Positions 1 through 64,000 of a stretch of DNA of 64,000 nucleotides are shown one piece after another. Under the pieces are notes generated by a model, which saw only the letters and a program-made list of their open reading frames with translations, was not told where the DNA came from and did not search any database. A program made the position numbers and the translations under genes. The stretch is from assembly GCA_016795365.1 (NCBI GenBank), contig JAEUHN010000017.1, forward strand, positions 186,001-250,000, in the 5' to 3' direction. Source of the stretch: Verrucomicrobiaceae bacterium. GTDB taxonomy: Bacteria; Verrucomicrobiota; Verrucomicrobiia; Verrucomicrobiales; Verrucomicrobiaceae. Positions within the stretch are counted from its first letter, which is position 1, and every line of letters starts with the position of its first letter.

Positions 1-306
1 TTCGATCTCGGTGCTGCTGAGCTTTGACTTCGGCGGCATCGACAAGTCTTTGTCCTCTCCGCTGACGAAGCGAAACAGCGGGCTCGATGCGCTCTTGCCC
101 GGAACAATGTTCGGCGCGTGAGCCTCGCCGCCAGTCAAGGCGACCGACTTGATGTCGAGCCGGTAGTCGCTCTTCTGCTTGTCAGGGCCGTGGCATTCAT
201 AGCAGTGACGTTCGAAAATCGGACGCACCTCGCTGACGAAATCGACGGCGAGGCAAGGCGTGGCTGTGAGGGCGATGAGGAGGGGGAATCGCATCGGCCA
301 AGTCAT
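1..306 (-). CDS. PSCyt1-type cytochrome c domain protein (N-terminal part, cut by window edge)
   Basis: Reading the minus strand gives a signal peptide (MRFPLLIALTATPCLA, cleavage near AVDF) followed by a planctomycete-type cytochrome c start: 'SEVRPIFERHCYECH', with the heme motif C35-Y-E-C-H39, then 'GPDKQKSDYRLD'. In the PVC superphylum such PSCyt1 domains usually open 700-1000 residue exported proteins that also carry DUF1549/DUF1553 domains; those parts would lie beyond base 1. The reading frame is open through base 1. Two in-frame ATGs exist, at 306 (MTWPMRF) and 294 (MRFPLL); the second gives a cleaner signal peptide. The gene starts 30 bases after the stop of the upstream SpmAB gene on the same strand, so the two may be co-transcribed. 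Domain identification is solid; the full-length function is unknown. Confidence 0.8.
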   Translation of the reverse strand, partial: MTWPMRFPLLIALTATPCLAVDFVSEVRPIFERHCYECHGPDKQKSDYRLDIKSVALTGGEAHAPNIVPGKSASSPLFRFVSGEDKDLSMPPKSKLSSTEIE

Positions 307-336
307 ACGCCGCGCGGGACTCGTTTCATCCAGGCC

Positions 337-1722
337 TCAGCTGAATAGCAAGCGCCCGATCACAATCGCGGCCGTCATCCCAACCACGTCCGCCGTGAGT
401 CCGGCGGCGAGCGCATGGCGCACCTTGCGGATGCCGACGGAGCCGAAGTAAACGGCGATGACGTAGAATGTCGTCTCGGTGCTGCCGTAGAGGATGGAGG
501 CGGTGTATTTGAGCAGGCTGCTGGACTGCGGGTTGAGCAGGATCTCATTGAGCAAGCCGGTGGCACCCGAGCCGCTGAGAGGTCGCATCAGCGCGAGCGG
601 CAGCAGTTCCACCGGGAAGCCGATCAAGCTTAGCACAGGACGCAGCGCGGATTGCAGCAGGTTCAACATCCCGGAGGCGCGGAAGATCGCGAGCGCGGCG
701 AGCATGGTGACGAGGAAGGGCATGATGCGCGTGACCACGGCGAAGCCTTCCTTCGCGCCCTCGACGAACTCCTCGTAAACCTTCACGCCCCGGCCCATCG
801 CGGCGCATAGCGTGAGCAGCAGGATGCCTGGGATGGCCAAACCCGAGACGCCATTCATCACGCGACGGATGGTGGGCACTTCGGTGCTGGCGGTAGCTTC
901 GGCGACGGCGGCTTGCGCTGGCTTTTCGGCGGATGCGACGACGTTGGCGATGCCAGTCTTCGTCAGCAGCGATTCACGCCACGAGGGCGGCGCGAGTTCC
1001 AGCACGGCGATGACGGCGAAGCTGAGCGCGACGAACGCGATCAAGAACTTCATTGCGCTGGAAGCGGGGCGTGTCTGCGGTTCGCTGGCAGCTTGCTCTT
1101 CGGCAGCCGCCAGCTCGCTGGCACTGATTTGGAACATCGGCAGACGCTGGAAAAATTTCGCTGCCATCACAGCTGCGACTGTGGCGCAGGCCGTGGAGCA
1201 GATCGTTGGCACGATGATTTCATACGGGTTCTTCACGCCGGCGGCATTGAGGTAGTTGATCACCGTCATCGGGATCAAAGTAAAGGCACCGGTGTTGAGC
1301 GCGAGGAAGGTGGCCATCGAGTTGCTCGCGTGCTGCTTGTTCGGGTTCAGTTCTTGCAGCGCGGTCATCGCCTTGAGTCCCATCGGCGTCGCCATGTTGC
1401 CCAGGCCCAGCATGTTGGCCGTCCAGTTCATGACGATGGCGCTCAACGCGGGATGCTCGGCAGGCACTTCGGGGAAGAGGCGTCGCATCACGGGTGCCAG
1501 CGCACGCACGATGACTTCCAGCAGGCCCGCCTTCTCCATCACGCGCAACACGCCAAGCCAGAACATCATCATGCCCGCCATCGGCAGCGCGATGTTCATG
1601 ACGGCTTTCTCCGCCATCTTGAGGCACTCGGCGATCACGCCGGTATCGCCAGTGAAGCGCCCCAGCAGGCCCGCGACGAGTAGTCCGCTCACGACGAGGA
1701 AGGTCCAGATGTAGTTCAGCAT
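337..1722 (-). CDS. SpmA-SpmB fusion, nucleoside-recognition (Gate) domain membrane protein
   Basis: A polytopic membrane protein of 461 residues made of two Gate-domain halves. The N-terminal half has the SpmA-like 'MNWTANMLGLGNMATPMGLKAM' region, which includes the conserved N-x-LGLGNAATP-type motif; the C-terminal half has the SpmB-like 'RPLSGSGATGLLNEI' and 'GSTETTFYVIAVYFGSV' motifs. In Bacillus these are two spore-maturation proteins; in non-sporulating PVC bacteria fused homologues are thought to be transporters of unknown substrate. I chose ATG 1722 (MLNYIW) because the first membrane segment starts there; extending upstream would run into an imperfect inverted repeat at 1773-1850. 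A TTGCAT-N16-TCTACT promoter-like sequence ends 8 bases before this ATG. The PSCyt1 gene follows on the same strand. Confidence 0.85.
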   Translation of the reverse strand: MLNYIWTFLVVSGLLVAGLLGRFTGDTGVIAECLKMAEKAVMNIALPMAGMMMFWLGVLRVMEKAGLLEVIVRALAPVMRRLFPEVPAEHPALSAIVMNWTANMLGLGNMATPMGLKAMTALQELNPNKQHASNSMATFLALNTGAFTLIPMTVINYLNAAGVKNPYEIIVPTICSTACATVAAVMAAKFFQRLPMFQISASELAAAEEQAASEPQTRPASSAMKFLIAFVALSFAVIAVLELAPPSWRESLLTKTGIANVVASAEKPAQAAVAEATASTEVPTIRRVMNGVSGLAIPGILLLTLCAAMGRGVKVYEEFVEGAKEGFAVVTRIMPFLVTMLAALAIFRASGMLNLLQSALRPVLSLIGFPVELLPLALMRPLSGSGATGLLNEILLNPQSSSLLKYTASILYGSTETTFYVIAVYFGSVGIRKVRHALAAGLTADVVGMTAAIVIGRLLFS

Positions 1723-1772
1723 GGGCGGCGAGTAGAGACGCGGACGCCGCACATGCAAGTCAGTGAAAAGAA

Positions 1773-1850
1773 ATCCTCTGTGCCTCTCTGTGCCCTCTGG
1801 GGTTGATCCATAGGCATTCACCACGGAGGTCACCGAGAAACACAAAGGAT
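1773..1850. repeat. Imperfect inverted repeat of the dispersed 'CTCTGTG' type
   Basis: The left arm from 1773 (ATCCTCTGTGCCTCTCTGTG...) and the reverse complement of the right arm ending at 1850 (ATCCTTTGTGTTTCTCGGTG...) match over about 37 bases with roughly 8 differences, around a short centre near 1810. The sequence resembles short noncoding palindromic units I know from many environmental genomes. It lies between the divergent SpmAB and PHP-hydrolase genes and does not seem to encode protein. Confidence 0.55.
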
Positions 1851-1879
1851 GGACTGACAGGCTCGCCACGAGTCACGCG

Positions 1880-1885
1880 TATGGT
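1880..1885 (+). promoter_or_regulatory. Start-proximal -10 element (TATGGT)
   Basis: TATGGT ends 9 bases before the ATG at 1895. The spacing matches similar hexamers before several other lead genes in this window and would place the transcript start at or within a few bases of the start codon. No good -35 is visible at normal spacing, so confidence rests on the recurring pattern. Confidence 0.3.
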
Positions 1886-1894
1886 CACGCTCGC

Positions 1895-4414
1895 ATGAAA
1901 CGTGTTCTCCTTCTCGCTCTCGCCTTTGCCTCAGCCCACTCGGCAGAGGTCATTGAAGTCGCTCCTGGCAATGAAGCTGTCCTGCCCGGTGGCAAGGAAG
2001 CTGATGGCATCATCGGCGATTTCCTTCTGCGCTCGGACAAAGTGGAAGCCCTGGTGTCACAGAACGCGCCGAACCGCCGAGCGAACATGAGCACCTTCTA
2101 CGGCGAGGATGGAGTCACACCCGGCTGCCTCTTCGATCTCACGCTCAGAGGCACGAACAACGATCAGCTCATCTGCTTCGGTCCCTGCGGTCACGGTCCG
2201 GTGAGCTACGTGAAAACCGTGCCATCGAAGAACGAGGGCGAGGCCACCGTGGAAGCCGTGACCACCGCCGCGAAGAACGGCGGCGTCTTCAAGCTGAACC
2301 TCTACAAGGTGCGCGATGGCGTGCAGGGCATTTTCATCACCACGATCCTGCGCAATGAATCCGACAAGGAGCAGGAGGTGGCGACGAAGAACGACTTCTC
2401 CCGTTTCGAGAAAACCGGCACCGTCGAAGGCGGGATCACGTATGCCGATGCCGTCGATCCAGCCGACAAGGCGGGCTACGCATTCGTGACGCTGAAGCTC
2501 GAAGGCACCGAGAAGGAAGGCGGCAACGTCAAGCTCGCGCCGGGCAAGGAGGTGGTCATTCAGCGCTTCATGGCTGTGGGGCGCTCGCCAGCGGAGGCGG
2601 TGGGTCTTTGCCTCGAAGCGAAGGGTGAGAAGACGGGCACGATCGAAGGCACGCTGCTCGACGAGGCGGGCAAACCACTCGTCAGCGGCGCACTCATGGT
2701 TCCCTTCGGCAAGACCGAGCTGCCAGCGTATGCCGATACGAGCGGGAAGGCCATCGTGAAAGTGACGCCGGGCAAGAAGAGCGTGAACGTGGTGGAGATG
2801 GGACGGCCCAGCTTTGCCGCCGAGATCAGCGTGGGTGAAGGTGCAACGGTGCCTGTGAACGCTAAGCTGGCCCCCGCCTCCCGCATCCGTTTCGACATCA
2901 CGGACGCGAGCGGCAAAAGCATTCCCTGCAAAGCCATGTTCAAGCCGTTGACCGAAGGCGTGCAGCTCGACCTCGGACCCAAGATGCGCGCGCATGGCTG
3001 CGTCGATCAGTATCACAGCGAGAAGGGGCTGTTCACCGTGCAGGTGCCGACGGGCAAGTATCTGGTGCGCGTCGTGCGAGGCGGTGAGTTCTCTTCCATT
3101 GAGAAAGAAGTCGATGTCGCGCAGGGCGCGGAGGTCTTGGTGCAAGGACAGCTCAAGCGCGTGGTCGATTCCACGGGTTGGGTCACGAGCGACTTCCACA
3201 ATCACAGCACGCAGTCTGGCGATAACATCTGCGGCACTGACGATCGTCTCATCAACATCGCCGCGGAGAACCTCGAATGGTGCCCCACCACGGAGCACAA
3301 CCGCCTCTACGACTGGCTGCCGCACATGCAGCGGCTCGGCCTGACGGAGTATTTCGCCACGGTGCCAGGCATGGAACTCACCGGCAGCCGTCAGCACTTC
3401 AACAGCTTCCCACTCACGCCCAAGCCGCGCACCCAGGACAATGGCGCACCCGTGTGGAATGACGATCCGCGCATCACCGCGATCACGCTGCGTCGCTGGC
3501 AGGGCGAGATCGCGAACCGCTGGATACAGTTCAACCATCCCGACCTGAGCAACATGTTCATCGACCGCGACAGCGACGGCGTGGCCGATGGCGGCTTCGT
3601 CGGTGTCAGCGGCATGATCGACGGCTCCGAAACTCAAAACGGCAACGAGACCAACATCCTCGCCGACGCGCCCTTCATGATCACTCGCAAGCCTGGCACC
3701 ATCGCGGCGAAGGCCAGCCCGGTGCGCGAGTTCGTGTGGCGTCAGCTTCTCAATCAAGGTCTGCGTGTCACCGCGCTCGGCGTGGCCGATGCGCACATGG
3801 TGTATGACAACGGCGTCGCTGGCTGGCACATCTATCTCAAGAGTCCCACCGACACGCCGAAGGAACTCAACTGGGACATGCTCGCTCCCCACGCCAAGGC
3901 CGGGCACGTCATCGTCACGAACGGTCCCTTCCTCGAAGTCACCACACCCGATGGCAAGACCGCGGGCGACGATGTGCGCTCCGACGGTGGCACCACGCTG
4001 AACGTGAAGGTGCAAGGCACTGACTGGATCGACATCGACCGCATCCAGGTCCTCGTGAACAGCCGCCCCGACCCGAAGCTCAACTTCACACGCGCCACGC
4101 ATCCGCAGATGTTCAAGACCGGCGCAGTGAAGTTCGACCAAAAAATTGAAGTGCCACTGCAAGCCGACGCGCATCTCATTGTCGTTGCTATGGGAGAAAA
4201 CAGCACGCTGGAAGGCGGCTACGGCACCAGCGCCCAGGCGAAGATGAAACCCTGCGCCTACAACAATCCCATCTACGTCGATGCCGATGGCCATGGCTTC
4301 AAACCCAACGGCGACACCTTGGGCTACGAGCTGCCCGTGGGTGGCATGAGCGCAGACAAGGCCAAGCTCTTGCTCGACAAAGACGCACCGAAGCCGACAC
4401 CTGCGAAAAAGTGA
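1895..4414 (+). CDS. CehA/McbA-type PHP-domain metallohydrolase, exported
   Basis: A secreted protein of 839 residues: a signal peptide (MKRVLLLALAFASAHSA), an N-terminal beta-rich region, two carboxypeptidase-regulatory-like segments (about 250-310 and 330-420), and a PHP-type catalytic domain from about residue 430. The metal-binding signature is visible as 'DFHNHSTQSGD', 'TTEHNRLYDW' and the later 'GVADAHMVYDN'. Relatives include CehA/McbA carbaryl hydrolases, but most PVC members have no known substrate, so only 'metal-dependent hydrolase' is safe. The C-terminal part (about 690-800) looks like another beta domain. Its stop is directly followed by the stop of the convergent thioesterase gene, leaving no intergenic terminator. 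The ATG at 1895 has no Shine-Dalgarno but has TATGGT 9 bases upstream. Confidence 0.85.
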   Translation: MKRVLLLALAFASAHSAEVIEVAPGNEAVLPGGKEADGIIGDFLLRSDKVEALVSQNAPNRRANMSTFYGEDGVTPGCLFDLTLRGTNNDQLICFGPCGHGPVSYVKTVPSKNEGEATVEAVTTAAKNGGVFKLNLYKVRDGVQGIFITTILRNESDKEQEVATKNDFSRFEKTGTVEGGITYADAVDPADKAGYAFVTLKLEGTEKEGGNVKLAPGKEVVIQRFMAVGRSPAEAVGLCLEAKGEKTGTIEGTLLDEAGKPLVSGALMVPFGKTELPAYADTSGKAIVKVTPGKKSVNVVEMGRPSFAAEISVGEGATVPVNAKLAPASRIRFDITDASGKSIPCKAMFKPLTEGVQLDLGPKMRAHGCVDQYHSEKGLFTVQVPTGKYLVRVVRGGEFSSIEKEVDVAQGAEVLVQGQLKRVVDSTGWVTSDFHNHSTQSGDNICGTDDRLINIAAENLEWCPTTEHNRLYDWLPHMQRLGLTEYFATVPGMELTGSRQHFNSFPLTPKPRTQDNGAPVWNDDPRITAITLRRWQGEIANRWIQFNHPDLSNMFIDRDSDGVADGGFVGVSGMIDGSETQNGNETNILADAPFMITRKPGTIAAKASPVREFVWRQLLNQGLRVTALGVADAHMVYDNGVAGWHIYLKSPTDTPKELNWDMLAPHAKAGHVIVTNGPFLEVTTPDGKTAGDDVRSDGGTTLNVKVQGTDWIDIDRIQVLVNSRPDPKLNFTRATHPQMFKTGAVKFDQKIEVPLQADAHLIVVAMGENSTLEGGYGTSAQAKMKPCAYNNPIYVDADGHGFKPNGDTLGYELPVGGMSADKAKLLLDKDAPKPTPAKK

Positions 4415-4834
4415 TTACACCGCATACTTCGCCAGCACATCATCCGGGATTGGCTCGGGGCGTGTGCTGGTGAGGGAGATGAGGGTGAAGACGCACCAGC
4501 CGGTGCAGGCGGTCTTGTTTGTGTCGGCCTTGGTGATGTCGAAACGCACCTCCACATCGCTGCCGCGCACGTCTTCGATCCAGGTGGTGACGTGGAATTT
4601 TTCGGCGATGCCGAGTGCTCGTTTGTATTCCAGGTGTGAAACCTTCACGACCCAGCCGAGACCGCGATCAAGGAAGGTTTGCATCGACATGCCATAGCAG
4701 CGCTCCATCTGGTCGAAGCGCGCCGCGAGCACGTAGTCGAGATACTTGCTGCTGTGAACGTGGCGGAACAGGTCGATGTCATCGGGCCGCACTTGCAGCT
4801 CGGTGGTGAACTTGGTTTTGCCGAGAGGAATCAT
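4415..4834 (-). CDS. Acyl-CoA thioesterase, YbgC/FadM (4HBT) hotdog family
   Basis: A single hotdog-fold domain of 139 residues, the normal family length. The catalytic-loop motif is 'DDIDLFRHVHSSKYLDY', matching the Asp..Gly-His-Val-Asn-Asn..Tyr pattern of 4-hydroxybenzoyl-CoA thioesterase-type enzymes. Family members hydrolyse acyl-CoA thioesters in the cytoplasm; the substrate cannot be read from the sequence. The last gene base abuts the stop of the convergent PHP hydrolase. The ATG at 4834 is preceded by TTGCAG-N16-TATGGA ending 9 bases upstream, suggesting its own promoter and a nearly leaderless transcript. Confidence 0.85.
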   Translation of the reverse strand: MIPLGKTKFTTELQVRPDDIDLFRHVHSSKYLDYVLAARFDQMERCYGMSMQTFLDRGLGWVVKVSHLEYKRALGIAEKFHVTTWIEDVRGSDVEVRFDITKADTNKTACTGWCVFTLISLTSTRPEPIPDDVLAKYAV

Positions 4835-4843
4835 GCCTGGCAG

Positions 4844-4871
4844 TCCATAGCGGACGAGCGCTGCGCTGCAA
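4844..4871 (-). promoter_or_regulatory. Predicted promoter TTGCAG-N16-TATGGA before the thioesterase gene
   Basis: On the minus strand, TTGCAG (4866-4871) and TATGGA (4844-4849) are separated by 16 bases, and the -10 ends 9 bases before the ATG at 4834. It faces the start of the metal-efflux operon, which has TAACAT at 4896-4901 on the plus strand. Confidence 0.4.
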
Positions 4872-4942
4872 CCTGATCGCGTTTCGCTTCGGGGTTAACA
4901 TTCGAGTTGAACAACAAGCGACGGCAGCGCAGGGTTGTGACC

Positions 4943-5407
4943 ATGGGTCTCTCACTGCGCCAAATGTTGTTGTTCGTCACGGTCGTGGCGATCGCATGGG
5001 CGCAGACTGCCGGCATTCATCGGGGCTATCTTTGCGAGTGCGGTGGCACGCCGCAGGTCACCCTCGCAGATCATTGCCACGGGCCGCATTCGGACTCGTG
5101 CCACGAGCAGGAAGTGTGCGATCACGATCATCACGGTGCTCCGCAACAGGGGCATCCGTCGGATGACAAGCAAGACCATCCAGCGGTGAAGGAGTCCTTG
5201 ATCGCACGACACGAGCAAGGGGTGACGATGTGCGTTCATCTTCCCTCGGGCAACGAACTCGAGTGTCTGTGGATCGCTGGTGGCCACATCTCAGTGCGGA
5301 ATGGCGAGGTGGGTCTTCAACTCGCTGATCCGTGGTATCGATCGGACGGATTGATACGAGATGGCTGGCCGCAGCGGCTTGCCCACACCATTGCGTTGAG
5401 AATCTGA
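4943..5407 (+). CDS. His/Cys-rich exported small protein at head of metal-efflux locus
   Basis: A protein of 154 residues with one N-terminal hydrophobic segment (about residues 8-24, LLFVTVVAIAWAQTAG), then a short domain rich in likely metal ligands: 'YLCECGG', 'DHCHGPHSDSCH', 'CDHDHHGAPQQGH'. It resembles the small periplasmic proteins often encoded just upstream of CzcCBA/CusCBA efflux genes, but I do not recognise a named family. The role as a periplasmic metal-binding or sensing protein is inferred from ligands and position. I start at ATG 4943, with a weak AGGG 9 bases upstream; an in-frame TTG at 4907 would add 12 basic residues. TAACAT at 4896-4901 may be the -10 element. The TolC-like gene follows after 103 bases. 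Confidence 0.65.
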   Translation: MGLSLRQMLLFVTVVAIAWAQTAGIHRGYLCECGGTPQVTLADHCHGPHSDSCHEQEVCDHDHHGAPQQGHPSDDKQDHPAVKESLIARHEQGVTMCVHLPSGNELECLWIAGGHISVRNGEVGLQLADPWYRSDGLIRDGWPQRLAHTIALRI

Positions 5408-5510
5408 AGAAAAGGATCCCGGCGGGCTGAAGGCCTGGCCTGGGGAGCATTGAATCATTGGCGGAGCTTCATGCTCACGCCTCGTCGCTTGTTCATCCTT
5501 TTCGTCTCTT

Positions 5511-6722
5511 ATGCTTCGACTTCTTATCCTTTCTTTGGTCGTGCCTTTGCTCAGTGCTGCGAGCGAGGTGAAACTATCGCTCGCCGACTTGCCTGGGCGG
5601 GTAGCAGCGCATCATCCGGGTCTTCGGGCCGCACGACTCGCGATTGACGAGGCGCGGGGTCGTGAGACTGCGTCGGGCCGCCGGTCGAACCCCGAGTTGG
5701 GCTTCGAGTTCAAGCACGACGATCGCTTCCGTGAGGGCGCGATGGGCTTCTCGTTCGATCAGAGATTTCCCCTCACGGCTCGACTTCGCCTGGAGAAACA
5801 GGTCTCGGCATTGGAGGTGAAGACAGCTGAGCTGGAGGTGGCGGAGCAGCAGCGAGGCCTGACCGAAGAGGTCCTGCTGGTGGCGGTGAAGCTGCTGTCG
5901 CTTGATCGACAGAGGGAGCTGAGGAAGGAGCAAGTCGAACTCGCACAGAAGCTCGCGGACTTTGCAGTGAAACGTGCCGAGAGCGGTGAAATGTCCGCTT
6001 TGGATGCGGCGCAAGCGCAGATTGATGCTCAGCGTGCGATCCTCGATGAACGCCTCCTGGACGCTGAGCGCACGACGTTGATCGGTCAACTGCGACCCTT
6101 GCTGGGCATTCCCGCAAGCGATGGGGTGGTGATCATTGGCGCCTTGCCAGACATGATGATGCCTGAGGCTAAAGACTGGAGCAAGCGACCTGACTTCCAG
6201 CTGGCGAAGTTGAAAGAGAAACTTGCCGCATCGCAGATTGATCTCGCTCGAGCAGGGAAGTGGCAGGACGTGAGCGCTGGCGTGTTTGTCGAAGGCGAGC
6301 GCACTGAGGATGAACCCGGTGGACTGCGCCGGACGCCCTTCGCGGGGGTGCGGCTGTCGGTGCCGCTGCCGATCTGGAACAAGAACGAAGGCGCAGTGCA
6401 AACGGCGACAGCTTCGGCGCAACGAGCAGCTCTGGAGACCAAGGCACTTGCTCAACACATCGCTCAGGAAATGGCGGCGGCCCGGGAGCAGATGACCGCT
6501 CAGTTGAAGCTGGCCGACGAAACGCGGACCCGTCTTCTGCCCTTGGTGGTGCAGCAGACGGAGAACCTCCAGAAAGCTTTCGAGCAAGGGCAGGCAGACC
6601 TGGTCGCCTTGCTCCGAGCCCGGGAGCAAGCTCTGCAACTCGAGGCTGCCGGGATCGCTGCCACGCGCGAGTTTCATCTCGCCCGTGTGCGATACGAATC
6701 AGCGAATGGATTCACCCACTAA
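5511..6722 (+). CDS. TolC-like outer-membrane factor of heavy-metal RND pump (CzcC type)
   Basis: An outer-membrane efflux protein of 403 residues with a signal peptide (MLRLLILSLVVPLLSA) and long alpha-helical coiled stretches (about 95-180 and 290-380), as in TolC/CzcC proteins. The motifs 'HHPGLRAARLAIDEARG' and 'RRSNPELGFEF' are typical of the CzcC branch. It would form the exit duct that docks to the CzcB-like adaptor and CzcA-like pump encoded downstream. The start ATG 5511 lies at the beginning of the hydrophobic signal. The next gene starts 24 bases after its stop, supporting an operon. Confidence 0.85.
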   Translation: MLRLLILSLVVPLLSAASEVKLSLADLPGRVAAHHPGLRAARLAIDEARGRETASGRRSNPELGFEFKHDDRFREGAMGFSFDQRFPLTARLRLEKQVSALEVKTAELEVAEQQRGLTEEVLLVAVKLLSLDRQRELRKEQVELAQKLADFAVKRAESGEMSALDAAQAQIDAQRAILDERLLDAERTTLIGQLRPLLGIPASDGVVIIGALPDMMMPEAKDWSKRPDFQLAKLKEKLAASQIDLARAGKWQDVSAGVFVEGERTEDEPGGLRRTPFAGVRLSVPLPIWNKNEGAVQTATASAQRAALETKALAQHIAQEMAAAREQMTAQLKLADETRTRLLPLVVQQTENLQKAFEQGQADLVALLRAREQALQLEAAGIAATREFHLARVRYESANGFTH

Positions 6723-6746
6723 CGCGTCACTCAAACCTGAAGCATC

Positions 6747-7097
6747 ATGACCTACCTCATCACCAAAGCATTGCTCAGCGGCGGCATCATCGTCGCCGTG
6801 TCTGAAATCGCCAAGCGCAACAACACCGTAGCCAGCATTGTTCACTCGCTGCCTCTGACATCTCTGCTGGCATTCATCTGGTTGTATTCAGAGACCAAGG
6901 ATGCTGCGCTCATTGGCCGGCACGCCTATGGCACCTTCTGGTTCGTGCTGCCCACGCTGCCGATGTTCCTGATCATGCCGTGGATGATCAAGAAACTGGG
7001 CGGATTCTGGCCTGCGTTGGGCGCAGGGATGGTTCTCAGCTTTGGCCTGTATTGGCTCACGATGCGTTTGCTGAAGATCGCGGGAGTAGACCTTTGA
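6747..7097 (+). CDS. DUF3147 family small membrane protein
   Basis: A membrane protein of 116 residues with four predicted hydrophobic segments (about 4-22, 33-48, 62-80, 88-110). The 'SEIAKRNNTVASIVHSLPLTSL' stretch is typical of the DUF3147 family. The function of this family is unknown. Its position between the outer-membrane factor and adaptor genes, with spacings of 24 and 5 bases, implies that it is co-expressed with the RND pump and perhaps needed for it, for instance in inner-membrane export or complex assembly; that is inference. The start ATG 6747 is the only suitable one. Confidence 0.75.
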   Translation: MTYLITKALLSGGIIVAVSEIAKRNNTVASIVHSLPLTSLLAFIWLYSETKDAALIGRHAYGTFWFVLPTLPMFLIMPWMIKKLGGFWPALGAGMVLSFGLYWLTMRLLKIAGVDL

Positions 7098-7102
7098 CCT
7101 TT

Positions 7103-8224
7103 ATGCGCACCTTCGTCCTTCTCTCACTCCTGCTAGCATCAAGTGCCTTCGCCGAAGGCAAGAGCGAGCGTCTCGCCAACACGGTGGTGCTTGATGCTGC
7201 GGGCGTCAAAAACCTGGGCATTGAGACCATCGAAGCCGAGGAGACTCGGTTCGAGGAAACGGTGTTCGCGCTGGGCCGCGTCGAGGTGCTGCCGGGCAAA
7301 CGCGCCGTCGTCAGCAGTCGAATCCCAGGACGTGCGTTCTCGGTGCTCGCCCTGCCAGATCAGACCGTGGATGAGGGCGAGGAGCTGATGTGGGTGGAGA
7401 GTCGGCAGCCTGGCGATCCGCCGCCCACGGTGATGCTGCCAGCACCGATGGCGGGCATCATTGCCAAGGTGGACATCGCCGTAGGCCAGCCCATCACCCC
7501 AGACCAGTCGCTGATTGAGATTGTCGATCTCAGCATCGTGGAAGCCAGTGCACGCGTGCCGGAGCATCTGGCTGCCAAGCTGACCAAGGGCCAGAAAGCG
7601 CACATTCGTTTGCCAGGGTTCCCGGGCGAAGTATTCGAGGCGGAGCTGAACCACCTCGGGGCCTATGCTGACGGCGAGAGCGGAACGGTGGAGGCGGCGT
7701 TTCACGTGCCGAACAAGGATCTGCGCCTCAGGCCTCAGATGCGAGCGGAGTTCAATATCGTGGTTGGTTCGCGGGATGATGTCATGTCTGTGCCTCGTGC
7801 GGCATTGCAGGGCGATGTCTCGGGGCGCTTCGTGTATGTGAAGGACTACGATCTGGAACACGCCTTCGTGAAGGTGCCTGTAACCACTGGGGCGGAGAAC
7901 CATGAGTTTGTGGAGATCGTCAAAGGGTTGCTCCCTGGTGATGAGGTGGTCACGAAGGGAGCTTACTCTCTCGTGTTTGCAGGTAAGGGGAGTGTGAGTC
8001 TGAAGGAGGCGCTCGATGCGGCTCATGGTCACGCGCACAACGAAGACGGCACCGAGATGACCAAGGAACAGCTTGCAGCGCATGGCGATCACCATGACCA
8101 CGATCATGATCACGAAGAGTCGCCATGGAATAATCTCACATGGTTCTTTGCCGCCAGCACCGGCTTGCTGCTGATGCTGCTCATCCTGGGTGCGGTGATG
8201 AAACGCAAGCCAGCCATCGCTTGA
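7103..8224 (+). CDS. RND efflux periplasmic adaptor (CzcB/CusB-like) with His-rich tail
   Basis: A membrane-fusion protein of 373 residues: signal peptide (MRTFVLLSLLLASSAFA), barrel-sandwich/lipoyl-like segment with 'PAPMAGIIAKVDIAVGQPI', beta-barrel region, and a C-terminal part with an unusual histidine run ('HGHAHNED', 'HGDHHDHDHDHEE', residues about 310-340) followed by a transmembrane helix (about 345-368). The His-rich loop probably binds divalent metal near the membrane; the extra C-terminal membrane anchor is not typical of CzcB and is worth noting. I place the start at ATG 7103, 5 bases after the DUF3147 stop. The CzcA-like gene starts 4 bases after its stop, so translation is probably coupled. 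Confidence 0.85.
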   Translation: MRTFVLLSLLLASSAFAEGKSERLANTVVLDAAGVKNLGIETIEAEETRFEETVFALGRVEVLPGKRAVVSSRIPGRAFSVLALPDQTVDEGEELMWVESRQPGDPPPTVMLPAPMAGIIAKVDIAVGQPITPDQSLIEIVDLSIVEASARVPEHLAAKLTKGQKAHIRLPGFPGEVFEAELNHLGAYADGESGTVEAAFHVPNKDLRLRPQMRAEFNIVVGSRDDVMSVPRAALQGDVSGRFVYVKDYDLEHAFVKVPVTTGAENHEFVEIVKGLLPGDEVVTKGAYSLVFAGKGSVSLKEALDAAHGHAHNEDGTEMTKEQLAAHGDHHDHDHDHEESPWNNLTWFFAASTGLLLMLLILGAVMKRKPAIA

Positions 8225-8228
8225 AGCC

Positions 8229-11200
8229 ATGCTGAACGCCCTCATTCGCTTCTCGCTCCGGCATCGGCTGCTCATCGTGGTCGGGTCGATGCTGGTCATG
8301 TTGTTTGGCTGGCAGTCGAGCCTTCGGCTGCCCGTGGAAGTGCTGCCCGACATGACCAAGCCCACCGTCACGCTGCTGACCGAGTGCCCCGGCCTTGCGC
8401 CCGAGGAGGTGGAGACGCTTGTGACTCAGCCTCTCGAGAGCGCAGTCCAAGGGGTGGGTGGGCTGGATCGGCTGAGGTCCAACTCCGATGTGGGGCTGTC
8501 GCTGGTTTTTGCCGAGTTTGCCTGGGGCACCGACATCTACCGGGCGCGGCAGTTGGTGCAGGAGCGCGTGCAGTCGGTGATGGGTTCGCTGCCTGCGGGA
8601 GCGAAGACGGGCTTGACGCCGGTGTCCTCACTGATGGGCGAGATCTTGCTCGTCGGTCTGCGCAGCACGGATGGCAAGGTCTCGCCGATGGAACTCCGAA
8701 CGCTCGCCGACTGGACGTTGCGCCGTCGCCTTCAGAGCCTCTCTGGAGTGGCCGAAGTGCTGACCATCGGTGGCGGTGTGAAGCAGATTCAGGTGCAACC
8801 TGATCCTCATCGGCTCGCGGCGTTTGGCATTTCATTCGAAGAGATGGAAGCTGCCGTGACCAAGGCGGCGGGCAATGCGACGAGCGGTTATCTCCAAGCA
8901 GGTCCGCGCGAGATTATGGTGAGGAACTTGGGCATGACGACGAGTCTGGATGATATCGCGCGCACGGTCATCAAGAGCGTTGGTGATCGGCCGGTGCTGG
9001 TGCGTGATGTGGCGCAGGTCGTTCACGCGGTGCAACCGATGCGTGGCGACGCTAGTGTGAATGGAACGATGGGCGTGGTGCTCAGCGTCGATAAGGCGCC
9101 TGGCTTTGACACGCTGAAGCTCACGCGTCAGATCGAGCAAACCTTAACCGAACTGAAGCCGACATTACCGCCAGGCGTGAGCGTGGAACTGATGTTTCGC
9201 CAAGGTGATTTCATCGAGCATGCCATCGGCAATCTGAAGGAAGCCATTCGTGATGGTGCGGTGATGGTGACCATCGTGCTGCTGCTCTTCCTCATGAACT
9301 TCCGCACCACGCTGATCACGTTGACGGCGATGCCGCTGTCGTTTGCGATCACGATCCTGACCTTTCGCTGGTTCGAGATCAGTGTGAGCTCGATGACGCT
9401 GGGTGGGCTGGCGGTGGCGATCGGTATGGTGGTGGATGACGCCATCGTCGATGTGGAGAATGTCTGGCGGCGTCTGCGCTCCAATCCCCTCGGCTCCAAA
9501 CTGGACATCATCGCGCGAGCATCGAGCGAGGTGCGCAACTCGATCCTCTACGCCACCATCATCATCGTTCTGGTCTTCCTGCCGCTGCTTGGTCTGGAGG
9601 GATTGGAGGGCAGGCTGTTCACGCCGATTGCCATCGCCACTATCGTGAGCATGGCGGCGTCTTTTGTCGTCTCGCTCACTTTGATTCCGGTGCTGTGCTC
9701 ATTGCTGCTCAAGGTGCGGCAGGATCGTGAGCATCGAGATGGGTTCGTCGTGCGTGCCCTGAAGGCGGTGGTGCGGAGCACCTTCCTCAACGTCGCGCTG
9801 AGGGCTCCGCTGGTGGTGCTCGGGCTCACGGGCATGGCGCTCATGCTTGCAGGCAGCCTTTATCCTCGGATGGGAAAGGAGTTCCTGCCAACGTTCAATG
9901 AAGGCAGTGCTACGATCTCCTTCGCCAGTGCGCCTGGCACCTCCTTGCAGCACTCCAATGAAGTGGGCGAGGTTGGTGTGCAACTGCTGCAAAGCATTCC
10001 GGAAGTGAAGAGCGTCGGGCGACGCGCAGGGCGTGCGGAGCGTGATGATCACGTGATGCCGGTGAGCGTGAACGAGTATGATGTGGAGTTTCATGAGCAT
10101 GGCCGACCACGGGCTGAGGTCTTCAAAGAGATCCGCGCCAAGCTGGGTTCGATTCCTGGCACGTTCGTGAATGTGGGGCAGCCGATCGGTCATCGTTTGT
10201 CTCACATGCTCAGTGGGGTGAGTGCCAAGATCGCGGTGAAGATCTTCGGTCCCGATCTGGATGTGCTGCGCGAGAAAGGCGCTCAGGTGCGGGACATCGC
10301 GAAGAGCATCCCAGGTCTCACCGATGTGATCCTGGAAGCGCAGGTGCTCATTCCGCAGATCAAGATCGAGGTGAATCGTGAGCGCGCCCTGGCTTACGGA
10401 GTGCAGCCAGGTGCCATCAATGAACAAGTCAGCGCTTTGCTCGGTGGCCGCACTCTGGCAGAGCTTCGTGAGGGCCAGCGGACCATGGATTTGGTGCTTC
10501 GACTTCCCGAGGACTGGCGGGACTCGCCGCAGCGACTGGGCGATCTTTTGATCGAGACCGGCAATCAGCGCCGCATCCCCCTTAGACTGGTGGCAGACAT
10601 TCGTGAGTCGAAGGGACCGAACGTGATCAACCGGGAGAACACGCAGCGGCGCATCGTGATCGGTGCCAATACCAGCGAGCGCGATCTGGAGAGCCTGGTG
10701 CGTCGTTTGCAAAGCGAGGTGCAGGCGAAGGTGAAGCTGCCGCAAGGTTTCTACCTTAGCTTCGAAGGTGAGTTCCAGGCACAGCAGGAAGCAGCGAAGC
10801 GGATCACCTTTTACTTCGCCTTGATCGTCATCGTGATCACACTCCTGCTCTACGGTTACTTCCGCAGCATCAGCCTCGCGTTCCTGGTGATGATCAACAT
10901 CCCACTCGCTCTCATGGGAGCACTGGCGCTGACGTGGTGGCTAATCGGGAACATCAGCATCGCCACCTTGGTAGGCTTCATCGCTGTGGGCGGAGTGGCG
11001 GCACGCAATGGCATCATGATGGTCTCTCACTACCTGCAACTCATGAAGCATGAAGGCGAATCCTTTACCCGCACGATGATCGAGCGTGGCACACTGGAGC
11101 GATTGGTGCCGGTGCTGATGACGGCGCTGAGTGCGGGGATCGCGCTTATTCCACTGGTGCTGAGTCCGCATGAGCCGGGCAAAGAAATCCTTCATCCCGT

Positions 11201-11333
11201 GGCCGTCGCCATCTGCGGCGGACTCGTTTCCTCGACCTTGCTCGACCTCGCTGTCACGCCTGCGCTTTTCCTCCTGATCGGCTGCAAGGCCGCTGCCCAA
11301 TCTCTTCAACACGAAGCCCCTGCCACCCACTAA
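8229..11333 (+). CDS. czcA: CzcA/CusA-like heavy-metal efflux RND pump
   Basis: An RND permease of 1034 residues, the usual family length, with 12 expected transmembrane helices and two large periplasmic loops. It pumps metal ions out of the periplasm or cytoplasm using the proton gradient together with the adaptor and outer-membrane factor encoded just upstream. The TM4 segment reads 'AIGMVVDDAIVDVENVWRRL' (residues 397-416). Aligned to the CzcA motif DFGIIVDGAVVMVEN, D403 and E410 are kept, but the first aspartate is A397, and extra acids occur at 404 and 408. Substrate cannot be assigned; nearby His/Cys-rich proteins suggest transition metals such as Zn, Co, Cd, Ni or Cu. The symbol reflects family, not proven specificity. 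Confidence 0.88.
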   Translation: MLNALIRFSLRHRLLIVVGSMLVMLFGWQSSLRLPVEVLPDMTKPTVTLLTECPGLAPEEVETLVTQPLESAVQGVGGLDRLRSNSDVGLSLVFAEFAWGTDIYRARQLVQERVQSVMGSLPAGAKTGLTPVSSLMGEILLVGLRSTDGKVSPMELRTLADWTLRRRLQSLSGVAEVLTIGGGVKQIQVQPDPHRLAAFGISFEEMEAAVTKAAGNATSGYLQAGPREIMVRNLGMTTSLDDIARTVIKSVGDRPVLVRDVAQVVHAVQPMRGDASVNGTMGVVLSVDKAPGFDTLKLTRQIEQTLTELKPTLPPGVSVELMFRQGDFIEHAIGNLKEAIRDGAVMVTIVLLLFLMNFRTTLITLTAMPLSFAITILTFRWFEISVSSMTLGGLAVAIGMVVDDAIVDVENVWRRLRSNPLGSKLDIIARASSEVRNSILYATIIIVLVFLPLLGLEGLEGRLFTPIAIATIVSMAASFVVSLTLIPVLCSLLLKVRQDREHRDGFVVRALKAVVRSTFLNVALRAPLVVLGLTGMALMLAGSLYPRMGKEFLPTFNEGSATISFASAPGTSLQHSNEVGEVGVQLLQSIPEVKSVGRRAGRAERDDHVMPVSVNEYDVEFHEHGRPRAEVFKEIRAKLGSIPGTFVNVGQPIGHRLSHMLSGVSAKIAVKIFGPDLDVLREKGAQVRDIAKSIPGLTDVILEAQVLIPQIKIEVNRERALAYGVQPGAINEQVSALLGGRTLAELREGQRTMDLVLRLPEDWRDSPQRLGDLLIETGNQRRIPLRLVADIRESKGPNVINRENTQRRIVIGANTSERDLESLVRRLQSEVQAKVKLPQGFYLSFEGEFQAQQEAAKRITFYFALIVIVITLLLYGYFRSISLAFLVMINIPLALMGALALTWWLIGNISIATLVGFIAVGGVAARNGIMMVSHYLQLMKHEGESFTRTMIERGTLERLVPVLMTALSAGIALIPLVLSPHEPGKEILHPVAVAICGGLVSSTLLDLAVTPALFLLIGCKAAAQSLQHEAPATH

Positions 11334-11341
11334 CCCAACCT

Positions 11342-11779
11342 ATGAAAACCAAACTGAGCATCCTCATCCTCGCGTTCACGTCTATGATTGGCCTCGCCCA
11401 CGAAGGCGTCGAGCGCGGTCCTAACGGCGGCCGCATCCTCGATTTCAGCAAGAACGAAACGATGCATGGCGAAGTCACCATCCAGGGTGACAAGTTTCAC
11501 ATTGCCCTTCTCGACAAGGACATGAAGCCAGTGGCGCTGGCCAAGCAATCGCTCGCAGCCACCACCGGTGATCGCGACAACCCGCAGAAGCTCGATGTGG
11601 CGACGGATGCGAAGGGCTTCATCCTGCCCCTCGTCAAAGAGGGCGAGTGGTTGATCCTTCGCTTCAAAGACTCGCTGGACGGCAAGGCGATCACTGCGCG
11701 CTTCGAATACAACACCAAGGAGTGCGAAGGCTGCAAGGCGCCTGAATGGCTGTGCAAATGCGAGCCGGAGAAGAAGTGA
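11342..11779 (+). CDS. Small exported metal-binding-like protein of the efflux operon
   Basis: A protein of 145 residues with a signal peptide (MKTKLSILILAFTSMIGLA), cleaved before 'HEGVERGPNGGRI'. The mature N-terminus (HEGxE..PNGG) resembles small periplasmic proteins next to CzcA/CusA genes. A single beta-rich domain follows, and the C-terminus carries 'CEGCKAPEWLCKCEPE', four cysteines in a C-x2-C...C-x-C arrangement that could bind metal. It starts 8 bases after the pump gene and most likely ends the operon. A role as periplasmic metal chaperone or sensor is inferred from context; I know no characterised homologue. Confidence 0.7.
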   Translation: MKTKLSILILAFTSMIGLAHEGVERGPNGGRILDFSKNETMHGEVTIQGDKFHIALLDKDMKPVALAKQSLAATTGDRDNPQKLDVATDAKGFILPLVKEGEWLILRFKDSLDGKAITARFEYNTKECEGCKAPEWLCKCEPEKK

Positions 11780-11825
11780 CGGCCTTGTCTTCACGCCGAT
11801 TTCACAGGCACTTCATTTGAGTTGT

Positions 11826-11854
11826 GACGGCCCGGGGCGCAGCGTCGGGCCGTC
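11826..11854 (+). other. Perfect 8-bp hairpin flush with the next start codon
   Basis: GACGGCCC (11826-11833) and GGGCCGTC (11847-11854) can pair around a 13-base loop, and the last paired base is immediately followed by the ATG at 11855. It has no T-run. It could be a factor-dependent end of the efflux operon or, if transcribed, a structure hindering initiation of the ferritin-like gene. Confidence 0.5.
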
Positions 11855-12640
11855 ATGAAAACACAACTTAACACCGCCAAGTGGATCGCCTTTTTCCGTC
11901 ACAATCAACACAACCGCGTCGAACCACGATGGGATGCGCCGATCAAAGTTTTGCCTGAGGCTAGGCTGCTGCTGGAGCAGTCACTGAAGGAGTTTCAGCT
12001 CGGGGACGGCGGCGGGCCGGCCTCGCTCATCGCCTGGAATGTGATGAAGTATCGGAAGAGCCAGCCTGGACTCGATGAGGTCATTGATTTGTGGTTTGAG
12101 GAGGAGAAGGAGCACTCACGACTGCTTGGCGGACTGCTGTTGCGCTTTGGTGTGATCCCCATCGAGGATCACTGGAGCTTCAGCTTGTTTTGCTTCCTTC
12201 GGAAGGTGCTGGGCGTGAAGTTTGAACTACAGATTTTGACGCTGACCGAGCTGTCGAGCACGGCGTATTACTGGCTGCTGCTGAGGCACTGTGAAGATCC
12301 GGCTGTGCGGGATGTGTGCTCGCTGATTCTACGCGACGAGGCCGGGCACGTGGCATTTCAGAATGACCGGCTGCACTGCTCGGGGACACCGGGCAAGGGC
12401 TTGAAGCGACTGCTGTGGCGTGCGCAGTTTTTGCTGAGCGGAAGTGTGGCAGCGATGGTGCTATGGATCAGCCATGGCAAGTGCCTTCGCACCATGGGAG
12501 TGACGACGGCGCGGTTCTACCACGAGGCGTGGCGGCAGTTTGGGCGCTTCATGTTCAAGCTGGATGTGAGGGCTAAACAAGAAGAGCGCTCCCAGGTGAC
12601 CGGGAGCGCTCTCGAAAGGACGATGGCGGCTAGTGCTTGA
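11855..12640 (+). CDS. Ferritin-like (di-iron type) protein
   Basis: A mainly helical protein of 261 residues without signal peptide. Two E-x-x-H motifs occur at the expected spacing: E84-K-E-H87 within 'FEEEKEHSRLLGG' and E162-A-G-H165 within 'LRDEAGHVAFQ', with E132 between them. This is the ligand pattern of a four-helix ferritin-like di-iron centre as in rubrerythrin-related oxidases. I do not recognise the subfamily; the reaction is unknown. It lies 75 bases downstream of the metal-efflux operon. Its last 58 codon bases contain a strong hairpin (12583-12612) that reads as a terminator for the convergent hydrolase gene, and its stop region overlaps that gene by 11 bases. Confidence 0.7.
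   Translation: MKTQLNTAKWIAFFRHNQHNRVEPRWDAPIKVLPEARLLLEQSLKEFQLGDGGGPASLIAWNVMKYRKSQPGLDEVIDLWFEEEKEHSRLLGGLLLRFGVIPIEDHWSFSLFCFLRKVLGVKFELQILTLTELSSTAYYWLLLRHCEDPAVRDVCSLILRDEAGHVAFQNDRLHCSGTPGKGLKRLLWRAQFLLSGSVAAMVLWISHGKCLRTMGVTTARFYHEAWRQFGRFMFKLDVRAKQEERSQVTGSALERTMAASA
12583..12612 (-). terminator. Rho-independent terminator nested in a convergent coding sequence
   Basis: AGAGCGCTCCC (12583-12593) pairs perfectly over 11 bases with GGGAGCGCTCT (12602-12612) around an 8-base loop. Read on the minus strand the stem is followed by TTCTTGTTTAG, a T-rich tail, 18 bases after the stop of the alpha/beta hydrolase gene. The hairpin lies inside the last codons of the plus-strand ferritin-like gene. 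Confidence 0.65.
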
Positions 12641-13433
12641 GCAGCCACTCCGTCGTGCGCGGATTGAAGTCGCTGAGGCATTCCCAGTGGAAGGCGTGGC
12701 CAGCATTGTCATAGAGATGCAGGTCGCTGTTCGGGATGCCGGCGGCGACTTCCTCGCTCATCCACGCAGGTGTGAAGGTATCATTCTTGCCACCGATGAC
12801 GAGCACGGGGCACTTGATGTTCTTCAGGTCGTTGAGCGTGTTGTGCGTGATGGCGGCATCGCTCTGCGCTTCGGTGGCGTGCAGGGGCTGGGGCGCTGGA
12901 TTGAGCGCTGCGTCCTTGAGGCCCTGCTGCATGTTGTTCCAGCAGTCATCGTTGTCGAACCAGGGCTTGGTGAAGATGAGCATCTGGATCCACTGCATGA
13001 AGTCCTCAGGGCGCATGTTCGCCTTGGCTTTCTTGAGGTGCTGCCAAGTGTAGAGGCCGAAGCGATCCTGGCGTGCCCACGTGCACATGAGGATCGCGGA
13101 CTGCACCTTGTCGGGATGACGCAGAGCGAGCTTCTGAGCGATGACGGAGCCGAGTGAGCAGCCGACGACGCGAGCTTTCTTGATGCCGAGTGCGTCCATG
13201 AGTCCGGCGTAGTCGTCGGCCATCATGTCGGTGGTGTAGGGGCCTTCGGGCTTGTCGGTTTCGCCGACGCCGCGGTTGTCGCCAAGGATGCAGCGGAAGT
13301 GCTTTTCCCAGGCTTGGGCATGAGCGTCCCAGACGCCGCCGGGCGCCGTCACGCCCATGATGCAGATGAGGGGATCACCGGAGCCGCGCTCCTGGTAGTT
13401 CATTTCGATTCCGTTGGTTTTGACTTTAGGCAT
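12630..13433 (-). CDS. Alpha/beta-fold hydrolase
   Basis: A hydrolase of 267 residues with the full alpha/beta fold signature: oxyanion region 'ICIMGVTAPGG', 'GDNRGVGETDKPEGPYT', nucleophile elbow 'GCSLGS' (G-x-S-x-G, serine near residue 95), an acid in 'VIGGKNDTFTP', and a terminal histidine in 'NAGHAFHWE'. Relatives include esterases and haloalkane-dehalogenase-like enzymes; the substrate is unknown. It is monocistronic and convergent with the ferritin-like gene, overlapping its end by 11 bases. A TAAACC/TAGCGC region about 25 bases upstream may hold the promoter. No Shine-Dalgarno is visible. Confidence 0.85.
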   Translation of the reverse strand: MPKVKTNGIEMNYQERGSGDPLICIMGVTAPGGVWDAHAQAWEKHFRCILGDNRGVGETDKPEGPYTTDMMADDYAGLMDALGIKKARVVGCSLGSVIAQKLALRHPDKVQSAILMCTWARQDRFGLYTWQHLKKAKANMRPEDFMQWIQMLIFTKPWFDNDDCWNNMQQGLKDAALNPAPQPLHATEAQSDAAITHNTLNDLKNIKCPVLVIGGKNDTFTPAWMSEEVAAGIPNSDLHLYDNAGHAFHWECLSDFNPRTTEWLLKH

Positions 13434-13506
13434 GAGGATGGAGGGTGAATTGAGGCGCTAGGTTTAGCGGGTTCGATTTCGTGCGCCAAGGGGAAAGTGG
13501 CCGGAG

Positions 13507-15555
13507 CTACCAGTTGAAGAGAACGCATTCCGTCTCGCTCCAAAGGGCGAGTTCATAATGCGCGGCGTCCCAGGCGATGTGATTCAACGACTTCGATACA
13601 GGCAAGGGTGGCGTGATGGGAAGGGCGGTGGCGATCTCCCAGACGCGAAGCTCTGCCGCACTCGTGAGGGTGGCGATGTAGCGACCTGAGGGGTCGATGG
13701 CGGTAGTTTTGACGGAGGCCAAATGGGGCAGGGGATCGCACATCTCCGCCTCGCCCGGCTTGCCACGCCAGACGTGGACATCGGTTTGCTGATCGATGGT
13801 GAAGGTGATCTCTGGAGCCGTGGCGAGAGAAGGCGGAGCCTCGGGCAAGGGCTCAGACGTCGAGGTGGATGGCAGTGATCGACTGCCCGCCGACGTGCGG
13901 AGGATCAGCCGACCCGAGTCATCAAACCAGGCGTTTTGGAGCCCTTGTCCTGACCAGGCAGGCAAAGCATCTGGTTGGGTGTAAACGGTGACGCTTTGGC
14001 GTGTCTGAATGATAATGCTGCGCCCATCGGGGCTCCGCAGTGAACGGCGAATGGAACTGCCAAGGGCTGGCACAGCGATGGGCTGAACTGTGATCGAGGG
14101 ACTGCGAACTGGGTTCAGCGAGGTGGTGTATGTTTGGGTGCCATCCACGCATGTGGCCATTGTGGAATCGGTGCTCCATGTCAGGGTTGGTGATGAACTG
14201 GAGATGATCCACTGCGCCAGTCTCTGGGGCGCAAGGCGCTGCACGACGCGCTGGCGCAGGCGGATGGCGTGATCCTGGACCGCATTTTCGGTCGAGATCG
14301 TGACGGCCTCGTCGAGATAGGGCAGGGCACGCAGCATAGATTCTGCCGAGGTGAGGAACTGAGCTGCATGATCGCGGAGCAGTCGAGCACGTGAAGCCTC
14401 GCTGCGATTCATGGCTTCGGTCGTTCGGTTCTGCTGAGTGGACATCACCACGTTCATCACGGCTGAGAGCATGATCAGAATGATCACGGTGAGAGCAGCC
14501 ATCACGTAGAGCACGGCGCGGGTCTGGTGGCGTTCCGCCCAGCGCCACAAGCGCTCCTTGACCGGTGGATGGCGGGCTGTGACAGGCTCGTCAGCAAGCC
14601 AGCGGCCCAGATCCTTGGCGAGTGCTTCGGCGGACTCGTAGCGGCGTGACGGATCTTTCTCGAGCGCTCGCAGGCAGACGGCTTCAAGGTCGCGGTCGAT
14701 GCCTTCCACCAATGATGAGGGACGCGGAACTTCGTCCTCGGTGATCGACTTCAAGAGAGCAAGCGGAGCTTCGTTCTCGAACGGTGTGCGGCCGGTGAGG
14801 CACTCGAAGAGAATGATGCCAAGGGCATAGACGTCGCTGCTGGTCGTGTGACCGGCGACTCCGCTGGCGACCTCAGGCGCGAGGTAGGCGGGGGTGCCAA
14901 GAAGGGATCCACTCTTGGTCACGGAGTCGGCACCCGTAAAACGAGCCAGCCCGAAATCGCTTACCAATGGCTGGCCATCGTGATCAAAGAGAATGTTCGC
15001 CGGCTTGAGGTCGCGATGAAGCACACCGCGGATATGAGCATGATGGACGGCCTCAGCGATCTGCTGCACAAGGCGTGCGACGATGGGGGCCTCGAGCGGT
15101 CCATGGTCGCTCAACCGGCGTGCCAGTGTTCCGCCGTCTGCGAGTGTCATCGTGAAGTAGGGCTGGCCATCTGCCTGGCCAGCTTCATGGATGACGATCA
15201 AATTCGGGTGCCGCAGACTGGCAACGGCTTCGGCTTCGATTCGGAAACGCCGCAATTCTTCATCGCTCGCGAGCACACCGGAGTGAATGAGTTTGAGAGC
15301 TACTTCGCGTCCGAGCAAGCGATCACGTGCTCGGCAGACGACGCCCATGCCGCCGCGTCCCAGCACACGGAGCACATCATAGTCCGCCACACGAGTGATG
15401 ATGGGTTCCTCAGGCTCAGCGACCGGGTTGTCGGCAAGATCGTCCCACTCGCCCAGCATCGAACTGGCGAGGCACTCTGGACACACGCCCGAGCACAAGC
15501 GACCTGCGACAGGTCGCCCGCATTGTGGGCATTGTATCATCGGAGCAGTAGCCAT
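13507..15555 (-). CDS. Membrane Ser/Thr protein kinase (PknB type) with zinc ribbon and beta-propeller-like C-terminus
   Basis: A protein of 682 residues. It begins with a zinc-ribbon-like segment (CPQCGRPV...CPEC, about 8-32), then a complete Hanks-type kinase domain (about 55-325): glycine loop 'LGRGGMGVV', 'VALKLI', catalytic 'HRDLKPANILF' (near residue 180), 'DFGLARF', 'APEVASG'. One transmembrane helix (about 345-370) separates it from a region of about 300 residues with weak WD40-like repeats. It probably senses an external or envelope signal and phosphorylates cytoplasmic targets. ATG 15555 is chosen so that the zinc ribbon follows at once; a TTG at 15603 is possible. It is divergent from the DMFase-like gene. 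All catalytic motifs are intact. Confidence 0.88.
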   Translation of the reverse strand: MATAPMIQCPQCGRPVAGRLCSGVCPECLASSMLGEWDDLADNPVAEPEEPIITRVADYDVLRVLGRGGMGVVCRARDRLLGREVALKLIHSGVLASDEELRRFRIEAEAVASLRHPNLIVIHEAGQADGQPYFTMTLADGGTLARRLSDHGPLEAPIVARLVQQIAEAVHHAHIRGVLHRDLKPANILFDHDGQPLVSDFGLARFTGADSVTKSGSLLGTPAYLAPEVASGVAGHTTSSDVYALGIILFECLTGRTPFENEAPLALLKSITEDEVPRPSSLVEGIDRDLEAVCLRALEKDPSRRYESAEALAKDLGRWLADEPVTARHPPVKERLWRWAERHQTRAVLYVMAALTVIILIMLSAVMNVVMSTQQNRTTEAMNRSEASRARLLRDHAAQFLTSAESMLRALPYLDEAVTISTENAVQDHAIRLRQRVVQRLAPQRLAQWIISSSSPTLTWSTDSTMATCVDGTQTYTTSLNPVRSPSITVQPIAVPALGSSIRRSLRSPDGRSIIIQTRQSVTVYTQPDALPAWSGQGLQNAWFDDSGRLILRTSAGSRSLPSTSTSEPLPEAPPSLATAPEITFTIDQQTDVHVWRGKPGEAEMCDPLPHLASVKTTAIDPSGRYIATLTSAAELRVWEIATALPITPPLPVSKSLNHIAWDAAHYELALWSETECVLFNW

Positions 15556-15603
15556 GATGGAGATCTTTGCCGGAACGTTCGTGGTAATCTGCTTGTCCTG
15601 CAA

Positions 15604-17142
15604 ATGATCAAGCCGTGGTCTCGTATGCCTGACATGGACCGGCGTGACTTTATCAAGACCTCGAGTGCAACAGCGCTGGCTTCTGGCCTGGCGGCCCCTT
15701 CAGTAAGCACTTCGGCAACGCACGCTCGTGATCTAATCAAGGCAGAGAACGCCAAGCAGGGGGCAGGTTTCCAGCTGACTCGTGTGATGCCCGATGGTGC
15801 GAAGAGCTATCGCACTTCGCTGATCGAAGGGTATTGCTCGCGTCAGTCAGTCAAGGCAGGCGAGACGATCGACATCTTCGTTAGCACCAAGCCTGTGGCA
15901 CGGTTCAGCATCGAGATCTTTCGCATGGGCTACTACGGCGGCGCGGGCGCACGCTTGATGACGACGCTCGGGCCTTTTGAAGGCACAACGCAACCGGTGC
16001 CGGAGATGGGTGAGCGGCGACTTCGCGAATGCCAATGGCAGGCCACCACGACGCTGACCATTCCATCGGACTGGCCGAGCGGTGTCTATTTGGGCCGCCT
16101 CAGCACGCTGCCCGAGTCTCCCGACAAACCTTACTGGCAGAGCTACATCATCTTCATCGTGAAAGATGACCGGAAGGCCGATGTGTTGTTCCAATGCAGC
16201 GACAATACGTGGCAGGCTTACAATCGCTGGCCTGTCGATGAGAGTCTCTACACGGATCCTCGCGCGGCTCATGCGCCTGGGGTGAGCGTGAGTTTTGACC
16301 GGCCCTACGGGAAGTATGTGCAGATCTTCGACAACCCGCTGAGCGTTGGCAGTGGTGAGTTCTTGCTCTGGGAATACCCGCTTTGCTACTGGCTGGAAAA
16401 AGAAGGCTACGACGTCACTTATTGCTCCAACGTGGACAACCTGGAACCGTCCAATCTGGCGCGTTCCAAGGTGATGATCAGTGCGGGGCACGACGAATAC
16501 TGGGACGTTCGCCAGTATCAGAATGTGAAGCAAGCCATCGCGGACGGTCTCAGCGTGCTCTGGTTGTCGGCAAACGACGTTTACATGGTTACTCCGTTCA
16601 CACCGAATGCCACGGGCGAGGCTCATCGTCGGCTGACGCGAGAGACTTGCTACGGTGAGTTCCGGGAAGAGGAGAAGGAGGCGTATGCCAAGGTGCTGGG
16701 TCCCTTTGAAAATCCCGGCCCAGATGAACGCGACATCATCGGGGCCCGAACCATCGTCCCTTTCAATGGCGGTGGGGACTGGACCTGCGCGAAGCCGGAT
16801 CATTGGCTCTTCGAGGGCACGGGAATGAAAAAGGGTGACAGCATTCCTGGGCTTGTCGGCTGGGAGTTCCATGGCGAGCCAGACACTTCGCGGCCGGGAC
16901 TTGAGGTGGTGGCCGAGGGTAACGTCTGGGCCGGGGGCACACGATTGGGCAAGTATGCCGCCACCGTTTTCGAAGGACCCAAGAAGAACATCGTCTTCAA
17001 CGCCACGACGATCTTTTGGAACCAGGGGCTGAGCACTCCACCTGGACACATGATTCCGTGGAGTCACTGGAGCCGTCCGCATGGACCTGACCTTCGCGTG
17101 CAGCAGATGACGAGGAATGCCCTGAAACGGGCGATTGGCTGA
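15604..17142 (+). CDS. N,N-dimethylformamidase beta-subunit-like protein, Tat-exported
   Basis: A protein of 512 residues with a twin-arginine signal (DRRDFIKTSSATALASGLAAP) and a long domain resembling the large subunit of N,N-dimethylformamidase: 'GYCSRQSVKAGETIDIFVST', 'FRMGYYGGAGARL', 'QCSDNTWQAYNRW', 'SAGHDEYWDVRQ', 'LSANDVYMVTPF'. Many PVC and actinobacterial proteins of this family have no proven amidase activity, so the substrate is open. In-frame ATGs at 15604, 15625 and 15634 are all possible; TAATCT at 15585-15590 would fit a short leader to the first. It is divergent from the kinase gene, with essentially no spacer, so regulation may be linked. Confidence 0.75.
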   Translation: MIKPWSRMPDMDRRDFIKTSSATALASGLAAPSVSTSATHARDLIKAENAKQGAGFQLTRVMPDGAKSYRTSLIEGYCSRQSVKAGETIDIFVSTKPVARFSIEIFRMGYYGGAGARLMTTLGPFEGTTQPVPEMGERRLRECQWQATTTLTIPSDWPSGVYLGRLSTLPESPDKPYWQSYIIFIVKDDRKADVLFQCSDNTWQAYNRWPVDESLYTDPRAAHAPGVSVSFDRPYGKYVQIFDNPLSVGSGEFLLWEYPLCYWLEKEGYDVTYCSNVDNLEPSNLARSKVMISAGHDEYWDVRQYQNVKQAIADGLSVLWLSANDVYMVTPFTPNATGEAHRRLTRETCYGEFREEEKEAYAKVLGPFENPGPDERDIIGARTIVPFNGGGDWTCAKPDHWLFEGTGMKKGDSIPGLVGWEFHGEPDTSRPGLEVVAEGNVWAGGTRLGKYAATVFEGPKKNIVFNATTIFWNQGLSTPPGHMIPWSHWSRPHGPDLRVQQMTRNALKRAIG

Positions 17143-17145
17143 CGG

Positions 17146-18285
17146 TCAATTACCTGGCTGACCGGGGGCCAGGGGCTTGATGCGGAACATGCTGTGCTCC
17201 GTGCCCGGTGGGCGCCCATCCTGCGAGGTGGTGGTGCTAACGGTCGCTTGCGTGCGCGAGTAGAAGTAGAGTTTTCCATCCTGCCCAAAGCACAATCCGT
17301 CGGGCCATACGAGGCGGGGATCCGATGTAATCGGGGTGTAGTTGCGCTTCTCGGCGTCGATGACTCCGATCGATCGCCCCGCGATGTCGCCCACGTAGAT
17401 GTTGTTTTTGTTATCGATGGTCAGAGACGCAGCCGCAGGCTTTTCGGCGTAGCGTTCGAGCGCTTTGACGAGCTTGTCCTCGGTGAGGTCCGGCGTGCGC
17501 AGCAGGGCACCAGGGAGGCGATAAACGGCTTTCGATTGGACTGCGGCGAAGTAAAGCCACTGGCCCTTGCGATCCATGATCAGAGGCCTGATCCCGCAAT
17601 GAGGAACCGTGAACGAGCCATCAAGGCGACGGGTCTCCTGGCCCGTGCGCGTGGCCTTGAGCGGGACACTGTTGTCGGGTTGCAAGGCTGCGTGGCCCTG
17701 CAGGAACCGGCGCGAGATCCCAGTGCTGCGATCAAGGATGATGAGGGCTGCATCCGTGCCATTGGCCGGATCGCTGATGAGGACCAGGGGCGAGAAGGCA
17801 TCGACGTAAACGTCGGCAACGAACGAGCCCGGCACGACCGCCGGTGGCGAGAGATAGCACACCTGTTGCACGCCCGACTTGATAGGATTCCAGGCGATCA
17901 CCTTGGGAGGCAGTTCCGAACGGCGGCCATTGTCCAGGAGCCAGACGACACCTGCGGCGTCACTTTGCAGGGCCTCGATGGCATCCAAAGGAATGGGTGA
18001 GGTCACATCGCCGCGGCTCATCTTCTCGTTCGGGAACGGAGAAACTTCACCCGAGTGCGAAATGCGGACAGCCCGCATTTGGGGCTTCTCGGATTGATTG
18101 ACGCCCATGATCCACGAGCCATCAGTGGCCGTGGTCACTCCAGAAGGAGCAAGGGTGAACTGGAACACGACCTCAAGGTCTGGATTGTCCCCAATGCCTC
18201 CCGATGCCGGGGATAAAGGTAGAATGGCGAGCGCTGCCAAGCAGCGAGCGAGATGGTGAAAACGAAGGTATCGTCGAAGGATCAC
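17146..18285 (-). CDS. Yellow/major royal jelly protein-like exported protein
   Basis: A protein of 379 residues with an N-terminal hydrophobic signal (about 8-24, HLARCLAALAILPLSPASG) and a beta-propeller-like body: 'VWLLDNGRRSE', 'GIRPLIMDRKGQWLYFAAVQS', 'RLVWPDGLCFGQDGKLYF'. These match the Yellow/MRJP family, a six-bladed propeller known from insects and some bacteria; bacterial functions are unknown, possibly ligand binding or lactonase-like. The start is a GTG at 18285 that overlaps the stop of the upstream pseudopilin as GTGA, implying translational coupling to the pilus operon; a GTG at 18300 would add five residues. It converges on the DMFase-like gene with a gap of three bases. Confidence 0.75.
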   Translation of the reverse strand: MILRRYLRFHHLARCLAALAILPLSPASGGIGDNPDLEVVFQFTLAPSGVTTATDGSWIMGVNQSEKPQMRAVRISHSGEVSPFPNEKMSRGDVTSPIPLDAIEALQSDAAGVVWLLDNGRRSELPPKVIAWNPIKSGVQQVCYLSPPAVVPGSFVADVYVDAFSPLVLISDPANGTDAALIILDRSTGISRRFLQGHAALQPDNSVPLKATRTGQETRRLDGSFTVPHCGIRPLIMDRKGQWLYFAAVQSKAVYRLPGALLRTPDLTEDKLVKALERYAEKPAAASLTIDNKNNIYVGDIAGRSIGVIDAEKRNYTPITSDPRLVWPDGLCFGQDGKLYFYSRTQATVSTTTSQDGRPPGTEHSMFRIKPLAPGQPGN

Positions 18286-18947
18286 CAGTTTTTGATCCAC
18301 TTGCCGCTGATGTTCACTTCCTGCTTTGAGGTCAGCGACGTTTCGTTGGTGTGTTTGTCATCCTCGGCATATGACCAGAGGTCATAGGTCGTATTGATGG
18401 TGTTCGTGCTAGGGGCACCTTGACCTGCGCTCTCACCGCCGCCACGGCGTTGAGGATAAGTGTATTGGAAGGGATGACCGAAACCGTCCATGACAAGCCA
18501 TTCACCCGTGCTGGTCTTTTGCGACATTTCACGGGGCATTTCCTTCAGCATGATGTTTGCAATCTCAGCATCAGTCTCGGCTGCGCCGTCGGAGGGGCTA
18601 CGGCGAGAGTTTGCCGATTTGATCTCGTCATCTCCATCACCACTGAGGGCTTGATAGAGCATCAGAGCGCCGCCGATTTCATACTGGCTGGTGCCGAAGT
18701 TGGTGCGTTTTCCTGCACTGCGCGGCTCGGGATACTCACCATTCTCCGAATGATAATTTTCCAGACCGGACATGATTGCCCTGTGAAAGGCTGCCGTGCG
18801 ACTTCTGGAGGCATTGATAGAGGCCGAGCTGAACCCCATCATGGTCAAGGAGGCGAGCAGGGCCATGATGGCTATCACGACCAGAAGCTCGATGAGTGTG
18901 AAGGCGCTCTTGGAACGGCGCAGTGAACGAACGGAATGAGCTTTCAT
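18282..18947 (-). CDS. Type II secretion/type IV pilus pseudopilin (GspG-like)
   Basis: A protein of 221 residues with the class III prepilin signature 'KSAFTLIELLVVIAIMALLAS': a short basic leader, cleavage before the phenylalanine (after alanine instead of the usual glycine), Glu at position +5 and a hydrophobic helix. The remaining part has the globular pattern of GspG-like pseudopilins, including 'YPEPRSAG' and 'MDGFGHPFQYTYP', close to the GspG 'DPWGNPYQY' motif. It is the last core component of the minus-strand operon behind GspF/PilC and the two ATPases (gap 36 bases), and its stop codon overlaps the MRJP-like start. Processing needs a PilD/GspO prepilin peptidase, which is not encoded in this window. 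Confidence 0.88.
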   Translation of the reverse strand: MKAHSVRSLRRSKSAFTLIELLVVIAIMALLASLTMMGFSSASINASRSRTAAFHRAIMSGLENYHSENGEYPEPRSAGKRTNFGTSQYEIGGALMLYQALSGDGDDEIKSANSRRSPSDGAAETDAEIANIMLKEMPREMSQKTSTGEWLVMDGFGHPFQYTYPQRRGGGESAGQGAPSTNTINTTYDLWSYAEDDKHTNETSLTSKQEVNISGKWIKNW

Positions 18948-18983
18948 AGCGGGGGTTTGCTTGAGTGAGCTGAAGGTCCGGGA

Positions 18984-20264
18984 CTAGCCTTGATTGAGGT
19001 TCTGGATCACGCTGATCAGCGGGAGGAAGAGGGCCATCACGATCGTTCCCACCACGACAGCGAGGAACACAATCATGAGCGGCTCCAGCATTGAGGTGAG
19101 GGCGGAGACGGAATTGTCCACTTCGTCCTCATACACGTCGGCGATCTTGAGAAGCATTTCGGGCAGCTGACCTGTTTCTTCACCCACGTCTACCATCGAA
19201 ATAACCATGGGTGGGAAGACATTGCTGGATTCCAAAGGTGCAACCATGGATTCACCTTCCTTCACGGCGTCATGCACCTTGTTAATGGAATCCGCGATGA
19301 TGATGTTGCCCGCCGTTTCACGGGTGATGTTGAGTGCTTGAAGAATCGGCACGCCGGAGGTCACGAGAGTTCCCAGGGTGCGGCTGAAACGGGAGATGGC
19401 GCTCTTGAGCTGCACGTCACCGAACAGAGGAATCTTGAGCTTCATGCGGTCGATGATGATCTTGCCGCCGGGCGAGGACTGGAAGATTTTCCATACGATG
19501 AAGAGCAATGCGAGACCTACCAGAATATGCGGGAAGTAGGCACCCACATTGCGGCTGATGCCGATGACGAACTGGGTGAGCATTGGCAGCTTGGAGCGGC
19601 CACCAGGGATCATGTCATCGAAGATCTTCTCGAACTTTGGCACGATGACGAGCATGAGGAACACCATGATCAGCACAGCGATGACCATGACGATGATGGG
19701 ATACACCATCGCGGCCACGATCTTGTTCTTCAGCTTCTGAGCCTTTTCCTGGTATTCAGCCAGACGGTTGAGCACGATTTCGAGCACACCACCAAGCTCA
19801 CCGGCTTTCACCATGTTGATGTAGAGCTTGTTGAAGATCTTGGGGAACTGCGAAAGCGACTCGGAGAAGGTGCTGCCGGTCTGCACGCTGTCAGCGAGAG
19901 TGGTGATCGTGCGCTTCATGGCGGGCACGGGCTCCTGACGCCCGAGCACGGTGAGGCCACGAAGCAGAGGGAGGCCTGAATCAATCAGCGTCGCCAACTG
20001 ACGGGTGAAGACCATGAGGGTCTTGCTCTTGACCGTGAGAGACTCGGTGCTCTTGCCGGAGACTTTGGTTTTGCTCTTGGAGGCGACTTTGCCCGCCTTG
20101 GCTTTGATAGCAGCGGCGTTGCCCTTTCCTTCCTGGGCGACATCCGTGACATACATCTGCTGCTGACGCAGCAAGTTGATGGCCTCGGTGTCGGATGCGG
20201 CTTCGATTGTTCCGGCGGTCTCCTGGCCATTGGCGTCCAGGGCGGTGTAATGGAATGTCGGCAT
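18984..20264 (-). CDS. gspF: Type II secretion/pilus inner-membrane platform protein (GspF/PilC)
   Basis: A protein of 426 residues with the N-terminal GspF start 'MPTFHYTALDANGQETAGTI' followed by two GspF domains (about 95-220 and 300-420) and three transmembrane segments (about 195-220, 245-265, 395-420). Conserved motifs are 'FTRQLATLIDSGLPLLRGL' and 'FSRTLGTLVTSGVPILQAL'. It anchors the GspE/PilB ATPase at the cytoplasmic face and drives pseudopilus growth. An alanine/lysine-rich stretch (about 50-85) between start and first domain is longer than usual. The ATG 20264 is chosen by homology; upstream sequence in frame is not protein-like. It lies 115 bases downstream of the proximal ATPase gene. 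Confidence 0.92.
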   Translation of the reverse strand: MPTFHYTALDANGQETAGTIEAASDTEAINLLRQQQMYVTDVAQEGKGNAAAIKAKAGKVASKSKTKVSGKSTESLTVKSKTLMVFTRQLATLIDSGLPLLRGLTVLGRQEPVPAMKRTITTLADSVQTGSTFSESLSQFPKIFNKLYINMVKAGELGGVLEIVLNRLAEYQEKAQKLKNKIVAAMVYPIIVMVIAVLIMVFLMLVIVPKFEKIFDDMIPGGRSKLPMLTQFVIGISRNVGAYFPHILVGLALLFIVWKIFQSSPGGKIIIDRMKLKIPLFGDVQLKSAISRFSRTLGTLVTSGVPILQALNITRETAGNIIIADSINKVHDAVKEGESMVAPLESSNVFPPMVISMVDVGEETGQLPEMLLKIADVYEDEVDNSVSALTSMLEPLMIVFLAVVVGTIVMALFLPLISVIQNLNQG

Positions 20265-20379
20265 ATGGGCGGGCGGTATCTGAAAATTAGGTGGCTGTGG
20301 CGAGAATAGCGGAACGGCTAACGCGTTGTCGATGGAAATCTGGCTGGGTGGAAATTCTGGAAACCAATCCGCAGGCTGA

Positions 20380-22041
20380 TCAGGTGTATTTGAGCACTTC
20401 CTCAATGGTGGTGATGCCATCGAAGATGTTGCGGATGCCATCTTCGCGGAGTGTCGTCATGCCCAGTTCGATGGCTTTTTGTTTGAGGACCAGCGAGGGT
20501 GCCTTCTTGGTCACCAGATCGCGCAGCGTATCATTCATATCGAGCAGCTCGAAGAGGCCCTTTCGGCCCTTGTAGCCCGTGTTGCCGCAGGTCGGGCAGC
20601 CGGCTCCGGTGAAGAACTGCTTGCCCTGGGTATCGTGGCTGGTCAGTCCGAGCTGATTTAGGATGTGCTGGCTTGGGTCGTAGGAAGTCTTGCAGTTTTT
20701 GCAGATGGTGCGCAGAAGGCGCTGGGCGAGCACGCCTTCAAGCGTAGCAGACACGAGGAAGGGCTCCACGCCCATATCGACGAGACGGGTGACTGCGCCC
20801 GCCGCATCGTTCGTGTGGAGTGTGCTGAGCACCAAGTGTCCCGTTAGCGAAGCCTGAATAGCGATCTGGGCGGTTTCAAGGTCACGCATTTCACCCACCA
20901 TGATTCGATCAGGATCCTGTCGGAGGAAGGCGCGGAGGGCTTTGGCAAAAGTGAGGCCGACGGCGTCATTGACGGGCACCTGCATGATTCCATCGAGTTC
21001 ATATTCCACGGGGTCCTCAGCGGTGAGGAGCTTGGCGTCGATGGTATTGATCTCGCGCAGGGCGGCGTAAAGCGTGGTTGTTTTACCAGCGCCGGTAGGA
21101 CCCGTTACGATGAAGATGCCATTGGGCTTGTGGATGGTGGTGCGAATGTAGTTGTCCAGGTATTCGCTCATGCCGAGGTCTTTCAGCGTGAGTTGAATGG
21201 ATGAACGGTCGAGCACGCGAAGCACCACAGACTCACCGTGCTGGGTAGGCAGTGACGATACACGCATATCTACCGGGCGACCCTCGCAAGTGGTCATGAT
21301 ACGACCATCCTGGGGAATGCGGCGCTCGGCGATGTTCATGTTGGACATGACCTTCACACGCGAAATGATCGAGTTCGCCAGGTGCACCGGCGGCGGGGCC
21401 ATTTCGTAGAGCGCACCGTCCACGCGGTAGCGAATCTTGAACTCGGTTTCAAAGGGTTCGAAGTGAATGTCGCTCGCCTTTTCCTTGATGGCCTGGGTGA
21501 GCACGAGGTCAACAAAACGAACGATTGGCGCGGAGTTCGGATCGGCTTCCTCCTTGGACTTCTCAGCGGCGAGGCCCAGCTGTTTGAAGATCTCGTCGAA
21601 TCCCCCGGAACTCGTGCCGTAATGCTTATCGATCAAACCCTGCACCTGCGACTTGCGGGCGACCACCGGCACGATGTCCTTGCCAAGGGAGAAACGCAAA
21701 TCTTCGAGCAACTGGGGGTTCAGCGGATCGGTAAACGCCACGTGAATGCTCTTCGCGTCGATGCTTACAGGGAAGGCTCCGTAGAGCTTCGCCATGGCGG
21801 CAGGCATGATGCTGACGAGTTCGGCCGGGGGCTCAAAGGTGCCCAGGTCAAAGTGCTCGGCTCCGATTTCTTCAGCCACGAGCGCCCAGAGTTCATCTTC
21901 GTTGGTGAAGATGCCGAAATCGAGGAGAACTTGGAGAATGTCTTTGCCGCCTTCGATGGCCTCGTGCGAGATGTCATAGGCGACACCTTCGTCGATGACT
22001 CCTCGTGTCTTGAGCATGTCCACTACGTTCTGTGCAGTCAT
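20380..22041 (-). CDS. gspE: Type II secretion/pilus assembly ATPase (GspE/PilB), second copy
   Basis: A complete ATPase of 553 residues: N-terminal MshEN-like domain (about 1-150, 'LVSIMPAAMAKLYGAFPV'), Walker A 'GPTGAGKTT', Asp box 'EDPVEYELDGI', Walker B 'IMVGEMRDLETA', His box 'VLSTLHTNDAAGAV', and the tetracysteine zinc element 'CKNCKTSY...CPTCGNTGYKGR'. The zinc element marks it as an extension/secretion ATPase (GspE/PilB), not a retraction ATPase (PilT). A paralogue lies directly upstream (99-base gap). ATP hydrolysis powers pseudopilus or pilus assembly at the inner membrane. Confidence 0.92.
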   Translation of the reverse strand: MTAQNVVDMLKTRGVIDEGVAYDISHEAIEGGKDILQVLLDFGIFTNEDELWALVAEEIGAEHFDLGTFEPPAELVSIMPAAMAKLYGAFPVSIDAKSIHVAFTDPLNPQLLEDLRFSLGKDIVPVVARKSQVQGLIDKHYGTSSGGFDEIFKQLGLAAEKSKEEADPNSAPIVRFVDLVLTQAIKEKASDIHFEPFETEFKIRYRVDGALYEMAPPPVHLANSIISRVKVMSNMNIAERRIPQDGRIMTTCEGRPVDMRVSSLPTQHGESVVLRVLDRSSIQLTLKDLGMSEYLDNYIRTTIHKPNGIFIVTGPTGAGKTTTLYAALREINTIDAKLLTAEDPVEYELDGIMQVPVNDAVGLTFAKALRAFLRQDPDRIMVGEMRDLETAQIAIQASLTGHLVLSTLHTNDAAGAVTRLVDMGVEPFLVSATLEGVLAQRLLRTICKNCKTSYDPSQHILNQLGLTSHDTQGKQFFTGAGCPTCGNTGYKGRKGLFELLDMNDTLRDLVTKKAPSLVLKQKAIELGMTTLREDGIRNIFDGITTIEEVLKYT

Positions 22042-22140
22042 TGGAGGGGGAGAATTGAAAAGTTGAAAACTGAAATGTCGTGAGTCTTGAGCTTTTTGGC
22101 GCTTCCAGCGTTGGGGCTGTTCGCTTTCGGGCTCGTGATT

Positions 22141-23781
22141 TTAGTCAGCGTCTCCCATCGTGGCTTCAATGACTTCCTCGGCGGTGGTCATGCCTGCGAG
22201 GACCTTGCGGACGCCGTCTTCACGCAGCGTTCTCATGCCGAGTTCGCGGGCGCGCTTGCGGATCTGCGGTGTGGTGAGTTCTTGATTGATCATGCCGCGC
22301 ACTTCATCGTCCATGGTGAGAATCTCGATGAGAGCGAGACGACCGCGGAAGCCTGCCTTTCGGCAGCGGTTACACCCAGTGGGCTGCATGATGCTGGCCT
22401 CGAGTGCCTGGCTGGCGTCGATCCTCAGTGCGCGGAGTTCCTTGTCGCCGAGGGCGCTGGGAGTCTTGCAGTCGTTGCAAAGCTTGCGGACCAGTCGCTG
22501 GGCCATGATGGCGCGGACGGCGGACGAAATAAGGAAAGGCTTGATGCCGATGTCCGCGAGACGGGCAACGGCACTTGGCGCGTCATTGGTGTGAAGGGTG
22601 CTGAAAACCAAGTGTCCGGTGAGTGACGCATTGATGGCGATCGAGGCGGTTTCAAGGTCACGAATTTCCCCGATCATGATGATGTTCGGTGCTTGGCGAA
22701 GCATGGAGCGGAGAGCTGCTGCGAAGGTCATGCCTACGTCTTCTTTAACCATAACCTGGTTAATCCCTGCCAACTGATACTCGACCGGGTCTTCCACGGT
22801 GATGATCTTGCGGTCAGGCCGGTTGATGAAGTTCAGACAGGAATAAAGAGTGGTCGTCTTCCCCGAGCCCGTCGGCCCCGTCACCAGGATGATGCCATCC
22901 GGCAGGGTAATGAGCTTCTCGAAGTTCTCCTGGTCATCAGACAGGAAGCCGAGGTCCGATAATCCCAGACGTAGCCCCGATTTGTCCAGAATACGCATGA
23001 CCACGCTCTCGCCGTGATTGGTAGGAATCATCGAGACGCGCAGGTCGAGCTCCTTGTCCTGATACTTCGTCTGAATACGACCATCCTGCGGGATGCGCTT
23101 CTCATCGATGTTCATCGACCCCGTCAAAATTTTGTAGCGCGCGATGATAGAGGAAAGCAGGCGCTTCGGATGGTGCTCCACGTCGTGAAGCACGCCGTCG
23201 ATGCGGTAGCGAATGCGGACGTCCTTCTCGAGCGGCTCGATGTGAATGTCCGAGGCGCGGTTCTTGACGGCTTCAAAGAGGATGTTCTGGCACAGACGAA
23301 TGACCGGAGCATCGCCATCCTGGCCTACAGCCTTGGTGATTTCCTCATCATCGCCGTAGAGGTTTGAGTTCAGCGCACGAATGAGATTGGGAGTCGAGCA
23401 GTAAAACTCGATATCCGGCTGCAACACGTGAGGCAGGGCGTCCAGCGTCTCGAAGTCATAAGGGTCCGAAACCGCGATCTGAAGGGCACCCGTAGCGCTG
23501 AGGCCGAGGGGGGCAATCTTGTATCGTCTGGCAACCTCCTCTGGGACCACCGCCTTCATGTCCTGGTTGGTGACGTAACCATGCAGATCCACAAATTCCA
23601 TGCCTGAGTTGACCGCGAGCGTCTGGGCGACCTGTTCGTCGTTCACGATGCCCGATTTGATCATGGCTTCGAGCAGGGTCTCGGTGGGCTTCTTGAGGCC
23701 CTTGGCATTGGCAATCTCCTTGTCGCCGACGAGGCCGGCTTCCTGGAGAAGTGTGAGGAGATACTCTTCGTTGGAATACAT
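22141..23781 (-). CDS. gspE: Type II secretion/pilus assembly ATPase (GspE/PilB), first copy
   Basis: A complete ATPase of 546 residues with the same architecture as its downstream neighbour: N-terminal MshEN-like domain, Walker A 'GPTGSGKTT', Asp box 'EDPVEYQLAGI', Walker B 'IMIGEIRDLETA', His box 'VFSTLHTNDAPSAV' and zinc motif 'CNDCKTPS...GCNRCRKAGFRGR'. The two are clearly paralogous but diverged, so they may have different jobs or form a mixed ring. This gene leads the operon; a strong promoter (TTGACA-N18-TAATCT) lies at 23855-23884 with an untranslated leader of roughly 65-70 bases. ATG 23781 matches the family start. Confidence 0.92.
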   Translation of the reverse strand: MYSNEEYLLTLLQEAGLVGDKEIANAKGLKKPTETLLEAMIKSGIVNDEQVAQTLAVNSGMEFVDLHGYVTNQDMKAVVPEEVARRYKIAPLGLSATGALQIAVSDPYDFETLDALPHVLQPDIEFYCSTPNLIRALNSNLYGDDEEITKAVGQDGDAPVIRLCQNILFEAVKNRASDIHIEPLEKDVRIRYRIDGVLHDVEHHPKRLLSSIIARYKILTGSMNIDEKRIPQDGRIQTKYQDKELDLRVSMIPTNHGESVVMRILDKSGLRLGLSDLGFLSDDQENFEKLITLPDGIILVTGPTGSGKTTTLYSCLNFINRPDRKIITVEDPVEYQLAGINQVMVKEDVGMTFAAALRSMLRQAPNIIMIGEIRDLETASIAINASLTGHLVFSTLHTNDAPSAVARLADIGIKPFLISSAVRAIMAQRLVRKLCNDCKTPSALGDKELRALRIDASQALEASIMQPTGCNRCRKAGFRGRLALIEILTMDDEVRGMINQELTTPQIRKRARELGMRTLREDGVRKVLAGMTTAEEVIEATMGDAD

Positions 23782-23854
23782 GCGAGGGGGAGCGCTGGGT
23801 CGAGAAATGGGACAGGCCGGGGAGAAGGCCTAATTTCGAGAGGAAAAGAGGGTC

Positions 23855-23884
23855 AGATTAGCCCGGCAGGACAAAGCGTGTCAA
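23855..23884 (-). promoter_or_regulatory. Sigma-70-type promoter of the pilus operon
   Basis: Minus strand TTGACA (23879-23884), 18-base spacer, TAATCT (23855-23860). The -35 is a perfect consensus match. Transcription would start near 23848, leaving a leader of about 67 bases before the first ATPase ATG at 23781. Confidence 0.6.
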
Positions 23885-23987
23885 CGTTACAAGCAAGATA
23901 GGTCAAGTTTCTTGAAGAGCTCGAACTGGCGCAATGCTTTGCTAGCATTCGCACGAGTCTTCGCTACACATCGGCCGCACACCTGAG

Positions 23988-24072
23988 GCCGGCATGGCGA
24001 AATGGTAGACGCAACGGACTTAAAATCCGTTGGTGGGTGACCACCGTGTGGGTTCGAGTCCCACTGCCGGTA
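23988..24072 (+). tRNA. tRNA-Leu (anticodon UAA)
   Basis: An 85-base gene folds as a class II tRNA: acceptor stem GCCGGCA paired with TGCCGGT (first pair G-U), D-arm with 'ATGGTAGAC', anticodon stem ACGGA/TCCGT around loop CTTAAAA giving anticodon TAA, a long variable arm (TGGTGGGTGACCACCG), and T-arm GTGGG/CCCAC with loop TTCGAGT. The long variable arm and anticodon identify leucine (UUA codons). The discriminator base is A; CCA is not encoded and would need to be added enzymatically. Confidence 0.95.
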
Positions 24073-24169
24073 GGGTGTTGCTTCTCGATTCGGTTGCTCG
24101 AACCCCTTGCTGTCCCTGTCGGATAGCCTCATGATGGGCTTTCAAAGTTGCTTTTCTCATTCAACCCGC

Positions 24170-24487
24170 ATGAACTGGTATTTCGAAATCGACGGCGTTA
24201 GCCAGGGGCCGGTGTCCGAGTCAGTCTTGGCGCTCAAGGTGCAAACGGGGGACCTGCCTGCACAGACGTTGATCTGGAATCCTTCGATGAGTGAGTGGGC
24301 GGCGGCTGGCACGGTGAAGCCTGATTGGATCGTGCCGATCATCCCACCAATGCCTGTCGCCAGTGCGCCCAAGCCGTCGGCGGTGCGCACGCCCACGAAA
24401 CCTATGGCACCCAGCAAAAAGGAGCCCGTGGTGGAAGAGAAACCAGGGTTCTTCAAAAAGCTGTTCGGCCGCGGCAAGAAGTCGTGA
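24170..24487 (+). CDS. GYF_2-domain small protein
   Basis: A protein of 105 residues without signal peptide. Residues 1-50 form a GYF_2-type domain: 'MNWYFEIDGVSQGPVSESVL' carries the W-Y-x8-GP core, followed by 'ALIWNPSMSEWAAA'-like residues. The remaining part is proline/lysine-rich, ending 'FFKKLFGRGKKS', which may contact membranes or nucleic acid. GYF_2 domains are thought to mediate protein-protein contacts; many PVC membrane proteins carry them. Here it stands alone, between tRNA-Leu and the convergent sulfatase gene, whose stop codon is directly adjacent. ATG 24170 starts the domain exactly. Confidence 0.75.
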   Translation: MNWYFEIDGVSQGPVSESVLALKVQTGDLPAQTLIWNPSMSEWAAAGTVKPDWIVPIIPPMPVASAPKPSAVRTPTKPMAPSKKEPVVEEKPGFFKKLFGRGKKS

Positions 24488-26503
24488 TCACGGCGGCAGC
24501 ACCGAGATGAGCAGCTGCTGCACGTTGCCATCAAACGGCGTGCTGTTGGGGAACAGCTTCGTCTTCAGCGGACCAAAGCTCTCGCCTGCCTGAAGGCCGA
24601 CGCCGGGTTGCATGGGGAAGCCGCCAGCGAAGGGCGCGGCATCGACGATCTCGCCCACACCGGGCACGGCCAGCGACATCGTGCCATTGCCAGGAATCAG
24701 CGCGCGCACCACGGTGGGTCCGGCTTCTAGCGGCTCGACCGCGATGGCACTGCGCTGGCCATTGATGAAGAGCGACAACGTGGGCGCACCCGCGACGAGA
24801 TGCAGTGCCCAGCCGTTCTGATCACTGCCCTGCGAGACGAGCGTGCTGTCCTGATCGACCGCAGGCGTGTAGTCGAAGCGCGTGATGATCGACAAGCCGC
24901 GACCTGTGATCTGTGGTGAAGCGTTCGCAGGCAATTCGTCACCGGGCTGGAGGAAGTAGTTCGCGCCGCCATCGGCGCTCGCGATGGGACCGAGCTGCTC
25001 GACGCTGCGATGCGCACTGTGCCACTCCGTTGGAAAGAAGGCGGCGAGCGATTGCTTCAGCGCTGCGTGCTCGGGCTTGGCGGCGAGATTGGTCCACTCG
25101 TTCGGATCGGTGGCGTGATCGTAGAGTTCCTCGCTCTTGTCGGCATAGCGAATGTAGCGCCATTGATCCGTGCGCGCGCTGTAGCTCACTCGCGCCTCGC
25201 CACCCATCGTGGTGATCGCGGGATGCGTGCGCTTGGTGGCAGGGGCCTGCAACAGCGGCAGCAGGCTCTCGCCGTCGAGGTGCTCGGGCTGCTTGAGCTT
25301 CGCGAGATCGCAGAGCGTGGGATACACATCGATCAAGCTGACGGGCTCAGCGCTGACGCTGTCGGGCTGCGTGACGCCGGGCGCATAGATGGTGAGCGGC
25401 ACATGCGTCGCGCGTTCCCAGAGCTTGCCTTTGTGCCACATCTGCTTCTCGCCGAGATACCATCCGTGATCGCTGGTGAGGCAGATGATCGTGTTCTTCG
25501 CGGCAGGCGAGCGCTCCACGGCATCGAGCAGCTTGCCCAACTGCGCATCGGCAAAGGTGATGCATGCGAGATAAGCACGCACGGCATTGGCCCAGAGGTT
25601 GTTGGCGACAATTTGCTGATGGTAGTTCTCGCCGCCGCTGAGATGGCCTTTGGCAAAGGCTGGCACGTCGTCCAGGCCGTTGGCCTTCACCTCGGGCAGC
25701 TTCACTTCGTTCAACGGACGCTCGTCGAAGTAGGCTTTCGGTGCATACCAGGGCGAATGCGGTTTGTAGAGTCCCACCGCGAGGAAGAAGGGTTGCTTCG
25801 AGCGATGCTGCTGCACGAAGTCGGACGCCCACGCGACGGTTTGGCCGTCTTCAGTTTGTTCGTTCGTGACATCGATCGGACCCCAGTCCCAGTGCCAAAT
25901 GTTGAGCCCGTTGAAGTTCTGTCCCGTGTGCACCGGTGCCTCGGCGAGCTGCACACCGGGTTGCGGGAAGCGCACATCCCACGCCACATCCTGCTCAAAG
26001 CCGCGCCGTCCACCATGCCATCCGGCGAGTCGCGCCTCGGGTCCGCCATGGTTCGCGTGGAAGATCTTACCGCCCGCGGCAGTCGTGTAGCCCATCGACT
26101 TGAAGAACTCGGGCAGCGTGGGCTTGCCGAGGACGTTGATCGAGCGCCGCCAGTCCTGCTCATTGCCGAAGACACCGCTCGATGCCGGTGCCATGCCAGT
26201 CATCAGCGCCGCGCGCGACGGATTGCACAAGGCATACGTGGTGTGCGCGTTCGTGAACCTCATGCCCAGGCGTGCCAGCCGGTCCATGTTCGGCGTGCGT
26301 GCCTGTGGATGTCCGCCCAACCAGCCAACCCAGTCGTTGAGGTCATCCACGATGATGAAGAGCACGTTCGGCTTGCCTGCCGCGCTTGGCACTTTCACCG
26401 GCATCGCCTTGGGCACCGTGGCGGACTTCTTTTTCTTCGTTGCCGCGACAGCCATGCACGGCGTGAAGAGCACGAGGCAAAGAGCAAGCAGGAGGCGCGG
26501 CAT
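24488..26503 (-). CDS. Exported sulfatase (iduronate-2-sulfatase-like)
   Basis: A protein of 671 residues with a signal peptide (MPRLLLALCLVLFTPCMAVAA), a Lys/Pro-rich linker, and a full type I sulfatase domain: 'VLFIIVDDLNDWVG' (metal ligands D-D), active-site 'CNPSR' whose cysteine is converted to formylglycine, 'GKIFHANHGG', 'SDHGWYLGEKQMWHKG', typical of iduronate-2-sulfatases. The C-terminal 150 residues form an extra beta domain rich in Gly/Pro. It would desulfate sulfated polysaccharides in the periplasm; activation needs a formylglycine-generating enzyme or anSME not seen here. A second sulfatase lies at the right edge of the window. It is divergent from nspC, with a 89-base spacer. 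Confidence 0.88.
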   Translation of the reverse strand: MPRLLLALCLVLFTPCMAVAATKKKKSATVPKAMPVKVPSAAGKPNVLFIIVDDLNDWVGWLGGHPQARTPNMDRLARLGMRFTNAHTTYALCNPSRAALMTGMAPASSGVFGNEQDWRRSINVLGKPTLPEFFKSMGYTTAAGGKIFHANHGGPEARLAGWHGGRRGFEQDVAWDVRFPQPGVQLAEAPVHTGQNFNGLNIWHWDWGPIDVTNEQTEDGQTVAWASDFVQQHRSKQPFFLAVGLYKPHSPWYAPKAYFDERPLNEVKLPEVKANGLDDVPAFAKGHLSGGENYHQQIVANNLWANAVRAYLACITFADAQLGKLLDAVERSPAAKNTIICLTSDHGWYLGEKQMWHKGKLWERATHVPLTIYAPGVTQPDSVSAEPVSLIDVYPTLCDLAKLKQPEHLDGESLLPLLQAPATKRTHPAITTMGGEARVSYSARTDQWRYIRYADKSEELYDHATDPNEWTNLAAKPEHAALKQSLAAFFPTEWHSAHRSVEQLGPIASADGGANYFLQPGDELPANASPQITGRGLSIITRFDYTPAVDQDSTLVSQGSDQNGWALHLVAGAPTLSLFINGQRSAIAVEPLEAGPTVVRALIPGNGTMSLAVPGVGEIVDAAPFAGGFPMQPGVGLQAGESFGPLKTKLFPNSTPFDGNVQQLLISVLPP

Positions 26504-26574
26504 GGCGTCGATGTGAAGCACTGCGCGCCGTCGCGCACAACAGCGAAACTGGATGCCAAACGCGGCGAACCCGC

Positions 26575-26580
26575 TAGCAT
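26575..26580 (+). promoter_or_regulatory. Start-proximal -10 element (TAGCAT) before nspC
   Basis: TAGCAT ends 12 bases before the nspC ATG at 26593. It is identical to the hexamer placed 9 bases before the ATG at 40709. There is no clear -35 at normal spacing. Confidence 0.3.
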
Positions 26581-26592
26581 CGGCGCTCCCCC

Positions 26593-27798
26593 ATGAGCAG
26601 CCACTTCGACGCCGACATCCCCCCGCACGTCTTTGACCAGCCCGCGCCACGCTTCGATCTCGAGCGCGTGCAGACGCCGGCGTATGTGGTCGATCTTGGC
26701 CTGCTGAAGCAAAACCTGGAGAAGCTCGCGATGGTGCAACGCGAGGCCGGCGTGACGATCCTGCTCGCGCTCAAAGGCTTCTCGATGTTCTCCACCTTTG
26801 GCCTGGTGAAACAATACCTTGGTGGCTGCTGCGCGAGTGGTTTGCACGAAGCGCTGCTGGCGCACGAGGAGTTTGGCAAGGAGGTGCACGTGTATGCGCC
26901 CTTCTTCAAAAACGAGGAGATGAAGCAAATCATCCCCATCGCCGACCACATCAGCTTCAACTCGATCGCGCAGTGGAAGAAGTTCCGCCCGATGATCGAA
27001 GCGGCGAAGGCCAAAGGCCATGCGCCATCGCCGGGTCTGCGCGTGAACCCCGAGCACGGCGAGGTGGAAGTCGAACTCTACAACCCGTGCTCACCCGGCT
27101 GCCGTCTCGGCACGCGCGCCGACAGCATCCATCCTGATGATCTCGAAGGGCTCGAAGGCCTGCACTTCCACGCGCTCTGCGAGCAAGGCAGCGATGTGCT
27201 GGAGCGCGTGCTGGGTGCCGTGGAGCAGCGCTTCCCGAAGTTCATCGAGCAGGCAAAGTGGATCAACATGGGCGGCGGTCATCACATCAGCCGCAAGGAC
27301 TACGACGTGGAGCGCCTCATCAAGCTGCTACGCACTTTCAAGCAGCGCTGGGGCAAGGAGCACGTCTATCTCGAACCCGGCGAAGCGATCGCACTCAACA
27401 CTGGCTACCTTATTGCCAGCGTGCAGGACATCGTGCCCAGCGATGTGCCGACCGCCATCCTCGATGTCTCCGCCACCGCTCACATGCCGGACACGCTGGA
27501 GATGCCATATCGTCCGCACATCATTGGTGCCGGCTGGCCGAAGGATTTCCCGCATCGCTACAAGCTCGGTGGTCCGACCTGTCTCGCGGGCGATGTGATC
27601 AACGAATACTCCTTCCCTGAGCCGCTACAGCTCGGGCAGAAGCTGGTCTTCACCGACATGGCGCACTACACGATGGTGAAGACCACGACCTTCAACGGCG
27701 TGCCGCATCCCGACATCGACATCTACGATCCTGAGACGGACGAGCTGCGCGTGGTGCGTCGCTTTGGCTACGAGGACTTCAAGCGGAAGCTCTCGTAG
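26593..27798 (+). CDS. nspC: Carboxynorspermidine/carboxyspermidine decarboxylase
   Basis: A PLP-dependent fold III enzyme of 401 residues. The PLP lysine is K61 in 'LLALKGFSMF'; other family motifs are 'CCASGLHEALLA', 'GLRVNPEHGEVEVELYNPC', 'GLHFHALCEQG', 'WINMGGGHHISR' and 'LEPGEAIAL'. It decarboxylates carboxyspermidine or carboxynorspermidine, the last step of the alternative spermidine pathway. The partner carboxyspermidine dehydrogenase is not adjacent and must be elsewhere. The next gene is convergent 17 bases away, so this gene is probably monocistronic. The ATG 26593 agrees with the length of known NspC proteins. Confidence 0.93.
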   Translation: MSSHFDADIPPHVFDQPAPRFDLERVQTPAYVVDLGLLKQNLEKLAMVQREAGVTILLALKGFSMFSTFGLVKQYLGGCCASGLHEALLAHEEFGKEVHVYAPFFKNEEMKQIIPIADHISFNSIAQWKKFRPMIEAAKAKGHAPSPGLRVNPEHGEVEVELYNPCSPGCRLGTRADSIHPDDLEGLEGLHFHALCEQGSDVLERVLGAVEQRFPKFIEQAKWINMGGGHHISRKDYDVERLIKLLRTFKQRWGKEHVYLEPGEAIALNTGYLIASVQDIVPSDVPTAILDVSATAHMPDTLEMPYRPHIIGAGWPKDFPHRYKLGGPTCLAGDVINEYSFPEPLQLGQKLVFTDMAHYTMVKTTTFNGVPHPDIDIYDPETDELRVVRRFGYEDFKRKLS

Positions 27799-27815
27799 CC
27801 GTCGCTGAGCGAGTT

Positions 27816-28910
27816 TTAGCAGTAGTGCGCGCCCTGCGTTTCGACATACACCGCGTAAATGCTGGTGCTGGCCGCGATGTAGAGACGGTTTCGTTTTACG
27901 CCGCCGAAGCAGAGGTTCGCGCCGATCTCGGGCAGCTTGATCTGGCCGATGAGCGCACCCTCGGGATTGAAGCAATGCACGCCATCGTAGCCATCGCCCA
28001 CCCAGCCGCCGGCGATCCAGATATTGCCGTCGATGTCAGCGCGGATGCCGTCGGCGACGCCGCTGGTTGCGGCTTTGGGATCGATGTTCGTCGTCCCCGA
28101 GAAGCGCTGCCCGAATCCTCGTCCCTGAGCATCAGTTCCCAGTGCCCACCCCTTGTTCATCTCCACAAACACCTTCCCATTCTCCAGCGTCTTCTCGTCC
28201 TTCACATCGAAGACCATGAGGTTCCGTGGATCGCCCGTGTCGGCGATGTAGAGCTTTTTGTAGTCAGGTGAAAAACACAGGCCGTTGGGCTTGGTGAGGG
28301 CGTCAGTGACCTTCGTGATCTTGCCATCGAGATCCACGCGATAGACCGCCTCTTTGATCTCCAGGGTGCCCTTGTTGCCCTCGTAGTTCATCATGCTGCC
28401 GTAGCCGGGATCGGTGAACCAGATGCTGCCATTCGGATGCACCACCACATCATTGGGCGCGTTGAAAGGTTTGCCCTCGAACTTGTCGGCAATAATGACC
28501 GGCTTGCTGCCGCCCTCGTAGCGCACCACGCGGCGGTTGCCGTGCTCACACGAGAGCTGGCGACCCTGGGGATCAAAGGTGTTTCCGTTGCTGTTCCCGG
28601 CCGGGTTGCGGAAGGTGGAGACGTGACCGTCTTCTTCGAGGCGGCGCATTTGCACGTCATTGGGGATGTCGCTCCAGATGAGATACTTGCCCACGCTGTT
28701 CCAGGCGGTGCCTTCGGCCCAGAGGCAGCCGGTGTGGACGCGCTGGATGGCGGTGTTGCCCAGCTTGTATTTCTTGAAGCTCGGATCGATGGCCACGATG
28801 TCCTCATCCGGGTAGCGAACCGGATTTTGCCCGGACCAGTCGCGAGCAAAGGCGGTGCCGGCAAAGGCGAGTGAGGAGGCGAGGAAGGAGCGGCGGGTGG
28901 TGTCGTTCAT
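27816..28910 (-). CDS. SMP-30/gluconolactonase-like exported protein
   Basis: A protein of 364 residues with a Tat-like signal 'NDTTRRSFLASSLAFAGTAFA' and a six-bladed propeller of the SMP-30/gluconolactonase/LRE type: 'HTGCLWAEGTAWNSVGKYLI', 'SCEHGNRRVVRY', 'NAPNDVVVHPNGSIWFTDPG', 'LTKPNGLCFSPDYKKLYIADTG'. The N-x-P-N-D segment and D-x-G loops are the calcium-binding residues of lactonases in this family. It could hydrolyse sugar lactones in the periplasm. ATG 28910 puts the twin-arginine near the N-terminus; ATG 28919 is also in frame. It is divergent from the MBOAT/SGNH gene, with a palindrome at 28942-28956 between them. Confidence 0.82.
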   Translation of the reverse strand: MNDTTRRSFLASSLAFAGTAFARDWSGQNPVRYPDEDIVAIDPSFKKYKLGNTAIQRVHTGCLWAEGTAWNSVGKYLIWSDIPNDVQMRRLEEDGHVSTFRNPAGNSNGNTFDPQGRQLSCEHGNRRVVRYEGGSKPVIIADKFEGKPFNAPNDVVVHPNGSIWFTDPGYGSMMNYEGNKGTLEIKEAVYRVDLDGKITKVTDALTKPNGLCFSPDYKKLYIADTGDPRNLMVFDVKDEKTLENGKVFVEMNKGWALGTDAQGRGFGQRFSGTTNIDPKAATSGVADGIRADIDGNIWIAGGWVGDGYDGVHCFNPEGALIGQIKLPEIGANLCFGGVKRNRLYIAASTSIYAVYVETQGAHYC

Positions 28911-28941
28911 GGCGGGCATGGTTGTAGTCAGACACGCTGAA

Positions 28942-28956
28942 AAAGGGAATCCCTTT
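28942..28956. promoter_or_regulatory. 15-base palindrome, possible operator
   Basis: AAAGGGAATCCCTTT is a perfect palindrome with one central base (AAAGGGA-A-TCCCTTT). It lies 32 bases upstream of the SMP-30-like start and 79 bases upstream of the divergent MBOAT/SGNH gene, a position suited to a transcription-factor site. No regulator gene is adjacent. Confidence 0.3.
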
Positions 28957-29034
28957 GCGACGAATTTTTCTGGCCGCGCACTGCCGTGCAAAGCTCACAA
29001 TCGCCAAAGGTTTGCGCGGATCGTTCGATAGGAC

Positions 29035-30903
29035 ATGGTGAACGCCCTTCGCTCCATGCCTGCTCCCGTTCCCAAGCCCGTGTCCAAACCCTCCGTCAAG
29101 TCTGCGCCGGAGCCCGTGGTTCCAGCTCCCAAAGGCTATGTCGCACTCACGCTCTTCACCTCCTGGCTGGTCAAGCTGACCTTCCTCGTCTGGTCGCTCG
29201 GTGAGATTTCCACGGTAGCCTTTCACGCGAGCAGCAGTGCGTTGACGCCGTTTTGCGCCTGGCTGGGGCTGCTGGCCTTTGCCTTGCAGGTGTATCTGGT
29301 GGCGAGCAGTTCGTCGGACCTGGTCCGTGGGGTGGCGGTGCTGCGTGGACTGGATGCGCAGGCCGGGCAGATGGAGGTGAGCTATCGGAGTCAAAGTGTG
29401 TCCGAGTTCTGGAATCGCTGCCTCCAGTCGTTCACCAAGTTGAAGCCGGTGGCCTGGATGGCTCCGATGCTGGTGGTGCTCGCATCGTTGCCCTACCTCG
29501 GCATCGGGCTCTCGCAGCTGGCATGGCTGGCGATCATGCTCCTGCTGCTGGTGATCGAGCAGCGCGTGTGCGGTGGCAAGGCCCTGTGGCATCGTCTGCC
29601 GCGAGTGCTGCGGACCTTCCTCACCTTTGCCGTGATCACGGTGAGCTGGGTGTTCTTGCGTTCGGCGAACATGGACCATGCGATGCACTACCTCGGGGCG
29701 CTTGCTGGTCGTTGGGATCTAACGGAATCCGCATTGATCACGGAAGCTCGACTCACCTCGGACTCGAATCTGCTCATCGTCATCATGAGTCTTATCATCG
29801 TCGTGGTGCTGCCTCCCTTGCAGACCCTGATCGAGCCGTTCAAGCGCTGGAAGACAGGGCTCGCGGTCGCCGCCTTGGCCTTGGTGATCATGTCCTTCAC
29901 GCCCCACTGGGCGAGCCTGATGCATCGCGTGATGAAGCGCGGCAGCGAGAGCGTCTTCGCCGGGTATGGCGGCTGGTTGTTCGATGCGCGTGAACTCAAT
30001 GCCCTCAGCGGCTGGGGCGCCTTGCAACCTGAGTTGAGCGCTCCTGGCAAATCGCTGAGCACCGCACCGCAGGGGGTGCTCGACTTTGCCACCAAGCTCA
30101 AAGAACGCGGGGTGCCGCTGCTGCTGATCCCGCTGCCGATGAAGGCGTCCATTTTCACCGAGCACATCACCGGCACCGATCCGGAGTTCAGCGAGGCGCC
30201 GCTCTACCACGACAGCCAGCCCGCGCTCTACGATTTGTTTACCAAGGCAGGCATCGACGTCCAGGACCTCACGCAGGCCATGCTGCAACTCAAGGAACGT
30301 AAGAAGCCCGTCTTCCTGCGGCAGGACTCGCATTGGACTCCTGAGGCCGTGCATGAGCTGGCGAAGCAGATCGCTGCGTATGTGAAAAAGAAGTATCCCG
30401 AGGCGGCCTCCGATCATCCGCTGATCATTGATGCCAAGGCACCCGAAGGACACAGCCTCGGCGATCTGGCGCAGCGGCTGCGACTGACCAGCCCGCTCTC
30501 CTCGTTGAGCCCGGAGACGGCCGTGATGGTGAGCTTCCCTGGCATCGCCAATGATCCCGCCTCGCCGCTGGCCCTGATCGGCGGCAGCGACCTCCGCATC
30601 TACGATGATCCCCAGCTCGGCTTCAGCGACGACGGTCAGGCCCTGCGAGCCAGCTTCGTCCAGCACCTGGCGCTCTACCTTGGCCACCCCATCGATGCCT
30701 ACACGCAACGCGACGGCCATCATCAGTTCGCACGTCGGCTCGACGATGAAGTGCGGGAGAAGAAGCTCGTCATTTGGATCGTGCCTGCGCGCGACCTTCT
30801 GCAACCCGCCGCCTCCTCACTCGAGTGGAAACCCGTGACCTTCAATCCCGAACGCCGTCCGCCTCAGGTGCTCACGCCCATGGTGCCGGGCGCAGGGAAG
30901 TGA
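29035..30903 (+). CDS. Degenerate MBOAT (AlgI C-terminal half) fused to AlgX/AlgJ-like SGNH domain
   Basis: A protein of 622 residues. The N-terminal half is polytopic (segments from about 38, 70, 135, 160, 195, 235 and 280). Residues about 65-235 align to the second half of AlgI-type O-acetyltransferases: 'SVSEFWNRC' corresponds to AlgI SITEFWRRW, and 'ALWHRLPRVLRTFLTF...SWVFLRS' to the conserved last helices. The stretch where AlgI has its Trp-His-Gly and second histidine reads 'ASLPYLGIGLSQLAWLAIM' (near residues 151-169), with no histidine. Residues about 300-620 are an AlgX/AlgJ-like SGNH domain: 'GYGGWLFD', D431-S-H433 in 'RQDSHW', and S518 in 'LIGGSD', so its catalytic set is intact. 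It may modify or deacetylate an exopolysaccharide, consistent with the downstream glycosyltransferase, convergent after one base. ATG 29056 is an alternative start. Confidence 0.72.
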   Translation: MVNALRSMPAPVPKPVSKPSVKSAPEPVVPAPKGYVALTLFTSWLVKLTFLVWSLGEISTVAFHASSSALTPFCAWLGLLAFALQVYLVASSSSDLVRGVAVLRGLDAQAGQMEVSYRSQSVSEFWNRCLQSFTKLKPVAWMAPMLVVLASLPYLGIGLSQLAWLAIMLLLLVIEQRVCGGKALWHRLPRVLRTFLTFAVITVSWVFLRSANMDHAMHYLGALAGRWDLTESALITEARLTSDSNLLIVIMSLIIVVVLPPLQTLIEPFKRWKTGLAVAALALVIMSFTPHWASLMHRVMKRGSESVFAGYGGWLFDARELNALSGWGALQPELSAPGKSLSTAPQGVLDFATKLKERGVPLLLIPLPMKASIFTEHITGTDPEFSEAPLYHDSQPALYDLFTKAGIDVQDLTQAMLQLKERKKPVFLRQDSHWTPEAVHELAKQIAAYVKKKYPEAASDHPLIIDAKAPEGHSLGDLAQRLRLTSPLSSLSPETAVMVSFPGIANDPASPLALIGGSDLRIYDDPQLGFSDDGQALRASFVQHLALYLGHPIDAYTQRDGHHQFARRLDDEVREKKLVIWIVPARDLLQPAASSLEWKPVTFNPERRPPQVLTPMVPGAGK

Positions 30904-30904
30904 A

Positions 30905-32140
30905 TTACGGCTTGGCAGCCTGTGCTTCGGCGCGCGCCTTGGCCTGAGTGATCGCGTCGAAGTAAACGTCTTCCATCTTGGCCACCTGGGCGCTGGCTTC
31001 GAAGTTCTCGCGAACGGAACGCGCGGCCTCGGTGGACAAGGCGGCGAGCTGGGCGGGGTCGGCGAGGAGTTGGAGGATCGCAGCTGCGAGCTGGGCGGGG
31101 CTTTTCTCGGGGACGAGCAGGCCGTCGCGGCCGCTGGTGACGGCCTCGGGGATGCCTCCGTGTTGCGTGGCGACGACGGGGAGGCCGGTGGCCATGGCTT
31201 CGAGCATGGAATTGGGGATGCCTTCCTGGTCGCTCTCCTTGGTCATCTCGCTGGGATGCAAAAACAGATGCGCTCGCTGATACTCGGCGAGGAGCTGCTC
31301 CTGGCTGAGCCAGCCGAGCAGCTCGACATTCGCGGTGAGTCCACGCTTCTCGATCTCCTCGCGCAGCTTCGCCTCCTGCGGGCCGGTGCCGCACAAGAGA
31401 TACTTGGCGCGGGGGTGGTGCTTCACGACTTCCTGCATGGCTTCGAGCGCGGTGAAGAGTCCCTTCTTCGCAATGAGACGACACGCCTGCACCAGACGCC
31501 ATTCGCCATTCGCGGGCGGGGTGCGGACTGCGGCCTGCAGGTGATCCATCGGGATGGGAGTGCGGTTGAGCCGCAGTTTTTCACGCGGGCAGCCGATCTG
31601 CGCTACGCGCTCGAGCAACGACTGGCTGCGCGCCATGACGAACTCGGCGCGGGCGAAGACTTCCTGCATCGCGGCGACGTGCTCGGGTTGGTCCATGTCC
31701 TTGGCGACATCGACGCCGTGGAAGGAGACGACGAAGGGTCCGCCCCACTCCTTGAGCATCGGCAGATAGCCCACGGCCTTGTGACCGTAGTAGGCGTGGA
31801 CGAGGTCCGGCTTGTCAGCGGCGAGCTTGTCGATGAGATCCCACGGATGGCAGGGTCCGATGAACTTGTTGATCTCGACGGGTGGCGGCCACTGCTTGAT
31901 CACATACTTATACCAGAAGCGCTTGAGGAAGTTCCCCTTGGGCCGGTGATGCAGCTTGGTGAGCTTGGTGATGGCGGGGAAGGGGAACATCGCCTCGTTC
32001 TCCAGCCACTGGGCATACACGGTGGTGCGCACGCGCGTGAGCCCCACGATCTGCCGGTAGATGCTCTGCATCTCAGGCTTCAAGTAGGTGCCGCACAGGC
32101 TGATGACGTGCGGTCGCGGATCGGGAGTCTCGTCGGGCAT
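30905..32140 (-). CDS. Glycosyltransferase, GT4-type (GT-B fold)
   Basis: A GT-B glycosyltransferase of 411 residues. The C-terminal half has the GT4 donor-binding pattern: 'LVQACRLIAKKGLFTALEA', 'KYLLCGTGPQEAKLREEI', 'LFLHPSEMTKESDQEGIPNSMLEAMATGLPVVATQHGGIPE' contains the E-x7-E motif (E in QEGIPN and LEAMA). The N-terminal domain has 'VHAYYGHKAVGYLPML' and 'VVSFHGVDVAK'. It probably transfers a sugar from a nucleotide donor to a glycan or glycolipid at the cytoplasmic membrane. ATG 32140 lies 8 bases downstream of TAGAGT with a TTGCGC 18 bases further, supporting this start over longer reading frames. It is divergent from the nitrilase-like gene. Confidence 0.88.
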   Translation of the reverse strand: MPDETPDPRPHVISLCGTYLKPEMQSIYRQIVGLTRVRTTVYAQWLENEAMFPFPAITKLTKLHHRPKGNFLKRFWYKYVIKQWPPPVEINKFIGPCHPWDLIDKLAADKPDLVHAYYGHKAVGYLPMLKEWGGPFVVSFHGVDVAKDMDQPEHVAAMQEVFARAEFVMARSQSLLERVAQIGCPREKLRLNRTPIPMDHLQAAVRTPPANGEWRLVQACRLIAKKGLFTALEAMQEVVKHHPRAKYLLCGTGPQEAKLREEIEKRGLTANVELLGWLSQEQLLAEYQRAHLFLHPSEMTKESDQEGIPNSMLEAMATGLPVVATQHGGIPEAVTSGRDGLLVPEKSPAQLAAAILQLLADPAQLAALSTEAARSVRENFEASAQVAKMEDVYFDAITQAKARAEAQAAKP

Positions 32141-32148
32141 GTGGCGGG

Positions 32149-32178
32149 ACTCTAGCCAGAGAATCGGAGGCCGCGCAA
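32149..32178 (-). promoter_or_regulatory. Predicted promoter TTGCGC-N18-TAGAGT of the glycosyltransferase gene
   Basis: On the minus strand TTGCGC (32173-32178), an 18-base spacer and TAGAGT (32149-32154). The -10 ends 8 bases before the ATG at 32140, implying a leaderless or nearly leaderless mRNA. Confidence 0.45.
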
Positions 32179-32256
32179 CCATTGCCACGGATGGACTTCG
32201 AAGGCATGGCACGCTCAGGCTTGCCATAGGTCTCGTATATGCGGCACACTGCGGAC

Positions 32257-33090
32257 ATGCGTATTGCCCATTGTCAGTTTGAGTCGTGGTGTGGTGAGTT
32301 TGACCACAATCTCCAGCGCGTTGCCGAGGGACTTCAAAAAGCGGAGGAGATGAAGGTGGAGATCATGAGCTTTCCCGAGTGCTTCCTCACCGGCTATCCC
32401 GACACCGAAGAACGCGCTCGCGCTGGCGCCTTCACGGTGAACTCGCCCGAGATGCATCGCGTGCTCGATCTCTCGGCGAGGCACGAGCCCACGCTGATCG
32501 TCGGCTTCAATGAGAAGCGCGGCGACGATCTCTACAACACGGTGGTGGTCGCCCATCGCGGGCATTTGCTCGGCACGTATTCGAAGTGCGCCGCCTACAT
32601 GCGCTTTCACCAGCAGGGCCGCGAGTTCCCGATCTTCGAGCGCAACGGGGTGAAGTTTGGCGTGCTCATCTGTGCGGATGGTGGCTACATCGAACCGGCC
32701 CGCATCCTGGCACTCAAAGGGGCGCGGATCATCTTTGCGCCACACTTCAACTACATCAGCGACAAGGGTCTGATTTCCCATTTCATGAAGGTGCGGGCGG
32801 ATCACAGCGCCCGGGCGAACGAGAACAGCATCTACTTCGTGCGCGGCAACAATGTGGTGCTCGACCCGACAAAGTCTGGCATCACGCGCAACGAAGGCAT
32901 CGGCTACGGCGACAGCTACGTGATGGACCCGCGTGGCGAAATCCTGGCCCGCAGCCAGCGCCAGGTGGAAGACATCGTGGTGTGCGACGTCGATCTCACG
33001 GTGAAGCCCGACATGGCCTGGGGCCTGACGAAGAGCGCCTGGAGCTATCGCGAATTCCACGCGCTGGTGGAGCAGGCGATGAAGAGTTAA
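32257..33090 (+). CDS. Carbon-nitrogen hydrolase (nitrilase superfamily)
   Basis: A cytoplasmic enzyme of 277 residues with the nitrilase-superfamily Glu-Lys-Cys triad: Glu in 'SFPECFLTGYP' (near residue 41), Lys in 'LLGTYSKCAAY', and Cys in 'GVLICADGGYIEPAR' in the nucleophile-elbow position. The family hydrolyses nonpeptide C-N bonds in amides, N-carbamoyl compounds or nitriles; this branch is not specific enough to name a substrate. ATG 32257 (MRIAHCQF) starts the first beta strand as usual. Its stop codon overlaps the stop of the convergent amidohydrolase gene by three bases. Confidence 0.87.
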   Translation: MRIAHCQFESWCGEFDHNLQRVAEGLQKAEEMKVEIMSFPECFLTGYPDTEERARAGAFTVNSPEMHRVLDLSARHEPTLIVGFNEKRGDDLYNTVVVAHRGHLLGTYSKCAAYMRFHQQGREFPIFERNGVKFGVLICADGGYIEPARILALKGARIIFAPHFNYISDKGLISHFMKVRADHSARANENSIYFVRGNNVVLDPTKSGITRNEGIGYGDSYVMDPRGEILARSQRQVEDIVVCDVDLTVKPDMAWGLTKSAWSYREFHALVEQAMKS

Positions 33091-34001
33091 GAGAAAAACA
33101 CCTTCTCAGCCGTGCCTCGGAGCATCCAGGCCTTGTCGTCGCTGGTGAGGAAGTCGAGCCGGTCGCGGATGAGCGCGATGCTGTCGTGGTAGTTGTGGCC
33201 GGGGTCCACCTGGAAAGGGCAGTCGCTCGCCCACATGAGGCGGCTGGCACCGAAGGCATCGCGCACACGGCGAATCATGGGGGCGAGGTCGAGGTAGGGA
33301 GCCTTCTTCTCACCGAGGGCGTAGAAGGCCGAGGTCTTCACATACACGTTCTCGTGACGGGCCAGACGGCAGAGGTCGTGGAGTTCCTTCTCTTTGATCG
33401 CGCCTGCCATGCCGAGGCGAGCGAAGTGGTCGATGACCACAGGCGTGTCTGGGTAGCGCTCGCACATCTTGTCGATCAGCGGGAGGGCTTCGGGATTGAC
33501 CAGGCCGCACATGGCGAGGTTCTGCTCCGCGCCCGTCTTCCACATGGTGCCCATGCCTTCGCTGCCCAGCCAGGCATCAAGGGCGAGCTTGCCCGGTGTG
33601 ATGCGGAAGCCGCGCACACCTTTGGCGGCGAGTGATTTCATTGTGGCGGCCACGTCGGGCTTGCTCTCGTCCACGATGGCCACGCCACGGAAGGTGCCGC
33701 GATGCTTTGAAATCATGTCGAGCATGTAGCGATTGTCCGTGGCGTAGTAGCTCATCTGAATGAGCACGATGCGATCGACACCCTCGGGCCTGCAGTGGGC
33801 AAACAATTGCTCCGGCGTGAAGCTGGCAGGCTTCATGCCTTCCTTCGTGAACCCGGGCGCGAGTGGGTAGGCCGTGGTGTCGGGCGTCCAGACGTGAACG
33901 TGGGCATCAATGCTGCCACCCTTTCCAAAGGGCAGCGAAGTGCAGCTGGCGAGTGATGCCGTGGCGGCCTGAGCGAGGAATTGGCGACGGGTGAGGTTCA
34001 T
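33087..34001 (-). CDS. Amidohydrolase_2-type TIM-barrel protein, exported
   Basis: A protein of 304 residues with an N-terminal 'NLTRRQFLAQAATASLASC' that combines a twin-arginine signal and a lipobox-like cysteine. The TIM barrel begins with 'SIDAHVHVWTPDTTAYPL' (H-x-H metal motif), continues with 'GVDRIVLIQMSYYATDNRYML', 'VVIDHFARLGMAG' and ends 'LMWASDCPFQV' (terminal Asp). This is the Amidohydro_2 pattern seen in lactone hydrolases and decarboxylases. The neighbouring nitrilase gene converges on it with overlapping stops. ATG 34001 is preceded by a good promoter whose -10 (TAACAT) ends 9 bases away. Confidence 0.85.
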   Translation of the reverse strand: MNLTRRQFLAQAATASLASCTSLPFGKGGSIDAHVHVWTPDTTAYPLAPGFTKEGMKPASFTPEQLFAHCRPEGVDRIVLIQMSYYATDNRYMLDMISKHRGTFRGVAIVDESKPDVAATMKSLAAKGVRGFRITPGKLALDAWLGSEGMGTMWKTGAEQNLAMCGLVNPEALPLIDKMCERYPDTPVVIDHFARLGMAGAIKEKELHDLCRLARHENVYVKTSAFYALGEKKAPYLDLAPMIRRVRDAFGASRLMWASDCPFQVDPGHNYHDSIALIRDRLDFLTSDDKAWMLRGTAEKVFFS

Positions 34002-34010
34002 GGCGGGCTG

Positions 34011-34040
34011 ATGTTATGAAAGTCGCGGCGTGAATGACAA
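34011..34040 (-). promoter_or_regulatory. Predicted promoter TTGTCA-N18-TAACAT of the amidohydrolase gene
   Basis: On the minus strand TTGTCA (34035-34040), 18-base spacer, TAACAT (34011-34016), then 9 bases to the ATG at 34001. The -10 overlaps a plus-strand TATGAA (34015-34020), which lies 9 bases before the GTG start of dusB, so the two divergent promoters interlock. Confidence 0.5.
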
Positions 34041-35109
34041 GAATGAAGTCGCTGGTGGACTACGGGGCGACGTGAGGCAACTTGCGAGCCCCATGCTGCC
34101 CTGGTTTGCCAACGATCAATTCCCCCTCTACCTCGCCCCGATGGCGGGGGTGACGGACGTGATCTTTCGTGGCTTGTGCAAGGAACTCGGAGCGGACGTG
34201 ATGGTGACCGAGTTCGTCAGCGCCGAGGGCATCCTGCAGGCGGACGAACGGACGCGGAAATACACCGAATTCGACGATGGTCAGCGCCCCGTGGGCGTGC
34301 AGCTCTTCGGTGGTGATGGCAAGCGCATGGGCGAGGCGGCGAAGAAGATCGTGGACTGGAAGCAGCCGGACTTCATCGACATCAACTTCGGCTGTCCGGT
34401 CAACAAGGTGGTGGCCAAGAACGGAGGCTCTAGTCTGCTCAAGCAATGCCCGCTCCTCGCCGAGGTGGCGCGTGAAGTGGCCAAGGCGGTGAGCGTGCCG
34501 GTTACGGCCAAGATGCGCATTGGTTGGGACGCGAAGTCGGTCAACGCGCTCGAAGTGGTGAAGCTGCTCGAAGACAGTGGGATGCAAGCCATTGCCATCC
34601 ACGGTCGCACGCGAGCCCAGGGCTACTCGGGAGAGGCCGATTGGAACGTGATTGGCGAATGCGCCGAGGCGGCCAGCGTGCCGGTGATTGGCAATGGAGA
34701 CATCTCGACCGGAGCCGATGTGGAAAGGCGTCGTCGCGAGACGGCGGTGAACGGTGTGATGATTGGCCGCGCTGCCATGATGAACCCGTGGGTCTTCCGT
34801 GAGGCGAAACACTACCTGACACATGGTCAGCAACCTCCGCCTGCGACCGCCGAGCAGCGCATTGGCTTCATGCGGCGGCATGTGGATCTGGCGGTGCATT
34901 CAGGCCGCTACGGCACCGAATTGCACACGCTGCGGCACATGCGTTCGCGGCTGATGAATTACACAAAATTCCTCGCGGGCGGCAAGTGGCTGAGACTCAA
35001 GTTCACTACCGTGTCCAGCTTGATGGAGCTGGACGACATCATTGCGGAGTTCTTCAAACACCGTGAGTCCCTCATGGCTCAGGAATCGCCTGAGGCACTC
35101 GCGGCGTGA
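34030..35109 (+). CDS. dusB: tRNA-dihydrouridine synthase
   Basis: A flavoenzyme of up to 359 residues that reduces uridine to dihydrouridine in tRNA D-loops using NADPH. Motifs: 'YLAPMAGVTDVIFRGLC' (FMN site), 'VGVQLFGGDGKRM', 'FIDINFGCPVNKVVAKNGGSSLL' (catalytic cysteine in NFGCP), 'AKMRIGWD', 'IAIHGRTRAQGYSG', 'VIGNGDIS' and 'GVMIGRAAM'. GTG 34030 is 9 bases after TATGAA and gives a 21-residue extension; ATG 34093 (MLPWFANDQF) gives the E. coli DusB-like start. I keep GTG because of the promoter geometry, with real uncertainty. The DusB assignment among Dus subfamilies is by overall resemblance. Confidence 0.88.
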   Translation: MNDKNEVAGGLRGDVRQLASPMLPWFANDQFPLYLAPMAGVTDVIFRGLCKELGADVMVTEFVSAEGILQADERTRKYTEFDDGQRPVGVQLFGGDGKRMGEAAKKIVDWKQPDFIDINFGCPVNKVVAKNGGSSLLKQCPLLAEVAREVAKAVSVPVTAKMRIGWDAKSVNALEVVKLLEDSGMQAIAIHGRTRAQGYSGEADWNVIGECAEAASVPVIGNGDISTGADVERRRRETAVNGVMIGRAAMMNPWVFREAKHYLTHGQQPPPATAEQRIGFMRRHVDLAVHSGRYGTELHTLRHMRSRLMNYTKFLAGGKWLRLKFTTVSSLMELDDIIAEFFKHRESLMAQESPEALAA

Positions 35110-35116
35110 TCAAAGA

Positions 35117-36067
35117 TCACTGAATCGGCGGAGCCCAGCCATACACCGAGTCGCCGGGATACAGGCGATGGTAGGAGGGGTTGCTGCCATAGTCGGCGAT
35201 GACCTTGCCGGAATCGAATCCCGAGATGCGGAGCCGTGAATAGACACCCGGACCGCCATCATCCCACTGAACGTCCAGGGTCTCGGACGCTCTGAGCTTG
35301 GCAGCCGTGGTGGGATTGATGATCGCGAAGCGCCACGGGTCGTTGGCGGCAGCGATGGAGCCGAGCCGCTGATAGATCAGCGCCTTGGGCACCTTGGACA
35401 GGTCGATGTCCACAAACTCGGGTGGAATGCCGGACCAAGTGCCAGGGCGGCAGGTCCAGGCCGGCGCTTCTCGAGAGGCCACCGGCATGGCCGAACGAAT
35501 CTCTGCGGGTGACTGTGTGCGCGGGAACGCCGGGGGGTAGAGCTTGGCATCGATCTGATCCAGCGCCTGGGGAACCAAGGCAAAGATGCGGTCGATGCGT
35601 CCGCTCGTGCTCATCTCATGGGCTTCCACCACTTCATTGTTCTCCGCGCGAACCTTCTTCATCGTGAGGGCGTAACGTTCGCCTTCGCCGACCACATTGA
35701 AGGTGTAGAGGTAGTCGAGATCGCGAGCGCTCGGCGGCAGTCCCACTGGCCCTGAAGCGGGCGGCACGGCACCGAGAGAGCCGAGGTTCTTCTTTCCTTT
35801 GGCCGGCTTCACCTGGACCACGGGAATGTCCACGTTGAACACACGGCATTTGCCACGCTTGAGAGCAGCGGCACTGAAACTATCGGCCAAGGCGCGCCCG
35901 ATGTCAGGACGTGGGAAGCCGTTGATGGTGATGTCGTTGGGAACGAAGGCGACCTTCGAACGGAGGGACAGCGCTGCTGTGTCGGCACGCGAGGGAGCGG
36001 CGAAGCCGACACAAGCAACGAGAATCGCGAGTGCTGGCGACAAGCGCAGGGCAGGTGTGGGGTCCAT
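35117..36067 (-). CDS. Exported hypothetical protein
   Basis: A protein of 316 residues with a signal peptide (about 1-28, ending APSRA) and no domain I recognise. The N-terminal part has 'LRSKVAFVPNDITINGFPRPDIGRALADSFSAAALKRG', which resembles the opening of lipoproteins that bind or assemble polymers, but not enough to name one. The middle contains 'GEGERYALTMKKVRAENNEVV', and the C-terminus has aromatic-rich beta strands ('LDVQWDDGGPGVYSRLRI', 'YRLYPGDSVYGWAPP'). It converges on dusB with a gap of 7 bases and is followed on its own strand by nothing nearby. A TACTCT sequence about 24 bases upstream may be its -10. Confidence 0.55.
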   Translation of the reverse strand: MDPTPALRLSPALAILVACVGFAAPSRADTAALSLRSKVAFVPNDITINGFPRPDIGRALADSFSAAALKRGKCRVFNVDIPVVQVKPAKGKKNLGSLGAVPPASGPVGLPPSARDLDYLYTFNVVGEGERYALTMKKVRAENNEVVEAHEMSTSGRIDRIFALVPQALDQIDAKLYPPAFPRTQSPAEIRSAMPVASREAPAWTCRPGTWSGIPPEFVDIDLSKVPKALIYQRLGSIAAANDPWRFAIINPTTAAKLRASETLDVQWDDGGPGVYSRLRISGFDSGKVIADYGSNPSYHRLYPGDSVYGWAPPIQ

Positions 36068-36145
36068 AGAACAGGGGGTGGGTGAGGTCGCCCAGAGTAG
36101 GGGTTCCACCAGCGAACAAAAGCTCAAAATTCTTTGTTCGCTTCT

Positions 36146-36205
36146 ATGAATATCTCGCCGCTCTTTGCGAAGTTCACCGGCTTTGCCGATGAAATCCGCC
36201 GTTAG
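36146..36205 (+). pseudogene. Possible 19-codon remnant resembling a sugar-phosphate isomerase N-terminus
   Basis: ATG at 36146 opens MNISPLFAKFTGFADEIRR and stops with TAG at 36203-36205, overlapping the stop of the convergent SurA-like gene. 'KFTGFADEI' resembles the first strand of xylose-isomerase-like sugar phosphate isomerase/epimerase proteins. It may be the remnant of a deleted gene or chance. Confidence 0.2.
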
Positions 36206-37176
36206 AGCTTACGAATGACGGCCTTGCGCTTGAGGCTCTCGACGTATTTCTCGACGTCGCCACGGGCACCTTCGGAGCGCAGCTTCTTCTCGATCTCGTC
36301 GCGAACCTTGTCCAGGGATGGCGCGGAACCGAGCTTCTTGGCATCCAGGTAGATGATGATGAAGGCGGCCTCGTCTTCGATCACCTTGCTCACGCCGCCG
36401 TCTTTGAGGGCAAAGGCTGCATCTGCCATGTTGGGCTTCATCAGCTTGCGCTCCATCCAGTCCCACTCGCCGCCATTCTCAGCGCGGCTGTCCTGGCTGT
36501 AGCTTTTGGCCATGGAGGCGAAGTCAGCGCCCGCGATGATTTTGGAGCGCACCTCTTCGGCGAGTTCCTTCTGCTTGGCTGGGGTGGCGGAGGGATCGCT
36601 GCTGTATTTGGGGATCGTGATCGTGCTGATCTTGAGCATGTCCTTGTCGCGCCAGACTTCCTGGTGAGTGCGATAGTAGTCTTCCACCTGTTTGGGTGTG
36701 GGAGGCGCCTGATTGCCGCCATGCTTGGCGCGCATGATCTGCACGATGATCATCTTCTCGCGTAGCTCGCGGAATTTCTTCAAGGTCATGCCGCTCTTGG
36801 CCAGTTCTACCACGAAGGCTTCGCGGTCGCCTTTGAACTGCTCACGGATGAGGGTGTTGATGTCGTCATCCACATACTGGGGCTTGATGGTGCCGCCGGA
36901 CGTTTTGAAGTCGGCCAGGATCAATTCACGTTCGATGAGCTGGTCGAGAGCTTGGGATTCCACCTGGGCGAGTTCGGCCTGGGCGCGCATCGGGTTGTCC
37001 CGGTTCTGCATGAGAATCATCTGGCGCTGGGCGGCGACAGCATCAGCCACTTCGGTGCGGGTGATGACCTTGCCATTGACCACAGCGGCAATGCCATTGC
37101 GAGATGACTGGCTGAAGGCGGTGCCGAGAGAAAGGGCGCAGAGCGCGCTGACAAGGAGAAAACGGAATGGGAACAT
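36202..37176 (-). CDS. SurA-like periplasmic chaperone / parvulin peptidyl-prolyl isomerase
   Basis: A protein of 324 residues with a signal peptide (MFPFRFLLVSALCALSLGTAFS), a SurA-type N-terminal domain ('GIAAVVNGKVITRTEVADA', 'LDQLIERELILADF'), and one parvulin-like rotamase domain (about 185-290) with 'ISTITIPKYS', 'ADFASMAKSYSQDSRAENGGEWDWMER' and 'FALKDGGVSKVIEDEAAFIIIYLD'. It likely helps outer-membrane proteins fold in the periplasm. E. coli SurA has two parvulin domains, this has one. Promoter TTGACA-N16-TACTTT is at 37219-37246, with a leader of about 35 bases and no Shine-Dalgarno. Confidence 0.88.
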   Translation of the reverse strand: MFPFRFLLVSALCALSLGTAFSQSSRNGIAAVVNGKVITRTEVADAVAAQRQMILMQNRDNPMRAQAELAQVESQALDQLIERELILADFKTSGGTIKPQYVDDDINTLIREQFKGDREAFVVELAKSGMTLKKFRELREKMIIVQIMRAKHGGNQAPPTPKQVEDYYRTHQEVWRDKDMLKISTITIPKYSSDPSATPAKQKELAEEVRSKIIAGADFASMAKSYSQDSRAENGGEWDWMERKLMKPNMADAAFALKDGGVSKVIEDEAAFIIIYLDAKKLGSAPSLDKVRDEIEKKLRSEGARGDVEKYVESLKRKAVIRKL

Positions 37177-37218
37177 AGAAGAAAGCTTCGTTGAAGCCAG
37201 TATGGGGGCGGGGCGGCC

Positions 37219-37246
37219 AAAGTAGGGGCACGGTCCTGCCTGTCAA
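37219..37246 (-). promoter_or_regulatory. Promoter TTGACA-N16-TACTTT of the SurA-like gene
   Basis: On the minus strand TTGACA (37241-37246), 16-base spacer, TACTTT (37219-37224). Transcription would begin near 37212, giving a leader of about 35 bases to the ATG at 37176. A similar CCCCTACTCTGG sequence lies upstream of the 36067 start. Confidence 0.5.
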
Positions 37247-37279
37247 ACGTGGAAACTTACTCTCTCTGGGTTCATCCGA

Positions 37280-37771
37280 TCACGGGCGATTGTGCGTGAC
37301 CTTGGGATTGTCGATTTGCACAAGTTCCCAGCTCCACGGCCATCGACCGCGTTTGTGCCAGTGAAAGACCCAGGGCTCCTTGATGCGGTTCGCCTCGTTC
37401 ATCACCATGGTGCTGAGGCCTGCTCCATTGCCTTGAATCTTGATCGTGCATTTGACCATGGCGAGTCCACTCGCTGCGCGTGAACTCGTCACGGTGGGCT
37501 CGATCGAGATGAAGATGAAGCCGCCGAGGAGCTGTCGCATGGTTTGCTTCAGCATGGGGGCATCCTGGCCCCATTCGTCGGCATAGTCGTTGCAGACCAT
37601 CGCCTCCACGGTGCTCCATTGTCGCTTCTCCAGCGCCCGGATAAATTTTTCCTGCATTCGAAGGACCTGGGTTTGTTCACCTGCGGCAAAGGTCCAGATG
37701 ATCAGACCGAGCATCCACGCCGCCGCTGTAAGAACAACCCACCGGATGATTTTGAACCAATCCCATTCCAT
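37280..37771 (-). CDS. Hypothetical membrane-anchored protein
   Basis: A protein of 163 residues with one N-terminal transmembrane helix (about 8-30, IIRWVVLTAAAWMLGLIIWTF) and a soluble, probably periplasmic domain. The domain has a helix 'FIRALEKRQWSTVEAMVCNDYADEWGQD' followed by strands, resembling NTF2-like or SnoaL-like proteins that carry lipids or serve as anchors; this is a fold impression, not an assignment. It lies 50 bases downstream of the triheme dehydrogenase gene on the same strand and might be co-transcribed with it. ATG 37771 is preferred over an ATG at 37807. Confidence 0.55.
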   Translation of the reverse strand: MEWDWFKIIRWVVLTAAAWMLGLIIWTFAAGEQTQVLRMQEKFIRALEKRQWSTVEAMVCNDYADEWGQDAPMLKQTMRQLLGGFIFISIEPTVTSSRAASGLAMVKCTIKIQGNGAGLSTMVMNEANRIKEPWVFHWHKRGRWPWSWELVQIDNPKVTHNRP

Positions 37772-37820
37772 GAGCGTGATCGTCCCAGGTGTGTGGATCG
37801 AAGGCAAGACTGCCCGCTGA

Positions 37821-40709
37821 TCATTTCAGTGATTTCATGTAGGCCACGAGGTCGGCCGCCTCTTGCGCGGTGAAGCTCTGCATGAGGCCTTCAGGCATCA
37901 AGGAGATGGGCAGGGGAGTCTCGCTGGTGATGTCCTCTGCGGGCAGCATCACGACCTCAGCGCTCGGGGTCTTGAGGCTGACGGTGCTACCCTCACGCTT
38001 CACTACGAAACCGGTGTGCGACGTGCCGTTCTTCAGCTGCGTGGTCACAGCCTGATAACCCTGTGCGATCAACTTGCTGGGCGTGAGCAGTGAATCGACC
38101 AGCTGCTCAACGGTGAGCCGCGCGCCCACCTGGGTGAGATTAGGCCCCACATTGCGACCACTGCCTGCGACGATGTGGCAGCCCAGGCAAACAGCGCCTT
38201 TGTTGACCGGCGTGAGCAGCTCAGCCCCGCGACTGGCCTCGCCTTTCAGCGAGAGAATCTTTTCCGGTGAAGCTCCTGCGCCGAGAGTTTCCACGCGATC
38301 AGCATCAGCGATGAAGCGATCGAACAAACCGCGAACGTTGGCGTTGGTCGATGAGGTGCCGACCTTGACCGCCTCCGCTTCGTCATTGGCTTGGAGCAAT
38401 CCGGCATCGATCGCGTGGAGCAAGAAGGCAGCGCCTGCTACATCGTTCATGAGTTGGTCGATGATCTGGGGATGCTGGTTACGCACTTGGGACCACTCGT
38501 TTTTGTCCTCCACCCAACCGGAGGGCGAGTTGGTTGAGCGCACCAATGAAAGCGGGGTGGAGAACTCCTTGTCGGCCATGTCGTTGGATGCCAGGAGCCA
38601 TTGCTGCAGCAGGAGAAGGCCCTTCACATCCACGGTGCGGGCACCGATCACAGGCATGTGCGTGGAGCCCTGGCTGGCGATGCGATGGAGCGCCACGGAA
38701 TGCCATGGGGACCCTGGGGCCAGGATCTCAGCCTGCGCGATGCCGAGGTCGCCGCGGGTGGGCTTTTCATGCACGGCGGCCATCTCATTCATGGCCAGCT
38801 CGGCATTCAGCATCATGGGCACGGCACCACCGCCATTCTGTCGATGACAGTGAGCGCAGTTCGCATGCAGCCACGAGCGCGCGCGGTCGGCGAGATCGGC
38901 TTTGGCATCGCGAGGATCAACGAGGCGCACTGGGCTGCGTTGCAGGTAGTTCTCGTCGATGATGCCGGCGGCAATCAACGAAGCAGGATCGGCGAGCTGC
39001 TGAGGCTGCGTGGCCAAGGCGAATCCCGACCACGAGTTGTGACACCGCAGGCATTCGGCCTGACTATGAAAACGGTAGTTGTAGCGCAGCGAACGACCAG
39101 GGTGGCGCGGGCTTTTGAGCATCAGCTTTCGTTCATCGCCACCAGGCGAAACGAGATCGGCGTCTGTGCCCTGCTCGTTCCATCGGTAGGTGTAGGCATT
39201 CCATGCCACACCATCGAAGTGCAGCACCTGGGTCTCGATCTTGGTGTGAGTGGCTGGATTTGAGTCATCGAGCTGAAGGGAGATCGTCTTGGCCAGGGCT
39301 GTCTCCGAAGGCCACGTCACCTTGCTCTGAATCTGGCCCTGACGATTCTTGGAAATCTGCGTTTCCACCTTGCCCGATGGCACGCCGATGAAGCGATCGG
39401 CCTCAGCACCATCAGCCCACATCGGAGCGCGGATCGGCATTGGGAGCACTCCCTTCGCGGGGGTTTGCTTGATCACGTCAGCAAAGAGGCCAGTCTCGCT
39501 CAGCTTGCGAGGGAAGTTTGCGGGCTTGCTGGCATTCGGATTTCTGATGAGGCGATGCACCGTGCCTTCAGGGGCATAGTGGATGAAGAGCAGATCACCG
39601 TCCTCGCCTTGACCGAAGGTGACGATCTTGAACGCGGTGTCTGCGATCTCTTCGTGGCGCGTGACCTGCCCGTTCGCATACCACAGTGCCCAGATCTTGC
39701 CCGTCTCGTAGTCCGCATACACGTAGGCACCCTTCAGCTCAGGGAGTCGCTCGCCGTGATAAACAAATCCGCCGGTCACGGAGGCCGCCTCGCTGTGCGG
39801 ATGGGTGACAATGGGTGGCGAGATCGGATGCGGTCCCTTGCGCTCCAGCAGGATGGGATTGTTCCCCTCCATGGCACTCCAGCCGTAGTTGCCGCCTTTC
39901 TTGATCAAGAAAACCTGCTCCCACTGCTCCCATCCCACATCGCCGCACCAGAGATTCCCGGTGGGCCTGTCGAAGCTCATCTTCCACGGATTGCGCAAGC
40001 CATAGGCCCAGATCTCCGGGCGGGCACCAGCCAGATTCACAAACGGATTGTCCGCAGGCACAGAATACGGTTTGCCTGGATCGGTGCGGTCCACGTCGAT
40101 GCGCAGCACGCAGCTCAGCAGGTCATCAAGGTTTTGTCCGGTCACAAGCGGGTCAGGCGGCGCGGGCACCTCGCTGTCACCCGTCGAGAGGTAGAGCATG
40201 CCATCATTGCCGAAGGTGATTGCCGCGCCGTTGTGCCCGCCGCTGCGCCATGTCAGCAAGATCTCTTCACTGGCCGGATCGATCACGAGCGGCGTCTCCT
40301 GCTTCACTTTGAAACGCGAGAGCCGCGAGCCATCGTCCAGCTTGTCGCCATTCGTGTAGGTGATGAAGACCTGCTTGTTGTCTTTGAACTTTGGGTGAAA
40401 AGCGATGCCGTAGCCGTGGTCCACTTTGGGGTGCAGCGCCTTCAAGTCGAGAGCCAGGTCGGCCCGTTCAGCCTGCAAGTCCTGCGAGACCGACCAGATT
40501 TTTCCGCCGTTCTCAACGATCAACCACTGCGCCAGGCCCGGCACGGGCACCAGATCGAGGGCGTTGTTTAGCGGCACCTCAGTCCACACCTGCTCCGTAA
40601 CGAACGGCTTCGGCGGCAGCGGTGATCCATGGATGCGCGAGGTGGTCCAGCGCGTCTCTTCGGCGTTGGCCAAGGTGCAGAGCAAGGCGAATGCGGCAGT
40701 CAATCTCAT
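37821..40709 (-). CDS. PQQ-type sugar dehydrogenase fused to triheme c-type cytochrome region
   Basis: A protein of 962 residues with a signal peptide (MRLTAAFALLCTLANA). Residues about 30-390 form a six-bladed PQQ-dependent soluble glucose/sorbosone dehydrogenase-like domain ('VDHGYGIAFHPKFKDNKQVFITYT', 'SGGHNGAAITFGNDGMLYLSTGD', 'AYGLRNPWKMSFDR', 'DVGWEQWEQV'). About 390-690 resembles the SO2930-type cytochrome region ('FPRKLSETGLFADV') with heme motifs CLRCH and CAHCH. The C-terminus (about 840-962) is a PVC-type cytochrome c domain with CLGCH and 'GPNLTQVGARLTVEQLVDSLL'. It probably oxidises a carbohydrate in the periplasm and passes electrons through its own hemes. TAGCAT ends 9 bases before ATG 40709. 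Confidence 0.82.
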   Translation of the reverse strand: MRLTAAFALLCTLANAEETRWTTSRIHGSPLPPKPFVTEQVWTEVPLNNALDLVPVPGLAQWLIVENGGKIWSVSQDLQAERADLALDLKALHPKVDHGYGIAFHPKFKDNKQVFITYTNGDKLDDGSRLSRFKVKQETPLVIDPASEEILLTWRSGGHNGAAITFGNDGMLYLSTGDSEVPAPPDPLVTGQNLDDLLSCVLRIDVDRTDPGKPYSVPADNPFVNLAGARPEIWAYGLRNPWKMSFDRPTGNLWCGDVGWEQWEQVFLIKKGGNYGWSAMEGNNPILLERKGPHPISPPIVTHPHSEAASVTGGFVYHGERLPELKGAYVYADYETGKIWALWYANGQVTRHEEIADTAFKIVTFGQGEDGDLLFIHYAPEGTVHRLIRNPNASKPANFPRKLSETGLFADVIKQTPAKGVLPMPIRAPMWADGAEADRFIGVPSGKVETQISKNRQGQIQSKVTWPSETALAKTISLQLDDSNPATHTKIETQVLHFDGVAWNAYTYRWNEQGTDADLVSPGGDERKLMLKSPRHPGRSLRYNYRFHSQAECLRCHNSWSGFALATQPQQLADPASLIAAGIIDENYLQRSPVRLVDPRDAKADLADRARSWLHANCAHCHRQNGGGAVPMMLNAELAMNEMAAVHEKPTRGDLGIAQAEILAPGSPWHSVALHRIASQGSTHMPVIGARTVDVKGLLLLQQWLLASNDMADKEFSTPLSLVRSTNSPSGWVEDKNEWSQVRNQHPQIIDQLMNDVAGAAFLLHAIDAGLLQANDEAEAVKVGTSSTNANVRGLFDRFIADADRVETLGAGASPEKILSLKGEASRGAELLTPVNKGAVCLGCHIVAGSGRNVGPNLTQVGARLTVEQLVDSLLTPSKLIAQGYQAVTTQLKNGTSHTGFVVKREGSTVSLKTPSAEVVMLPAEDITSETPLPISLMPEGLMQSFTAQEAADLVAYMKSLK

Positions 40710-40718
40710 CGGGGCGCG

Positions 40719-40747
40719 ATGCTATCGGCTTGGTCGCACGCTGGGAA
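40719..40747 (-). promoter_or_regulatory. Predicted promoter TTCCCA-N17-TAGCAT of the triheme dehydrogenase gene
   Basis: On the minus strand TTCCCA (40742-40747), 17-base spacer, TAGCAT (40719-40724), with 9 bases to the ATG at 40709. The -35 matches consensus in four of six positions. Confidence 0.35.
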
Positions 40748-40833
40748 GCGAGAAATGGAACCGCCTGATCTGGCCTCTGTGCCATCATCCACACAGCGCG
40801 TCGCAACTTCCGCACGCCTGCCACAAAGAGCGT

Positions 40834-40870
40834 CTCTCAAAGCGCAAGATGCGCAGAGATCGCGAAAGCG
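40834..40870. repeat. Degenerate dispersed repeat-like stretch
   Basis: The bases CTCAAAGCGCAAGATGCGCAG and the following AGATCGCGAAAGCG resemble the short 'CGCAAAGGCGCAGAG' units often found in environmental bacterial genomes. It lies in the 183-base gap upstream of the radical SAM gene and shows no coding signal. Only one arm is convincing. Confidence 0.3.
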
Positions 40871-40892
40871 TTCATCCGTTCATTAAGGCCCT

Positions 40893-42074
40893 ATGATCAA
40901 TCTCACCCGACTTTACTGCGATGAGTCGCAGCCCATGGATTCCCTTCGTTATGGACGTGGTCACGGTTCTCCCAACTCAGCCGCTGAGCGCAAGCCCATC
41001 GTGGTCTGGAACATCACTCGCCGGTGCAACCTGAAGTGCATTCACTGCTACTCCGACTCCGACGCCAAATCGTATCCCGGCGAACTGAACTGGGATCAAT
41101 GCGTGAACGTCATCGACGACCTTGCGCAGTATGGCATCCCTGCGCTGCTCTTGTCAGGTGGCGAGCCCACGATTCATCCGAACTTCTTCGAACTGGCAGG
41201 CTACGCGCGCTCCAAGGGACTGCGCCTTACCTTGTCCACGAACGGGACGCTGATTGATGAGGAGAAGGCCGCCAAGATCAAAGACCTTGGCTTCTCGTAT
41301 GTGGGCATCTCGCTCGATGGCATCGGTGCCACACACGACTACTTCCGCGGACGTGAAGGAGCCTTCGACAAGGCGGTGCAAGCCTTCCGCAACTGCAAGG
41401 CGGTTGGACAAAAAGTCGGCCTTCGCCTCACGCTATCCCGCCAGAACATCGACGATCTCGACCAGATTCTCGATTTCATCGAGCGCGAAGACATCGAGCG
41501 TGTGTGCTTCTACCATCTTGTTCCCAGCGGACGTGGTTCCGCCATGTGCGCCGTGCCCCATCAAGACACTCGCAGTGCCATCGACCGCATCCTGGCCCGC
41601 ACCTCGCAGTGGGTGGCCAGCGGCAAACCACGCGAAGTGCTCACCGTGGATCAGCCCGTGGACGGCGCTTACCTTTACCTCAAGCTCAAGGAGGAGAATC
41701 CCGGGCGCGCACAGCAGGTGATCGATCTCCTTCGCTGGAATGGCGGCGGCAACAACAGCTCTGGCACCGGCATCGGCAACATCGACACCCAGGGCAATGT
41801 GCATCCTGATCAGTTCTGGCAGGACCTCATCCTCGGCAATGTGAAGCAACGTCCGTTTAGCGAAATCTGGCAGCACAAACAGAACGAAACGCTCGACCAA
41901 CTGCGCAATCGTAAGCAGCACCTCACAGGCCGGTGCAAGGACTGCCAGTTCCTCGACATCTGCGGTGGCGGCTTCCGTGTGCGTGCCCTCCACACCACGG
42001 GCGACCTCTGGGCACCTGACCCTGCCTGCTATCTCTCCGATCGCGAGGCCGGGCTGCTCCAGCAGGCTGCGTGA
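40893..42074 (+). CDS. ahbC: Radical SAM protein, AhbC/NirJ (heme / heme d1 biosynthesis) family
   Basis: An iron-sulfur enzyme of 393 residues. The radical SAM motif is 'ITRRCNLKCIHCYSDSD', followed by the SAM-binding 'LLSGGEPTIHP' and 'STNGTLIDEEKA'. The C-terminal SPASM-like region has 'GIGNIDTQGNVHPDQFWQD', 'GRCKDCQFLDICGGGFRVRA' and 'DPACYLS', the auxiliary-cluster pattern of AhbC/NirJ. AhbC removes acetate side chains from 12,18-didecarboxysiroheme; NirJ acts in heme d1 synthesis. No other heme gene is adjacent, so which reaction it performs is open. It may be co-regulated by nothing local; two hairpins follow its stop. AAGG lies 4 bases upstream of ATG 40893 as a possible Shine-Dalgarno. 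Confidence 0.82.
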   Translation: MINLTRLYCDESQPMDSLRYGRGHGSPNSAAERKPIVVWNITRRCNLKCIHCYSDSDAKSYPGELNWDQCVNVIDDLAQYGIPALLLSGGEPTIHPNFFELAGYARSKGLRLTLSTNGTLIDEEKAAKIKDLGFSYVGISLDGIGATHDYFRGREGAFDKAVQAFRNCKAVGQKVGLRLTLSRQNIDDLDQILDFIEREDIERVCFYHLVPSGRGSAMCAVPHQDTRSAIDRILARTSQWVASGKPREVLTVDQPVDGAYLYLKLKEENPGRAQQVIDLLRWNGGGNNSSGTGIGNIDTQGNVHPDQFWQDLILGNVKQRPFSEIWQHKQNETLDQLRNRKQHLTGRCKDCQFLDICGGGFRVRALHTTGDLWAPDPACYLSDREAGLLQQAA

Positions 42075-42086
42075 GGATCGATGACA

Positions 42087-42120
42087 CCCGCACTCTCGCG
42101 ATTCAAAGCTGGAGTGCGGG
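42087..42120. terminator. Hairpin downstream of the radical SAM gene
   Basis: CCCGCACTC (42087-42095) pairs over nine bases with GAGTGCGGG (42112-42120) around a 16-base loop, beginning 12 bases after the stop at 42074. It lacks a T-run and probably assists termination together with the next hairpin. Confidence 0.45.
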
Positions 42121-42144
42121 ATGAATCGTATCGCCTCTGTCCAT

Positions 42145-42170
42145 GGAGCATCGTTCACTCACGATGCTCC
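42145..42170. terminator. Terminator between convergent radical SAM and secretin genes
   Basis: GGAGCATCGT (42145-42154) and ACGATGCTCC (42161-42170) form a perfect ten-base stem with a six-base loop, followed by GATTT on the plus strand. It sits midway between two convergent genes and could serve both. Confidence 0.6.
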
Positions 42171-42244
42171 GATTTGATGCACCAAGCGAGCCAGCCAACA
42201 AAGCGGCTATGCACGTCTGGCAGTTGGCTTGAGTCCCCAAGGAT

Positions 42245-44974
42245 TTAGTTGAAGAGCTTGCGGATGAGGCCACCGATCTTCGTGCGCCTGACTGCCTTCT
42301 CTTCGACGAGCGGATCAGACTTCTCCTGGTTCAGGAAGCGACGTGCTTCCTCGCCAAGAGGGGATGCGCCCGGAGCGTCGTAGGCATTGTTGGGCAGGTC
42401 GCCATTGCCATTGACGATGCGAGGCTGAATGAAGATGAGCAGTTCGCTGCGGCTGGTGGTATCTTCCGTGGAACTGAAGAGCTTCTTAACGACGGGGATG
42501 TGGCGAAGGATCGGCACACCGCTTTCCTTCTTGCCGTGGTCCTCACGGATGAGACCACCGAGCAGCACGGTCGCATTGTTCTTGGTGATGACGGTGGTTT
42601 CCAGGCCCTGGTTGATGATGCTCGGGATGTTATTACCAGAGATGGCCACGCTGTCGCCACGCTCTTTGTTCACCTGCTTGATCTGGAGAGTGATGTCCTC
42701 TTCTGAGTTGATGACTGGCACAACGTCCAACCTCAGCGAAACGTCCATGTATTGAATGTTGGACTGGAAGCCTGTGCTGAACTGGCTGCCGGTGTCCACG
42801 CCAGTGCCGGTGCCGACATTGGGGTTGTAGCTTGAATAGGTGGACGAAGGCACGGGAATCTGCTGGCCGGTCTCGATCGAGGCGGGCTCATTGTTCAGTG
42901 TGAAGACGGACGGGCGTGAGAGCACCTTGAAGTTCGAGTTCGAAGACAAGGCACTGAGGATGATATTCACGTTGTCGTAGATCGTGCCGTAGAGCGATAT
43001 GCCGGTGGGGAGGCTCTTGCTGAGGTCTGAAAAGCCCGTGACAGCGCTGGCATTCAGCAGACTTTGATTGCCACCCAAGCGGTTTTTGATGGTGCCTGCG
43101 CCTACACCTTGATACTTGCCGGCAGCGAGTTCGGTGGGGCCGAAGAGGTAGTCGATCCCGAAGTCCTCGGTGTCGCTCAACTTGATCTGTCCAATGACCA
43201 CTGAGAGGAAAACCTGCTGGGGACGAACATCGAGAGCCTCAATGATCTGGCCGATGGTCTCCAGGTGCTCAGGCGGGCCACTGGCAAAGATTTCGTTCTG
43301 TGTCGGGTCGGCAATGATGAGGGTCTTGCCCATCACCAGCGAAGTGGGCGGGCCGCCTTGCCGCTTAGATTGGAGACCTGATCCACTACCGAAGCTGCTG
43401 CCACCGCCCATGCCTCCGATGCCACCACCGAAGCTGGAACCCATGCTGCTGCGGTTGCTGCTGTTGCTGCCGAAATCTCCCGTCGTGCGCTGGTTGTTGC
43501 CTGAGGTGTTTCCGATGGGGTTGCCACCTGACTTGCCACCTCCACCCTGACTGTCGCTGTCCGAAATTCGGGCCAGCGCGTCGCCCAGGATCGAGAGGAT
43601 CTCGCTGGCCTGGAGGAACTTCAGCGGATGAGAGACGAAGTTTCGAATCTCCGCCGCCGCGTCGAGTTCGTCGATCAGAGTGCTGATGTAATCAAGGTCC
43701 GAAGGACGTGCGATCACCATGAGTTTGTTGGTGCGTGCGATGGGCACGAGCTTGGGCGGCACGCTTGCAGCCTGGGGTGCGGAGCCATAAACACCGCTGG
43801 TGCGAGGCTGGGCAGCGGCGGCTCCAGGCTGATTGGGAATGCCTGCGGGATTCGGAGCGGCGGGCTGTGGCTGGGGAGTGCTCTTGGTGCCCGTGCTGCC
43901 ACCCTTGCCACTGCTTTCCAGTCCCAGGATGTCGGCAAGCGCCTTCGCGACATCTTCCGCCGACGAACGGGTGAGCTGGAAACTGCGTTTCTCAGTGCGC
44001 GAGGGCTCCACGTCCATGTGCTTGAGCAGTTCCACGATGTATCGGATCGTGTTGCTGTTCTCGGTGATGACAATGCCGCGTGAGTTTGGCAGGGGTGTCA
44101 GCACTCCATAGGCGTGGAGGGGCACCAGTTCGGCGAGGCTTTTCTTCAGGTCCTCGGGCTCCAGGAAGTTGAGTGATTGCACGTAGGTGCAGATCTCTTC
44201 GCCATTTTGCGGCAGCTTGTCGGGGTCGAAAATGAGAGGGCGCTCAGGGCCGGGCTTGATGGCCGCCAGGTTAATGAACTTCACGAAGTCCTCGCCCGCA
44301 GGCAGGAAGCCGTAACCATTGAGCAGCAGGCTTCGCTCAATGTATTCGATGGCCTTCTTTTTCGGCAGCTTGCCAGTGGTTTCGATCGTGAAGGTGACAG
44401 CCTCCACGTTGATATCTTTGATGATTTTCTTGCCGGTCAACTCTTCGTAGAGCAGCAGAATCTGAGGCATCGGCACATTGGGGAACTGCAGATCGATCAG
44501 TTCATCGTCCCCGATCACTTCAGGCTCGGCATTGGGAGCAGGAGCGGCGCTTGGATTGCCGGCGATGGGCGATGAAGGAGGTGGCGCAGGTGGCTGGGGG
44601 CCCGCCGTGGGCACCGAAGGGGCCGGCTGAACTGGGTTGGGGGCGACCGCGGGAGCAGGGCTGCCCGCTGTGCCTTGACGGTTCTGGATCCGAGGATTCA
44701 CCGGGGGCCGGATGGTGTTGGGATTCATTCCGGGGCGAATGCCACCTGTCCCAACACCTGGGGCTGGCTGTTGCGGAATCTGAGCCAGCAAAATGGTTCC
44801 GAGTTTGGATGGCGCTGCCGCTTGGGGCGTCGCCTGCGCCGGTGGAACATCGAGAATCAATGCGCTGAGACGAGTGCTCGAAGGACCCGCATCTGCCACC
44901 GCGACTGGCGCTGCGTTTTGTGCGATGGCCCCGGTCGCGAAGCCCAGGGCGAGAAGTTGGCGTATGACAGACAT
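42245..44974 (-). CDS. Outer-membrane secretin (GspD/PilQ-like) of pilus/type II secretion system
   Basis: A secretin of 909 residues with signal peptide (MSVIRQLLALGFATGAIA), a Pro/Ala-rich linker (about 60-130), several N-domains (about 140-420: 'VPMPQILLLYEELTGKKIIKD', 'PNSRGIVITENSNTIRYIVELLKHMD'), a Gly/Ser-rich insertion (about 470-520), and the C-terminal secretin domain with the signature 'SGVPILRHIPVVKKLFSS...SELLIFIQPRIV'. It should form the outer-membrane channel for the machine whose ATPases and platform lie at 18.9-23.8 kb. It ends a four-gene minus-strand operon (GspL-like, PilO-like, unknown, secretin) arranged like Akkermansia Amuc_1101 to Amuc_1098. Confidence 0.9.
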   Translation of the reverse strand: MSVIRQLLALGFATGAIAQNAAPVAVADAGPSSTRLSALILDVPPAQATPQAAAPSKLGTILLAQIPQQPAPGVGTGGIRPGMNPNTIRPPVNPRIQNRQGTAGSPAPAVAPNPVQPAPSVPTAGPQPPAPPPSSPIAGNPSAAPAPNAEPEVIGDDELIDLQFPNVPMPQILLLYEELTGKKIIKDINVEAVTFTIETTGKLPKKKAIEYIERSLLLNGYGFLPAGEDFVKFINLAAIKPGPERPLIFDPDKLPQNGEEICTYVQSLNFLEPEDLKKSLAELVPLHAYGVLTPLPNSRGIVITENSNTIRYIVELLKHMDVEPSRTEKRSFQLTRSSAEDVAKALADILGLESSGKGGSTGTKSTPQPQPAAPNPAGIPNQPGAAAAQPRTSGVYGSAPQAASVPPKLVPIARTNKLMVIARPSDLDYISTLIDELDAAAEIRNFVSHPLKFLQASEILSILGDALARISDSDSQGGGGKSGGNPIGNTSGNNQRTTGDFGSNSSNRSSMGSSFGGGIGGMGGGSSFGSGSGLQSKRQGGPPTSLVMGKTLIIADPTQNEIFASGPPEHLETIGQIIEALDVRPQQVFLSVVIGQIKLSDTEDFGIDYLFGPTELAAGKYQGVGAGTIKNRLGGNQSLLNASAVTGFSDLSKSLPTGISLYGTIYDNVNIILSALSSNSNFKVLSRPSVFTLNNEPASIETGQQIPVPSSTYSSYNPNVGTGTGVDTGSQFSTGFQSNIQYMDVSLRLDVVPVINSEEDITLQIKQVNKERGDSVAISGNNIPSIINQGLETTVITKNNATVLLGGLIREDHGKKESGVPILRHIPVVKKLFSSTEDTTSRSELLIFIQPRIVNGNGDLPNNAYDAPGASPLGEEARRFLNQEKSDPLVEEKAVRRTKIGGLIRKLFN

Positions 44975-45000
44975 GGGACGGGTGGGGGTGGAAACTGGCG

Positions 45001-45873
45001 TTATGGCACCGGGGTGGTGGGTGGAACCTGTGACGGAACGAGAACGCGACGGCGATTGATGGGATTGGGAGGGGCTGGCTGCCCTGCGGCACCAGCGGCA
45101 TTCATGTTAGTGCCTGCGTTGGGCAGAGGGTTGGGGTAGCCCTGAGGCTGTGCGGCCTGAGCGCCAGCTGCAGCACCCACGCCACCTGGCATATTGGCGA
45201 CACGAACTGCTCCTCCGGTCCCTTGCGTGTTTTGTCCTGGACGGAACCCTGTCGGCATTCCCGCCGCAGCGCCTGCCCGGGGTGCCTGCCCTTGAATGAT
45301 GCCACCGACCGGCCCACGAACTGCCGCTCCAGGCGCAGCGGCGGTTTCGCCATAGGTAAGCGTGGCGGTCTCGGAGCCCTTCTGAACTTCAGCGGACGAG
45401 TCCTTTCGATTGCGTGCAATCGTTGCCTTCACGAGCTTGAAACCATCTTTGTCGGGTTGATCGCTGATATTGCGGAATTCCTGCGTCTGTCGGTTCTGGA
45501 TTCCGGCGATCACTTTACCCTTCACTTCGCGTAGTGACTTGAGGTCCCAATCCTTGCCAAAGGTTTCGACTGGGTTGTCCGGACCTTTGGTTTTCAGCAT
45601 GAAAGGGTTTTTGCCCAAGGTTACCTGATAGCGATCATCGCGGTAAGTCTGTGGAATGGCCGTTTCTGCGGTCTGTGGAGTGGCTGGTGCGGAATCCGCT
45701 GGAGCGGGCGATTCCGAAGGAGGCATCGATCCGTCCACCGGTGGAGGAGGGGAGCCATTCTCTGTGACAAACGACGGCGTAGGCACCAAGGACGGAGCTT
45801 CCTCAGGAGTCTGCGCTCCGGCACGGAGAATGGGCAGCAGAAGGGAGGCAAGGATGGTTAGTTTCAAATTCAT
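45001..45873 (-). CDS. Pro/Gly-rich protein of the secretin operon (Amuc_1099-like position)
   Basis: A protein of 290 residues with a signal peptide (MNLKLTILASLLLPILRAGA), a Pro/Ser-rich N-terminal region, a short folded core ('YRDDRYQVTLGKNPFMLKT', 'KDWDLKSLREVKGKVIAGIQNRQTQEF') and a C-terminal Gly/Ala/Pro-rich tail. The core resembles periplasmic clamp proteins such as PilP/GspC that connect inner-membrane assembly proteins to the secretin, which fits its place directly before the secretin gene; this is inference from position and from 'DPF'-like motif 'NPF'. The ATG at 45873 overlaps the stop of the PilO-like gene as ATGA, implying translational coupling. Confidence 0.65.
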   Translation of the reverse strand: MNLKLTILASLLLPILRAGAQTPEEAPSLVPTPSFVTENGSPPPPVDGSMPPSESPAPADSAPATPQTAETAIPQTYRDDRYQVTLGKNPFMLKTKGPDNPVETFGKDWDLKSLREVKGKVIAGIQNRQTQEFRNISDQPDKDGFKLVKATIARNRKDSSAEVQKGSETATLTYGETAAAPGAAVRGPVGGIIQGQAPRAGAAAGMPTGFRPGQNTQGTGGAVRVANMPGGVGAAAGAQAAQPQGYPNPLPNAGTNMNAAGAAGQPAPPNPINRRRVLVPSQVPPTTPVP

Positions 45874-46448
45874 GGCTTGCCAGCAGGTGGAGCGGGGGAC
45901 GCGGTTGGATTTGATTCCCGATACCATTTCTGGATGTGCAGGTCCTGAATGTGGATCTTGGTCGGATCTTCGACATCTGGCTTCAAGGCAAGGCCTTGGA
46001 TGCTCACGAAGGAGTCATAAGTGGGGTGGCCATCGGGAGTCTGCAGGCGATGCAACCACTGGAGGGTCTTCTCATAAGGTCCCTTAACTTCAAGGGAGAT
46101 GCCCGAAGCCCAGAGGCCGTCCTGTTGAACGGGCTCCTGCTGAAGGCTGGCGAGAACCGTCACGCCTTCTTTCTTGCTGGTCTCGGTAATGAGTTTGTTC
46201 AGTTCATCATCAGCTGCGCGCTGTGATGTCCAGATGGGCTGCTTTGACTCGAGCCACTGGGACCGAGCCGTCCAGAAATCCTTGGTCTTGATCAGTTCCT
46301 CAGCCTCGATACGGCGGAGAGATAACTGGTGCTCGCGCTCTTCCAGATCCTTCTTCCACTTCACCATCTTCGTGAAGGCAATCCATCCGCCTCCCAGAAG
46401 CAAGATCGCCACCAGAGCTATGGCCAGACGTTGTTCACGCGCATTCAT
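45870..46448 (-). CDS. PilO/GspM-like assembly protein (Amuc_1100-like position)
   Basis: A protein of 192 residues: one transmembrane helix (about 8-26, LAIALVAILLLGGGWIAF), a coiled-coil region (about 30-80, 'KWKKDLEEREHQLSLRRIEAEELIKT') and a ferredoxin-like domain (about 90-165). This is the PilO/GspM architecture. The gene order matches the Akkermansia cluster containing Amuc_1100, whose protein is longer (about 317 residues). It would stabilise the inner-membrane assembly complex and link PilN-like and PilP-like parts. It starts six bases after the GspL-like stop and overlaps the next start by ATGA. Confidence 0.72.
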   Translation of the reverse strand: MNAREQRLAIALVAILLLGGGWIAFTKMVKWKKDLEEREHQLSLRRIEAEELIKTKDFWTARSQWLESKQPIWTSQRAADDELNKLITETSKKEGVTVLASLQQEPVQQDGLWASGISLEVKGPYEKTLQWLHRLQTPDGHPTYDSFVSIQGLALKPDVEDPTKIHIQDLHIQKWYRESNPTASPAPPAGKP

Positions 46449-46453
46449 GATTT

Positions 46454-47674
46454 TTACAGGCTTGCTGTGACTTCGGCTTCAGGGTAGCTGCCGTCTGCGC
46501 GGAACGGCGTGACTCCATTGGGGCCTGCAGGTTGATTGGGGAAGTCCCATCGAAGACCTGAGAAGGCTGGCACCTTGGTAAGGTCTTCACGAAGGCCGTT
46601 CACCAGCCCTTGATTCTGGGCGATGCCCTGGACGATGATGTGGCCATCCTGAATCTGAAAGACCTGCAAGGTAATGCCCTCGGGCGGGAAAAGCTGGGCA
46701 ATCTGATGGAAGGTCTCCATGAATGACTTGTCCGGTGTGACGGCGGGCTCCAGGGCCTTCCAGTGAGCACGCGCATTCTCAATAATCGCGATCTCGGGCC
46801 GAAGTGCGTCAAGCCGAGCGGCCTCCAGCTTGATTTCTCGCTCGCGGCTCCAGAGTCTGCCTGCAAAGGCTCCGAGCAGCGCCATAATGACGAGCACGCA
46901 GCCTGCAGCGGCGAGCATGATTGACTGTTGCTGGCGGCGAGCGACTCGCTTCTGCGCCACTGGTGGCGGCACCAAGCGCCAAGCTTCGCGCGGGAGGTGG
47001 GGCGGTTTGTCGGTTTCGACAGCGACTGGCAGACCAGTGGCCGCAGAAAATGGCGTCAGTGACTCGGGCATCAACTGCACGTTCGCTGGTGTCTGAACGA
47101 CGATGTTCTCTACTTCCGGTGTCACACCGATGAGATCGAGAGCCGCGAGCACGCAGCGAATCTCGGCTGCCGCATCGTCGTCGGGCTCAATAGCGGTGAG
47201 GGCCTGGGAATGAAGCGGTTTTCCGCCTTCGTCGGGCATGGCAACTACCAAGTGGCCTGCTTCGTGCCAAAGCTGTAGCTCCCCACGTTTCAGGGTTCGG
47301 AAGGCGACGGAGGGAGCAAACTTCGCGTCCAAGTTGGCTTGCTGCGCCTGTGCCGGAATTTGGCTAGTCTGTAGGACTGTCCAGGCGCGTTGCTCTCGCT
47401 GGCCAAGGTCTCTGGTCTCGACCTGGTAGTCGCTGGCGGAAGGGCTGGCTCCAAAACCTTCAAGCTCCAGGAGTGCCGCTGCCTCGCGACGATCTTCAGC
47501 CATGGCGGGGAAGCGCATGGGAACCGAGATTACCGAACGCATGGGCAATGCCACCCAGCCAGCGCCGCGCCCCTTTTGCGAATCGAGGGGCGTGGCTGCG
47601 TCCTTGCCTTGGGCGCGCCAGACCTCTGGGCCTTGAGCACCGGGAACGATCAAAATGTCCTCTGAGGCATTCAT
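46454..47674 (-). CDS. PilM-PilN (GspL-like) fusion
   Basis: A protein of 406 residues. Residues about 1-265 resemble the actin-like PilM/GspL cytoplasmic domain, although the nucleotide-binding motifs are weak; a single transmembrane helix (about 265-288, IMLAAAGCVLVIMALLGAF) follows, then a coiled coil and a periplasmic PilN-like domain (about 300-406, 'METFHQIAQLFPPEGITLQVFQI'). GspL has the same order. It should bind the GspE/PilB ATPase on the cytoplasmic side and PilO on the periplasmic side. ATG 47674 is chosen over longer upstream reading because 'MNASEDILIVPG' starts a beta strand. It leads the secretin operon. Confidence 0.75.
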   Translation of the reverse strand: MNASEDILIVPGAQGPEVWRAQGKDAATPLDSQKGRGAGWVALPMRSVISVPMRFPAMAEDRREAAALLELEGFGASPSASDYQVETRDLGQREQRAWTVLQTSQIPAQAQQANLDAKFAPSVAFRTLKRGELQLWHEAGHLVVAMPDEGGKPLHSQALTAIEPDDDAAAEIRCVLAALDLIGVTPEVENIVVQTPANVQLMPESLTPFSAATGLPVAVETDKPPHLPREAWRLVPPPVAQKRVARRQQQSIMLAAAGCVLVIMALLGAFAGRLWSREREIKLEAARLDALRPEIAIIENARAHWKALEPAVTPDKSFMETFHQIAQLFPPEGITLQVFQIQDGHIIVQGIAQNQGLVNGLREDLTKVPAFSGLRWDFPNQPAGPNGVTPFRADGSYPEAEVTASL

Positions 47675-47943
47675 GAAATAGGGGCGAAGGACGAGATGGG
47701 TCTGTGACAGGACTGGATTAACAGCGAACGCGCCGTAAGCAAACTCCGGGCTTGAGGGCGGCGATAGTATCTCGACTGCCTTGGAAGCGCAAGGTGTGCG
47801 TATGCATACACCATAAGATTCGGCTGCGGCTTCATGGGGTGTGTGACAATGCTGGCAGGCAAGCGGCACAAATTATTTGCTTCCAATCGCTAGATTTCTG
47901 CTATCCAATCCCCCTGTTCAGTTCGTTTCGTTCCCCAGCAGCC

Positions 47944-48708
47944 ATGTCCCTCACCATTGCGCAACAACTGAAAGCCGCCCGCGAACAGCTCGGGCTGTCG
48001 CTTGCCGATGCCGCGCATGAGACTCGGATTCCCGCGATCCGGCTGGCTCAGATGGAGGAGGGGAATTTCGCTGCGTTCGGAAACATGGCGTATGCGAAAA
48101 GCTTCATTGGTCTCTATGCCAAGTTCCTGGGAGTGAACGCTGATACCTTTGTGGCCAACCTTCCCAGACCGGTCTTCGGTGGTGCTGCCGACTATCGTTA
48201 CCTGACGACATCCCTTGGGCCATGGATTGAGCCGGTCGTCCGGCATCGGCTTCGGGCACGCACGCCCCGCGGTATTGCGAAAGAGTCTGGCAGCGTGGGA
48301 TTGCACGCGATGCTAATCTTTGTGGGGATCGCAGCCTGCGCCAGCATCCTGGGGCTGGAGTTTTTCTCGCCCAAGGGCGTTGGATCCATCAACCAAGCCC
48401 CGATGTCCTCAGCGACCTCGCCTGCGCCCAAGAAGGTGGCGGCGGCTACCGCTTCGGTCAGTCCGCAGGTTCGGGTGAACTCACATCCAGCACCGGTGCC
48501 ATCTGGGAAGAAGGTGATTTACACCATCTCGCCTGTGAAGAGCGTTCTGCCGGGGCCACCAGTGGTGGCTACGACCACTCCCCTGAAACCTGAGTCCTCG
48601 GTTCCTCCGGCTCCCAGAGAAGAAATCCGAGTGCCTGATGTCGCAGGATTGCGCGTCTTGCGCGCTGAACCCGTGATCGATCCGCCAACAACGCCGACTG
48701 GCATGTAA
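47944..48708 (+). CDS. RodZ-like helix-turn-helix membrane protein
   Basis: A protein of 254 residues with an N-terminal HTH domain of the RodZ/Xre type ('SLTIAQQLKAAREQLGLSLADAAHETRIPAIRLAQMEEG' region, residues 2-65), a juxtamembrane basic stretch, one transmembrane helix (about 122-140) and a proline-rich periplasmic part. RodZ couples the cytoskeletal protein MreB to the envelope elongation machine. It lacks the large C-terminal domain of E. coli RodZ, as in many bacteria. It heads a tight three-gene set: the next gene starts 2 bases after its stop. The gene is divergent from the GspL-like gene across a 269-base spacer that contains no other gene and a possible TTGCTT/TATCCA promoter. Confidence 0.78.
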   Translation: MSLTIAQQLKAAREQLGLSLADAAHETRIPAIRLAQMEEGNFAAFGNMAYAKSFIGLYAKFLGVNADTFVANLPRPVFGGAADYRYLTTSLGPWIEPVVRHRLRARTPRGIAKESGSVGLHAMLIFVGIAACASILGLEFFSPKGVGSINQAPMSSATSPAPKKVAAATASVSPQVRVNSHPAPVPSGKKVIYTISPVKSVLPGPPVVATTTPLKPESSVPPAPREEIRVPDVAGLRVLRAEPVIDPPTTPTGM

Positions 48709-48710
48709 TC

Positions 48711-49004
48711 ATGAGGCGTCTGATCGGTCCCATCTTTTTCACCCTGGTCTTTTTGGGCGCTGTCGTTGGCGTGCTGTGTTTTAGCACGGAAGCTCGGGAA
48801 GTGGCTGGCGAGGCTTTCTGGAACATTTTTCGATTTTTCACCACGCCCTTCATCCTGGAGCTCTCGGTGGCCGTCATGGGTCTCTTGATCGTGATGACCT
48901 ATAACCAGTGGAAGCGGTCCAAGGACGCGCCCGAATGGGTAGAAATGGAAGTCCCCGCCAAGGACAAGACGGATCAGGATTCATTGCCTCCCAACGCAGG
49001 CTGA
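48711..49004 (+). CDS. Small two-helix membrane protein
   Basis: A protein of 97 residues with two transmembrane helices (about 6-23 and 45-63) and a charged C-terminal tail. It reminds me of LapA-type small membrane proteins but I cannot name a family. It is the middle gene of a three-gene set with RodZ-like and YjbQ proteins, with gaps of two bases on each side, so it is surely co-transcribed. The high sequence complexity and tight spacing argue that it is a real gene. Confidence 0.6.
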   Translation: MRRLIGPIFFTLVFLGAVVGVLCFSTEAREVAGEAFWNIFRFFTTPFILELSVAVMGLLIVMTYNQWKRSKDAPEWVEMEVPAKDKTDQDSLPPNAG

Positions 49005-49006
49005 GC

Positions 49007-49426
49007 ATGAGCGCGTTTGCGGATAGTTTTTGCGTCGCTACAGGGAGCAAGGGGACCTACGAGATCACGGAAGCCTGCCAGCAAGTGGTCTCGGGCAGTG
49101 GTATTCGCACAGGTGTGGCCACCGTATTTGTGCAGCATACGAGCTGCAGCCTCGTGATTTTCGAGAACGCTGACCCTTCAGCCAGGACGGACTTACATCA
49201 GTTCTTCGATCGCTTGGTGCCAGAGGACACGCCTTACTTCGTCCACACTCACGAGGGCGCAGACGATATGCCCAGCCACTTGCGAATGGCGTTGACCCAG
49301 ACCTCTGAGGTCATCCCGGTGATGAATGGCAGGCTGGCCCTGGGCACTTGGCAGGGCATCTTTCTTTTCGAGCATCGCCGGGCTCCGCATCGTCGGCAGA
49401 TCGTCGTGTCCGTCGTTGGCGAGTGA
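49007..49426 (+). CDS. yjbQ: YjbQ/UPF0047 family protein (secondary thiamine-phosphate synthase-like)
   Basis: A compact protein of 139 residues, the normal length for UPF0047. Family motifs are 'GVATVFVQHTSCSLVIFENADPS', 'HTHEGADDMPSHLRMAL' and 'LGTWQGIFLFEHR', with a conserved His/Cys/Asp set. Homologues have weak thiamine-phosphate synthase activity; their true role is unclear, so the name should be taken as a family label. It is the last gene of the RodZ set. The ATG 49007 is 2 bases after the preceding stop. Confidence 0.88.
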   Translation: MSAFADSFCVATGSKGTYEITEACQQVVSGSGIRTGVATVFVQHTSCSLVIFENADPSARTDLHQFFDRLVPEDTPYFVHTHEGADDMPSHLRMALTQTSEVIPVMNGRLALGTWQGIFLFEHRRAPHRRQIVVSVVGE

Positions 49427-49438
49427 TGTCTCTCAGTA

Positions 49439-49933
49439 TCAAGGCGTCGCATTGCCGCTTAACTTGGCGGTTTCTTCGACGAGCCAATGTTCTCCCGACT
49501 TCTTCACTCGGTAGCTCCGTTGGTCGAAGGTGCGTTTGTGAGCCCAGCCAGCATCGACTTCATAGGTCCCCTCATCGGGGCGCTTCATCCTCTGGAGATG
49601 GAGCATCACGGGAGACAAGCCGGACTTGGGATTAATGGGGTAATGAGTCTCTTCCTGTTCAGAGAGAACCTCAGCGCTGACAAAGGTCAGGCCGAGATCT
49701 GAGAAACGGCGGATGAAGTCAAGATCCGCCGCGCGTAGATCGAGGGCTTTGACGACTGTGTATTCTTTGGGCAGACCCGGCGCGGGATCGGGCATGGTCT
49801 TGATGATATGTCGAACAACGGCCTCACCTGCATCACATTCATAATCGCCCAGTCTCACAAAAGCAGGATCGCCACCCCCACACTGGGTCAGAAGCAGCAG
49901 CAGTAACGGAAGCAAGAAAAGGAAACGGGGCAT
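49439..49933 (-). CDS. Hypothetical lipoprotein
   Basis: A protein of 164 residues whose first 17 residues form a lipoprotein signal (MPRFLFLLPLLLLLLTQC, lipobox L-T-Q-C). The mature part is mixed alpha/beta without recognisable motifs; it ends with 'YRVKKSGEHWLVEETAKLSG', which resembles the last strands of NTF2-like proteins. It is convergent with yjbQ (12-base gap) and divergent from hflX, with 89 bases between the starts. TTGCGC and CAAAGA with 17-base spacing end 8 bases before ATG 49933 as a weak promoter candidate. Confidence 0.6.
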   Translation of the reverse strand: MPRFLFLLPLLLLLLTQCGGGDPAFVRLGDYECDAGEAVVRHIIKTMPDPAPGLPKEYTVVKALDLRAADLDFIRRFSDLGLTFVSAEVLSEQEETHYPINPKSGLSPVMLHLQRMKRPDEGTYEVDAGWAHKRTFDQRSYRVKKSGEHWLVEETAKLSGNATP

Positions 49934-49986
49934 TGGCGGGTTCTTTGGCACGCGCCGGGGGCCTGCGCAACGGTCTGTGCAATCCT

Positions 49987-50015
49987 TTGCTCCCGAGCCA
50001 ATCGTGCTCTAAGAC
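49987..50015 (+). promoter_or_regulatory. Predicted promoter TTGCTC-N17-TAAGAC of hflX
   Basis: TTGCTC (49987-49992), 17-base spacer, TAAGAC (50010-50015), then 7 bases to the ATG at 50023. Transcription would begin at or just before the start codon. Confidence 0.45.
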
Positions 50016-50022
50016 TCGCAGG

Positions 50023-51315
50023 ATGTTTGATGTGCGTGAGAAGCCTCAGAAGGTGGAGCGTGCGCTGCTGGTGGGAGCTTGCTTCGATCGCCGCGCCATG
50101 GCTGAAGCCATGGATCTGCTAGCTGAATTGAAGGAACTAGTCGAGACGCTCGCGATCGAGGTAGCCTCCGCCGATTGCGTATTTGTTCGCGAATGCACCG
50201 CCAGTCACTTCGTGGGCACAGGCAAGACCACCGAACTGATTCAGAAAGCGAAGGACCTAGGTTGCGACTGCATCATCTTCGATAACGAATTGACCCCGGC
50301 TCAGCAGCGTAACTGGGAGAAGGAGTCGAATCTCTGCGTCATTGATCGTCACGAGGTGATTCTGGACATTTTCAACATGCGCGCACGAACGCGGGAGGCA
50401 CGTCTTCAGGTCGAACTGGCACGTCTTGAGTATTCGATTCCCCGCCTCACACGAATGTGGGCTCACCTTGACCGGCAAGGTGGCAGCGGCGGGGCGGCAG
50501 GTGGTGGGGCGGCGAAAGGGGAGGGTGAGTCGCAGCTGGAAATCGACCGTCGTCTCGCCAACAAGCGCCTCGACAAGGTCAAAGCCGACCTCGACGACGT
50601 GAGGCGTAATCGAGAGACAATGCGCAAAGAGCGCAGTCGTCTGGAGGTCCCGCACATCGCGATTGTTGGTTACACGAATGCAGGGAAATCATCGCTTTTG
50701 AACAAGCTGACGGGTGCTGATGTGCTCGCAGAAGACAAGCTCTTCGCCACTCTCGACACGACCACTCGACGGATGGAATTGCCCGATGGCCAGCACGTGC
50801 TAATGACGGATACCGTCGGATTTGTGCGGCGATTGCCCCATGACTTGGTGCAAAGCTTTCGCGCAACACTGGAAGAATCGGTGATCGCCGACTTCCTGAT
50901 TCATGTGCTCGACGCCAGCCACCCCAGAGTTTACGAGTTTTTCAAGACCACGACGACCGTGCTCAAGGAGTTGGGGGCCGGCGATAAACGCGTGGTGCTG
51001 GCGCTCAACAAGGTGGACCTGATTGATGATCCATCCAAGCTAGCTGAAATCCAGAGGCATTTTCCTGAAGGCATCCCCATTTCCATTCTCACGGGACAGG
51101 GAATTGACGACCTGCTCCATCGTCTTCACGCCATGCTGCTGGACCGGGTGGTTAGGCTGGAACTCCTGATTCCGATGCACCGTATGGATCTCGTGCACCT
51201 GGCCCATCAAGAGGGCAAAGTCCTTGCTGAAAAATACACCGAACAAGGTGCCGAAATGCAATGTGTGCTCCCCAAACGGTGGGAATCTCGCTTCGCTCCA
51301 TTTTCAGCGAGATAA
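50023..51315 (+). CDS. hflX: GTPase HflX
   Basis: A ribosome-associated GTPase of 430 residues. N-terminal HflX domain (about 10-130: 'TASHFVGTGKTTELIQKA', 'IIFDNELTPAQQRNWEK', 'VIDRHEVILDIFNMRARTREA'), a glycine-rich linker (about 150-165, longer than the usual GGGIGTRG), 'GESQLEIDRRLANKRLDKV' helix, and a GTPase domain with G1 'GYTNAGKSSL', G3 'DTVGF' and G4 'NKVD'. HflX splits stalled or heat-stressed ribosomes. The start ATG 50023 lies 7 bases downstream of a predicted -10. It is the only gene of its transcript; the next gene is convergent. Confidence 0.93.
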   Translation: MFDVREKPQKVERALLVGACFDRRAMAEAMDLLAELKELVETLAIEVASADCVFVRECTASHFVGTGKTTELIQKAKDLGCDCIIFDNELTPAQQRNWEKESNLCVIDRHEVILDIFNMRARTREARLQVELARLEYSIPRLTRMWAHLDRQGGSGGAAGGGAAKGEGESQLEIDRRLANKRLDKVKADLDDVRRNRETMRKERSRLEVPHIAIVGYTNAGKSSLLNKLTGADVLAEDKLFATLDTTTRRMELPDGQHVLMTDTVGFVRRLPHDLVQSFRATLEESVIADFLIHVLDASHPRVYEFFKTTTTVLKELGAGDKRVVLALNKVDLIDDPSKLAEIQRHFPEGIPISILTGQGIDDLLHRLHAMLLDRVVRLELLIPMHRMDLVHLAHQEGKVLAEKYTEQGAEMQCVLPKRWESRFAPFSAR

Positions 51316-51324
51316 CGGGCGGCA

Positions 51325-51888
51325 TTATTTCTTCTTGGCACCCCCAGTCTTTTCGAACATGCCTGGGATCACACGTTTGTTGATGTGACCATCGGGGAAG
51401 ATGGCGTTCGCCTGGCCCTGGTCATGGAAACCACCCCTTTCGATTACCCATGGTTGCAATGACCAACGATAAGCGATGTTGGGTGTTGAGTCGAAATTGG
51501 AGGGCACGTAGCTGCTGTCAAAATGATCAGGATCGTTGACTTCAGACCACTTTCCACGTTCCGATGGGCAAAGCCAGGTCTCGCGCGTAGGTCCGTAATC
51601 TTTGAGCTGTTCGAAATACCATTTTGACTCCTCATTGTCCGAAGTCTCTTCAGTTCCCTCCTTGAGGAAAGGACTTTGGGGCCAGACGAATGCGTGATCC
51701 TGGAGGTAAGAACTGAATCCTGCGTGAAGACTTCGCAGATTTGCCATACAAGCGGCGTCTTCGGCCTTGCGCTTAAACATCGCGTAACCAGGGAATATCA
51801 AGGCGATGAGAATAGCGAGCGCTGCTACGACCAACAGCAGCTCTAAGAGGGTGAGACCCTTCTCGTTCAAATAGTGGGTGCTTGTCAT
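51325..51888 (-). CDS. Isolated type II secretion-like pseudopilin
   Basis: A protein of 187 residues with a prepilin start 'NEKGLTLLELLLVVAALAILIA': basic leader, cleavage after glycine, Glu at +5 and a hydrophobic helix. The rest follows the short-repeat DUF1559/GspG-like fold with 'CMANLRSLHAGFSSYL' and a His/Pro-rich end. It is not near the pilus operons, sharing a region between convergent hflX and another minus gene. Start choice: ATG 51888 fits; ATG 51912 is in frame and adds eight residues. TACTAT (51911-51916) with TTTTCC 18 bases upstream is a possible promoter abutting the terminator of the preceding gene. Confidence 0.82.
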   Translation of the reverse strand: MTSTHYLNEKGLTLLELLLVVAALAILIALIFPGYAMFKRKAEDAACMANLRSLHAGFSSYLQDHAFVWPQSPFLKEGTEETSDNEESKWYFEQLKDYGPTRETWLCPSERGKWSEVNDPDHFDSSYVPSNFDSTPNIAYRWSLQPWVIERGGFHDQGQANAIFPDGHINKRVIPGMFEKTGGAKKK

Positions 51889-51940
51889 GGTTCTGGTGCT
51901 TGCCGGTCTCATAGTATTCGGGGCAGTTAATCGGGGAAAA

Positions 51941-51971
51941 AAAAGCGCTTGCCCGGCAGGCAAACGCTTTT
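51941..51971 (-). terminator. Strong rho-independent terminator
   Basis: AAAAGCGCTTGCC (51941-51953) pairs with GGCAAACGCTTTT (51959-51971) except for one C-A mismatch, around loop CGGCA. On the minus strand the stem is followed by a run of T (complement of the A-run starting at 51937). It ends the transcript of the gene at 52002-52817. Confidence 0.85.
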
Positions 51972-52001
51972 GAAAGCTAGACAATGAAGTTGAAGAGATG
52001 A

Positions 52002-52817
52002 CTACAGGTAACGCCGAGTCCCATAAACACGGAGCTTGACCAAATCGACTTCGTTGTAGGTTTCTTCAACACCGCCTTTGGACAGGTAATTCGTCTTCAG
52101 GCTGGCGAGGGCGGCGTCGATAGCAGTCTGGGCACCGGTGAAAATCAATCCGTAGTCAACTTGGTTCCCGTTTCCTACGGTTGAATTGCCAACGAACGAG
52201 ATGATGGCTCCAATGAGCCCAGAATAGGCTTCATAAGCGAGAGTATTCACCGAAGACTCTCCTGTTGGTGACAAAAAGGCCAACTCACCTTTGCCTTTGA
52301 AGCGGAGGACAGGTGCAGTCTGAGTCACTTTTGCCAGGAAGTTTCCATTCACGATGTAGCCCTTGCCGCTATAAACCACTGTCGCAGAAACGGTTGCGGA
52401 TGAGGTAGCTGCTCCGTTAGCATTCTGAGTCTGGGATGAAGCAGAGAAACCAACATCAGAGTTTGCATTGATGAAGCCTTCAACGAATCGCGCTTCCATG
52501 TCGGAGGTCCCGAAGCACGATCCCACGTAAGTTACGCCCTTGTAGTAGAGAACGGTTCTGTTGACCAAACTGGCCTGACTATCGAAATCATCAACAGCAG
52601 ATCCGCCACCAGGAACTCTCTCAGGCACAAGGCGCGCATTAGGTGAAAAGTAAACGAACCCCGAACCATTGCTGAAGGACAAAGCAGCTTGGTAAACGGA
52701 GTTTCTATCCAAGTTGGCTCCGTGGGAACCCATATCAAATGGGCCGCCAACGAGTGCAAAAGCCTGACCAGAAAATGCCGAGGCACTAATAACGAGAGAT
52801 GCAATAATTCGCTTCAT
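52002..52817 (-). CDS. Exported hypothetical protein, lipocalin-like or beta-rich
   Basis: A protein of 271 residues with signal peptide (MKRIIASLVISASAFSGQAFA) and a low-charge, Ser/Asn/Gly-rich mature part typical of secreted beta proteins: 'VYFSPNARLVPERVPGG', 'SATVSATVVYSGKGYIVNGNF', 'LRFKGKGELAFLSPTGESS'. I do not recognise a family. It is monocistronic with a clear promoter (TTGCTG-N18-TAGTCT, 7 bases before the ATG) and a strong terminator (51941-51971), so it is probably well expressed. The absence of any Shine-Dalgarno and the promoter position suggest a leaderless mRNA. Confidence 0.65.
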   Translation of the reverse strand: MKRIIASLVISASAFSGQAFALVGGPFDMGSHGANLDRNSVYQAALSFSNGSGFVYFSPNARLVPERVPGGGSAVDDFDSQASLVNRTVLYYKGVTYVGSCFGTSDMEARFVEGFINANSDVGFSASSQTQNANGAATSSATVSATVVYSGKGYIVNGNFLAKVTQTAPVLRFKGKGELAFLSPTGESSVNTLAYEAYSGLIGAIISFVGNSTVGNGNQVDYGLIFTGAQTAIDAALASLKTNYLSKGGVEETYNEVDLVKLRVYGTRRYL

Positions 52818-52824
52818 CGGGGCG

Positions 52825-52854
52825 AGACTAGCGCAGGAGCGCTTGCGCCAGCAA
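52825..52854 (-). promoter_or_regulatory. Predicted promoter TTGCTG-N18-TAGTCT
   Basis: On the minus strand TTGCTG (52849-52854), 18-base spacer, TAGTCT (52825-52830), then 7 bases to the ATG at 52817. The predicted transcript start is within one or two bases of the ATG. Confidence 0.45.
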
Positions 52855-52882
52855 GATTTTTTTCCTTCATTGAACGAAATTA

Positions 52883-53701
52883 ATGCTCTCAGATTACCAT
52901 CTCCACACCCCCCTCTGCCTTCATGCCGAAGGACACCCGCGTGAATATGCCGCCAAAGCGGTCGAGAGGGGGCTCGCGGAGGTTGGTTTCTCCGACCACA
53001 GTCCGATGGCGGAATACTTTGACGATTGGCGGATGCTGATGGGGGATTTCCCCCGGTATCTTGAAATGGTGGAGGAGGCCAGGGCTGAATTCCCCTCCTT
53101 GCCGGTGAGGTTAGGGTTGGAGTGCGACTTCATTGAGGGCCGGGAGTCCTGGACGGATGAACTGGCCAAGAAGGCCAGCTTTGATTACTTGATCGGCAGC
53201 GTTCACTACATCGCTCCTGGTTGGGATGTGGACAATCCGAGGCATCTGTCCCGTTGGCGTGAATCCGGAATGGTCGATGAGATTTGGGACTGTTACTGGC
53301 GGCTTTACGCGAAGATGATTCGGGGGAGGCAGTTCGATTTTTACGCCCATCCAGACCTGCCAAAAAAGTTTGGCCTCAGGCCACAGGGGGATCTGCGGCA
53401 CTTTTATGAACCTACTATTCAGGCGTTGGTTGATACGAAGGGTGTGTTTGAAGTGAGCACGGCCGGCTTGCGCAAGGACTGTCGGGAGATTTATCCTAGC
53501 CGTGAGTTTTTGGAGATGGCGTTTGAGGCTGGCGTTCCGATCGTGATTTCTTCGGATAGCCATGCGCCGGGTGAAGTCGGCGTGCACTTCGATCAAGCAT
53601 TGGCTCTGGTCAGAGACATTGGCTATCGAACCTCCGTTCGCTTTCGCCAGCGCGAGAGGTATGAAGTTGCGTTGCCGGAGGTCTGGCCATCCATCACATG
53701 A
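52883..53701 (+). CDS. PHP-domain histidinol-phosphatase-like protein (HisJ/HisK type)
   Basis: A PHP phosphoesterase of 272 residues: 'MLSDYHLHTPLCLHAEGHPREYAAKAVERGLAEVGFSDHSPM' carries the H-x-H and SDH metal motifs, followed by 'LGLECDFIEG', 'GSVHYI', 'YAHPDLPKKFG' and terminal 'ISSDSHAPGEVG'. This matches HisJ-type histidinol-phosphate phosphatases in the histidine pathway, though PHP proteins are versatile. Its stop overlaps the folP start as ATGA, so expression of the two is coupled, and a role linked to pterin or other phosphate chemistry is possible. TTGCGC-N17-TTCATT upstream is a weak promoter candidate. Confidence 0.82.
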   Translation: MLSDYHLHTPLCLHAEGHPREYAAKAVERGLAEVGFSDHSPMAEYFDDWRMLMGDFPRYLEMVEEARAEFPSLPVRLGLECDFIEGRESWTDELAKKASFDYLIGSVHYIAPGWDVDNPRHLSRWRESGMVDEIWDCYWRLYAKMIRGRQFDFYAHPDLPKKFGLRPQGDLRHFYEPTIQALVDTKGVFEVSTAGLRKDCREIYPSREFLEMAFEAGVPIVISSDSHAPGEVGVHFDQALALVRDIGYRTSVRFRQRERYEVALPEVWPSIT

Positions 53702-54570
53702 TTCTCTCTGCTCGCGGTCACCGCATCGAGTTTCCGCATCGTCCTTTGACGATGGGGATAGTGAACATCAATGACGATTCCTTCTGCGGTGATGGCACTC
53801 TTGATGTGACCTTGGCTTTGGCTCAAAGCGAAGCACAACTCCGAGAGGGGGCGGACATCATTGATATCGGCGCCGAGAGTGCGAGAACCAACCGCGGGCC
53901 GATTTCTGTCGATGAGGAAGTGAGCCGGTTGGTGCCCTTCATTCGAGCCTGGGAAGAATTGATTCAGAGATTCTCGAGGCGGCCTTTCGACGATGAGCAA
54001 TTGTGGCCGCCGTTGCTTTCGATCAATACATGGCGACCCGAGGTTGTGGCAGAGGTTCTCCCGGTTGGGGGAGATTTGCTGAATGATATCAGCGCCTTGC
54101 CAGATGAGCGAAATGCAGTCGCTTGTGTGAATTCGGGGGCCGCGCTTCTGGTCATGCATAGCGTTGGTCAGCCCAAGGTGCCGCATACTCATGTCGGTTA
54201 TGTGGACATCATGCAGACCTTGGAGGACTTCTTCGAGGAGAAGCTGGCGATCTGCGCGAAGGCTGGGTTGGGCAATGAGCAGATCGTTCTCGATCCGGGT
54301 ATCGATTTCGCCAAGCAGTGTGAGGACAATCTGACCATCTATCGGGATCTTCACCGGCTGGGGCGATTTGGAAGGCCAGTGTTGCTGCCGGTGTCTCGGA
54401 AGACAGTGATCGGGAAAGTCCTGGAGCAGCCTGATCCGTTGGACCGCGATCCTGGCACTCTCGCGTGCATTGCGGCAGGAATGGCTAGGGGTGCCCATAT
54501 CTTCAGGGTGCACAATGTTCGTGCGGCAGCCCTTGCGGTGAAGGCGCTGTGGAAGCTTCATTCCGTGTGA
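53698..54570 (+). CDS. folP: Dihydropteroate synthase, divergent
   Basis: A TIM-barrel protein of 290 residues. It has DHPS landmarks: 'MGIVNINDDSFCGDG', 'GADIIDIGAESARTNRG', 'LLSINTW', 'GGDLLNDISAL', 'VMHSVGQPK', 'IVLDPGIDFAKQ', 'PVSRKTVIG' and 'RVHNVRAA'. Several invariant residues differ: canonical N-x-T-P-D-S-F is N-I-N-D-D-S-F; the E-S-T-R-P-G loop is E60-S-A62-R63-T64-N65; R-V-H-D is R-V-H-N. These loops bind pABA and sulfonamides in normal DHPS, so the enzyme is either a true but divergent DHPS or a DHPS-like enzyme acting on another pterin. Overlap with the PHP gene implies coupling. No other folate gene is adjacent. Confidence 0.75.
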   Translation: MILSARGHRIEFPHRPLTMGIVNINDDSFCGDGTLDVTLALAQSEAQLREGADIIDIGAESARTNRGPISVDEEVSRLVPFIRAWEELIQRFSRRPFDDEQLWPPLLSINTWRPEVVAEVLPVGGDLLNDISALPDERNAVACVNSGAALLVMHSVGQPKVPHTHVGYVDIMQTLEDFFEEKLAICAKAGLGNEQIVLDPGIDFAKQCEDNLTIYRDLHRLGRFGRPVLLPVSRKTVIGKVLEQPDPLDRDPGTLACIAAGMARGAHIFRVHNVRAAALAVKALWKLHSV

Positions 54571-54579
54571 TCGCCATCG

Positions 54580-55620
54580 TCACGAGTTAGACACACACGC
54601 ATTGAAAAGCTTGTTCGCGTAGTAAACCGGCGCGTGATCGGCGATGGCATCGTAAAGCACGGGCCAGGTCCCTGGATTTCGTGGTTCGAAGCCCGAGCGG
54701 AGCAGTTTTAGAATGTCGGCGAAGTGGGCTCTAGCATCACGGGCCAGATCGGCGAGTGCGAGGCTGGCTGTCGCCCCTTCCATAATGTCGAGAGCCTGTT
54801 GCCCTGAGATCAGAGACGCCTCTCCCGCGTGGACGTAGTGGTCGGATTGCGATAGAAATGGCAACCAGCTAAGCCAGGGAGCAGAGCCTTCGATGGGAAC
54901 GCGAATCCACTCGGGAGGGAGGGTCGTGATCAGGTCGCGATGGTGAACAAAGCGCCGATAGGCGGGCAGCGAACCGACCACGGCAGACGCGAACGCAGCA
55001 TTTCCCACTCGGGGCGCACCGAAAGTGCATAGCCCTCGAACAAGTCCCCTGCAAGCCCAGGCGCCGAGCAAGGCGAGACCGCCGCCCAGGCTGTGGCCGC
55101 AAAGCCACACTTGCTTGCCTAGAGCATGGGCGATTTGGACTTTTGATTCGAATGGCGCTTGGATGTGGTCGAAGGCCGTGGCGAAGCCTCGATGGACGCG
55201 CAAGCCGTGGCCGATGTCTCGCATGATCAGGCTGGCGTCCGTTCTTGAGTCGTCGGAATTGGGCTTGATCAAAGGGCCCGTCAGACCCGGCAGAGTGAAC
55301 GATTCGAGGCGAGTGCCGCGAAAGGCGACGATCAGAGTCGAGGCGTCTTCGAGGGTGACGAACTGGACATTCTGCGCGGTGGCGGAACCTACGGTCCAGC
55401 CAGAAGCACGAAGGGGCTCCAGATTGATGCGCGCGTTGCCTTGCGAGTCGAATTGATCATAAGCAGCAAACGTTGCTTCCGCCATCCACCAGGAGTTCTC
55501 TAGCGAGCAATGATTCGCATGGGGATCGAATGGATGGTCGCCACAACCCTCGAAGTAAACTCTCCCATAATCCGGTGGCACCGAGGCGGCGACGGTGGGT
55601 GCTGGAATGGCTTTGAGCAT
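54580..55620 (-). CDS. Class 3 lipase-like alpha/beta hydrolase
   Basis: A protein of 346 residues with the lipase-3 layout: 'STLIVAFRGTRLESF' (oxyanion strand), nucleophile elbow 'LCGHSLGGGLALLGAWA' (G-H-S-L-G, serine near residue 185), Asp in 'HHRDLITTLPP' and His in 'SDHYVHAGE'. This catalytic triad is complete. No clear signal peptide is present. It would hydrolyse glycerides or other esters. It converges on folP with a 9-base gap and starts 13 bases after the upstream hypothetical gene, so the two are likely co-transcribed. ATG 55620 is chosen as the first that precedes the conserved domain closely. Confidence 0.82.
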   Translation of the reverse strand: MLKAIPAPTVAASVPPDYGRVYFEGCGDHPFDPHANHCSLENSWWMAEATFAAYDQFDSQGNARINLEPLRASGWTVGSATAQNVQFVTLEDASTLIVAFRGTRLESFTLPGLTGPLIKPNSDDSRTDASLIMRDIGHGLRVHRGFATAFDHIQAPFESKVQIAHALGKQVWLCGHSLGGGLALLGAWACRGLVRGLCTFGAPRVGNAAFASAVVGSLPAYRRFVHHRDLITTLPPEWIRVPIEGSAPWLSWLPFLSQSDHYVHAGEASLISGQQALDIMEGATASLALADLARDARAHFADILKLLRSGFEPRNPGTWPVLYDAIADHAPVYYANKLFNACVSNS

Positions 55621-55633
55621 GGGCTTGGGGCAC

Positions 55634-56845
55634 CTACTTCGCTGGCAGTTCCTCGGCCTCAGTGAGCACCCACCGATCAGCGAACACAGAAATGATTCGA
55701 ACGCACTTGTCGGATTGGGCTTTGGGAGGGAAGGCAAGACGCAGGGTGGCGGGCACGGTGGGACCCCCGGCATTCACAGGGAGCGGGCCGTCGAGCAGCA
55801 TGCTGTTCAGCTGAGCCGTCATTTTCGCCAATCGCTGGCCGTCGAGAGAGTTCCGTTCAGCGAATCCGCTCAAGGTTTGCACGCCATCCGGGCTGCGAAG
55901 GCGGATGCTGATGAACTTCTCGCGGTCGCTGAACTCGTAGTTGTAATAGTCATCAAGGGTTGCGTAGCCACGGAGCAAGGTGGGACGCTCGATTCGCTTG
56001 GTCACAAACTCGGACCAAGTCTCTTCACCGAATGCGACAAGGGACTCCCAGTCGATCTGCGGATCGTTCGTGGCGGAGAGCAAAAAGTTGACCCTTGCCG
56101 TGTTGCTCCATCTGCCCGGACAAAGGAACGCGAGCTGCACGAATGACTCGTCTCCAAGATCGAAGCGAGCGGCCCCTACGAGCTTGTCGAGAGCAGGGTC
56201 AACCATCTTTTCGACGTCGTAGTAATGATGGGCAAGGCCAGCCACACGACCTGGTGAACGAATATACTTCAGTCGGTCCCACCAGCCCGATTGCTTGCGA
56301 TACTGATCCAGGATCGATCTCACCTGCATCACTTCGGGTGCTGATGACTCGAGGGGTTGGATGCTCACCGGTTGCTCGAGTTCATGCGGTGTGGCTGATG
56401 TCGAAGGTGCCGCGTTCTTGACCTTGTCAGACGAATGAACGGGCGAAGCCACGTCATGCATGACAGCCGCTGCGTTCACAACTGGAGGGCGGGAGGCAGA
56501 TGGCATGGTGGCCGATGTCTGGCCAGAGTCCGCAGGGGGATTTGAAGATGGCGGTGAGGTGAGCTGGGCCAGCACGGCGGACGCTTCGGCGCTGCGCTGT
56601 CGATCGCCTGTTGGCCTTACCTTGCCAGGAGTAGTATTGCCTTCATCCAAGGATGAACTTGGGTGGTCCTGGCCTGGGAGGAGGGGCACATCGTTCGGCA
56701 GTGTGCTGCTCGCTCGATTGTTGTGACTCTTGCTGACGACAAACTGAATAGCCCAGATCATGGCTACAAGCGAACCCAGGCCCAAAGTCACTTTGGCGGC
56801 GACCCAGAGCTTGCAGATCAGCTTATAAACGCGGACAGAAATCAT
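55634..56845 (-). CDS. Hypothetical membrane-anchored protein
   Basis: A protein of 403 residues with one N-terminal transmembrane helix (about 16-38, KVTLGLGSLVAMIWAIQFVV), a long Pro/Ser/Ala-rich linker (about 45-170) and a folded C-terminal domain (about 175-400) of unknown family, with 'ILDQYRKQSGWWDRLKYIRSP', 'GLAHHYYDVEKMVDPALDK' and a C-terminal beta region. Fold suggests a periplasmic domain held off the membrane. The lipase gene follows 13 bases after its stop, suggesting a shared function, perhaps in the envelope. No catalytic motifs could be recognised. Confidence 0.6.
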   Translation of the reverse strand: MISVRVYKLICKLWVAAKVTLGLGSLVAMIWAIQFVVSKSHNNRASSTLPNDVPLLPGQDHPSSSLDEGNTTPGKVRPTGDRQRSAEASAVLAQLTSPPSSNPPADSGQTSATMPSASRPPVVNAAAVMHDVASPVHSSDKVKNAAPSTSATPHELEQPVSIQPLESSAPEVMQVRSILDQYRKQSGWWDRLKYIRSPGRVAGLAHHYYDVEKMVDPALDKLVGAARFDLGDESFVQLAFLCPGRWSNTARVNFLLSATNDPQIDWESLVAFGEETWSEFVTKRIERPTLLRGYATLDDYYNYEFSDREKFISIRLRSPDGVQTLSGFAERNSLDGQRLAKMTAQLNSMLLDGPLPVNAGGPTVPATLRLAFPPKAQSDKCVRIISVFADRWVLTEAEELPAK

Positions 56846-56926
56846 GCGGAGACAGAGCGAATCGAAGGCGCTCGGACCTGGATTATTGCCTCGGACTCCC
56901 GGGGTATGTCCAGCCTGATATGTGCT

Positions 56927-57529
56927 TTAGCCTGGACGCCTCATCTCGAACATGTCGGATGAACGACAATACCAGTGGGGTGCCTGCATGCGTCCGATGG
57001 GGGCATAGAGGCCAGGTTTTACCAGCCAGGTTTCGGTGTCAAAAACGCCGTCCCGGACATGAACTCGGAGCACTTCACCGATGATCAGACGATTGTCGCC
57101 GATCTCGATGGTGCTGTGATGCTTGCATTCCAGGCTGGCGGGAGCTTCGGTGATCCGGGGCGGCTTGACGCTGACGGAGGGGACAGATGAGAGTCCGGCG
57201 TGCGCCAGTTCATTCTCCCCGTGAGGCAATGGTGCGGCGCAGGCATTCATTTGAGCAGCGATCGACTCGTCCACCAGGTTCACCACGAATTCGTGAGTGA
57301 GGCGAATATTGCGCGCGGTGTCCTTCGGGACGCCCGCCGAGCGGTCGCCGGGGCAGAAGCCCACGATGGGAGGCGAATCACCCAGCACATTGAAGAAACT
57401 GAACGGTGCCGCATTGACTCGTCCAGCCTCGTCGATCGTTGTCACAAGGGCGATGGGGCGCGGCGTGACGAGGCCGGCGAGGATCATGTAAGCATCGTCG
57501 CGGAGCGGTCCGGTGAGGTCGATTTCCAT
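56927..57529 (-). CDS. Flavin reductase-like (FMN-binding split barrel) protein
   Basis: A protein of 200 residues. Motifs typical of the flavin reductase-like split-barrel family: 'ILAGLVTPRPIALVTTIDEAGRVNAAPFSFFNVLGDSPPIVGFCPG' region (FMN-binding), 'DTARNIRLTHEFVVNLVDE' and 'ECKHHSTIEIGDNRLIIGEVL'. It binds FMN and may supply reduced flavin or reduce a small substrate. Its start (ATG 57529) is only 5 bases after a TATTTG element with TTGCGC 17 bases further upstream, so the transcript is probably leaderless or initiated near the ATG. It is divergent from the cbb3 locus across a 154-base spacer. Confidence 0.85.
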   Translation of the reverse strand: MEIDLTGPLRDDAYMILAGLVTPRPIALVTTIDEAGRVNAAPFSFFNVLGDSPPIVGFCPGDRSAGVPKDTARNIRLTHEFVVNLVDESIAAQMNACAAPLPHGENELAHAGLSSVPSVSVKPPRITEAPASLECKHHSTIEIGDNRLIIGEVLRVHVRDGVFDTETWLVKPGLYAPIGRMQAPHWYCRSSDMFEMRRPG

Positions 57530-57534
57530 GCCAT

Positions 57535-57563
57535 CAAATAGAGCATGGACAATGACGGCGCAA
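57535..57563 (-). promoter_or_regulatory. Weak predicted promoter TTGCGC-N17-TATTTG
   Basis: On the minus strand TTGCGC (57558-57563), 17-base spacer, TATTTG (57535-57540), 5 bases before the ATG at 57529. The last -10 position is G instead of T. Confidence 0.3.
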
Positions 57564-57643
57564 TTCATGCGCAAGATAGGTTCGCAAGATCAGGTCATGC
57601 TAAACCAAGGTGGGAGGAGCAACAATCGTTGTTCTGTTCTTCA

Positions 57644-57673
57644 TTGTCGCAGCGTTGGAAACGACGCTATCTC
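57644..57673 (+). promoter_or_regulatory. Predicted promoter TTGTCG-N18-TATCTC of the cbb3 locus
   Basis: TTGTCG (57644-57649), 18-base spacer, TATCTC (57668-57673), then 10 bases to the ccoS ATG at 57684. No FNR-type TTGAT-N4-ATCAA site is seen nearby, so oxygen control, if any, uses another factor. Confidence 0.35.
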
Positions 57674-57683
57674 TCACACATCC

Positions 57684-57878
57684 ATGGAAGTCTTTGCCGT
57701 CACCATCTTCGTCAGCCTCATGTTCGCCGTTCTGTTTGCGGCGCTTTTTGTGGCCGAGAGATCGCAACGCAGACGCAGCAGCCTGGAGCAAGACGCCCTG
57801 CTTCCATTTGATGACATGAGGTCAGCCCCTGTCCGCAAGAACGACCCAACGATCCCACCCCACCAATCTCCTCTATGA
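57684..57878 (+). CDS. ccoS: cbb3 oxidase assembly protein CcoS
   Basis: A protein of 64 residues with one N-terminal membrane helix (about 4-24, FAVTIFVSLMFAVLFAALFVA) followed by basic and acidic patches, 'ERSQRRRSSLEQDALLPFDD', the typical CcoS pattern of about 50-70 residues. CcoS is needed to insert heme or copper cofactors into CcoN. Its stop overlaps the ATG of ccoNO (ATGA), confirming coupling. It leads the oxidase operon in this genome. Confidence 0.85.
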   Translation: MEVFAVTIFVSLMFAVLFAALFVAERSQRRRSSLEQDALLPFDDMRSAPVRKNDPTIPPHQSPL

Positions 57879-60262
57879 CCACCAAGACCACCATCGAATA
57901 CAACGACCGGGTTGTGCGCCAGTTCATGCTGGCATCGCTCATCTTCGGTGTCGTCGCCATGCTGGTAGGCGTGCTGATCGCCTCCCAGCTGAACTTCCAT
58001 CAGCTCAACCTCGCTGAGTGGCTCTCCTTTGGTCGCTTGCGGCCGCTGCACACGAATGCGGCCATCTTTGCCTTCGTAGGCAACATGATGTTCGCAGGAG
58101 TCTATTACTCTACACAGCGCCTCTGCAAGTGTCGCATGGGGTCCGATCTGTTGTCGAACATCCACTTCTGGGGCTGGCAGTTGATCATCGCCGCAGCGGC
58201 CATCACCTTGCCGCTCGGTTACTCGCGTGGTCAGGAGTATGCGGAACTGATCTGGCCGATCAACATTGCTGTGGCGCTGATCTGGGTGGTGTTCTCGATC
58301 AACTTCTTCATGACGCTGCACAAGCGCAATGAGCCTTCCATCTACGTGGCACTGTGGTTCTACATCTCCACCATCGTGACGGTGGCAATGCTTTACATCG
58401 TGAATCACTTGTCTCTGCCGACGAGTCTCACGCACAGCTACTCGTTTTTCGGTGGCGTGCAGAACGCCCTGGTGCAGTGGTGGTATGGTCACAACGCCGT
58501 CGCCTTCTTCCTCACCACGCCGATCCTGGGCATCATGTATTACTTCCTGCCCAAGGCGGCAGAGCGTCCGGTGTATTCGTATCGTCTGTCCATCGTTCAC
58601 TTCTGGTCATTGGTGTTCCTCTACATCTGGGCGGGTCCGCATCATCTGCTGCATACCGCCTTGCCGAAGTGGCTCCAGCTTCTCGGCATGTTCTTCAGCC
58701 TCATGCTCTGGGCTCCATCCTGGGGTGGTATGTTGAACGGTCTGCTCACTCTTCGCGGTGCGTGGGACAAGCTGCGGACGGACCCCGTGGTGAAGTTCTT
58801 CATCGCCGCTGTGACCTTCTATGGCATGTCCACTTTCGAAGGGCCTCTGCTTTCGATCCGAGCCGTGAACTCGCTTTCCCACTACTCGGACTGGACCATC
58901 GGCCACGTTCATAGCGGTGCGCTTGGATGGAATGGTTTCATGGCGGCTGGCATGTTCTATTGGCTCGCACCTCGTCTCTGGAAGACAAAGCTGCACTCGA
59001 TCTCGGCAGCGAATTTCCACTTCTGGATCGGCACATTCGGCATCTTGCTCTACGTCGTCGCCATGTGGATCTCGGGCGTCATGCAGGGCCTCATGCTCAG
59101 TGCCACCACGGCTGATGGCAGTGGTCTTCAATATACCTTCCTCGACACCCTTCAGTCGATCCGTCCGCTGATGGCGCTTCGTATCATCGGTGGTGCCATG
59201 TATCTCGTGGGCTTCATTGTCATGTGCTGGAATCTGTTCATGACGATTCGTGCAGGAACTCCTTATAATGAGACCCGCGAAGTAGATGTGATCGAACGTG
59301 GTGCCAAGGATAACATGGGTTGGAAGGACACCTTCATCAATGACCCTGTCGCCTACACGTTCGGTGCGCTGATCTTGATCGGTGGCTGGTTGTTCCTGCC
59401 GAAGGGTTCAGACGTCGTTTCCCTGGTGTGCGCGGTGATCTTCACCGGACTCGCCATCCGGAAGTTCAATCAGAGCAGCCAGAAGTGGTCGTTCTGGTAT
59501 GAGAAGCTTCTTCACAACTACCTGCCCTTCACCATTCTCACCTTCGTTGCCGTCGTGATCGGTGGTCTGATCCAGATCATCCCCACCATGACAGTGAACA
59601 CGGCGAAGAACGTTGAAGACCGCGTTCAGAAGCTCTACACGCCCCTCGAACTCGCCGGTCGCGACATTTATGTGAGCGAAGGCTGCTACAACTGCCACTC
59701 GCAGATGATTCGCACACTGGTGCCCGATGTGATGCGTTATGGTCCGGCGCCTGAGCAGGGCTACTCACGCCTCGGCGAAAGCATCTACGACCATCCCTTC
59801 CAGTGGGGGTCGAAGCGCACAGGTCCAGACCTAGCTCGCGAAGGCGGTGTCCGTAACAACCTCTGGCACTACCAGCACATGATGGACCCTCGTTCCATGT
59901 CGCCAGGTTCGAACATGCCTCCTTACAAGCATCTCGCCGAGAAGGAGTTCGATCAAAAGGCTCTGCCTGGGAAGATCGCCGTTCTGGCCAAGCTTGGCGT
60001 GCCATATCCCGCCATGGAGGCAACCGCCATCAAGCTGAGCGCTCTTGAGCAGGGACAAAAGATTGCCACCGATCTGAAGAACAGCGGAGTCCAGCTGGAG
60101 CCAAATACTGAACTGGTGGCCGTCATCGCTTACCTCCAGAAGCTCGGTCAATACGAGCAACCCAAAGTCGAGGAGGACATGACCAAGAAGAAACTCGGCA
60201 TTCCTTTCCCGATCAAGCCCGGCATCCCGGACAACTTCCGCAGCGCTCAGGTCAAACCTTAA
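57875..60262 (+). CDS. ccoNO: cbb3 cytochrome c oxidase CcoN-CcoO fusion
   Basis: A protein of 795 residues that joins the heme-copper subunit and the membrane cytochrome c subunit. CcoN part (about 1-500): heme b and copper ligands 'RPLHTNAAIF', 'WWYGHNAVAFF', 'AGPHHLLHTALPKW' and 'IGHVHSGALGWNGF'. CcoO part (about 540-795): an N-terminal helix, then heme motif C604-Y-N-C-H608 in 'SEGCYNCHSQMIRTLVPD', and 'SKRTGPDLAREGG'. Fusion of these subunits is known in several phyla. The complex is a high-affinity oxygen reductase and proton pump at the inner membrane. CcoS upstream is coupled by ATGA; ccoQ follows after 15 bases. Confidence 0.95.
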   Translation: MTTKTTIEYNDRVVRQFMLASLIFGVVAMLVGVLIASQLNFHQLNLAEWLSFGRLRPLHTNAAIFAFVGNMMFAGVYYSTQRLCKCRMGSDLLSNIHFWGWQLIIAAAAITLPLGYSRGQEYAELIWPINIAVALIWVVFSINFFMTLHKRNEPSIYVALWFYISTIVTVAMLYIVNHLSLPTSLTHSYSFFGGVQNALVQWWYGHNAVAFFLTTPILGIMYYFLPKAAERPVYSYRLSIVHFWSLVFLYIWAGPHHLLHTALPKWLQLLGMFFSLMLWAPSWGGMLNGLLTLRGAWDKLRTDPVVKFFIAAVTFYGMSTFEGPLLSIRAVNSLSHYSDWTIGHVHSGALGWNGFMAAGMFYWLAPRLWKTKLHSISAANFHFWIGTFGILLYVVAMWISGVMQGLMLSATTADGSGLQYTFLDTLQSIRPLMALRIIGGAMYLVGFIVMCWNLFMTIRAGTPYNETREVDVIERGAKDNMGWKDTFINDPVAYTFGALILIGGWLFLPKGSDVVSLVCAVIFTGLAIRKFNQSSQKWSFWYEKLLHNYLPFTILTFVAVVIGGLIQIIPTMTVNTAKNVEDRVQKLYTPLELAGRDIYVSEGCYNCHSQMIRTLVPDVMRYGPAPEQGYSRLGESIYDHPFQWGSKRTGPDLAREGGVRNNLWHYQHMMDPRSMSPGSNMPPYKHLAEKEFDQKALPGKIAVLAKLGVPYPAMEATAIKLSALEQGQKIATDLKNSGVQLEPNTELVAVIAYLQKLGQYEQPKVEEDMTKKKLGIPFPIKPGIPDNFRSAQVKP

Positions 60263-60277
60263 CCACCCACCACGCTT

Positions 60278-60430
60278 ATGTTCTCACGCGTCATCTATGA
60301 ACACTGGCACGACTGGGTGCCTCTGATCGCCTTCGCCGTCACCAGTTTTGTGTATGGCCTCATGACCTTGCGCGGCCTCATGCTGCGCAAAGACAAGGCC
60401 GACCGCATGTCCAACCTCCCACTCGATTAA
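60278..60430 (+). CDS. ccoQ: CcoQ-like small subunit
   Basis: A protein of 50 residues: MFSRVIYEHWHDWVPLIAFA followed by one transmembrane helix ending 'YGLMTLRGLML' and a basic tail 'RKDKADRMSNLPLD'. Its size, single helix and position between CcoNO and CcoP fit CcoQ/FixQ, which stabilises the oxidase complex. ATG 60278 is 15 bases after the ccoNO stop; TAA at 60428-60430 precedes ccoP by six bases. The sequence is too divergent to prove homology by eye. Confidence 0.7.
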   Translation: MFSRVIYEHWHDWVPLIAFAVTSFVYGLMTLRGLMLRKDKADRMSNLPLD

Positions 60431-60436
60431 ACTGCC

Positions 60437-61123
60437 ATGGACTCATCACACACACCTTCGTCGTCGTCTGAACCGCAACTTCGCGAGCACGTTTACGACG
60501 GCATTCAGGAGTATGATCAGAAGCTGCCGAACTGGTGGCTCTTCACACTCTACATCACCATCGTCTGGTTTGTTGTCGCCTGGCTGGCTTACTATCAGTT
60601 CGGCATCGGGACCTCCGATGAGGCCCGGATGGACAGCTTCATTGCCGAGCAGCAGGCTGCTCGTGAAAAGCAGATGGGCGGTGTCACGGATGCCCAGCTG
60701 TGGGAAATGTCCCGCGATCCCAAAATGGTGGAAGCTGGCAAGGCGACCTTCATGACGCCCGGCATGTGTGTCACCTGCCATGCTCCTGATCTCTCCGGCA
60801 CTCTCGGCGGCGCCAAGCTGCCAGGTCTGCCGCTGAATGACCAGGAATGGAAGCACGGTGGCACACCCCTTGAGATGCTGACGATCATCCGCAAAGGCGC
60901 ACCCGATGTCACCAAGGGCATGATTGCCTGGGAGCCGGTTCTTGGCGTCAAACGTGTGACTGAAGTGGCAGCCTTCATCCTCAGCCATCACAAGGAAGGC
61001 GAGCCCGTGAAGCTCGCGGCTGATTCTCCGAAGCTAGGAGGTGCTGCTGCACCGGCACCAGCCCCAGGGACGGCACCAGCGCCAGCACCTGCTCCGGCCC
61101 CTGCGGCCCCGCAGGCCAAGTAG
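60437..61123 (+). CDS. ccoP: cbb3 oxidase CcoP-like subunit, single heme c
   Basis: A protein of 228 residues: an N-terminal cytosolic 'EHVYDGIQEYDQKLPNWW' CcoP motif, one transmembrane helix (about 32-52), and a single cytochrome c domain with C111-V-T-C-H115 and an axial Met probably in 'KGMIAWEPV'. The end is an Ala/Pro-rich tail of about 35 residues. Typical CcoP has two heme c domains and about 300 residues, so this is a mono-heme version. It accepts electrons from soluble cytochrome c or the bc1 complex. It starts six bases after ccoQ. Confidence 0.88.
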   Translation: MDSSHTPSSSSEPQLREHVYDGIQEYDQKLPNWWLFTLYITIVWFVVAWLAYYQFGIGTSDEARMDSFIAEQQAAREKQMGGVTDAQLWEMSRDPKMVEAGKATFMTPGMCVTCHAPDLSGTLGGAKLPGLPLNDQEWKHGGTPLEMLTIIRKGAPDVTKGMIAWEPVLGVKRVTEVAAFILSHHKEGEPVKLAADSPKLGGAAAPAPAPGTAPAPAPAPAPAAPQAK

Positions 61124-61146
61124 AGTGCCTCCTTCCCGATGATTCA

Positions 61147-61174
61147 AGGAGGAGGTCCACGGCGACCTCCTCCT
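61147..61174 (+). other. 11-bp hairpin between ccoP and ccoG holding an SD-like sequence
   Basis: AGGAGGAGGTC (61147-61157) pairs perfectly with GACCTCCTCCT (61164-61174) around a six-base loop CACGGC. The left arm, preceded by A, reads AAGGAGGAGGT, an extreme Shine-Dalgarno match, but no start codon follows at useful distance. The stem is followed by CTTCGGGG, with no T-run. It may attenuate ccoG relative to the structural genes or act in mRNA processing. Confidence 0.55.
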
Positions 61175-61219
61175 CTTCGGGGACTCGCCTCTTCAAATCT
61201 CTCACCGAATCCCAACCCC

Positions 61220-62647
61220 TTGAAAACCGAACTCAACACCACATCCCTCGGCTCCATCCGTGAAGATGGGTCCAAGAAGATTCTCCATCCGGCTGATGTC
61301 TCCGGCTTCTTCACCAAGTGGCGGCGAATTGTGGCATTGGGTTTGATCGCCGTTTACGTGGCTCTCCCTTGGATACCGGTTGGCGGTTTTCCGGCTGTGT
61401 TCCTGGATGCGGTCAATCGCCGCTTCCACTTCTTTGGGCTCACCTTGGCCACCCAGGACCTGTGGGTCTTTTTCTTCCTGGTCACGGGGCTTGGCTTTTC
61501 ACTGTTCTACGTGACCGCGCTCTTTGGTCGGGTGTGGTGCGGCTGGACGTGCCCTTACACGGTGTTTCTGGAGCACGTGTTTCGCCGGATCGAGCGATTG
61601 ATCGACGGTGATTCTCCCGCTCGCCGCCAGCTGGACAAGGCTCCCTGGACGACGGGCAAGATCGTCAGACGTGTCCTCAAGCACGGGCTCTACCTCCTGA
61701 TGGCCACCTTGATCGCTCATGTGTTTCTGAGTTACTTTGTTTCGATCAAAGGACTCTACGAGATGATGCAGCAGTCGCCCGAGGGGCACGCGTTTGCCTT
61801 CAGCGTGGTGGCCTTCCTCACGGTGGTGCTCTATTTCTGCTTCAGTTGGTTCCGCGAGCAGTTCTGCGTCATCATGTGCCCCTACGGTCGTCTGCAATCA
61901 GCGCTCAGCGACGACAACACGGTTATTATCGGCTATGACAAAAAGCGCGGTGAACCCCGTGGCCGCGCCAACGATCCCAATGCAGGTGACTGCGTGAGTT
62001 GCAATCGCTGCGTGCAGGTCTGCCCCACCGGGATTGATATTCGCAATGGCCTCCAGTTGGAGTGTATTGGATGTGCCGCGTGCGTGGATGCTTGTGGTGA
62101 CATCATGAAGAAGCTGGGCCGCAAACCTGGCCTGATCCGCTATGATTCGTATGTGGGCCTGGGGGGCGGAAAGACGAAGTTCATCCGCCCGCGCATCATT
62201 CTTTACTCCATGTTGCTCGCCGTTGGAGCCACCGCTTTTGCCTTCGCTGCCACGCACATTTCTCCGATGTATGGCGTAGTTCTGCGGATGCCTGGCAGCA
62301 CTTACTTCGAGGCGTCCGGAGAGCTGAAAAATCAGTTCCTCGTCAGGCTCATCAACAAGCGCAACGAGCCACGCAGCTTCCGCTTTGCTCTGGAAGGCGA
62401 TGTTCCCGCGGGGCTGAAAGCCAGCGGCACGGAAACCAGCCTGACCATCCCTGGCCAGAAAGAAGAAGTCCGTCCTCTCGTCCTCTCGATGCCTGCTGAC
62501 AAATATGCCAAGCCTTACAAGATGGTGATCCGCATCACCGATGAAGTCAGTGGTGCAACGATGACCACACGCCCTCTTGAATTCGTTGGTCCTAACCCGA
62601 AGCTTAAAGACAATGGATACCTCGACGCCAAACAATACCTGCGGTAG
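61220..62647 (+). CDS. ccoG: cbb3 oxidase accessory ferredoxin CcoG (FixG/RdxA)
   Basis: A protein of 475 residues: N-terminal 'SLGSIREDGSKKILHPADVSGFF', several transmembrane helices (about 37-57, 78-98, 148-170, 184-205, 330-350), cysteine motifs 'VWCGWTCPYTVFLEH' and 'CVIMCPYGRLQSAL', and a two-[4Fe-4S] ferredoxin segment 'CVSCNRCVQVCPTGID...CIGCAACVDAC'. The C-terminal 110 residues are an Ig-like FixG domain. CcoG helps reduce copper for delivery to the oxidase. The start is a TTG at 61220, giving the family's N-terminus; the ATG at 61139 would add 27 atypical residues and include the hairpin. Confidence 0.9.
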   Translation: MKTELNTTSLGSIREDGSKKILHPADVSGFFTKWRRIVALGLIAVYVALPWIPVGGFPAVFLDAVNRRFHFFGLTLATQDLWVFFFLVTGLGFSLFYVTALFGRVWCGWTCPYTVFLEHVFRRIERLIDGDSPARRQLDKAPWTTGKIVRRVLKHGLYLLMATLIAHVFLSYFVSIKGLYEMMQQSPEGHAFAFSVVAFLTVVLYFCFSWFREQFCVIMCPYGRLQSALSDDNTVIIGYDKKRGEPRGRANDPNAGDCVSCNRCVQVCPTGIDIRNGLQLECIGCAACVDACGDIMKKLGRKPGLIRYDSYVGLGGGKTKFIRPRIILYSMLLAVGATAFAFAATHISPMYGVVLRMPGSTYFEASGELKNQFLVRLINKRNEPRSFRFALEGDVPAGLKASGTETSLTIPGQKEEVRPLVLSMPADKYAKPYKMVIRITDEVSGATMTTRPLEFVGPNPKLKDNGYLDAKQYLR

Positions 62648-62831
62648 CGATTGCTGCTGTGAATCACCTCAGGGAGCATCCGTGAAGAAACCGGGCTTCA
62701 TCGGCAAGCGTCCCTGGCTCTTCGTCATTTTTGCCTTCGGAGTGATGTTCAGCGCCTGGGGCGTCATGATCTTCATGGCAGTCAAGCATCAGCCTGAGGC
62801 CATCCCGCTGGCCAAGCCCCTCGTGGAGTAG
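62613..62831 (+). CDS. Small Cys-cluster membrane protein of the cbb3 locus
   Basis: A protein of 72 residues with an N-terminal cysteine cluster 'NNTCGSDCCCESPQG' and one transmembrane helix (about 37-57, PWLFVIFAFGVMFSAWGVMIFM). It overlaps the ccoG end by 35 bases in another frame. It might bind copper or iron-sulfur for oxidase maturation, in place of CcoH/FixH, which I do not see; that is an inference. The following gene starts 5 bases after its stop. No homologue is known to me. Confidence 0.6.
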   Translation: MDTSTPNNTCGSDCCCESPQGASVKKPGFIGKRPWLFVIFAFGVMFSAWGVMIFMAVKHQPEAIPLAKPLVE

Positions 62832-62836
62832 TCCTC

Positions 62837-63520
62837 ATGCAACCCATCGACACCAGTGCAGCCGCTTTCGTCGCCGGTTTGGTGACCAGTCTTCACTGCG
62901 TCGGGATGTGCGGACCGCTGGCCTGCTCATGGGCCGTAGCGAAAGGGACGAACTCCACTTTCCTGCGTGACACCGCATTGTATCATGGGGCGCGATTGTT
63001 TGCCTATGGCATCGTCGGCGCGGTGGCTGGCACATTGGGCACCATGCCCAAGGAATGGCTTCAGCATCGGGGCATCGCGATGTTCCCCTGGTTCCTGGTG
63101 ATTGCTTTCGTTCTCGTGGGGATCGGGGCTGACGTGTGGCTGCCTAAGCCTGCTTTCCTCACTCGCCCTATGGCAAAGCTGCGCATGAAGGCGATGCAAT
63201 TCGGCAGTGCGGCGAGGGCTTCCGCGCTCGGTTTTGCCACACCCCTGCTTCCTTGCGGACCTCTTTACATGATGTTTGGGCTCGCGCTGGCCAATGGCTC
63301 GGCAGCGAAGGGCACGGAGTTCAGCGTCTCCTTTGGTCTGGGCACGTTGCCACTCCTTGCGCTGGCTCAGACGCAACTGCATCGCATCGGCATCAAGCTC
63401 TCGCCAGTGACCCTGAAACGCGTGCAACGAGGTCTCGCGCTCGCGGCGGCGGTGGTCATGGCCTGGCGCTTGCGTGGCACTTTGACAGGCGAAGAGCCAT
63501 CGTGCTGCCATTCGTCCTGA
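62837..63520 (+). CDS. UreH_2/SafE-like membrane protein (cytochrome c biogenesis transmembrane type)
   Basis: A protein of 227 residues with six predicted transmembrane segments and the typical N-terminal signature '[27 protein letters not shown]' (G-L-x-S-x-H-C-x-x-M-C-G-P) with paired cysteines, plus the second-half '[28 protein letters not shown]'. Such UreH_2 proteins are often encoded in cbb3 loci and are proposed to transport copper or nickel, or reducing power. Its position after ccoG supports a role in copper supply to the oxidase. It is the last gene of the operon; a 71-base spacer precedes the sulfatase. Confidence 0.8.
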
Positions 63521-63591
63521 GCCACGGCCACTGCGGAAGTCGTTCGTGTTAGTTGCATTTGGTTGGCACTCTGGCTCGTTGTCCATCTCCA

Positions 63592-64000
63592 TGAGATTGC
63601 TTCGCTCCACACTTCTCCTGATCACCACGCTGATGGTTTGTTCCCAAGCGTGGTCGGCCTCACCGAACATCATTTTCATCTTCTCGGACGATCATGCGCA
63701 GCATGCGATCTCCAGCTACGGATCGAAGGTGAACCAGACGCCGAACATCGACCGGCTAGCAAAAGAAGGGGCCCGGTTTACCAATTCCTTTGTCACCAAC
63801 TCCATCTGCACACCGAGCCGGGCCACTCTGCTCACCGGGCAGTATTCGCACCTCAATGGCGTGCCTGTGTTCAATAGCTTTGACGGATCTCGTGACAACG
63901 TAGCCAAGCGACTTCAGGCCGCCGGGTATCACACGGGGATGATTGGGAAGTGGCACCTTGGTTCTGATCCCACGGGCTTCGATCGTTGGATAGTGCTGCC
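63592..64000 (+). CDS. Exported sulfatase (N-terminal part, cut by window edge)
   Basis: The first 136 codons of a type I sulfatase: signal peptide ([22 protein letters not shown]), '[18 protein letters not shown]' with the D-D metal ligands, '[20 protein letters not shown]' and the active-site motif '[12 protein letters not shown]' (cysteine becomes formylglycine), then '[13 protein letters not shown]'. It continues beyond base 64000. The substrate is unknown; it belongs to the choline-sulfatase/heparan-N-sulfatase-like group found in large numbers in PVC bacteria that use sulfated polysaccharides. The ATG 63592 follows a 71-base spacer from the cbb3 locus. Confidence 0.88.

Follow-up and report, generated by a model that had tools for sequence, protein, structure and literature searches.

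The window, that is, the whole 64,000-nucleotide stretch of DNA analysed here, encodes a 622-residue protein in which the C-terminal half of an MBOAT, stripped of its catalytic histidines, is fused to an SGNH domain of the AlgJ/AlgX type. The protein belongs to a family of similarly reduced MBOAT–SGNH forms found in 48 genomes, and both of its halves are maintained by purifying selection. From the pattern of losses and of selection, we propose with moderate confidence that the half-MBOAT in this family would act as a scaffold that carries the SGNH domain and takes no part in acyl transfer.

MBOAT–SGNH pairs are regarded as acyl relays. If the pair persists in a clade without the acyl donor site, the shuttle, and usually the acceptor, that clade would be a set of natural separation-of-function mutants. 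It makes testable whether such pairs also serve as scaffolds, be it in binding or exporting polymers or in the assembly of envelope complexes. Titles and abstracts in the open-access literature held nothing matching pseudo-MBOATs or gutted MBOAT–SGNH pairs. The parts of the canonical relay are well described. MBOATs have an invariant histidine on TM6′ and one further catalytic residue, and their re-entrant loop-2 connects TM5′ to TM6′ (PMC12979248). In PatAB, the tyrosine of the C-terminal MBOAT hexapeptide (FXYXXF) is auto-acetylated, and an acetylated hexapeptide gives its acetyl group to the SGNH protein (PMC12148441).

Results

Gene and domain layout

The gene and its parts lie at the following positions of the window.

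29035..30903, + strand: whole gene, fusion of half-MBOAT and SGNH domain; 622 residues plus stop, ATG start; the 92% ortholog in genome G001 is intact
29035..29139, + strand: N-terminal tail, residues 1–35, rich in proline and lysine; model confidence low for residues 1–23
29140..29904, + strand: half-MBOAT membrane domain, residues 36–290, with about seven predicted TM helices (HMM, model helices, hydropathy)
29407..29424, + strand: retained FW..R motif, residues 125–130 (FWNRCL), with L130 in place of the RRWH histidine (alignment)
29488..29502, + strand: place of the WHG motif, residues 152–156 (LPYLG), with Trp replaced by Y154, His by L155, and Gly kept as G156 (alignment)
29536..29538, + strand: place of the third conserved histidine, now M168 (alignment)
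29893..29934, + strand: fusion joint, residues 287–300; FxYxxF and the N-terminal TM anchor of the SGNH protein both absent (alignment)
29932..30804, + strand: SGNH domain of AlgJ/AlgX type, residues 300–590 (Pfam ALGX, Foldseek AlgJ 4o8v)
30325..30333, + strand: D431-S-H433 of the DxHW motif; Asp and His each in 45 of 48 half forms
30586..30588, + strand: S518, the nucleophile position, in GGSD; at a strand–helix junction in the model
30805..30900, + strand: C-terminal tail, residues 591–622, resembling the end of the SGNH protein from the two-gene pair in genome G010 (VTFNPER...PP)

The gene is probably transcribed alone, since its upstream neighbor is divergent and its downstream neighbor convergent. 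With five Lys and Arg residues against one Asp or Glu, the N-terminal tail is probably cytoplasmic, and hydropathy and loop charges together point to some seven TM helices, an N-terminus on the inner side, and an SGNH domain on the outer side of the membrane.

The membrane half and what it has lost

The first-pass annotation had described the membrane half as the C-terminal half of an AlgI-type MBOAT and had proposed a profile search. ALGX is the sole Pfam family that scores above the cut-off in the window protein, and the Pfam MBOAT family (PF03062) gives no match, so that the search bore out the SGNH assignment (E 1.5e-22) directly and the MBOAT assignment through a custom profile. The latter, built solely from full-length MBOATs of Verrucomicrobiota with no fused sequence included, matches the membrane half over HMM positions 196–462 with an E value of 1.2e-31. 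When every ORF in 40 loci was scanned, the matches at 1e-3 were confined to MBOATs and members of the window protein's family. Alignment with full MBOATs shows that the first ~190 residues are absent, as is the segment around RDYLYIPLGGNR, and that W126 of FW..R is retained.

The catalytic histidines are indeed missing, as had been claimed. In numbering counted along the profile alignment with DltB, H289 has become L130 and H336 has become L155, and the RRWH, WHG, and third-histidine positions read L130, Y154-L155, and M168, respectively. The re-entrant loop-2 segment that follows FW..R is gone, and so is the C-terminal acyl-shuttle hexapeptide FxYxxF, at whose expected position the fusion joint falls.

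Structure models

An AlphaFold2 model of the window protein, computed from an alignment of this protein with the locus proteins, has a pLDDT of 87.7 and a pTM of 0.86. Foldseek matches it to SGNH structures only (AlgJ, AlgX, PatB1, and a DHHW protein), with an E value of 1.5e-12 and a TM-score of 0.73 on the target for AlgJ 4o8v, and to no MBOAT. The expected structural resemblance to MBOATs was found instead in a relative: the model from locus L047 (pLDDT 92.0) matches DltB structures with a probability of 1.00 and an E value of 5e-3, and, more weakly, PORCN and HHAT with E values above 0.1. For the window protein, whose own model matches only SGNH structures, the structural check proposed in the first-pass annotation is therefore not cleanly passed, and the MBOAT assignment rests on sequence homology. 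In a search with a profile of the half forms alone, DltB comes immediately below AlgJ and AlgX, with an E value of 0.016 that is marginal, and the profile of the whole family also matches DltB.

The SGNH half

Pfam ALGX (PF16822) matches residues 307–494, and the match ends at profile position 174 of 268, before the block that contains S518. The first-pass annotation had called this domain intact. S518, D431, and H433 (the last two in the DxHW motif) are present as it said, but the term is generous, since block I reads GGSD in the window protein, compared to GDSF in 16/16 two-gene relatives, and GGDD, with Asp at the serine position, in the sister genus G008. In AlgJ, the middle residue of this block varies (GTS), and GGS need therefore not mean a dead enzyme. 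The SGNH domain of the window lineage may be an esterase, and with the letters of the Ser-Asp-His triad kept, deacetylase activity is possible in this lineage.

A serine-based deacetylase would not hold for most of the clade. The serine is found in only six of the 48 half forms and replaced in 42, by Asp in 18 and Glu in 18, with G, A, Q, and P in the same column, although the Asp and the His of DxHW are each kept in 45/48. Because the column is acidic in 36/48 and the other two residues persist, the SGNH domain of most relatives is probably not a Ser hydrolase and would rather be a pseudoenzyme or have a changed chemistry. One version of the latter would have the acidic residue, next to Asp-His, bind a metal or serve as a carboxylate nucleophile in most of the clade, leaving the window lineage as a serine-bearing branch; the 36 acidic residues and the preserved Asp and His fit this idea, but the column also accepts G, A, Q, and P, and an acidic residue may be merely tolerated after loss of function, so that we assign the idea a low probability. 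Two fused relatives, G011 and G015, retain GDSF; they, or the few members that still carry the WHG histidine, may have kept partial activity.

Two-gene, fused, and split relatives

Homologs of the protein occur in 64/68 genomes of the window's own family. The two-gene form consists of a full MBOAT of ~475 residues followed by an adjacent SGNH protein of ~550 residues, and is found in many genera of this family as well as in other families of the order (e.g., at loci L044, L052, and L053). These two-gene pairs are homologous to the window protein in both halves, their SGNH proteins being about 41–45% identical to its SGNH half over the best-matching stretches, and the SGNH protein of G010 even shares the C-terminal VTFNPER tail. 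In all 16 pairs analyzed, the three histidines are kept, the SGNH protein has GDSF, and the MBOAT ends in FxYxxF, whereas the MBOAT of the window protein is halved, fused, and chemically stripped.

The 48 genomes with half forms comprise 25 with a fused gene (the window included), 22 with a split form, and one in which the gene lies at a contig end. In the split form, a half-MBOAT of mostly 221–229 residues is followed by the SGNH gene, and stop and start codons overlap in 21 of the 22 pairs (15 ATGA, 6 TGATG). FxYxxF, present in 16/16 two-gene MBOATs, is found in 0/25 fused and 0/22 split forms. Likewise, none of the 47 half forms with a readable membrane half has the full set of histidines: all 25 fused members have lost histidines, although some keep one or two of the positions, and the His-bearing helices are absent from all 22 split forms. 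G156 is invariant in 22 half forms. Neither a remnant of the N-terminal MBOAT part nor a frameshift was found ahead of the fused genes. A view of the MBOAT half as a non-catalytic remnant joined to an SGNH enzyme, put forward from the window alone, is thus strengthened by relatives that share the loss. The new relay that had been offered alongside it is very unlikely: the donor histidines, the re-entrant loop-2, and the shuttle tyrosine are all missing from the window protein, and the acceptor serine is gone in 42/48, which together speak against an acyl relay of the known type by this protein.

The split forms also bear on the role of the membrane half. Their SGNH proteins have a hydrophobic N-terminal segment of their own, and the half-MBOAT is nevertheless kept as a separate gene in 22 genomes, which suggests a role beyond anchoring.

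When genome contigs were scanned with the window protein on its own, the 92% ortholog was the only hit. Beyond the family, in a class-wide draw of 286 genomes, MBOAT and SGNH matches were separate, with no single ORF matching across both halves. A named relative among the genomes searched is the Verrucomicrobiota MAG KLAP44. In one genome of the large genus g9, G043, a fused half form coexists with a divergent two-gene pair that is followed by a second SGNH gene (loci L104, G043:C211, and L073, G043:C144).

Evolution and selection

In the SGNH tree, fused forms appear at four places. The window protein groups with G001 and G008, G015 falls within the two-gene genera, G011 is sister (99/94) to G017, a two-gene member of its own genus, and the fourth place is the large genus g9. 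A single origin of all half forms was rejected when the SGNH tree was constrained to one clade (AU p 3.8e-5). In the half-MBOAT tree, one branch splits the fused from the two-gene forms (92/98), but the branches are very long and we used this tree neither for nor against a single origin. As the two trees conflict, several origins are favored but not proven. In g9, truncation probably came before fusion, because the split SGNH proteins keep their hydrophobic N-terminal segment.

The half-MBOAT–SGNH gene is maintained by purifying selection in both halves. Between the window protein and its G001 ortholog (92% identical), dN/dS is 0.16 for the gene as a whole, with 0.205 for its membrane half and 0.091 for its SGNH half; two fused pairs from g9 give 0.09 and 0.18, and the split halves 0.14–0.22. 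Local decay of the window copy, which the first-pass annotation had named as a refuting outcome, is ruled out by these values together with the conserved half-form family (0/47 with the full histidine set; omega 0.16). A slower decay of the whole clade, in which the fused gene would be a functionless relic on its way out, might be read from the erosion of catalytic residues in both partners. We consider it very improbable, since the reading frame is open in dozens of species, omega values of 0.09–0.22 contradict a relic, stop and start codons overlap in 21/22 split pairs, and invariant columns include W126, G156, P368, K370, W434, and F541.

The stronger constraint on the SGNH half would fit a tethered esterase, in which S518, H433, and D431 would deacetylate an envelope polysaccharide and the half-MBOAT would be a mere anchor in place of the SGNH protein's TM segment. 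The triad letters are shared by the window protein and its ortholog, and the fusion does eliminate the SGNH protein's own TM anchor. Yet the serine has been lost in most relatives, the sister genus G008 among them, and a bare anchor leaves the separate half-MBOAT gene of the split clade unexplained. We think this reading unlikely. The conserved remnant, under selection across the family, suggests a role independent of acetyl transfer, as the scaffold reading would have it.

A possible partner in trans

Full MBOATs, which the first-pass annotation had proposed looking for, exist elsewhere in the window genome. There are three, each ending in FxYxxF and each beside its own SGNH-like protein, one of which matches ALGX, whereas the other two have GNS...DxDH motifs without a Pfam match. 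The suggestion that the window protein is the partner of a separate MBOAT, receiving acetyl groups from its tyrosine shuttle, could draw on these three shuttles and on Ser-Asp-His letters able to accept an acetyl group. No orphan MBOAT was found in the genome to serve as such a partner, however, and Pfam MBOAT has no match in 14 g9 genomes that carry a half form (89–97% complete). A separate MBOAT is therefore not generally required by the half form. With the acceptor serine missing in most relatives as well, transfer in trans appears decidedly unlikely.

At L060:8021-11751 (contig C32 of the window genome), one of the three MBOATs stands in a row with an SGNH-like protein (GNS...DADH) and a third protein, in which a site for phosphopantetheine attachment and a weak match to a hot-dog domain are seen. 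This arrangement resembles an acylation system linked to a carrier protein.

Discussion

A model for the reduced family

The comparisons show that the MBOAT of a two-gene, polymer O-acetyltransferase-type system was cut to its C-terminal half, which removed the catalytic histidines, the re-entrant loop-2, and the tyrosine acyl-shuttle tail. The remaining half was then fused to its SGNH partner or, in one sister clade, stayed a gene of its own, with its stop codon overlapping the start codon of the SGNH gene. For the function, we propose that the half-MBOAT would no longer move acyl groups, and would be a membrane scaffold that anchors and positions the periplasmic SGNH domain. In the window lineage, this domain may act as an O-acetyl esterase on envelope glycans, or as a transferase using another donor, and in most relatives it would probably be a pseudoenzyme whose role is non-catalytic or altered.

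More speculatively, MBOAT–SGNH acyl-relay pairs may have a second function, other than acyl transfer, that survives the loss of the relay chemistry (donor histidines, re-entrant loop, shuttle tyrosine, and usually the SGNH serine) in several lineages independently. The remaining complex of membrane and periplasmic parts would then be what is selected, and in most cases the retained Asp-His would stand next to an acidic residue at the former nucleophile position. We offer this extension as a tentative one that is rather unlikely to hold as it stands.

Comparison with known systems

The SGNH domain of the window protein resembles AlgJ and AlgX in both sequence and fold. AlgI, however, is a separate, full MBOAT, whereas the window protein has neither donor site nor shuttle. 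The PatA/PatB and DltB/DltX/DltD systems appear to share the same pair of folds, to judge by the matches of the family profile and the L047 model to DltB, but their relay elements, namely two histidines, a tyrosine hexapeptide, and a serine (PMC12148441, PMC12979248), are wholly or partly missing here. Fusions of the OatA type (AT3–SGNH) are likewise one polypeptide in which a membrane domain of acyltransferase type precedes a periplasmic SGNH domain (PMC12148441), but AT3 is a different membrane family from MBOAT, and the membrane domain of OatA is active and has its own acyl-Tyr. For genes such as those described here, an ALGX domain alone is unsafe ground for annotation as an acetyltransferase.

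Gene neighborhood

The window gene is not surrounded by an alginate locus, and the half forms have no universal gene neighborhood that would indicate a pathway. A sulfatase gene lies at 24488-26650 (− strand) of the window, and its ORF cluster recurs near the half-form family in four other loci; as sulfatases are abundant in the phylum, there is probably no real link. In one subclade, the half form lies behind a gamma-glutamyltransferase. In a subclade of g9 (L049, L050, L066, L071, and L072), the fused gene immediately follows two genes, one of the hydrolase_4+Methyltransf_20 type and one of the PAP2+dual-specificity phosphatase type, which resemble E. coli ynbC and ynbD, and in L050 and L071, a gene of the prolipoprotein diacylglyceryl transferase (lgt) family follows it. 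For this g9 subclade, the neighbors make a link to lipids or the envelope possible.
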